Shown here piece by piece: positions 1 through 24,950 of a stretch of DNA of 24,950 bases. A program made the position numbers and the translations under genes. The DNA is from a virus: positions 1 to 24,950 of IMG/VR virus record IMGVR_UViG_3300020147_000024; one strand, given 5' to 3'. The first letter of the stretch is position 1, and each line of letters starts with the position of its first letter. The notes below the pieces were generated by a model. That model made no database searches, was not told the DNA's origin, and saw only the letters and a program-made list of their open reading frames with translations.

Positions 1-1656
1 CGTAACAGCGCCGCTTGAAACCCACTTCTTGTAAGTCTCCCAAGTCTGAGGATTAGCCTCCCTGAGCTTCAGGATTTCCTTCGAGGTAAGATCGTTAGCG
101 AACCTCTGGAACAGCAGACGCTGCGAGTAGTAAGGATCACTCTGAGCTTTCGTATCCTTCTCTTTGAGAAGCTCGAAGACTTTGTCGTTGTCCTTACCGA
201 ACACGTACTCAACTAATTGGACTCTCCCCTCAGGAGTGAGTTTGTTCATGTCAGCTAGTTGAGCTGACAACCACTCGGTAGCATCGTTGAAGGCAGCAGG
301 GTTCTGAGTGTATTTAGCACTGTCTTCTGCAATCGCTTTGAACGACTTAGGATCATCAGGTCTAAACCCTGACAATTTCATCCGGGCAGAAAGTGAATGG
401 GCAATAGCATCTCTTGCAATATCGTTGCCGTAAAGAGCTTCATTGAGTAGGTCACCCAACACTGCTTTTCCACCAGCCAACAACTGAATGTTCTCATCTT
501 CCAAGAAATCAAGCTGACCGTCAATCTTGATCGCGTCTAGGACACGAGCATTATGGTAGACCGTTCCATGATCCTTGTTGGTGAACGAGTCTAGGTAGTA
601 GGTCATGAACTTGTCAGCATCGTCCAGCAAAGCCTTCCTATCCTCAGGGGTCAAGTCCTTGTAAGCAGGGTCTTGAAGTTTAGCAGCAGCACGTGTCATG
701 TACTCACGCTTAACCTCACGTGCGAAGGCCAATGCTTGCAGCTCTTCCTCCTTCGTAGCGATACCAAGCTCTTGTTTCTCTACAAGTGCTCTGTGTCTCT
801 GAAGAGTATCAGCAGCGTCGAAACCAACGACAGCATCGTTAGGCCCCTGGATGAACAGAGAACGCATGTTGAACATCTCTTTAGTAGCGAGACGTCTGGC
901 AGCAGTAGAGTCACGAACACCAAAGTCTCCTTGCAGAGAGATGTTCTCCTTTTCTACCTTGACCTTTAGTTGTTCAGATTTGAACTCGTTCACACGACGG
1001 AGCATTGTCCGATAGATACGTTCAGGGTCTTCCCCTGCTTCCAGCTTCTCACGATAGCCGGGGAACACCAGAGGCAGAATAGCACCGTCGTCACCGGTCT
1101 CCAGTCTGCTGATCTTCTTCTCGACAGTATCTTCACTGTCGTTCTTCAAGGCACTCTGTAGTGCAGCCTTCACCTGGTTAGCAGGAGTACCTCCCACCAA
1201 GCCACTGACGTACTGTTCCACATAGTCCTTGTGTCCAGGGTAACGGTTCTTGAGGCGACGAGTGATGGCGTCCATCTGAGCCCAGTAATAGACCTCAGAC
1301 ATTCTGCCATGTTGTCTCGCCTGCGTAAGCTGTTGAGTCTTCTCCAGCTCCTGACGCATCTCCGGGGGAGTGGTACGATCACCGATACCAAATTCCCTGT
1401 CGAGACCCTGAGTGAACTCATCTCTATTAAGTTCAACCTCAGTGCGAGCCTCGTCCTCAATGTTCTCTTTTATAAGACTGTCTGCTCCCTCGACAACAGC
1501 ACCAAAGATGTCGCCGACGCCTTTGAGCATACCAGCAGCAAACTCAGTCGAACTCTTACCGTACCTTACAGGATCGGCCCCCCGAGAGGCCCCAGTAAAA
1601 TCTGGGGCGTCTCTCTGAGGAAGATACGGATTAAACTGGTCAGTTCTATCTGCCAT
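1..1656 (-). CDS. Large internal virion protein, C-terminus beyond window (partial)
   Basis: An open frame runs without a stop from an ATG at 1656 to base 1, giving at least 552 residues; the gene continues to the left. The start is supported by AGGA just upstream of the ATG. The first codons overlap the end of the 1599-residue gene by 11 bases. The protein begins MADRTDQFNPYLPQ and is mostly polar and charged, rich in E, K, D and L, with no obvious signal peptide. It looks largely alpha-helical, with a short glycine/alanine-rich helix near residues 38-60. Position after the nozzle, a small internal protein and a giant protein matches the place of T7 gp15/gp16-type ejection proteins, which form a core in the head and enter the host envelope. 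No lytic transglycosylase motif is evident in the visible part. Function is inferred from position and size. Confidence 0.75.
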   Translation of the reverse strand, partial: MADRTDQFNPYLPQRDAPDFTGASRGADPVRYGKSSTEFAAGMLKGVGDIFGAVVEGADSLIKENIEDEARTEVELNRDEFTQGLDREFGIGDRTTPPEMRQELEKTQQLTQARQHGRMSEVYYWAQMDAITRRLKNRYPGHKDYVEQYVSGLVGGTPANQVKAALQSALKNDSEDTVEKKISRLETGDDGAILPLVFPGYREKLEAGEDPERIYRTMLRRVNEFKSEQLKVKVEKENISLQGDFGVRDSTAARRLATKEMFNMRSLFIQGPNDAVVGFDAADTLQRHRALVEKQELGIATKEEELQALAFAREVKREYMTRAAAKLQDPAYKDLTPEDRKALLDDADKFMTYYLDSFTNKDHGTVYHNARVLDAIKIDGQLDFLEDENIQLLAGGKAVLGDLLNEALYGNDIARDAIAHSLSARMKLSGFRPDDPKSFKAIAEDSAKYTQNPAAFNDATEWLSAQLADMNKLTPEGRVQLVEYVFGKDNDKVFELLKEKDTKAQSDPYYSQRLLFQRFANDLTSKEILKLREANPQTWETYKKWVSSGAVT

Positions 1657-4600
1657 TGTTTCCTAGTTCCTTTTCGCGTTCTTCAATTCGTCTGATAACG
1701 CTTTTCATCTGATCCGGTGAAGCTCTCATCCATCTCTTCATGGTCTGCTCAAATCTGTCTCCATTATCCCTGACAGCGTCCTTAAAGATACGGACCCTCT
1801 GTTGAGGAGTGAAGTCACCTTTGTTCATCAGGATCGTAGCATTACGATGAAACTGAGCCGGACTATCAAGGTCGTCTTCGTATCCTCTCCACATGGATTG
1901 GATTTGCTGAATGGCGTCCTTGCGGTACTGCAACTGTCGTTTCTGACGGTTACGGTCCATAGTCTCTAGTCTATACATTTCTTCGAAAGATTGTGGCTGA
2001 ACACCCATGACGGCATTCAGTCCAGCCTCTAGCTGAGAAACCTCACCGATCTCCTGACCTGTTTTCGTAAACCACTTACCCATTGCAATACCATCCCACA
2101 GCTTCCTACCTTGCTCCACCGCAGAGATGTTGCTGGCAGGACGAAGGAAGTCATTGGGGGTAAGGGTGTACCATTCGTCTTCGGTACCATTGAAGGCTGA
2201 AGCAAACCAGGCCCAGAAGGGATTGGTCAGAGCCCAGGTATCCTTAAGGATGGAACCAGAGACACCAAACACTAGGTCGGCAAACTCTGTGTCCCCTTCC
2301 CAAAGCTCACGTAGCCAGGGAAGACCATTAGGACCGTAACGCTCATTCCAGTTCATGTCGGTGCCGAGAGCCCATTCCATCATCATGGAAGGGAGGCCGT
2401 CAACGAGACCCTCAAACACAGTATCATCATATTCGATACCACGATTGATGAGTTCTCTTCGCAGGTCCTCACCGGGTTCCCACAGCCCACCAACCCACGC
2501 ACCACCCGCTGCCGGGATACCGTACATAGTGGAGTAGGCTACAGAGACCTTGAGCTTCTCTGGCCAAGTAAGACGTTTACCCAACATCTGATCCATGAGA
2601 CGTGCATGGTATCCAAAGAACTGTGTCGGAAGAGAAGCGAAGCCTCTCTGCCACGCAGCATTGGATGCACGAGACATGTTCATAGTCAGTAGGTCAGCCC
2701 TATTCAGGACTTCAGTCTTAGCAGCGTTGTCAAACCTCTTGCCGGGGTTAGCCTGCCTCCACCGGAGGTAAGCAGCATTCCAGGCGACGTTACGGACACC
2801 GCGTTCACCCATCTGAAAGAAGATGCGCCCCTTATCTAGGAACGTACCGAACTTCCCGTGGAAGACCTTAGGATCGAGGAGATCGTCCATATGTCCATGC
2901 TCCCCACCTACCACGTACATACCCGATTGGCGATAAGCATTGTAGGACTCGATAAACTCGTCCTCTTTCCATCCCATCTTGGAGGCGGTCTTAGCAGCAG
3001 CTTTGATACTCTTGTCGTCTGCCCCGTAACGAAGGTACGCAAACAAGGTGTTAGCAGCCATCGCTTTACCAGTGTTAACCGGTCCCTCAATGGCAGCTGT
3101 GTGTACCCAGGTTTGGGCCTGCAAGAACAGCTGGACAGGATTAAACAATCCCAACTTAACATCGAAGGCAAATTGGCGCATCCGATGAACAGGATCATTA
3201 GTACGACTCAGCAGTCTCGTATCCACAAGCTGAAAAGCTTTGGGGCCAAGATGCTTCATCACCTGGTCCGCTACTTTCTGTTTAAGCATGTCTACCGTTC
3301 TTTGGGTATCGTTCTTCATCCCGAAGAAACCGATAGCAGTACGCCTAAAGTTCTTCGCCGCAGCTAACGTAGTGCGATCAGCACCCTCTCTCCAATCCCC
3401 ATTAAAGAGGGCAGAGACGGGGTCCCTACGCAGTTCGACCAGATCACCTTTAAGGTACTGTCCGAACTCCTCGACGAAACGAGCAGCAGTCTTAAGCTTC
3501 AGATCATCAAGGTGTCTGGAAGCTAGGAGACGGCCTGTGTTACGATGCAGCAAAGCAAGAGGGTCAATTGTTCTAGCAGGTTCCAACTTATAGATTGGAG
3601 CCTCAGGAGAACCCTCTGTGATAATTGTGTTGATTGAGCGATCTCTTTCACCAGCATACTCAAGGTTAACTCCCTTCTCTAAGTTGTAGGGACTATCCTT
3701 CGCTTTAATCATTTCTCTGTCCCGGTATTCCGGCAGATCAGAAAGCTTATATGCTCTATCCAGAGTAGCGTCAGTTGCAGACATCATCAGAGGGGTTCTT
3801 GGATTGAGAAGCCCATTGGGGTTCTTATCCGATCTCCACATCTGATTGAACCGGTCCCAGGCAAAAGGTGTCTGGGTCTCTACGTAGTTCTGTAGATTAG
3901 GGTCCTTGTCCAAGTACATCTGACGGGCCTTCTCGATACGAGGAAGCCAGAACTTTGCTTCGCCTTCCGTCTGGAAGTGAAGGACGTTCACGTCACCAGA
4001 GTACATGTACTTGTTGATGCCACCGACATTCATGTCCTCAATCTGAGCCTGACGGATATACCAACCAGGAGTGTACTCAACGTGGGAACCCATACGGTAC
4101 GGGACCTGTTTGAACGACAGGGGCCGAGTCTCAACATCCTTGACGAACATAAACTGGATACGTCCCTGAGGAACATTCAGTAGTCCCTCGGATGTTTTGA
4201 AAGCATCCCAACCATTATTAGTCAGTTGAATAAGTTTGTAGCCTGCACGTTGAAGGTTCTTGAACCTCTGGCGCAGTTCACTACTTTTACCGTGGATGTT
4301 CTTACGGAACGTCTCTAGACTTCCAGTCTCACTATCCAGGATAGCCACACCAGCATCCCAATCTACATCATACGGAAGTTCATCAATAGTCTTACCCACA
4401 ATAGGAGCAGTTTCAATTTGACGAACAATATTTCCCCGACGACTGACCTTGGGAACAGTGCCCCTAAATCTGATGATGTTCTCTTGAAGACCAAGTCTTA
4501 CGCGATCTCTATAGATACCAAGGTTTCTGACCACATAGTCGAAATCATGGAGCTGACGGAAAGCAAAGTAAGCATCAGCTTCTTGCTCAGTGGCATTGAC

Positions 4601-6445
4601 TCCAAAACGGGAATGCCAGTCAACCTCAAACTCAGCCAGGGTGCGGCTATTCCATCCTCTGAGGCCCTTATCGTCAACAAGGTCTTTCTGGTAATCGAGG
4701 AAGTTCTTGAGGTTCTCCCGGCTAGTCCTGCTAAGGTTCCCAATGTCCTTGGCGACACCCTTGACGGCTTCCAGCAGAGCTGAGCTACCGTAAGTAGCAA
4801 CCTTCATATCCCTAGCGATATCCGCAGGGAGTAGATCATCAGCAGTACGGAACCATCCGAAGATCATGTTCCGAATGTTCACAGGAGTCTTATGATGCGT
4901 CTCGATAGTGAGAAGATCACGGACCTCGGTTGCAGTTTCGTCGATTGTTTTGACATGGCGGATTACATACCCGCCTGGAACTTCGACAATGGTGCTGTTC
5001 TTCAGTCGCAGCATGTTGTCAGCTATGTTCTTCGCCTGGTTTTTACTCTTGAAGGGAAGCGCATCGGCGTTCCCCAAGTCCAGAGCTATAGCATCCACAC
5101 CACCTAACGTATCTGCATTATTGACTGGACGAACATCAATGATCCGGTCTGAAGCACTAGAATACTCCAACTCGAACTGACGCTTCGCCACATCCATAGC
5201 AGCTCTCATAGCCTCAGAGTCGGCCTCCAGGCGCTGAACCATCAGAGGGTCGGTAAGGGTACTCAGAAGAGTTTCCCTGCCCTCAGTGAGCTTCTGTGTC
5301 ATCCTGGCGATACGTTCTGAGGTATAGGCATTGGTAGGTGCACCAGTGACACTCGCTGGATTAAGAAGAGCAGGAACTTCACCTGCCAACTCTACCATCG
5401 AATGAACCTGTCCAGTGACAGCAGCCTTACCAAAGACTTTCTCTAAAACAGCACTGTCAGCCACCTCTGCCAGTTTGCCCTGGGCGTGTTTGTACGCACC
5501 CTTGGGAACTTCCTTTGCAGCAGAAGTCCTAAGGATGTTTTCAGCGACGACCTTGGCGCTACTCTTGGCAGCGTTCTTGGCGACAGCAAGAGGGATAATC
5601 CCTCCACCGGGGACGGCAATAGACATGTCCAGAACACCGGTCAGATTGCCGAGGAACTGAGACGTACCACTGTACTCGATCATCTCAGACAGCCAAGCAA
5701 GAGCTTCAGTAGGATTTCTCCTGAACATTTCTCTTGCTGCGTTTGAGACTATCGGAGCAGCAGTGTTTAGATCAGTATTGTAGAACCAGTCGACCTGACC
5801 CTGCCTGTTATTCCCAGGAAGGAAGCCAGTCTCTTCTGGACCACCTGCATCTTCAATGGCACCCTTCTTCACAATCCACGAATAGAAAGGAAGGAAGCCC
5901 ATTGCAGTGTAGGCAACACCAGCAGCTGTGCTGTACTGGTTGTACTCTGCCTCCAACTCCTCGTGGAGCTTACGGAGGTACTGCTGGTGGGCAGCAACGC
6001 CACCCACTTTCTCAGCAGCTTGAGGCTCCAAGGGGGCCTCGGATACAGCCCGTTGACCAAACCTCTGTTCGAAGATGGTGTCGGGATTAGCTCGTTTGAT
6101 ATCCTCACGGCTGAGGGTGTCAAGAAAGAGTGTGTCTTCAGCTGTAAGTGTTCCACCAGCACGGACGTTTAGAAACTGACTAATAAGCTGTTTGCGCTTA
6201 GTGCTCTCTTCCAGGTCCGCTTCAATGGTACGCTCGTTGCGTTCCCACTCTTCTTTACCAAGTTCGATGATCTGACGATAGTAGTCTTGACCCTTCGAAG
6301 CTTCACCCATAGCGAAGTCGTATCGTGTCGCCCGATCCTGCACTACTTCAGGAGCCAACTTAGGAAGGTTGGCGTCTTGGTAGAGAGAGATCGAGGGACC
6401 GATTTCAGAAGGTGTAGTCTGTGACGGATCGTCTAAAGAGATCAT
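1646..6445 (-). CDS. Giant internal virion (DNA ejection) protein, 1599 aa
   Basis: This 1599-residue protein is the largest in the window and lies in the slot of T7 gp16-like ejection proteins, downstream of the nozzle and a gp14-like protein. Its ATG overlaps the previous stop as ATGA. Hydrophobic stretches occur near residues 190-200 (AMGFLPFYSWIV) and about 270-290 (IAVPGGGIIPLAVAK). A segment near residue 640 (EADAYFAFRQLHDFDYVVRN) and one near residues 1245-1320 (SRASNAAWQRGFASLPTQFF) resemble conserved blocks I associate with large phage polyvalent/ejection proteins, possibly LPD38-type; this is from memory and unverified. No classical SLT transglycosylase motif was found at the N-terminus, where T7 gp16 carries one. 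Likely role: packaged in the capsid and ejected ahead of DNA to form a channel across the envelope. Confidence 0.75.
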   Translation of the reverse strand: MISLDDPSQTTPSEIGPSISLYQDANLPKLAPEVVQDRATRYDFAMGEASKGQDYYRQIIELGKEEWERNERTIEADLEESTKRKQLISQFLNVRAGGTLTAEDTLFLDTLSREDIKRANPDTIFEQRFGQRAVSEAPLEPQAAEKVGGVAAHQQYLRKLHEELEAEYNQYSTAAGVAYTAMGFLPFYSWIVKKGAIEDAGGPEETGFLPGNNRQGQVDWFYNTDLNTAAPIVSNAAREMFRRNPTEALAWLSEMIEYSGTSQFLGNLTGVLDMSIAVPGGGIIPLAVAKNAAKSSAKVVAENILRTSAAKEVPKGAYKHAQGKLAEVADSAVLEKVFGKAAVTGQVHSMVELAGEVPALLNPASVTGAPTNAYTSERIARMTQKLTEGRETLLSTLTDPLMVQRLEADSEAMRAAMDVAKRQFELEYSSASDRIIDVRPVNNADTLGGVDAIALDLGNADALPFKSKNQAKNIADNMLRLKNSTIVEVPGGYVIRHVKTIDETATEVRDLLTIETHHKTPVNIRNMIFGWFRTADDLLPADIARDMKVATYGSSALLEAVKGVAKDIGNLSRTSRENLKNFLDYQKDLVDDKGLRGWNSRTLAEFEVDWHSRFGVNATEQEADAYFAFRQLHDFDYVVRNLGIYRDRVRLGLQENIIRFRGTVPKVSRRGNIVRQIETAPIVGKTIDELPYDVDWDAGVAILDSETGSLETFRKNIHGKSSELRQRFKNLQRAGYKLIQLTNNGWDAFKTSEGLLNVPQGRIQFMFVKDVETRPLSFKQVPYRMGSHVEYTPGWYIRQAQIEDMNVGGINKYMYSGDVNVLHFQTEGEAKFWLPRIEKARQMYLDKDPNLQNYVETQTPFAWDRFNQMWRSDKNPNGLLNPRTPLMMSATDATLDRAYKLSDLPEYRDREMIKAKDSPYNLEKGVNLEYAGERDRSINTIITEGSPEAPIYKLEPARTIDPLALLHRNTGRLLASRHLDDLKLKTAARFVEEFGQYLKGDLVELRRDPVSALFNGDWREGADRTTLAAAKNFRRTAIGFFGMKNDTQRTVDMLKQKVADQVMKHLGPKAFQLVDTRLLSRTNDPVHRMRQFAFDVKLGLFNPVQLFLQAQTWVHTAAIEGPVNTGKAMAANTLFAYLRYGADDKSIKAAAKTASKMGWKEDEFIESYNAYRQSGMYVVGGEHGHMDDLLDPKVFHGKFGTFLDKGRIFFQMGERGVRNVAWNAAYLRWRQANPGKRFDNAAKTEVLNRADLLTMNMSRASNAAWQRGFASLPTQFFGYHARLMDQMLGKRLTWPEKLKVSVAYSTMYGIPAAGGAWVGGLWEPGEDLRRELINRGIEYDDTVFEGLVDGLPSMMMEWALGTDMNWNERYGPNGLPWLRELWEGDTEFADLVFGVSGSILKDTWALTNPFWAWFASAFNGTEDEWYTLTPNDFLRPASNISAVEQGRKLWDGIAMGKWFTKTGQEIGEVSQLEAGLNAVMGVQPQSFEEMYRLETMDRNRQKRQLQYRKDAIQQIQSMWRGYEDDLDSPAQFHRNATILMNKGDFTPQQRVRIFKDAVRDNGDRFEQTMKRWMRASPDQMKSVIRRIEEREKELGNNGR

Positions 6446-6972
6446 ATTCCCAATCTTGCTCCTAGAGTAGTTCCCACAGCATCAATAGTCCCAGACTGTC
6501 CCATAAGGTTCATACCGAAACTCATCAACGCTCCACCCATAGCAGCTTGGCCAGAAGCCTCACTGGTAAGGCGGTTGTACTGAGTGGTGTAGTTAGTAGC
6601 CTGTTTATTGAACTTGAAGATTTGATCTCCAATCGCTAGGCTCTGTTGGATACCTTTGATATTACCCATACCTTCGGCGATCACCTGAGCCATACCACCC
6701 TGAGCACCGGAACTGTTTCCAGCACCCTGATTAGTAGCGTTAGACAAGGCCACAGAGCGCCCAACGATCATCTGTCGGACAGCCTGTCGGATTTGTCTCT
6801 GGCCCTCTAGGTGCATTTGGAGACGGCGCTGCTTCTCTGCTTTCACAGTAGCTTTCGACGCCAAGGCAGCGTAACGCTGTGCTTCCTCCGTGGTCTCCTC
6901 TGCTTCACTCATACCAAAGAGTCCTGCCACAGAGGCAGCCGCACCTAGTCCCATAGCAATAGCTTGTATCAT
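6442..6972 (-). CDS. Small internal virion protein (T7 gp14-like)
   Basis: A 176-residue protein beginning with an alanine/glycine-rich hydrophobic segment (MIQAIAMGLGAAASVAGLFG). A long charged helix rich in A, K, R and E follows, then a second glycine/alanine/methionine-rich segment near residues 140-160. This hydrophobic-helix-hydrophobic layout is typical of podoviral internal virion protein B (T7 gp14), which is ejected and inserts in the outer membrane. AAGGAG lies 8 bases before the ATG. It sits between the nozzle gene (3-base gap) and the giant ejection protein (ATGA overlap), the same order as T7 genes 12-14-15-16. Assignment rests on composition and gene order, not on a recognised catalytic motif. 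Confidence 0.7.
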   Translation of the reverse strand: MIQAIAMGLGAAASVAGLFGMSEAEETTEEAQRYAALASKATVKAEKQRRLQMHLEGQRQIRQAVRQMIVGRSVALSNATNQGAGNSSGAQGGMAQVIAEGMGNIKGIQQSLAIGDQIFKFNKQATNYTTQYNRLTSEASGQAAMGGALMSFGMNLMGQSGTIDAVGTTLGARLGI

Positions 6973-6975
6973 GCG

Positions 6976-9222
6976 TTAGACTCCTTGGTTACCAGTTTCC
7001 CACTTAGACCATCCCAAGATGGTGAAGGGTTTACCGCTTTCAGAATAGTACTTCAATTGTAAAGCTCGTCCCTTTCCTCTGATCTTACGCCTAGTGCGTG
7101 ACACATGCCACTGCCCAGGAGTATGATTAGCATTGTACACCTGTTGAGGCGTAGAGAACTTATTCGAAGTCATGTCAGATGCGAAGTCCCAGATACCTTG
7201 CAGGAAGCAACTCCCATCCTCCACAGCATCAAAGTATGTGGCGATGTAGTTACCCTGGAAGAACTTCAAGGCTTCTCCATGAACCTGGAACCCAGTAATG
7301 AAGTAGCTGTCGTAGTCTGACGCAGTATCTAGGTGGCTACCGAAGTCAGCGTAGTCTTCATCTCGTTCGTCAGCCCATGTCATGTCCTCTTCATCCAAGA
7401 CCACAAGGAACTTGAACAAGGGAGCAATGGACTCGGTAGACGAACCGTAGATAATCACATCGTCTGATCCGTCGATAACGGTATCTGCTCCATCCATAAT
7501 CGGGAGAACAGCAGTAGCCGAACCGAAGGACTGGACAACGCTGAGACCTTTGATCTGGACTTCTTCGTCGTCTAAATCCCAGGACCACGGGAACCATGCG
7601 CCTGTCTTGGTGTTCAAGATAAGGGCACGGTCGTAGATGTAGTTCTGAGTAGCATCAAGGGCTTCAGAAGAACGATAGAGCCACAACACCAAACCACGAG
7701 ACCTGTTGTGCACACCCCTGGCGAACTTCTTGTTGTTCAGGGGGATGTCCATCAGGAACTCTTTGATCCCACTCTTCTGACCATTCTCCGAGACACGTGT
7801 GTCAGTGAGAGAGTTCACAGAGATCGAGCTGAGACGGCTTCGTGCAGAAGCACTGTTCATGTCTGCTCCGACAGTGATCGTCCAGATACCATCCTCATTC
7901 CACCACATAGGAATACCATCCACATCCACGAAGGATGTGTGAGTAAGGCAGGGGACTGAGGAGACTTTACGAACAACGTAGTCGTTAGCTGAGAAGCCAA
8001 CACCACCAGAACCTTCAATACCCCAAACACCTTTCAGCGTAAAGATCAGGAGGACATTTTCTAATGCCCACAGCTTCACGACTGCTCCGGCCTCGGGAAT
8101 TTTCAGAATACCTCCGTCACTGGGAAGAAGGTCGAAAAGCTCTTCTGAGGTTGGGTCATTTTGTTGGTAACACTTACCGTATTGATTGGGGTATTCTACG
8201 ATCTGCGAAAAGAGAATTGCAGTCCGATATCCAGGGTGATTGACTCCTGCGTACCAGATACGACCTGCAAAAAAGGCACAAGTCGATACCCGGTTGACTC
8301 CCATATCCTGACCGTTGTTAGTAATACCTGCAATGCCCGAGGCTGTGATGCGATCCCAGTCATAGAAGTTCAGGATGTAGTGGCCACGAGGGGCCGGGGA
8401 GTTACCAAGTTGTTTCTTGTCAGCGACACTAACATCAAAGATTAAATCCTCAGTAGGATCAGACTGACCCTCAGGGTTCCTAAAGAGCCACCAAATATCA
8501 GCAGACGAAGGTAGGTCATCTCTTACGGTATCCCAGATAGTTAGAACATTCTCTACTTCGTGAGAGTCGCCGTCATCCCAAGTAGCATCCGAATACCAAC
8601 CAGCATTATAGAGGTTATACTTATGGTCAGCATCCATCGACCCCTCAGTAGCAGTAGGTCGTTCGTCAACATCCAGACCATCATCGAGTCTCTCGAAATC
8701 CCTGATCTGAAGAGTGATATCAGTTGCAGTGAAGCTGTCTCCGCTGATACTGTATTCGACGTAGAAGGACTCCGTATACGGGTGCGTTACGAAGAGGATA
8801 CCGTCACCATCAGCATACTGACACTCGTAAAGCCCAACGTCTGGTGCTCCGGCGGGGTCGTGCGCTGTAAGGTCGATGGTAGTAGCGTGGTGTTCGATAC
8901 TTAGAGTATCAGGGGTGAGAACACGATAGAAGTGGAGTAGGCTACCAGCCTGCACTACAATGAATGTGACTGTAGGATCACCTGCGACGTTCTCCCAGAT
9001 AAAGGTGGAGTAAGCCTGTTGATCTAAGTCAGCACTGACATCTACAGTATCGTGATTAGGTTCTAGGTCTATGCCAAGACGACGGGTGACTTTCCCAATT
9101 TCGTCGAAGACACAGTTAAACGTCTCGGTACAAGCATTCTCTGGAAAAGTTAGAGCAGTCGCTTGAGTAACGAGTCCATTTATGAAGTTGCTTTCAACGA
9201 CAAATGCTTGTCCACGGGGCAT
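6976..9222 (-). CDS. Tail nozzle / tail tubular protein B-like
   Basis: A 748-residue protein that should form the distal nozzle of the short tail, analogous to T7 gp12 or the P22 stabilisation protein. The N-terminus carries the usual signature of this group: an NFINGLVTQATALTFPENA segment, a cluster of asparagine/cysteine (TFNCVFDEIGKVTRRLGI), then a long series of beta-rich, acidic repeats with many aromatic residues, as expected for a beta-propeller-like nozzle. The start ATG shares its A with the TAA stop of the upstream fibre-like gene (TAATG). It lies between two fibre-like genes/adaptor on one side and internal virion proteins on the other, the canonical podoviral order. Family assignment is by pattern and context. 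Confidence 0.8.
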   Translation of the reverse strand: MPRGQAFVVESNFINGLVTQATALTFPENACTETFNCVFDEIGKVTRRLGIDLEPNHDTVDVSADLDQQAYSTFIWENVAGDPTVTFIVVQAGSLLHFYRVLTPDTLSIEHHATTIDLTAHDPAGAPDVGLYECQYADGDGILFVTHPYTESFYVEYSISGDSFTATDITLQIRDFERLDDGLDVDERPTATEGSMDADHKYNLYNAGWYSDATWDDGDSHEVENVLTIWDTVRDDLPSSADIWWLFRNPEGQSDPTEDLIFDVSVADKKQLGNSPAPRGHYILNFYDWDRITASGIAGITNNGQDMGVNRVSTCAFFAGRIWYAGVNHPGYRTAILFSQIVEYPNQYGKCYQQNDPTSEELFDLLPSDGGILKIPEAGAVVKLWALENVLLIFTLKGVWGIEGSGGVGFSANDYVVRKVSSVPCLTHTSFVDVDGIPMWWNEDGIWTITVGADMNSASARSRLSSISVNSLTDTRVSENGQKSGIKEFLMDIPLNNKKFARGVHNRSRGLVLWLYRSSEALDATQNYIYDRALILNTKTGAWFPWSWDLDDEEVQIKGLSVVQSFGSATAVLPIMDGADTVIDGSDDVIIYGSSTESIAPLFKFLVVLDEEDMTWADERDEDYADFGSHLDTASDYDSYFITGFQVHGEALKFFQGNYIATYFDAVEDGSCFLQGIWDFASDMTSNKFSTPQQVYNANHTPGQWHVSRTRRKIRGKGRALQLKYYSESGKPFTILGWSKWETGNQGV

Positions 9223-9842
9223 TAACCTGTCCTATAAATCTTAACTTGAGTGTAAACCTCAGTACCAAAACCACCAGCAACACCGAAGCCGTCACTATTA
9301 CCATTCTGACTTCGATGACGAATTTCGTAGGTAGTGGCCGCAGAGATTGTCACCACAGCCATACCGTGACTACGTGTCTGGTATTCAAAGCTGTGATCGT
9401 GACTATCCGGTGGAGCATTACCAGTGTTACCAGCAGAGTTCTCCGAAGTGCCGCGTTTAATATCAGCAGCAACACCAGAAGTCTGGCGAAGGATCGTCTG
9501 GTGTTCAGCCACACCGTACGCAGGTGCACTCCACTCAATGATAAACTTTTGGGTACCATTCGGAGTAATGGTGAACTGATTGGAGGCTAGGGTAATAGTA
9601 TTGTGCTTGTCGTAGACCTCAGTATTCAAAGTACGAGTACGATCAGCACCAGAACTAAAACTTCCACCATTAGTACCCGAAGATTTCTGATCCTCCAAGA
9701 TACCAATAAGCTCACAGGGGAGAGTCCAGTCGCCTGAACTCCCTCCATCAGCTACGTAGACGTGACCTTCCGTAGCCTCAGCCACACCCTTAGGTTCGTG
9801 GAGTGAAGCACCAGTTAGGTTACGATGTTCAACGTCTGCCAT
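9222..9842 (-). CDS. Fibre-like virion protein with jelly-roll-type C-terminus
   Basis: A 206-residue protein. Residues 1-40 carry the motif HRNLTGASLHEPKGVAEATE followed by VYVADGG and a tryptophan, an N-terminal module I recognise from many phage fibre and head-attached proteins. The remainder is beta-rich with alternating aromatic and small residues and ends in GFGTEVYTQVKIYRTG. Its pattern (EWSAPAYGVAEHQTIL; SHGMAVVTISAATTYEIRH) fits a C1q/TNF-like jelly roll as seen in receptor-binding tips. AAGGAG lies 8 bases before the ATG, and the stop overlaps the nozzle start. It may bind a receptor or decorate the tail; the location beside the nozzle favours a tail fibre or tip. The exact role is inferred. 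Confidence 0.65.
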   Translation of the reverse strand: MADVEHRNLTGASLHEPKGVAEATEGHVYVADGGSSGDWTLPCELIGILEDQKSSGTNGGSFSSGADRTRTLNTEVYDKHNTITLASNQFTITPNGTQKFIIEWSAPAYGVAEHQTILRQTSGVAADIKRGTSENSAGNTGNAPPDSHDHSFEYQTRSHGMAVVTISAATTYEIRHRSQNGNSDGFGVAGGFGTEVYTQVKIYRTG

Positions 9843-9845
9843 ATA

Positions 9846-10088
9846 TTAAGCTCCTTTTGAAGCGTTTTCGTATTTCTCAACTTCACGTTCAGCGAGCGTA
9901 GGAGTTGTAAAAGACTGCTCTGCAAGAACAGCAGGTGTTACACCTTTGAGTGTTCGAATATTCCAATGCCCATAGGGGTCATGACATTCGATCTTATACA
10001 CATTCTTGCCATAAGTAAGGAACCGTAGACGGCCTTCTGCCGCTTTAGGGTTTTCAGTCTCTTCAACGGGGTCAATTTCCGGTCGCAT
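9846..10088 (-). CDS. Small acidic hypothetical protein, 80 aa
   Basis: I start this gene at the ATG at 10088, one base past the TAA of the adaptor gene, because GGGAG lies 6 bases upstream. A longer reading of the same frame would overlap the adaptor by more than 110 bases. The protein starts MRPEIDPVEETENPKAAEGR and contains an aromatic middle (RFLTYGKNVYKIECHDPYGHW) and a charged helical C-terminus ending ENASKGA. No known family is recognised. It is embedded between adaptor and fibre genes, so a virion or tail-assembly role is possible, but nothing in the sequence shows one. Confidence 0.7.
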   Translation of the reverse strand: MRPEIDPVEETENPKAAEGRLRFLTYGKNVYKIECHDPYGHWNIRTLKGVTPAVLAEQSFTTPTLAEREVEKYENASKGA

Positions 10089-10089
10089 T

Positions 10090-10857
10090 TTATCTCCCAT
10101 AACGAGGCACTCGGAATACTTCTTTGTCTCTGTAAATCCGACGTGCGCGTTTCTGTAGTATGATTTTTTGGTTGCGGGTTTCAGAAGCTGCTTCCGCATT
10201 AGCAACCTGTTTCAATTCTGCGAAAGCACGAACCTTAGCTCGGTTCAAGAAGTAAGCAAACTGATTAGGATCAAGGACAGGCTCAAAGTTATCCGACATA
10301 ATAAAGTCTGGATACATCTGACCATGACACAAGGTCTTCTCAGCTTGTAGCGTTGTATCTTCGTCATCGTCGTAGGCGTTGAACACCAGTTGACGATTGT
10401 TCAGTTGAACGAAATACTCAGGGAACCGGTCTGTACGAACAATCACCTGTAGCTCAGAGTCAGAATAATCTGAGGTAACAGTCATCCCAAGGACTTCTGT
10501 AGTCTCTTCGCGGAGACTGTAAGAACGCTGGAGGAACTCCTTCCAGTCAACTTGGTATACATCATGAAAGTCAGGGAAGCTGTCTCCAGTCTCCTTGCGA
10601 TCATACTGCACCCATTCTAATTCAGTAACACGAGTAGGTAATGACATCACACAAGGAACTGCCGGATCGTTCGATGGATCGAGCTGAAATAATCCTGAGT
10701 GTACTGGAAGCTCTAGTTCCGTCGACAGATCGTAATAGACGCCTTTCAAGAGCATTGCGACTTGATTGGACTCTACGGTATCTGTTATCGAGTTAACCTC
10801 GTCAGAGTCCAACGAAGCCAAGAGCTGCTGGGTCATTTCAAGGAGAGTGTACCGCAT
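10090..10857 (-). CDS. Head-tail adaptor / tail tubular protein A-like
   Basis: A 255-residue protein of the size and composition of podoviral adaptor proteins, which form a dodecameric ring under the portal (T7 gp11-like). The N-terminus is helical (MRYTLLEMTQQLLASLDSD). The middle is acidic and beta-rich (GVYYDLSTELELPVH; ELEWVQYDRKETG). The C-terminus has a long helix LNRAKVRAFAELKQVANAEA followed by a basic tail RARRIYRDKEVFRVPRYGR, the most recognisable part for this group. Its ATG overlaps the fibre stop as TAATG. Position between a tail fibre and the nozzle agrees with an adaptor. Confidence is moderate to high on class, lower on exact orthology. Confidence 0.7.
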   Translation of the reverse strand: MRYTLLEMTQQLLASLDSDEVNSITDTVESNQVAMLLKGVYYDLSTELELPVHSGLFQLDPSNDPAVPCVMSLPTRVTELEWVQYDRKETGDSFPDFHDVYQVDWKEFLQRSYSLREETTEVLGMTVTSDYSDSELQVIVRTDRFPEYFVQLNNRQLVFNAYDDDEDTTLQAEKTLCHGQMYPDFIMSDNFEPVLDPNQFAYFLNRAKVRAFAELKQVANAEAASETRNQKIILQKRARRIYRDKEVFRVPRYGR

Positions 10858-12272
10858 TAGGTAATTGCTCCTCTAATGATCGCAAAGCGAATAACAAGTG
10901 CCTCGCCAAGGGCACCAGCAGTGTTGTTACGAACAGTAATCGTAGCAGAACCAGCAGCGCAAGCAGCGTTCAGAGTGTAAGCACCAAGCGTACCACCTGA
11001 AACATGGTTCAAGACCAAGAGATCAGTCGCACCAATAAAGATACTGTTAAGTGTGAAGCTGACAATACCACCAGCACCCAAGCTGGCGTTGTTCATGGTG
11101 ATCTGACCAGAGAGTTTATCTAAAGTAACAGCAGTAGACTTCGAAGTCAGCTGAGTTACAGTACCACCGAGTGTAAATCCAGCAGCGTAACCAAACACAT
11201 TACCGAAAAGGTTCGTACCACCAAGGAAGAGGTTTCCGACCGAAGCAGGATCACCAATCACAACCTGATTAGCAGCATTGACGTAGGCGATATCCAGGAT
11301 GTTCGATACGTCAGCATTCAATCCTCTGACCTTACCAGAAGTACCATTCGGGAGCAAAACAGCTCCATTGGTGAACGTCTGACCGGTCAGGTCGAAACCA
11401 ACACTCCAAGTAGCACTACCTTCAAAACCAAAGACAATAGTAGAGCCATCAGCTTTAGCTGGCATAGCGCCAAAGCAGTCGCTGATCTGGAACACAGTCT
11501 TAGGACCAACACCACCCGCGCTTGTAGCAGTGTACATCGCGTCGTAAGCAGTGGAAGCTTGAGTGGTATCAGTAACAGCACCGTGGTCTAGAGCGATGAA
11601 GCGGTGTTTCTGAGTGGGAGTGCTGTCGCCATTGGCTTCGCACACACCCCAGACACCACCCATCAATCCAGCGAAATCACCACTAGAACTGACAATACCT
11701 GCTACACCTTCCATCACGCCTTGGGTAAAGGCTGAAAGGTCTACACCCTGAGGGTGGATAATCCAGCCACGAAGAGCAGGACTTCCACCAGTCCAGGCTG
11801 TAGGAACATCAGCAAAAACACTAAGAAACTGTCCAGCAGTAATACCACCCTGTTGACCCGGTGTAGCGGCGATAACAGAATTGAAAGCGACAGTCGAGAC
11901 GTCAGAAGGACCAGACTCGTTAGCCTCAGTAACCTGGAAATTACCATAGGTTCTGAAGGTAAGAGACCCGATTGTTACAGCAGTCTCGTCGTTATTATCT
12001 GTGAAATGGGGAAGAGTAAGTGCAATCGTAGCTTCAACATCGTCTGCGATATCACCGAGTCGAACTGGTTCTGTAGCAGACAACGGAGCAGGAAGATTGA
12101 TAAGACGCTGGCTGTTCATATCTACGTCAGCAAGCATGTGGTTCGGGTCTGCACCATTACGGAAGACAGCCAAATCCAGCGCGTCACTCACTGCCTCAAA
12201 GTTATTATTGATGGTAGCGAGAAGCGCGATAAGGTTTGAACCTGCGAGAGGGGTATAGTTTAGTTTTGCCAT
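10857..12272 (-). CDS. Tail fibre / receptor-binding protein, 471 aa
   Basis: Residues 1-85 form a typical fibre head-binding module: NYTPLAGSNL, NNNFEAVSDALD, then DMNSQRLINLPAPLSATEPV followed by RLGD. The asparagine/proline/TEPVRLGD motif is common in phage tail fibres and spikes. The centre is beta-rich and low in charge. The C-terminal ~100 residues (GGTVTQLTSKSTAVTLDKLS; ITMNNASL; ATDLLVLNHVSGGTLGAYTL; FAIIRGAIT) match a module widely shared by phage tail proteins. The start has GGGAG close upstream and follows a UUCG hairpin at 12293-12314. It probably projects from the tail and binds the host surface. Confidence 0.8.
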   Translation of the reverse strand: MAKLNYTPLAGSNLIALLATINNNFEAVSDALDLAVFRNGADPNHMLADVDMNSQRLINLPAPLSATEPVRLGDIADDVEATIALTLPHFTDNNDETAVTIGSLTFRTYGNFQVTEANESGPSDVSTVAFNSVIAATPGQQGGITAGQFLSVFADVPTAWTGGSPALRGWIIHPQGVDLSAFTQGVMEGVAGIVSSSGDFAGLMGGVWGVCEANGDSTPTQKHRFIALDHGAVTDTTQASTAYDAMYTATSAGGVGPKTVFQISDCFGAMPAKADGSTIVFGFEGSATWSVGFDLTGQTFTNGAVLLPNGTSGKVRGLNADVSNILDIAYVNAANQVVIGDPASVGNLFLGGTNLFGNVFGYAAGFTLGGTVTQLTSKSTAVTLDKLSGQITMNNASLGAGGIVSFTLNSIFIGATDLLVLNHVSGGTLGAYTLNAACAAGSATITVRNNTAGALGEALVIRFAIIRGAIT

Positions 12273-12292
12273 TATGCTCCCTTGAGGAAAGG

Positions 12293-12314
12293 GGAGGAGC
12301 CCGAAGACTCCTCC
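12293..12314 (-). terminator. UUCG-capped hairpin, probable terminator or processing site
   Basis: On the transcribed (minus) strand the RNA reads GGAGGAGUC-UUCG-GGCUCCUCC, a 9-bp stem (one U-G wobble) closed by a C(UUCG)G tetraloop, the most stable tetraloop class. It is followed by CCTTTCC rather than a clean U-tract. It lies in the 51-base gap between the 49-residue gene and the tail fibre. A partial terminator or an RNA-processing/stability element is likely. Because the downstream fibre start begins only about 20 bases later, it could also influence fibre translation. Confidence 0.6.
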
Positions 12315-12323
12315 GCTAGTTCA

Positions 12324-12473
12324 TTACTCTACGCCGTCTTCGAGGTCAGCCTTTGCAGCTTTCTTAGCAGCCTTAGCAGCTGCCTTGGCCTCTTCGGCCT
12401 TCTTCTTGGAGTACCACTTGTACCCGAAGTAACCAGCAGCGCCGAGCACTGCCAACATAACCACAGTTTCCAT
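12324..12473 (-). CDS. Small single-span membrane protein with Lys/Ala tail, 49 aa
   Basis: An ATG at 12473 opens a 49-codon frame ending in TAA at 12324. AGGAG stands 6 bases upstream of the ATG, the same quality of site used by neighbouring genes, and the gap to the preceding stop is only 10 bases. The protein starts METVVMLAVLGAAGYFGYKW, an N-terminal hydrophobic segment (residues 2-18), followed by YSKKKAEE and an alanine/lysine-rich helical tail ending DLEDGVE. It follows the spanins, so an accessory lysis role (holin, antiholin or membrane modulator) is possible. No family is recognised. The strong ribosome site and perfect fit in the gap make it a likely real gene. Confidence 0.75.
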   Translation of the reverse strand: METVVMLAVLGAAGYFGYKWYSKKKAEEAKAAAKAAKKAAKADLEDGVE

Positions 12474-12483
12474 TAAGGACTCC

Positions 12484-12714
12484 TTATTTCATCTCGATGA
12501 TTTGAACTACTTCCTTAGGAAGTTCGAGGGTAGTAGACCTTTTAGTCCACCTCCCCCGAGCTATTCGGTTCCGACCGACACCAGTAACCTCGACATCGAC
12601 GAAACCAAATTTCTGGAAGGCGGCCTGCGCCTGTGCATTAGATGCCATCTTAGTCAACCCCCGTAAGACCAGTTGGGCTTTGTACGTCCTCCCGCGTCTT
12701 AGGGTGTATTTCAC
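12484..12714 (-). CDS. Conserved-looking small hypothetical protein, 76 aa
   Basis: A basic 76-residue protein starting MKYTLRRGRTYKAQLVLRG. Residues 24-55 contain a helix rich in alanine/glutamine (SNAQAQAAFQKFGF) followed by VDVEVTGVGRNRIARGRW, a pattern I associate with small phage proteins found beside lysis or tail genes, but without a known function. Its ATG overlaps the o-spanin stop in the ATGA arrangement (12711-12714), so translation is probably coupled to lysis genes. It has no membrane segment or signal peptide. The role is unknown. Confidence 0.75.
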   Translation of the reverse strand: MKYTLRRGRTYKAQLVLRGLTKMASNAQAQAAFQKFGFVDVEVTGVGRNRIARGRWTKRSTTLELPKEVVQIIEMK

Positions 12715-13028
12715 GTCTTGTATTTAACCTCTTTGATACACTTTTCGTACAGGTTAGAGACACGAGTAATGGTCATATTCTTACGCTGTTCAGCAGTCGA
12801 GTACTTACGGAACAGGTCAAGTACCTGCGCCTTCGTCAACTCCTCAACAGGAATGTCTGTGTAACGCTTCGCCTCTGCCCGAATATCCGAAGGAAGCCAG
12901 GGGCAAGAGTTAGAAGCTTGGATTGCCTTAGCGGGTCCGCTTTTGGAAGTCACGCAACCGCTTAGCGTCGTCCCGATTAAGAATAACGGGATTAGGACGC
13001 TTAAGGTCTTCTTGCAGTAATTTCTCAC
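12711..13028 (-). CDS. o-spanin (Rz1-like outer-membrane lipoprotein)
   Basis: The 105-residue protein has a basic N-terminus (MRNYCKKT), a hydrophobic stretch (residues 8-20), and a lipobox LSG|C with the lipidated cysteine at position 25. This predicts signal peptidase II processing and anchoring in the outer membrane. It starts at GTG (13028) with GGAGG 6 bases upstream. The first 101 bases lie inside the 3' end of the i-spanin gene in another frame, the hallmark of overlapping Rz/Rz1 pairs. The mature part is soluble and carries two further cysteines (SNSCPWLPSD and EKCIKEVK). With the i-spanin it should bridge the periplasm and fuse the two membranes in the last step of lysis. Confidence 0.85.
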   Translation of the reverse strand: MRNYCKKTLSVLIPLFLIGTTLSGCVTSKSGPAKAIQASNSCPWLPSDIRAEAKRYTDIPVEELTKAQVLDLFRKYSTAEQRKNMTITRVSNLYEKCIKEVKYKT

Positions 13029-13281
13029 GCTCAGCCTCCAGTTTGTCGAGAGCCAGATCGTCTTCGACCTTTTGCTCTTCGTATTGTTTCAGAAGATTGT
13101 CCCTCTTCTCGATAGCGATGTTCAGGTTCGCTGCGTAGTCTTTCCACTGGTTGAGAGCTTCCCGAGGGACATACTCCCATTTGTGCCAGAGGATGAAACC
13201 TCCCGCAACAACAGCAGCAGCTAGAGCTGCCATTAAGTAACGCCCAATCGTCGATCCGAAAATCCCTAATAGCCACGCCAT
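12928..13281 (-). CDS. i-spanin (Rz-like inner-membrane spanin)
   Basis: I place the start at the ATG at 13281, which shares its A with the endolysin stop (TAATG), giving 117 residues; a longer frame would begin 33 bases inside the endolysin gene. The N-terminus has one membrane span (about residues 11-31, RYLMAALAAAVVAGGFILW). A periplasmic coiled coil follows, rich in E, K, L and Q (about 40-92, IEKRDNLLKQYEEQK), and a basic end (RLRDFQKRTR). This is the expected topology of an i-spanin, and the o-spanin starts inside its 3' end. The family is inferred from topology and overlap, as spanins share little sequence. Confidence 0.8.
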   Translation of the reverse strand: MAWLLGIFGSTIGRYLMAALAAAVVAGGFILWHKWEYVPREALNQWKDYAANLNIAIEKRDNLLKQYEEQKVEDDLALDKLEAEREKLLQEDLKRPNPVILNRDDAKRLRDFQKRTR

Positions 13282-13958
13282 TATCGACCTTTCCAAGCAT
13301 TGTAGACGGCCCAACCGAAGCCACCCACCATTAGAAGAACTCCTACAACTAGGAGTATTCTGGACATAGTACCCAAGTCCACGAAGGTCATACCCATATC
13401 GTGGAGTTGCTGTTGGAACCCTGAAGCGTGTTCTCCTTGAGCCTGTTCACCGAACAAAGACACTGCACCACCAGCGGAAGCAGTCGTCGCACCCTGGAGA
13501 GTTCTATTGCTCCTTAGTTTACCAGGTACGCGATACCCCACAAGCTTGCTCTTAGGAGTAGAAGCGATAGAAACACTGTTAGACTGATTGCCTCCAATGT
13601 GGTAAATCCGTCCACCTTGTTCTCCTAGGTACAGACCCACATGGCCTTGCCATCCGGTCCCTCGTTTGAAAACGACTACATCGCCCCTCTTGGGCTTGGA
13701 CGTAGGACTACCCCACTCCATATAGGAACGGGCTGCGAGGGACTTCGAATTAGAAAGACCAGCTTCCTTCAACCAAGACCCAACCGCAGCCGCGCACCAA
13801 GCAGTTTCATCAGATTTTACACCAGGAAAACCGGAATGCTTGAACATCTCCACAACACGGGGATTGGACTTACGTCCCTTGATCTCTTTGAGGCCAAGGT
13901 CTGAGAAGGCAATCTGTAAGTGCTTAGGGTCAGTCGGAAGAGCTTTCCTTACGATCAT
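13281..13958 (-). CDS. Endolysin, NlpC/CHAP-like cysteine peptidase (TIGR02594 type) with C-terminal membrane anchor
   Basis: The ATG at 13958 is chosen because AAAGGA lies 6 bases upstream; an upstream in-frame TTG has no comparable site. In the 225-residue product the catalytic cysteine is C55 in TAWCAAAVGSWLKEAGL. The histidine is H106 in GWQGHVGLYLGE, and GGNQ at 122-125 probably supplies the third polar residue. KRGDVVVFKRG (90-100) and VGYRVPGK (140-147) complete the TIGR02594 pattern. The enzyme should cut peptidoglycan peptides. A linker rich in G, A, Q and S follows, then a clear C-terminal transmembrane helix (201-218, ILLVVGVLLMVGGFGWAV) with basic residues after it. The start overlaps the holin gene by 29 bases. 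Confidence 0.85.
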   Translation of the reverse strand: MIVRKALPTDPKHLQIAFSDLGLKEIKGRKSNPRVVEMFKHSGFPGVKSDETAWCAAAVGSWLKEAGLSNSKSLAARSYMEWGSPTSKPKRGDVVVFKRGTGWQGHVGLYLGEQGGRIYHIGGNQSNSVSIASTPKSKLVGYRVPGKLRSNRTLQGATTASAGGAVSLFGEQAQGEHASGFQQQLHDMGMTFVDLGTMSRILLVVGVLLMVGGFGWAVYNAWKGR

Positions 13959-14145
13959 CCTTTTTCCTTTGCATGTGTTCGCCAATTTTCATGGCAGTCA
14001 GAATTATACCCATAACGAAACCGATGAAGGCCAGAATTTCGTTAGTTTGTGAAAGAGAGGGGGACCATACCGGTGTGGTAACCATCCCCCCCGCTAACAT
14101 CCACTCGTAGTTGTCTCTTGAAAGAATTGAGTGGAACATCTGCAT
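13930..14145 (-). CDS. Putative holin, 71 aa
   Basis: The start ATG at 14145 shares its A with the previous gene's stop (TAATG), giving 71 residues; an upstream extension in the same frame lacks support. The protein has a mildly hydrophobic N-terminal segment (YEWMLAGGMVTTPVW, residues 13-27), then LSQTNE. A strong membrane helix follows (residues 37-55, ILAFIGFVMGIILTAMKIG) and a highly charged tail (QRKKDDRKESSSD). Small size, one or two membrane spans, charged C-terminus and position directly before the endolysin fit a holin, which forms holes in the inner membrane at a set time. The start of the endolysin lies inside its 3' end. Pore-forming function is inferred from topology and neighbourhood. 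Confidence 0.65.
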   Translation of the reverse strand: MQMFHSILSRDNYEWMLAGGMVTTPVWSPSLSQTNEILAFIGFVMGIILTAMKIGEHMQRKKDDRKESSSD

Positions 14146-14618
14146 TACGAATGGACTGCGAACGTCGGAGCAGTAGCACCAACGACCTGACCATTGACAA
14201 ACCAGTTCAGACCATCGCAAAATAGTTTGATCTCAGTGCCGCCCGCAGGAACGAGGACGTTCAGGCGAGAGTTGGTCGAACCGTTCGGATACACAACCAC
14301 GGGATCAGCCGCAGCATCAGTGTCGATATGAACGAGGCCACCAAGATAGAAGTTGGTATTGGACATGGTTCTGATCGAAAACGTCTGAGCATCAGCAGCA
14401 ACGCCACCATACATGAAGACGTACTCTAGGCCATTCTCAGGCGTAGGAAGATCAATAACGCAGTTAGCAGTCAGATTAGGAACGATATGGATACAACCAG
14501 AGTCGTTCCGTTTGCAGACGTAAGTCGTAGCATTCGGTACTTTGATCGGCTTCTTAATGGTGCCGCCCAGACGGACGAGCAACTTAAACCAATCAATAAC
14601 ATTTACGTTAGTAGCCAT
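14145..14618 (-). CDS. Beta-rich putative virion protein, 157 aa
   Basis: The protein begins MATNVNVIDWFKLLVRLGGT and continues as alternating hydrophobic and polar residues: HIVPNLTANCVIDLPTPENG, LEYVFMYGG, NFYLGGLVHIDTDAA, VVYPNGSTNSRLNVLVPAGG and LFCDGLNWFVNGQVVG. This pattern suggests a compact beta-sandwich such as those in small head or fibre-associated virion proteins; I have no family name for it. AGGTGG lies 6 bases before the ATG. It is first in the cluster after the 14645-14670 hairpin and is coupled to the holin by TAATG. It could be a capsid accessory protein or belong with lysis; the former fits its composition better. Confidence 0.6.
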   Translation of the reverse strand: MATNVNVIDWFKLLVRLGGTIKKPIKVPNATTYVCKRNDSGCIHIVPNLTANCVIDLPTPENGLEYVFMYGGVAADAQTFSIRTMSNTNFYLGGLVHIDTDAAADPVVVYPNGSTNSRLNVLVPAGGTEIKLFCDGLNWFVNGQVVGATAPTFAVHS

Positions 14619-14644
14619 AGGATACCACCTTTCAATTGAGAATT

Positions 14645-14670
14645 GGAGGGGGACACCACCTTCCCCCTCC
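14645..14670 (-). terminator. Strong G/C hairpin after the capsid genes, possible terminator or processing element
   Basis: Perfect 9-bp arms GGAGGGGGA (14645-14653) and TCCCCCTCC (14662-14670) enclose an 8-base loop. The hairpin is the main content of the 71-base gap between the capsid accessory gene and the 157-residue gene. There is no U-tract on the minus-strand side (AATTCTCAATTG follows, itself a small dyad), so a classical intrinsic terminator is not proven. A stability or attenuation element that sets capsid mRNA above downstream mRNA is equally plausible. Confidence 0.5.
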
Positions 14671-14689
14671 CATCCTTAGGCATTAGTTA

Positions 14690-15223
14690 TTACGTAGCGA
14701 CGTCCAGACCCTTCGGGGTATAGAAGATACGCACACGCACCTTACCAGCCGTGAAGGCAGTGGCAGAAGTACGGGACGCACTAATAAGACCCGGAACAGT
14801 CGTCTCAGTACCAACCAGAGCACCGCGACCTGCGATGCCGGTAGGAACAGTCGTGTCCTGCTGCAAGCGCGTACGCTCACCAGCAGCGCCCATCGCGGCA
14901 ATCGGGAAGATCGTCAGGAAACCATCGGCATCAACCGGGGTAACCCGATCCATACCCATGAGACCCACGTCAATCGCCGTACCCGTCAGGGCCACAACGA
15001 GCGTCTCGACTTCCACATACGAAACGTAAGCGTTCGCAGGGAAGATCACAACGTCGTTCATGACAGTCTCAGTCTCAGTAAGCAGCGTGAGATCAATCAC
15101 GAACTCAGCACAATGCAGACCATGCTCAGTGCCGCCATAAGCGCCAGCAGGCATAAGAGACTTACCCGCGTCCGTGCCGTACTTAATGTACAGCCCGTCA
15201 TTATTCATCCAATCAGCAGGCAT
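14690..15223 (-). CDS. Putative capsid accessory (decoration-like) protein, 177 aa
   Basis: It lies directly downstream of the major capsid gene with a 17-base gap and AAAGGA 8 bases before its ATG, so it should be co-expressed with the capsid protein. The sequence is beta-rich and low in lysine: LHCAEFVIDLTLLTETETV, VVIFPANAYVSYVEVETL, ALTGTAIDVGLMGMDR, a DADGF segment, and a C-terminal KVRVRIFYTPKG strand. Proteins of this size and pattern are common immediately after the major capsid gene of short-tailed phages and are usually annotated as virion structural proteins. A cement or decoration role on the capsid surface is the best guess. Confidence 0.6.
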   Translation of the reverse strand: MPADWMNNDGLYIKYGTDAGKSLMPAGAYGGTEHGLHCAEFVIDLTLLTETETVMNDVVIFPANAYVSYVEVETLVVALTGTAIDVGLMGMDRVTPVDADGFLTIFPIAAMGAAGERTRLQQDTTVPTGIAGRGALVGTETTVPGLISASRTSATAFTAGKVRVRIFYTPKGLDVAT

Positions 15224-15240
15224 TGTTTATATCCTTTCTA

Positions 15241-16200
15241 TTAGACGTACACTTGGTCAGTGTCGGTGACGACGCAGACAAGGTTCTCAGGGCGGAACAG
15301 CTTCATGCCGTAACGCATAGTCGTGACATACTCGTCACGCTGAAGGTCCTTGTTATACTCGCTATCGACCTTGGCCGGCTGACGGATAGCACCCACGAAC
15401 GGGAGCACGTCAGGTGTAGCAGAGAAGAAGAGGTTGTTCACACCAGCCGCAGCGGTAACGCTGTCAATCGTCTCAGAGGCCGAGTTGACCTTGAGGTGAT
15501 GCGACACGTACACGTCGAAGCCGAAGATGTTCCGGCTGAACTGCATGCCAGTCGCCCAACCCGAAGACACGATACCGTCCCACTTGGGGCTCGGAGCCGA
15601 GAAGTTCACCAGGTTGGTGATGTTGTTGAACTGAACCTCGACCGAAGGATCAACAATGGCGACCAGATTGGTAGCCGGGACGTTGGCCTTCTTGAGGGCG
15701 TACAGGGCCTTGGAGAAGTCCTCGATAGCAATCGTCTCGTTCGTGCCAGAACCGATGAAACGGTGCTTGGCGCTGTTGATCGTGTTGCTATTGCCGGACG
15801 TCTGCCCATTGGGACCGACCGCAAGAGCGTCGTTCTCAACGGCTTCCATGATCGCACGATGCTGCTTCGGAACGAAGCTCGACACCAGGCGAGACATGTA
15901 GAAGCTGTCCTGCTTCATTTTGTTGTAGATGTACGTAGCACTCGCCTTGTACTCCGTGATGGAGAAGGTAAAGTTACCGGTATCCATCGCAGTGTACTTG
16001 ATCGCCTGGCCCTCAGCATAGTTATACGCCTCAGCCTGACCGATAGACGGGATATTCAGAGTATCGCCGTCACCAAAGTCAGTAATCCAGTCGATGTAAC
16101 GAGTGGCAAACAAGTCATCCAGAAGAACCTCTTTGAGCTGCGCGCTCCAAAGGTTCGAACGAATGAGATGTTGGTTTGTGTCAGTTGAAAAACCAGCCAT
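15241..16200 (-). CDS. Major capsid protein (HK97-fold expected)
   Basis: A 319-residue protein with an excellent ribosome site (AAGGAG, 6 bases before ATG). It is the first gene after the scaffold and shows codon choice dominated by C-ending and frequent codons, as expected for the most abundant protein. Features include an N-terminal arm (MAGFSTDTNQHLIRSNLW), DDLFATRYIDWITDFGDGD, an extended acidic/aromatic segment (IKYTAMDTGNFTFSITEYKA), a long helix (FVPKQHRAIMEAVENDALAV) and a C-terminal beta block (DEYVTTMRYGMKLFRPENLV). Such layout matches HK97-fold capsid proteins of podoviruses. It assembles the icosahedral head with scaffold and portal. Fold is inferred, not modelled. An antisense open frame covers nearly its whole length and is judged spurious. 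Confidence 0.85.
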   Translation of the reverse strand: MAGFSTDTNQHLIRSNLWSAQLKEVLLDDLFATRYIDWITDFGDGDTLNIPSIGQAEAYNYAEGQAIKYTAMDTGNFTFSITEYKASATYIYNKMKQDSFYMSRLVSSFVPKQHRAIMEAVENDALAVGPNGQTSGNSNTINSAKHRFIGSGTNETIAIEDFSKALYALKKANVPATNLVAIVDPSVEVQFNNITNLVNFSAPSPKWDGIVSSGWATGMQFSRNIFGFDVYVSHHLKVNSASETIDSVTAAAGVNNLFFSATPDVLPFVGAIRQPAKVDSEYNKDLQRDEYVTTMRYGMKLFRPENLVCVVTDTDQVYV

Positions 16201-16214
16201 CAGTTACTCCTTTT

Positions 16215-16943
16215 TTATCCTTTAAGAAAATCGTCGCCGTACATTTCAGTCTTCTTCAAAATCTCGTTCTGGACTCTGGGAGACCAATAGGTGCGGGGAT
16301 CAGACTTGCGAAGGCTTTCATAGTCCTTCAGGGTTCTGAACGAGCCAGTAGCCTTAGGAGCTTCCACAGTTGATGTGGGAGTCGGTACGTAAGTGTCTTT
16401 CTTCGCACCCTCCACTCCAACCATCTTAAAGAATGCTTTAGGATTGGTTGCAGCAAGGTTGTTCAGAAAGTCCGTACCTACCTCAAGCTCAGACGCTTTG
16501 GCAGCGAGAACCTTAGAGAAGTCAGAACCCCACTCCTTAGCCAGGGTGTTCTTCACCGTAGCGAGGTTAGTGGCGGCAGCCGTTTTCTTCTGTTCTTGTG
16601 TTAATGTCTCACGAATGAGACTCTGGATATCTTCTGGTTTAAGCTTGGTACCCTGATCCTCAGTGCTTGGTACCTTAGGTGCGGCACCTGCATCGGTCGA
16701 AGGCTTGGCGTTTTGTCTTTCCAAGAACTCTTCGAGAGTAATCCGTGTTTCCAAATCTTTCCGAAGTCGAGCCTGTTCCTCTTTGAGAGTTTCAATGAAC
16801 TTATCAGCTTCGACCTTACCTCTTGCGAGATCGTCCACAGTCTGAAACTTCTTGCCCTCTCCAACGAGAGTTTCCAGGTAATTCACGTCCCCACTCGGGG
16901 TACCGGGGTCACCGGCAGTGTCGTCAAAAAGTCCGTCGGTCAT
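16215..16943 (-). CDS. Scaffolding protein
   Basis: A 242-residue, highly charged, helical protein directly upstream of the major capsid gene and downstream of the portal, the standard slot for scaffold. It starts with an acidic, disordered segment (MTDGLFDDTAGDPGTPSGD). A coiled-coil region follows (VEADKFIETLKEEQARLRKD), then a proline/threonine-rich linker, a second helical block (LIRETLTQEQKKTAAATNLA) and a basic C-terminal end (NEILKKTEMYGDDFLKG) of the kind that contacts capsid protein. AAGGA lies 5 bases before the ATG, which overlaps the previous stop as TAATG. Scaffolds guide procapsid assembly and then leave. Sequence conservation is low in this class, so position and composition carry the call. 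Confidence 0.8.
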   Translation of the reverse strand: MTDGLFDDTAGDPGTPSGDVNYLETLVGEGKKFQTVDDLARGKVEADKFIETLKEEQARLRKDLETRITLEEFLERQNAKPSTDAGAAPKVPSTEDQGTKLKPEDIQSLIRETLTQEQKKTAAATNLATVKNTLAKEWGSDFSKVLAAKASELEVGTDFLNNLAATNPKAFFKMVGVEGAKKDTYVPTPTSTVEAPKATGSFRTLKDYESLRKSDPRTYWSPRVQNEILKKTEMYGDDFLKG

Positions 16944-17218
16944 TACGTTCCTTTTCGTGTAAAGTCTAACAGTGCAATGATGTTCATGAGAACTCGCCTC
17001 ATACCATTCACGTCAGCTTGTTTATAAGCCCAGTTAGGAGAGTCATAAACGTCTGACTTAACTTCCGAACGATCAAGGGCTGTGAGTTTCTCTTCCAATA
17101 TCTCCCGGAGTCGTCCAAGAGATATCGTGCTATTACGTAGCAACTTTTCAAAGTCTTCTTTGGCAGATTTATCTTTTAGATGTTTGGTCCACTCTACGGA
17201 TAAATTACGATTTGCCAT
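16943..17218 (-). CDS. Small helical hypothetical protein, 91 aa
   Basis: A basic, mostly helical protein: SVEWTKHLKDKSAKEDFEKL, then LGRLREILEEKL, an NWAYKQADVNGMRRVLMNII segment and a FTRKGT end. The PNWAYKQA..NG pattern recurs in small phage proteins of unknown function that I have seen, but no role is assigned. It is coupled at both ends by TAATG to portal and scaffold, so its expression tracks head assembly. It may be a packaging or portal-associated factor, by location only. Confidence 0.7.
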   Translation of the reverse strand: MANRNLSVEWTKHLKDKSAKEDFEKLLRNSTISLGRLREILEEKLTALDRSEVKSDVYDSPNWAYKQADVNGMRRVLMNIIALLDFTRKGT

Positions 17219-19074
17219 TATACTCCTTCAGGCGGAAGTCCCGGCTGCGTAGGCGCTCCTTGCGGTGGCCCTACACCCTCCATTGCTTCCATTGTATCAG
17301 CGTCATCAGGGAATAGACCCGATGGCGTCATTGTCTCCATAGCGATACGCTCCATATAGAGGTTCACCATTTGCTGACCTTCAGCCTCCTCAGCCAACCG
17401 GATATAGGGCTGGACCAGAGGACGATCACCGAAGTCAAGCAGATCACTTAACATTCTTGCTGTTTCGACAGAGCTGATGTGTTGGAGAACAGCAGGGTCT
17501 GCCTGAAGAACCGAGGTGTAAAGACCTTGCAGGTTCTGTAGTTGCGTAGCTTTCTCCGCAAAGTTACGTGCAGCGATTGGACGAATACGACCGTTACCCG
17601 TGATTTCTTGGACCGTAAGGCTCGTAAAGGTAGCCACGTCCAGCTCATCATCGAAGATACGAATTGTCGTCTGCGTCATATTCCGACGAGCCAATTCCAA
17701 CATTGCGTTTAGAAGAGGCTCTAAAATGTCACGCTCGAACTGAGCGATCTTGTTCTGGAAGATACGTGCGGCAGCGTTCTCCAAGCGTTGCACTTCGTAT
17801 GCCGTTTTCTCACCCGGTGTACGGAAACCCATCGCTTCCTTCGGGGAGCCTGCCATCTCTTCCATCTTCATTTCCAAGAGGACGATCTGGTTGTCAGCAT
17901 TCAAAGCCTGCACGTCAGGCGACATGACTTCCACGTCACCATCATCACCAGTGTAAATACGTTCGAAGGGACCCCAATCGAAATCCTCGACATAACCCTT
18001 GACTTTTAGAGGGGGATATGCGATAAGATCGAAGACGTCTGCCTTCATATTCTCCAAGTGGTCGATACGATATTGCATACCAACCAGATTATCCAACGGA
18101 CCCATCGCCCAGAGATTATCTTGACGGATACGCCACCCGGCGTGGTAGATTGGGGGCTTTCCAAAGAAGGACGGATGTGGTCTATCTGCTATAACTTTGT
18201 GACGGTCCGCAACGACGATCATACGGTTCCGCTTAAATTCGCCGGAGTGCTCGTCGTAGATGTCACCGTAAAAGGTCAAGAGTTCGCAATAACCGGACTG
18301 GAGGTAGTGTTTGAAGTTATCGAACCCACTGATCCGGTAGATTTCATCTTTAACTGCGACATTACCGGGAAAGTCAGAGACGTGGTGACGAACACGCGTT
18401 AGATACTCGTAGATAGCCGCAGCATCTTCCTTATCGTGTTGATCGCCTGAGAGACGCTCCATGATCTCCCGAACTTCTCCTATACTCACCAAGCTCCGAA
18501 AAATCTTGGGTGAGTCTTCAAAATGCGGAGAAGTCGGGTTCAGGACCATGTCCAAGGGGTTAAGTCTTTTGATGGCTGGACCAACATATCCAACCTTGAC
18601 TTTACCCTCATTCGGTAGTTCCTGCGTCTCATCAACCCACTCGACCGTGGCAGTAGTGTTGCCCAGGTCGATGTAATCCAATACGAGCTTGCCGACCGTA
18701 GTATAGAACCTAGGACGATCAACGACCCAGGCCATGTAACTCTCGATAGCCTTGCGCTTCTCGGGGGACTCGTCAGCTTCGCTGAGGCCCTCCCAGACCA
18801 TCCACTTCCTACGGGGGAAGAGAGAGGCCATGTAGTTAGCGTAAAGGTTATCCCTGATCTGGCAGAGCTTCGGGATAGTGGTCTTGTTCGACCACGGCAA
18901 CTTCGAGTTGCTTGTTTTGGTTGTATCGGTTGCGAAGATGTACTTCATAATTTCCATCTTCTCAGTAACCCAATCCTGGCGTCGCATATCCCAGTCGATG
19001 TATCGCTCTGAGATTACACACCCCAATTGATCGGGTGTTATGAAGTCTTCAATCTGGAGTACATTACCGGTCAT
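17218..19074 (-). CDS. Portal protein (head-tail connector)
   Basis: A 618-residue protein matching podoviral portals in length and in its segments. These include an N-terminal helical region (SERYIDWDMRRQDWVTEKME), IPKLCQIRDNLYANYMASLF followed by PRRKWMVWEG, a core GNTTATVEWVDE, NPLDMVLNPTSPHFEDSPK, and a clip/stem region around GMQYRIDHLENMKADVFDLI. A long C-terminal segment with AMGFRTPGEKTAYEVQRLEN (the conserved FRTPGEKTAYEV-type motif) follows, and then a low-complexity proline/glycine tail. The dodecamer forms the DNA entry pore, binds terminase and later the adaptor. AAGG lies 6 bases before the ATG; the start and stop both overlap neighbours as TAATG. Terminase, portal, scaffold and capsid follow in the order expected for a head module. 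Confidence 0.9.
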   Translation of the reverse strand: MTGNVLQIEDFITPDQLGCVISERYIDWDMRRQDWVTEKMEIMKYIFATDTTKTSNSKLPWSNKTTIPKLCQIRDNLYANYMASLFPRRKWMVWEGLSEADESPEKRKAIESYMAWVVDRPRFYTTVGKLVLDYIDLGNTTATVEWVDETQELPNEGKVKVGYVGPAIKRLNPLDMVLNPTSPHFEDSPKIFRSLVSIGEVREIMERLSGDQHDKEDAAAIYEYLTRVRHHVSDFPGNVAVKDEIYRISGFDNFKHYLQSGYCELLTFYGDIYDEHSGEFKRNRMIVVADRHKVIADRPHPSFFGKPPIYHAGWRIRQDNLWAMGPLDNLVGMQYRIDHLENMKADVFDLIAYPPLKVKGYVEDFDWGPFERIYTGDDGDVEVMSPDVQALNADNQIVLLEMKMEEMAGSPKEAMGFRTPGEKTAYEVQRLENAAARIFQNKIAQFERDILEPLLNAMLELARRNMTQTTIRIFDDELDVATFTSLTVQEITGNGRIRPIAARNFAEKATQLQNLQGLYTSVLQADPAVLQHISSVETARMLSDLLDFGDRPLVQPYIRLAEEAEGQQMVNLYMERIAMETMTPSGLFPDDADTMEAMEGVGPPQGAPTQPGLPPEGV

Positions 19075-19301
19075 TATTTACCTTTAGCAGGAAAGAGTAG
19101 GTTTTCACCCGCAGCCACTGCACCCCTGATACGGTTGATCTCACTACGGAAGTAATTAGCCGTTGAGGAGCCCATATTGGTCGCCAGAGGGGCGGGGCCA
19201 CTGGGGGCAGTACCTGGAGCAGCCGGATACGGTGTAGCCGCTGTACGGGCCGCTAGAGAGCCTACAGAGGGTGCGAAGGGATCAGCATTGAACTTAGCCA
19301 T
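19074..19301 (-). CDS. Small Ala/Pro-rich protein, paralogue of its upstream neighbour, 75 aa
   Basis: The product starts MAKFNADPFAPSVGSLAART, followed by an alanine/proline/threonine-rich, probably unstructured middle, then a helix (YFRSEINRIRGAVAAGENLL) and a KGK end. Residues 5-15 share NADxxAPSVGS with the adjacent 77-residue protein, suggesting a duplication or a shared docking motif. AGGGG lies 6 bases before the ATG, and both ends overlap neighbours as TAATG. It sits between the large terminase and portal. Function is unknown; an assembly or packaging cofactor is a guess. Confidence 0.7.
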   Translation of the reverse strand: MAKFNADPFAPSVGSLAARTAATPYPAAPGTAPSGPAPLATNMGSSTANYFRSEINRIRGAVAAGENLLFPAKGK

Positions 19302-19534
19302 TAGCGTCCCCTCTTGCTTTTCTTGTGAGTGGAGGAACGACCCATGATTTCGTCAGTACGAGCTTCATAGGCTACAGTTCTTCGCTCAGCGGCAGCATAA
19401 CCTGGAATGTTCTTCCCCGGAGGATTAATATCGTCCTCAGAGGCTACGTGAGGGTTCTTAGAAGTTTTCTTTCCAGAGTTTGATCGCTGCATTGAACCCA
19501 CTGAAGGGGCATGATTGTCGGCATTGTAAGGCAT
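19301..19534 (-). CDS. Small basic protein, paralogue of its downstream neighbour, 77 aa
   Basis: The 77-residue protein starts MPYNADNHAPSVGSMQR, then a Ser/Lys/Asn-rich stretch, an acidic patch (SEDDINPPGKN), a helix (YAAAERRTVAYEARTDEIM) and a strongly basic end (STHKKSKRGR). It carries the NADxxAPSVGS motif of the next gene. A GGAGGGG site lies about 7 bases before the ATG, and the ATG overlaps the large terminase stop as TAATG. The basic tail could bind DNA or the acidic surface of a packaging component; this is inference. No database family is known to me. Confidence 0.7.
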   Translation of the reverse strand: MPYNADNHAPSVGSMQRSNSGKKTSKNPHVASEDDINPPGKNIPGYAAAERRTVAYEARTDEIMGRSSTHKKSKRGR

Positions 19535-21087
19535 TAGGATACCCCTCCAAATCTTGAATGAAAGTATTGCATGTAGTCCTTGTGACCGGTCTTAGAAATG
19601 TTACCCATACCAGCCGAAGGAGGTACACAGATTTCAACACATGAAGCCAAAGAGTCCTTTATATCATCATGAGGAGGCTTCGAGAGAACCAATTCCTCTT
19701 CCAATGTTTGACAGTTTCCGCCTTTATAATGCCACATCTGTCGATTGGAGTACCTTGGTTGTAGCGTGGCTTCCACTCGTTCTTCTTTTGAGCCTTCTGC
19801 TCTTGACGGGCGATATTCCTCCACAGCCAAAGCCAACCCATTCGGTCGAATGTAACTGTCCTTAAGGTCTTTGACGATAACCTCTTGGGCGATAGTTACC
19901 TCAGCCCTGATTTTCCGAAAGCCCCATTTCTTATGAAGACGCAAAATTCTAGCGAAGTAATCACTGATCTTGTTGGTACGGAAGCGGTCGATGTCCAGGA
20001 CGAAATAGTTATGGTAAGCGTCGATGCCTACTACGACAATCGCAGTGTAATCAGCCGTCTGTTTCAAGCTAAATGCGAAGTCCACAGCGGCAAATACATT
20101 AAGTCGATTACCTTTGAAAAACCATTTCCCTTTATCACTGGTAAGATGTTCGGGCTCGTAGTATTGGAAATAGTCGGGAGCGATAGTAGCCGATGAAATA
20201 TCGTTTGGATTATTATAATACTGTGCTCGAAACTGAGTACGATCCAGATACTGGGCTCTTTTTTGAGCTAAGATTTTCTGATCAAAACCGAACCATTGTC
20301 CATCTGACCTTTGTTGGCGGGGCCACAAGAACTGACCTGTTCCATCTCCTCGATCCTCAACCTGACGCTCGAAAATTTCATACAGAGGCTTGCTATCTAT
20401 TAGATCGCCTTCATCCGAATAAATCTCATACACCATCTCCAAGAAGTCATTGTAAAGGTCCTTAGGATGATATCGAGTTCCGACAGCCCAGACTTGGGAG
20501 TCCGTACCTGCAATACTCGCCAGAAACGAGGCCTGTGTTTTTACACGTTGGCGTCCTTCTTCGGTATACGCATTCTCGCCAGTTACGACGTCATCCATGA
20601 CCGCGATGTCGCAGTGGAGGCCGACAATATTGGTTGTGAGGCCAGCTGTGAACACTGTGGGATCACGTACGTTCTCGCGCTTCCGGTCGGGATGGTCCAC
20701 GGAGATTTCTGACTCTGTCCACTTCTCCCGTTTGGTCTCTTCTTTGTTGACCATCTCGGGCCAATAGAAGCGGTAGATGTCCGAAGTAAGAATGTCTTTG
20801 ATGAACTTCAGCTGTTTGGTAGCGAGGTTCTGTGTGCTGGAGATGTAGAGAACACGAATGTGTGGGCGTCTAGTGATCTCCCAGGCTACACGGTAAGCAA
20901 CCAAAGCTGACTTCTGGTGGTCACGAGGAAGAAGAAGCAGCTGATGACTCAGTGCTTCCTCACTCCTCCACCACTTGATAACGTCTTTGTGAACCTGGCC
21001 AAGTACCCTACGGGGATGAACTAGGTTGATAAATGCTTCTAGATCACTTTCAGCTTGCAGTCGGATTAGGTCTTTCTTATCTGCCAC
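19534..21087 (-). CDS. terL: Terminase large subunit (packaging ATPase-nuclease)
   Basis: A 517-residue protein. The ATPase half shows a degenerate Walker A (LLLLPRDHQKSALVAY, K59 S60), Walker B HCDIAVMDDVV (D165-D166) and a motif III VGTRYHPKD (202-210). The RNase H-like nuclease has its first acidic residue at D336 (FAAVDFAFS), the second probably at E396 (IRAEVTIAQE) and the third at D475/D478 (PPHDDIKDSLA). It drives DNA into the procapsid through the portal and cuts concatemers. The start is GTG at 21087 with AGGAG 5 bases upstream; the ATG of the preceding 40-residue gene's frame runs into it with an 11-base overlap. The Walker B second acidic residue is D rather than the usual E. Confidence 0.92.
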   Translation of the reverse strand: MADKKDLIRLQAESDLEAFINLVHPRRVLGQVHKDVIKWWRSEEALSHQLLLLPRDHQKSALVAYRVAWEITRRPHIRVLYISSTQNLATKQLKFIKDILTSDIYRFYWPEMVNKEETKREKWTESEISVDHPDRKRENVRDPTVFTAGLTTNIVGLHCDIAVMDDVVTGENAYTEEGRQRVKTQASFLASIAGTDSQVWAVGTRYHPKDLYNDFLEMVYEIYSDEGDLIDSKPLYEIFERQVEDRGDGTGQFLWPRQQRSDGQWFGFDQKILAQKRAQYLDRTQFRAQYYNNPNDISSATIAPDYFQYYEPEHLTSDKGKWFFKGNRLNVFAAVDFAFSLKQTADYTAIVVVGIDAYHNYFVLDIDRFRTNKISDYFARILRLHKKWGFRKIRAEVTIAQEVIVKDLKDSYIRPNGLALAVEEYRPSRAEGSKEERVEATLQPRYSNRQMWHYKGGNCQTLEEELVLSKPPHDDIKDSLASCVEICVPPSAGMGNISKTGHKDYMQYFHSRFGGVS

Positions 21088-21199
21088 GCCGTCTCCTGTA
21101 AATTACGATGTACTCGCCACCGTTCCCATCAGGAACTACGACGATCTCTACTTGAAAAGCATCATTTTGAAATGCGTTGGATTGAAACGCTCCAGCCAT
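21077..21199 (-). CDS. 40-residue AFQ-repeat microprotein
   Basis: This frame begins at an ATG that shares its A with the stop of the fibre-like gene (TAATG at 21199-21201) and ends 11 bases inside the large terminase start. The product begins MAGAFQSNAFQNDAFQVEIV, with three AFQ units at a five-residue period (positions 4, 9 and 14). A short beta strand pair (VEIVVVPDGNGGEYIVIY) and a basic RRRRGR tail follow. AFQ repeats of this kind occur in small proteins of phage genomes in my memory, but no function is known. It fills the gap exactly, and its removal would leave 111 unused bases in a compact operon. It is likely real; role unknown. Confidence 0.65.
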   Translation of the reverse strand: MAGAFQSNAFQNDAFQVEIVVVPDGNGGEYIVIYRRRRGR

Positions 21200-22179
21200 T
21201 AGACACCTATAACCGTCCAGTTAGTACCATTGTACCACGCTAAGACGGTGAACGCACCGCCGCCCGCAACCGTAGCTCCCCAAGTGTTTACAGTGCTGTC
21301 AGTGATGACGTACTGTTTACCCAGGACACCAGCAGGTAGGCTGGCAAAGGTAGAGCTTGGGATTTGAGCTGTCGCTCCGTTAGAAAACGTAAGAGCGGAC
21401 GAAGAAAGACTGGCCCTAATTGAGCCGTCTACCAGCAGATTGATTAGGCTGTTGGCTGTCGCATTGTCTGGGTCAGCCGAGAGGTTGAGACTGTCAGAAG
21501 CCGAAGTGTGATTGATGACAGCCCTTGAAGCTGCCGTCCCCATTTCAACAAGTCCATTGTCTCCGAGATAAAGACTAGACCACCTAAGTTCTTGCCCCAA
21601 TACGGCTGCGGTATTACCCAGAGCCATTGTGTTATTCGGTACTGGAAGAAAGCCTAGATTACCGGCTGCGCAGGTAAACAGATAAAGGATCGTTCCTGAT
21701 GTTCCGGCACGCCACTGAGTCCAAGACATATCCAGACAGTTTTCACCACCACCAGTCAGGGTAGCGTAGTCTTCACTAACCTCAAACTGTATCCAGTCAG
21801 GAGCCGAGTAGTCCCCAGGGTTTCCCCATTGGAAAGCACTCCCGAAGAACAGAGTACGGTTGACGGTATTATCTGAACCCGCGAAAATAAACATGGGCGG
21901 GTCAGCTGGATTGTCTCGAAGCTGGACCATCGCCGCAGCGTTGATATCAGCAATACCACCTGTCGGACTGCCCATAATTAGGGCGGGTAATCCTGTTAGA
22001 ACCGGGCCTGCCGCCACAGCAAGTTGTGTGAAATTAGCAGACTTTACGTCAACCAGATCGTTGTTGTTTAGATCAACGTCTCCGTCAATGACGTGGTCTT
22101 CGTTCCAGTTGGAAGGGCGAACAAGGCTTGTATCAGCATCATCTAGAACAGCCGATACGAACAGATGTTTGATGCCCAT
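21199..22179 (-). CDS. Fibre-like or tail-associated protein, 326 aa
   Basis: The N-terminus (MGIKHLFVSAVLDDADTSLV, RPSNWNEDHVIDGDVDLNNN) is a recognisable phage module: HLFVSAxxDxADTSLVRPSNWNxDHVI. The centre is beta-rich with many glycine and asparagine residues. The last ~45 residues (FASLPAGVLGKQYVITDSTV, TWGATVAGGGAFTVLAWYNG, NWTVIGV) match a C-terminal module common in phage tail and receptor-binding proteins. It lies between a coiled-coil protein and the large terminase, away from the tail genes, which is unusual. It may be a second fibre, a head fibre or a spike. The class is supported by the modules; attachment site is unknown. Confidence 0.65.
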   Translation of the reverse strand: MGIKHLFVSAVLDDADTSLVRPSNWNEDHVIDGDVDLNNNDLVDVKSANFTQLAVAAGPVLTGLPALIMGSPTGGIADINAAAMVQLRDNPADPPMFIFAGSDNTVNRTLFFGSAFQWGNPGDYSAPDWIQFEVSEDYATLTGGGENCLDMSWTQWRAGTSGTILYLFTCAAGNLGFLPVPNNTMALGNTAAVLGQELRWSSLYLGDNGLVEMGTAASRAVINHTSASDSLNLSADPDNATANSLINLLVDGSIRASLSSSALTFSNGATAQIPSSTFASLPAGVLGKQYVITDSTVNTWGATVAGGGAFTVLAWYNGTNWTVIGV

Positions 22180-22664
22180 TAGATTTTAGCCCGGAGTGCC
22201 TCCAAGGCTTTCTCAGCGTCAAACTTACGCTTCTCCAGGACTTCAACTTCACCTGCGAGCTGAGCTTTGACCTCTTCGACTTTCTTCGTCAGTTCGGCCT
22301 TCAGGGCCTCGACTTCCTCGTGAGCAGCCTTCTTAGCCTCTTCAGCTTCCTTAGCTGTGCGGCCAAGCTGTCTGTCGAGATCAGCCCTGGCTTTAGCCTC
22401 TTCTTTTCTGACAGCCTCGACCTTAGCATCAAGCTCAGCTACTTCAGTCCTCATGGTATCACGAAGCAAAGTCGTACGCACCACATCCTCCTTAACAGCA
22501 GCCAACTCTTCAGTCGCTTTAGTAAGTTCAAGCTTGTAACCATCGAGGTGACCCAGAACCTTTTCCAGGTCCTTGAGGGAGTCACCAAGAGCGATCAAAC
22601 CCGAGAACCGCTTCGCAATGAAGGAAAGGTCCTCTAGGGATTTAGTAACATCTTTGCGCTGCAT
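22179..22664 (-). CDS. Long coiled-coil protein, 161 aa
   Basis: The first 40 residues are moderately hydrophobic (SFIAKRFSGLIALGDSLKDL). From about residue 45 to 158 the sequence is almost pure heptad coiled coil, rich in A, E, K, L and V (for example AELDAKVEAVRKEEAKARAD and AHEEVEALKAELTKKVEEVK). It has no cysteines or membrane span. Both ends are coupled by TAATG to neighbours. The position immediately before a fibre-like gene suggests a fibre stalk, chaperone or attachment partner, but a packaging role is equally possible given flanking terminase genes. No family is recognised. Confidence 0.7.
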   Translation of the reverse strand: MQRKDVTKSLEDLSFIAKRFSGLIALGDSLKDLEKVLGHLDGYKLELTKATEELAAVKEDVVRTTLLRDTMRTEVAELDAKVEAVRKEEAKARADLDRQLGRTAKEAEEAKKAAHEEVEALKAELTKKVEEVKAQLAGEVEVLEKRKFDAEKALEALRAKI

Positions 22665-23026
22665 TAGCGTGCTCCCTTAACGATGAGATAGAAATTCAGG
22701 TTACCACCGGTGCCACCCACAGCAGGGCGGATCATACGGGTGTATTCCAGGATTTGTTCCAGGAACGGAGGGGTCAAGTCTTCCAACGGAGTCCCCTGGG
22801 GATCAGCGAGTGCGAGGAAGTTAGTACCGTCGTTTGAACCTTCGATGCTAACAGTAGCAGTATCGACAGTACCTCCAACTTGGACACTGCGATCACCACC
22901 GCCAGCGCCCGGAACAGTAGAAACGTCGAAGGGCTGTCCAGTATCGCCAGTGGTCAAACCGAGCCACTCGACGACATAGACCAGCGGGTTCGCCGTCTTC
23001 CTAATCGTATAGTTTCTTACAGCCAT
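22664..23026 (-). CDS. Beta-sandwich-type hypothetical virion protein, 120 aa
   Basis: The sequence shows alternating strands with the motif DRSVQVGGTVDTATVSIEGS followed by NDGTNFLALADPQGTPL and a MIRPAVGG segment, then NLNFYLIVKGAR. This SVQV-GT-ATV-xEGSNDGTNF-DPQG-IRP pattern is one I know from small phage structural proteins, often annotated as hypothetical or head decoration. AGGAGG lies upstream with an 11-base spacing. It is the second gene of the late operon. A capsid-surface protein is the best guess. Confidence 0.65.
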   Translation of the reverse strand: MAVRNYTIRKTANPLVYVVEWLGLTTGDTGQPFDVSTVPGAGGGDRSVQVGGTVDTATVSIEGSNDGTNFLALADPQGTPLEDLTPPFLEQILEYTRMIRPAVGGTGGNLNFYLIVKGAR

Positions 23027-23056
23027 CTAGTGTGTATCCTCCTCCTAGACTAAGGG

Positions 23057-23569
23057 TCAGTTCAGTTTTAGGCGTTCAAAGTCTTCTTTGATCCGTAGCT
23101 TCGCCTCGGCAGCTAGAATATCGTCTTGTTCCTTAGTATCTTTCTTGGGGCGGCCACGCTTAGATGTCGTGGTCCCCTCCTTCTCTTTCCATCCACCCTC
23201 CGTGAGCCACTTGTTTGCGGCGAAAGAAAGTTTATGATCGCTGTTGGCAGCTGTTTCGCGGATCGACCTTAGGGTCGCCGCCCGGATTTTAAGCTCTAGC
23301 TCCTTTCGCCACCGAGTGACGTAGGGCTGGAACCAGCTGCATTCACACAGCATCTGCCAATGCTCCCACCCGTCAAGGTAGGTGTTGGCGAACTCCCACT
23401 CTGTGAGGTCCTCCATTTCCATGTAGTGGCGGTACAACGAAGGAAAGTTGAGATGATCTTCATCCTTCAGGGTGTAGAGCACACTGGATTTTTCCGCGCC
23501 GGTGGTCTCATAGAACAGACCCTTGAGGAAACGGGAACCAATAGAGCTTTTGAACTTATTGTGGGTCAA
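23057..23569 (-). CDS. terS: Putative terminase small subunit
   Basis: First gene after the strong leftward promoter. The frame opens with a TTG at 23569, the earliest possible start before an upstream in-frame stop; CTCCTT on the plus strand (AAGGAG in mRNA) at 23581-23586 gives an 11-base spacing. The 170-residue product has FPSLYRHYMEMEDLTEWEFA, aromatic clusters WEHWQMLCECSWFQPYV, a helix RWRKELELKIRAATLRSIRE, the motif FAANKWLTEGGW, and an AT-hook-like SKRGRPKK (136-143). An acidic helical C-terminus follows. The AAxKxLxxxGW-x-KRGRP layout recurs in small terminase or packaging-initiation proteins. It would recognise the packaging site and hand DNA to TerL. Assignment is moderate. Confidence 0.6.
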   Translation of the reverse strand: MTHNKFKSSIGSRFLKGLFYETTGAEKSSVLYTLKDEDHLNFPSLYRHYMEMEDLTEWEFANTYLDGWEHWQMLCECSWFQPYVTRWRKELELKIRAATLRSIRETAANSDHKLSFAANKWLTEGGWKEKEGTTTSKRGRPKKDTKEQDDILAAEAKLRIKEDFERLKLN

Positions 23570-23615
23570 TTGTGTTAGAACTCCTTGTGTTCAATCCCTT
23601 GTGTTCTTGCAGAAC
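23570..23615 (-). repeat. AACACAA repeats and small hairpin in the terS leader
   Basis: In mRNA sense, AACACAA occurs three times just before the terS start (plus-strand TTGTGTT at 23570-23576, 23585-23591 and 23599-23605; spacing 15 and 14). Two of them are part of the identical 10-mer GAACACAAGG (23583-23592 and 23597-23606). A 5-bp dyad GTTCT-TGC-AGAAC (23603-23615) overlaps the third copy. One repeat contains the AAGG of the ribosome site. They may bind a regulator or TerS itself. Confidence 0.6.
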
Positions 23616-23666
23616 TAACTCCCTAAGTAAAACACCTTAAGGGATATTCTAATAGTTTATACTAAT

Positions 23667-23695
23667 AGTATACCACGTTTTTGACACAATGTCAA
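23667..23695 (-). promoter_or_regulatory. Strong extended sigma-70 promoter for the late operon
   Basis: On the minus strand TTGACA (23690-23695) is a perfect -35 box. After exactly 17 bases comes TATACT (23667-23672), one mismatch from TATAAT, preceded by TGG which makes an extended -10 (TGn). Transcription should start near 23660, leaving a leader of about 90 bases before terS. The direct repeat CTAATAGT (23649-23656 and 23662-23669, 13 bp apart) overlaps the -10 region and could be an operator. This promoter can account for host RNA polymerase reading the whole structural operon. Confidence 0.85.
23681..23695. promoter_or_regulatory. TTGACA-CAA-TGTCAA palindrome over the -35 box
   Basis: A perfect 6-3-6 palindrome whose right arm is the -35 box of the leftward promoter. 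Its left arm gives a TTGACA on the plus strand, but only a poor -10 (TACAAG, 18 bases on) follows there, so a rightward promoter is doubtful. A dimeric repressor or activator bound here would control the late promoter directly. Similar half-sites occur at 23752-23757 and 23775-23779. Confidence 0.55.
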
Positions 23696-23769
23696 CAAAA
23701 ATCGTACAAGGAGTATCATTTTTCCAAATGTGCTGATTTTTTATGCGATATTGTCAAGGTGTAATTCTT

Positions 23770-23819
23770 GGGGGTTGACGCCCCCCCGGCCCCCCTCCCC
23801 CGGTGGCACCCCAGGGGGG
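23770..23819 (-). other. G-quadruplex-capable G-rich block
   Basis: On the minus strand four G-runs occur in order: GGGG (23809-23812), GGGGG (23797-23801), GGGGGG (23790-23795) and GGGGGGG (23781-23787), separated by 7, 1 and 2 bases. This satisfies the usual G-quadruplex rule of at least three G per run and loops of 1-7. On the plus strand GGGGG-TTGACG-CCCCC (23770-23785) and the GGGGGG at 23814-23819 allow competing hairpins. The block is unlike anything else in the window. Confidence 0.6.
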
Positions 23820-23832
23820 TCCCTTGGTGTTC

Positions 23833-23883
23833 CAAAGCACTGTGTAGTGCAGAGCACTTTGTGATGCAAAGCACTTTGTAACG
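23833..23883. repeat. Three contiguous 17-bp tandem repeats, each with a CAAAG-CA-CTTTG dyad
   Basis: Units at 23833-23849, 23850-23866 and 23867-23883 follow without gaps with consensus CARAGCACTKTGTRRYG. Each begins with a 5-2-5 dyad (perfect in the third unit: CAAAGCACTTTG), then five variable bases. The first unit also contains GCACT-GTGT-AGTGC. Regular 17-bp phasing of a dyad is typical of operator arrays, enhancer sites or replication iterons. No spacers are present, so this is not a CRISPR array. Confidence 0.8.
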
Positions 23884-23944
23884 TAGTGGACTCTAGGGCG
23901 CAAACACCCGGAGTTCTGTAGTGACCACTAAAGAATTGATATAG

Positions 23945-23979
23945 TTGGCACAATTCTTGCTAGGCAAATACCATGCCAA
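23945..23979 (+). promoter_or_regulatory. Sigma-54-like -24/-12 element inside a 35-bp bipartite palindrome
   Basis: On the plus strand TTGGCAC-AATTC-TTGCT matches the sigma-54 consensus YTGGCACG-N4-TTGCW except one base; the GG and GC are separated by exactly 10 bases, and the start site would be near 23972. The same bases form a symmetric arrangement TTGGCA-N6-TTGC-TAG-GCAA-N6-TGCCAA centred on 23962. The minus strand therefore also carries a weaker GG-N10-GC element (TTGGCAT-GGTAT-TTGC). It may be a promoter, an operator, or both. Confidence 0.5.
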
Positions 23980-24036
23980 CAAATCTAATGGGGATACGAT
24001 ATACCGCCACAATTAGGCCACATTGATATGCATAAT

Positions 24037-24100
24037 AGGGTGCAGACCCTGGCAGATCACCAGTTATCACGAACTGTAATAGTCTGTAACAATTCGTTAC
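24037..24100 (+). other. Cluster of three short dyads in the early leader
   Basis: Three perfect 5-bp inverted repeats lie within 64 bases: AGGGT-GCAG-ACCCT (24037-24050), CAGTT-ATCACG-AACTG (24061-24076) and GTAAC-AATTC-GTTAC (24086-24100). Individually each could be chance. Together they add to the symmetric elements of the control region and could be protein sites or RNA hairpins in the leader of the rightward genes. Confidence 0.4.
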
Positions 24101-24169
24101 TTGTAAGCCCAAAGTGGTTGTGGTAGTCTTAATCATCGGGCAAGGCCATCGCGCCCCGCTCGATCCGGG

Positions 24170-24207
24170 CCACGGCGGGAACCGTGGTGGAACGTCCCTG
24201 CGCCGTG
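24170..24207 (+). other. GC-rich leader with two mutually exclusive stems
   Basis: CCACGG (24170-24175) can pair with CCGTGG (24182-24187), while the overlapping CACGGCG (24171-24177) can instead pair with CGCCGTG (24201-24207). Both lie 30-70 bases before the first rightward ATG. This could form an attenuator-like switch or only a structured leader. No run of U follows. Confidence 0.3.
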
Positions 24208-24237
24208 AGTAGCCAGGGCTTAGCATAGGGTGGAACT

Positions 24238-24609
24238 ATGGCGAAAGTCATATTCCGTCCCCGCGTTAAGAGTGCGCCTAGCGACGTGCTATTGACCACG
24301 GTAGTGATCTTGCCAAACGGCAAGGCCAAGGCCATACGTCAAAAGCGTGTGCGGAAGGTGTTCAATGATCGCCCAATGGGCCTTGGCAGTGTCAAGGTAT
24401 CAGGAGGCTATCGGCAGAACGCCTATGCGGGTCAGTTTACCTCGGTCCATCATAGATGGGTCGGAGTAGATAACTTTGGCTCGCTTCCGCGCCAGCATAT
24501 CACGCCACCTAGGCCACGCCAGGATCAAGGCAAAGTCTACGGGACCAAATCCCTAGGCCGTGCACATTGTGACTGGGTTCGCGAGGGCGACGCACCGAAA
24601 GGCAAGTGA
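24238..24609 (+). CDS. Basic hypothetical protein, first gene of rightward (early) region, 123 aa
   Basis: The ATG at 24238 has AGGG about 8 bases upstream (a fair ribosome site). The product begins MAKVIFRPRVKSAPSDVLLT and is rich in arginine, lysine, glycine and proline (AKAIRQKRVRKVF; YRQNAYAGQFTSVHHRW; HITPPRPRQDQGKVYG), with no membrane span. It is strongly basic, as many early phage host-takeover or nucleic-acid-binding proteins are. It lies downstream of the sigma-54-like element and is followed after one base by another small frame. No family is recognised. An opposing minus-strand frame overlaps its start but lacks a ribosome site. Confidence 0.55.
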   Translation: MAKVIFRPRVKSAPSDVLLTTVVILPNGKAKAIRQKRVRKVFNDRPMGLGSVKVSGGYRQNAYAGQFTSVHHRWVGVDNFGSLPRQHITPPRPRQDQGKVYGTKSLGRAHCDWVREGDAPKGK

Positions 24610-24610
24610 A

Positions 24611-24724
24611 ATGTGGGAAGCAAGATCGTTTCCGACTTTGCGTGCCGCTAGATCATTCGCGAAAGAAGTTGATGGTGTCGTTCTATTCGACGCTATCCCA
24701 ACTCTCTTTTGGGTAATCTTCTAG
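24611..24724 (+). CDS. Possible small rightward gene, 37 aa
   Basis: An ATG one base after the stop of the 123-residue gene opens a 37-codon frame ending in TAG. The product starts MWEARSFPTLRAARSFAKEV and ends in a hydrophobic aromatic stretch (VVLFDAIPTLFWVIF). Tight coupling to the preceding gene and a 12-base gap to the next one support it, but GGCAAG is only a weak ribosome site and the frame is short. Could be a chance frame. Confidence 0.35.
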   Translation: MWEARSFPTLRAARSFAKEVDGVVLFDAIPTLFWVIF

Positions 24725-24736
24725 CTTAGGTAGACT

Positions 24737-24937
24737 GTGACTGCGAGAACACCGTTAGAGCCTTGCTCTTGCGGTGTTTCCGCTTGTCTAATTCCATCCT
24801 ATCATAGCACCTATAATCCGTTATCTAGGACGGTAAAGGGCATATGCCGGAAGGGGTGCGCTGTTGCTATAGATCGTGGTTTTAGGTGGCCTTCGGGCAG
24901 ACCCCACGCAATGCAACTGCGCTTCGGCCCCGAGTAG
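24737..24937 (+). CDS. Small cysteine-rich protein, possible zinc ribbon (Lar-like), 66 aa
   Basis: A frame from a GTG at 24737 with AGG 6-7 bases upstream. Residues 7-17 read LEPCSCGVSAC and residues 37-41 CRKGC, giving C10-x-C12 ... C37-x3-C41 plus C17, a layout reminiscent of the short phage zinc-ribbon proteins of the Lar restriction-alleviation type (LxPCPFCG...CxxCG). It differs in spacing, so the family call is tentative. It would bind metal and possibly DNA or a host protein. Its place in the early region fits an anti-host function. It ends 13 bases before the window edge, where an ATG at 24948 might start another gene. Confidence 0.45.
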   Translation: MTARTPLEPCSCGVSACLIPSYHSTYNPLSRTVKGICRKGCAVAIDRGFRWPSGRPHAMQLRFGPE

Positions 24938-24950
24938 GCATAGGCTGATG

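Follow-up and report, generated by a model that had tools for sequence, protein, structure and literature searches.

Opposed 16-bp sites in many unrelated tailed phages are probable upstream control elements of sigma-70 promoters

An exact 35-bp dyad in a stretch of viral DNA (the window: 24,950 nucleotides, positions 1 to 24,950 of IMG/VR record IMGVR_UViG_3300020147_000024) belongs to a family of elements found in hundreds of viral contigs. We consider it probable that the dyad is an opposed pair of binding sites for one DNA-binding protein, most likely one that would activate sigma-70 promoters in the manner of a class I activator. On that reading, the family is likely to represent previously undescribed upstream control sites in many unrelated tailed-phage lineages, and a search of the open-access literature found no description of the element. 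The preliminary description of this DNA had proposed a sigma-54 promoter. The resemblance to -24/-12 elements is real, but the phasing of the sites, their coupling to sigma-70 promoters and their orientation mean that the dyad is probably not a sigma-54 promoter. The features of the window that matter here are as follows.

19534..21087, minus strand: terminase large subunit, 61.8% identity to Celeribacter phage P12053L; phrog_38
23057..23569, minus strand: probable terminase small subunit gene, first of the late operon and upstream of the large terminase; phrog_8035 (function unknown)
23667..23695, minus strand: strong sigma-70-type promoter of the late operon, TTGACA-17-TATACT with TG, 11/12 consensus positions
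23945..23960, plus strand: forward 16-bp asymmetric site, TTGGCACAATTCTTGC, exact match to the unit TTGGCAYNNNNNTTGC
23961..23963, no strand: 3-bp spacer (facing-N3 class) separating the two facing sites
23964..23979, minus strand: facing 16-bp asymmetric site, TTGGCATGGTATTTGC, exact unit match
24238..24609, plus strand: uncharacterised ORF of 123 aa, coding status uncertain, on the far side of the control region; no PHROG match

The terminase large subunit marks the window as a Zobellviridae-like phage fragment. All structural genes run leftward from the probable terminase small subunit gene at 23569, which has homologues at the equivalent place in relatives. The dyad lies in the region of about 670 bp to the right of 23569, between the late operon and the rightward DNA. 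The same region holds a second small dyad, TTGACACAATGTCAA, at 23681-23695, which overlaps the -35 of the late-operon promoter and has the look of a possible operator. It also holds three to four tandem, iteron-like 17-bp repeats (about AAAGCACTTTGTRATGC) at 23823-23890, adjoining a C/G-rich stretch at 23781-23822.

The dyad reads TTGGCACAATTCTTGC-TAG-GCAAATACCATGCCAA with its symmetry centre at 23962, which bears out the earlier claim of a perfect 35-bp palindrome. Its pattern occurs once in the window even when up to three mismatches are allowed, and in none of 100 dinucleotide-preserving shuffles; the 16-bp site has no forward-orientation copy in the window other than 23945..23960. The match to TGGCAC-N5-TTGC on which the sigma-54 proposal was built is likewise exact, and the only exact one in the window (23946-23960, plus strand). 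The weaker element said to face it does exist as a one-mismatch copy (23964-23978, minus strand), but its deviation, T for C at position 7, is an ordinary one, C and T being about equally common there family-wide. At up to two mismatches, however, the sigma-54-like pattern gives 25 matches in the window against 18.4 expected, which is chance level. A lone match of this kind was therefore discarded as evidence, and the whole dyad is the statistically surprising object. An RNA hairpin was also rejected as a reading of the dyad: the RNA fold is no better than that of shuffles (z -1.05), and across carriers the N6 stretches show no complementarity. No known RNA families were found in the window, although positions 24743-24783, which have no Rfam match, form a very stable hairpin (z -6.6 against shuffles).

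Nearly all carriers have in common an asymmetric 16-bp unit, TTGGCAY-R-N4-TTGC(WW), in which C and T are about equally frequent at position 7, position 8 is G or A, and A or T follows the TTGC (positions 17-18, W). The unit occurs paired, in tandem or in arrays. Exact copies of the N3 dyad are present at 36 viral loci, and freeing the spacer to 0-30 bp gives at least 119 viral loci against 2 for a reversed-letter control; these scans use exact patterns and the locus counts are lower bounds. Facing spacers are usually 3-8 bp, sometimes longer and never 0-2 bp. The halves are spaced variably, and some arrays run in tandem in a single direction, which marks the asymmetric 16-mer, and not a fixed tetramer site, as the autonomous unit. 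The tetrameric operator given as the alternative in the preliminary description is excluded in that fixed form, but it came closer than the sigma-54 promoter, and its half-sites do resemble -24/-12 elements.

By shared genes the carriers fall into about 42 unrelated groups, an approximate division. Half-sites gather in one cluster per contig in 505 of 595 cases, and on near-complete contigs they are confined to one or a few intergenic clusters; the site-richest genome has 45 sites at up to one mismatch, against 0 for the control pattern. Where both neighbouring genes could be called, they are divergent in 47 cases, co-directional in 12 and convergent in none. One carrier (L292, G022) has eleven sites at 16581-17369, ten of them co-oriented, in tandem and without facing partners, between co-directional genes. 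Several long contigs (L147, L156, L091 and L134) start in or beside a site cluster, perhaps because assemblies break at repeats or because these are genome ends. The only carrier structurally related to the window is a Zobellviridae relative, L012, in which the dyad stands at the equivalent place before the terminase small subunit gene, together with two further tandem sites; TTGGCACGGTATTTGC is retained in the same position, including the spacer bases. The dyad is not essential in Zobellviridae, because all four scanned references (P12053L, SIO1, ICP2 and T5S1) lack it. Searches with proteins encoded by carriers turned up no closely related isolated phage.

The element is specific to viruses. 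A scan of GTDB (257 Gb from 85,000 bacterial and archaeal genomes) gave a single N3 dyad. It is on a 4-kb phage contig that carries terminase genes and was binned in a Rhodospirillales metagenome-assembled genome; the 4.6-Mb bin has no exact sites besides the two that make up this dyad. A site combined with a promoter, in the pattern defined below, is found in none of 399 genomes of the phylum to which this bin belongs, and a host regulon was rejected on that ground.

Neighbouring sites keep a regular distance from one another. Back-to-back gaps are 3-8, 13-18 or 24-30 bp long; 9-12 bp is never seen and 19-23 bp in a single case, and the non-redundant set is periodic at 10.5 bp (p about 2e-4). 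Such spacing is the mark of proteins in contact along one helix face. Many site pairs are too close for RNA polymerase to occupy both at the same time.

Sigma-70-like promoters, here consensus matches and not measured starts, flank the clusters outward on 116 of 616 cluster sides; the inward direction, taken as control, gives 14. In the non-redundant set the figures are 74 outward and 14 inward, and none of these promoters is closer than 26 bp to a cluster; the distance from a site to the -35 is never below about 20 bp across the family. The coupling was put to a prediction test with a pattern of one site in either orientation, 20-50 bp, and then a perfect TTGACA-N16-18-TATAAT, which returned 85 and 89 loci, whereas the reversed-letter control returned 1. 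For sites reading away from the promoter, site-promoter distances peak at 20-21, 28-34 and 37-43 bp (p about 8e-5). The sites reading toward it, a set partly diluted by background matches, show no significant phasing on their own (p about 0.13 with n=29). In the simplest carriers (L015, G003) a dyad has promoters about 31 bp off on both sides, and hence a single symmetric element can act on two divergent promoters.

These observations suggest the following mechanism. Each unit would be bound by one sequence-specific protein, and the bound proteins would line up on one helix face beside their neighbours, upstream of a sigma-70 promoter and with site centres at roughly -65 to -110 from the start. 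Their most likely effect would be to raise promoter activity in the fashion of a class I activator. Class I sites, such as those of CRP and Fis, lie upstream of the promoter in a position that leaves room for the C-terminal domain of the polymerase alpha subunit. The family sites are like them in their estimated position, in lying outside the promoter core throughout the family, in keeping helical register with the promoter (for one orientation) and in sometimes standing several in a row. They differ from CRP and Fis sites in sequence, in the pairing of an asymmetric 16-bp unit, and in being viral and missing from the sampled bacterial genomes.

In the window itself the dyad may serve the late promoter at 23695-23667, an unrecognised rightward promoter, or both, and this link between dyad and promoter is the weakest step of the explanation. 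The late promoter lies about 90 bp ahead of the terminase small subunit gene and 249 bp from the dyad. That is the nearest match of at least 10/12 in the window and falls outside the canonical class I distance; at 26-66 bp from the dyad the window has no sigma-70 promoter of even 8/12. In the relative L012, too, a promoter (TTGACA-17-TATAAT) precedes the terminase small subunit gene; it is 317 bp away from the site cluster. With good promoters at 249 and 317 bp, the activator geometry is extrapolated to the window, where one has to assume either that the dyad acts at a distance or that a rightward promoter has gone unrecognised.

The protein that reads the sites could be a host protein or an unrecognised phage protein. 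Even the most widely shared protein family, the terminase, reaches no more than 9 of the 29 near-complete carriers, and a shared phage regulator of recognised type was rejected for this reason; among 27 carriers, HTH_3 occurs in 2 and an AraC-type HTH in none. Pfam scans of two site-rich genomes found no transcription regulator except a sigma-70 region 2 match. A host factor is favoured because the carriers have no recognised phage regulator in common, and a phage factor because the arrangement is missing from the sampled bacterial genomes. Whether dozens of unrelated phage lineages share one cis-code, phased arrays of TTGGCAYR-N4-TTGC read by a single undescribed factor (an exploited host activator or a widespread phage regulator diverged beyond recognition), seems to us evenly balanced.

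A bidirectional sigma-54 promoter would have outer -24 and inner -12 elements reading both ways into early and late operons, served by host sigma-54 and a host activator. Its attraction lies in the sequence. The published consensus is YTGGCACGNNNNTTGCWNNw (PMC2848651), and Salmonella sigma-54 sites were also used for comparison (PMC3844500). Measured against YTGGCACGNNNNTTGCW, the forward copy keeps the GG-N10-GC spacing and deviates only at position 8, and the facing copy departs from it with T at position 7 and C at position 17. Family-wide, the base preferences TGGCAY-R and TTGC-W extend this likeness to positions that our pattern had left free (7 Y, 8 R, 17-18 W). Facing elements between divergent genes would also suit divergent transcription, and sigma-54 is widespread in hosts. 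Unlike sigma-54 elements, however, the family sites occur in all orientations, helically phased and packed too densely for RNA polymerase, and phased sigma-70 promoters lie downstream of them in both orientations. Beside perfect sigma-70 promoters, 47 sites point away from the promoter's gene and 29 toward it, which is not what a tandem sigma-54 promoter would predict. The dyads are also missing from the bacterial genomes scanned, apart from the one phage contig. A phage-encoded sigma-54 or activator was rejected as well: no sigma-54 gene or domain was found in 30 carrier records, and the activator domain PF00158 scored above cut-off in only 1 of 58, though a host may still supply an activator. 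Taken together, this leaves the sigma-54 promoter unlikely.

The dyads and arrays in divergent control regions, with their cooperative phasing, might also be expected of operators for a phage-encoded repressor that uses looping or cooperative binding to silence early or late promoters in cis. Classical operators overlap the promoter core, but an overlap was seen for only 12 of the 254 promoters in the vicinity of sites, which speaks against a simple repressor; the sites instead occupy activator positions, and the carriers share no repressor gene among the families counted above. We regard a repressor as quite unlikely. A replication origin, partition site or packaging site, in the form of an iteron-like array near the terminase genes, would account for the tandem arrays, the frequent single cluster per genome, often within 1-2 kb of terminase genes, and the 17-bp repeats close by in the window. 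Genomes whose early regions have many clusters, distributed gene by gene (G043, G028 and G056), weaken the packaging idea that terminase proximity had raised, the phasing with promoters would be left unexplained, and the carrier groups have no common terminase or replication genes, all of which makes such a site very unlikely.

Two further known arrangements invite comparison. Symmetric bidirectional sigma-70 promoters are palindromic control DNA between divergent genes; the family palindrome also lies between divergent genes, but upstream of the promoter cores and not inside them. CtrA sites have the motif TTAA-N7-TTAA, which is not that of the family, and no host regulon with the family motif was found. 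Promoters of Alphaproteobacteria phages with binding sites for this host master regulator nevertheless provide a precedent (PMC9437464). If the activator-site explanation is true, many unrelated uncultured phages have one regulatory element in common, independent of their structural and replication genes, and it would point to a common takeover factor and provide a tag for finding hosts and the regulator. The explanation also carries a caution: what looks like a sigma-54 element in phage DNA can be a place where something else binds. Early and divergent promoters in metagenomic phages would, on the same condition, become predictable. Among the carriers, some promoters show features of their own. 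In L327/L328 (genome G043) early genes at about 17313, 18262 and 24010 are preceded by TTGACR-N17-TARGCT, with the ATG 9-10 bases past the -10, which suggests leaderless transcripts, and the promoter modules have been duplicated from one gene to the next. In a group of large phages (L189, L192, L205, L211, L213, L237 and L239) the promoter -10 is followed by a shared conserved stretch, GTCGATATAAGAAG.
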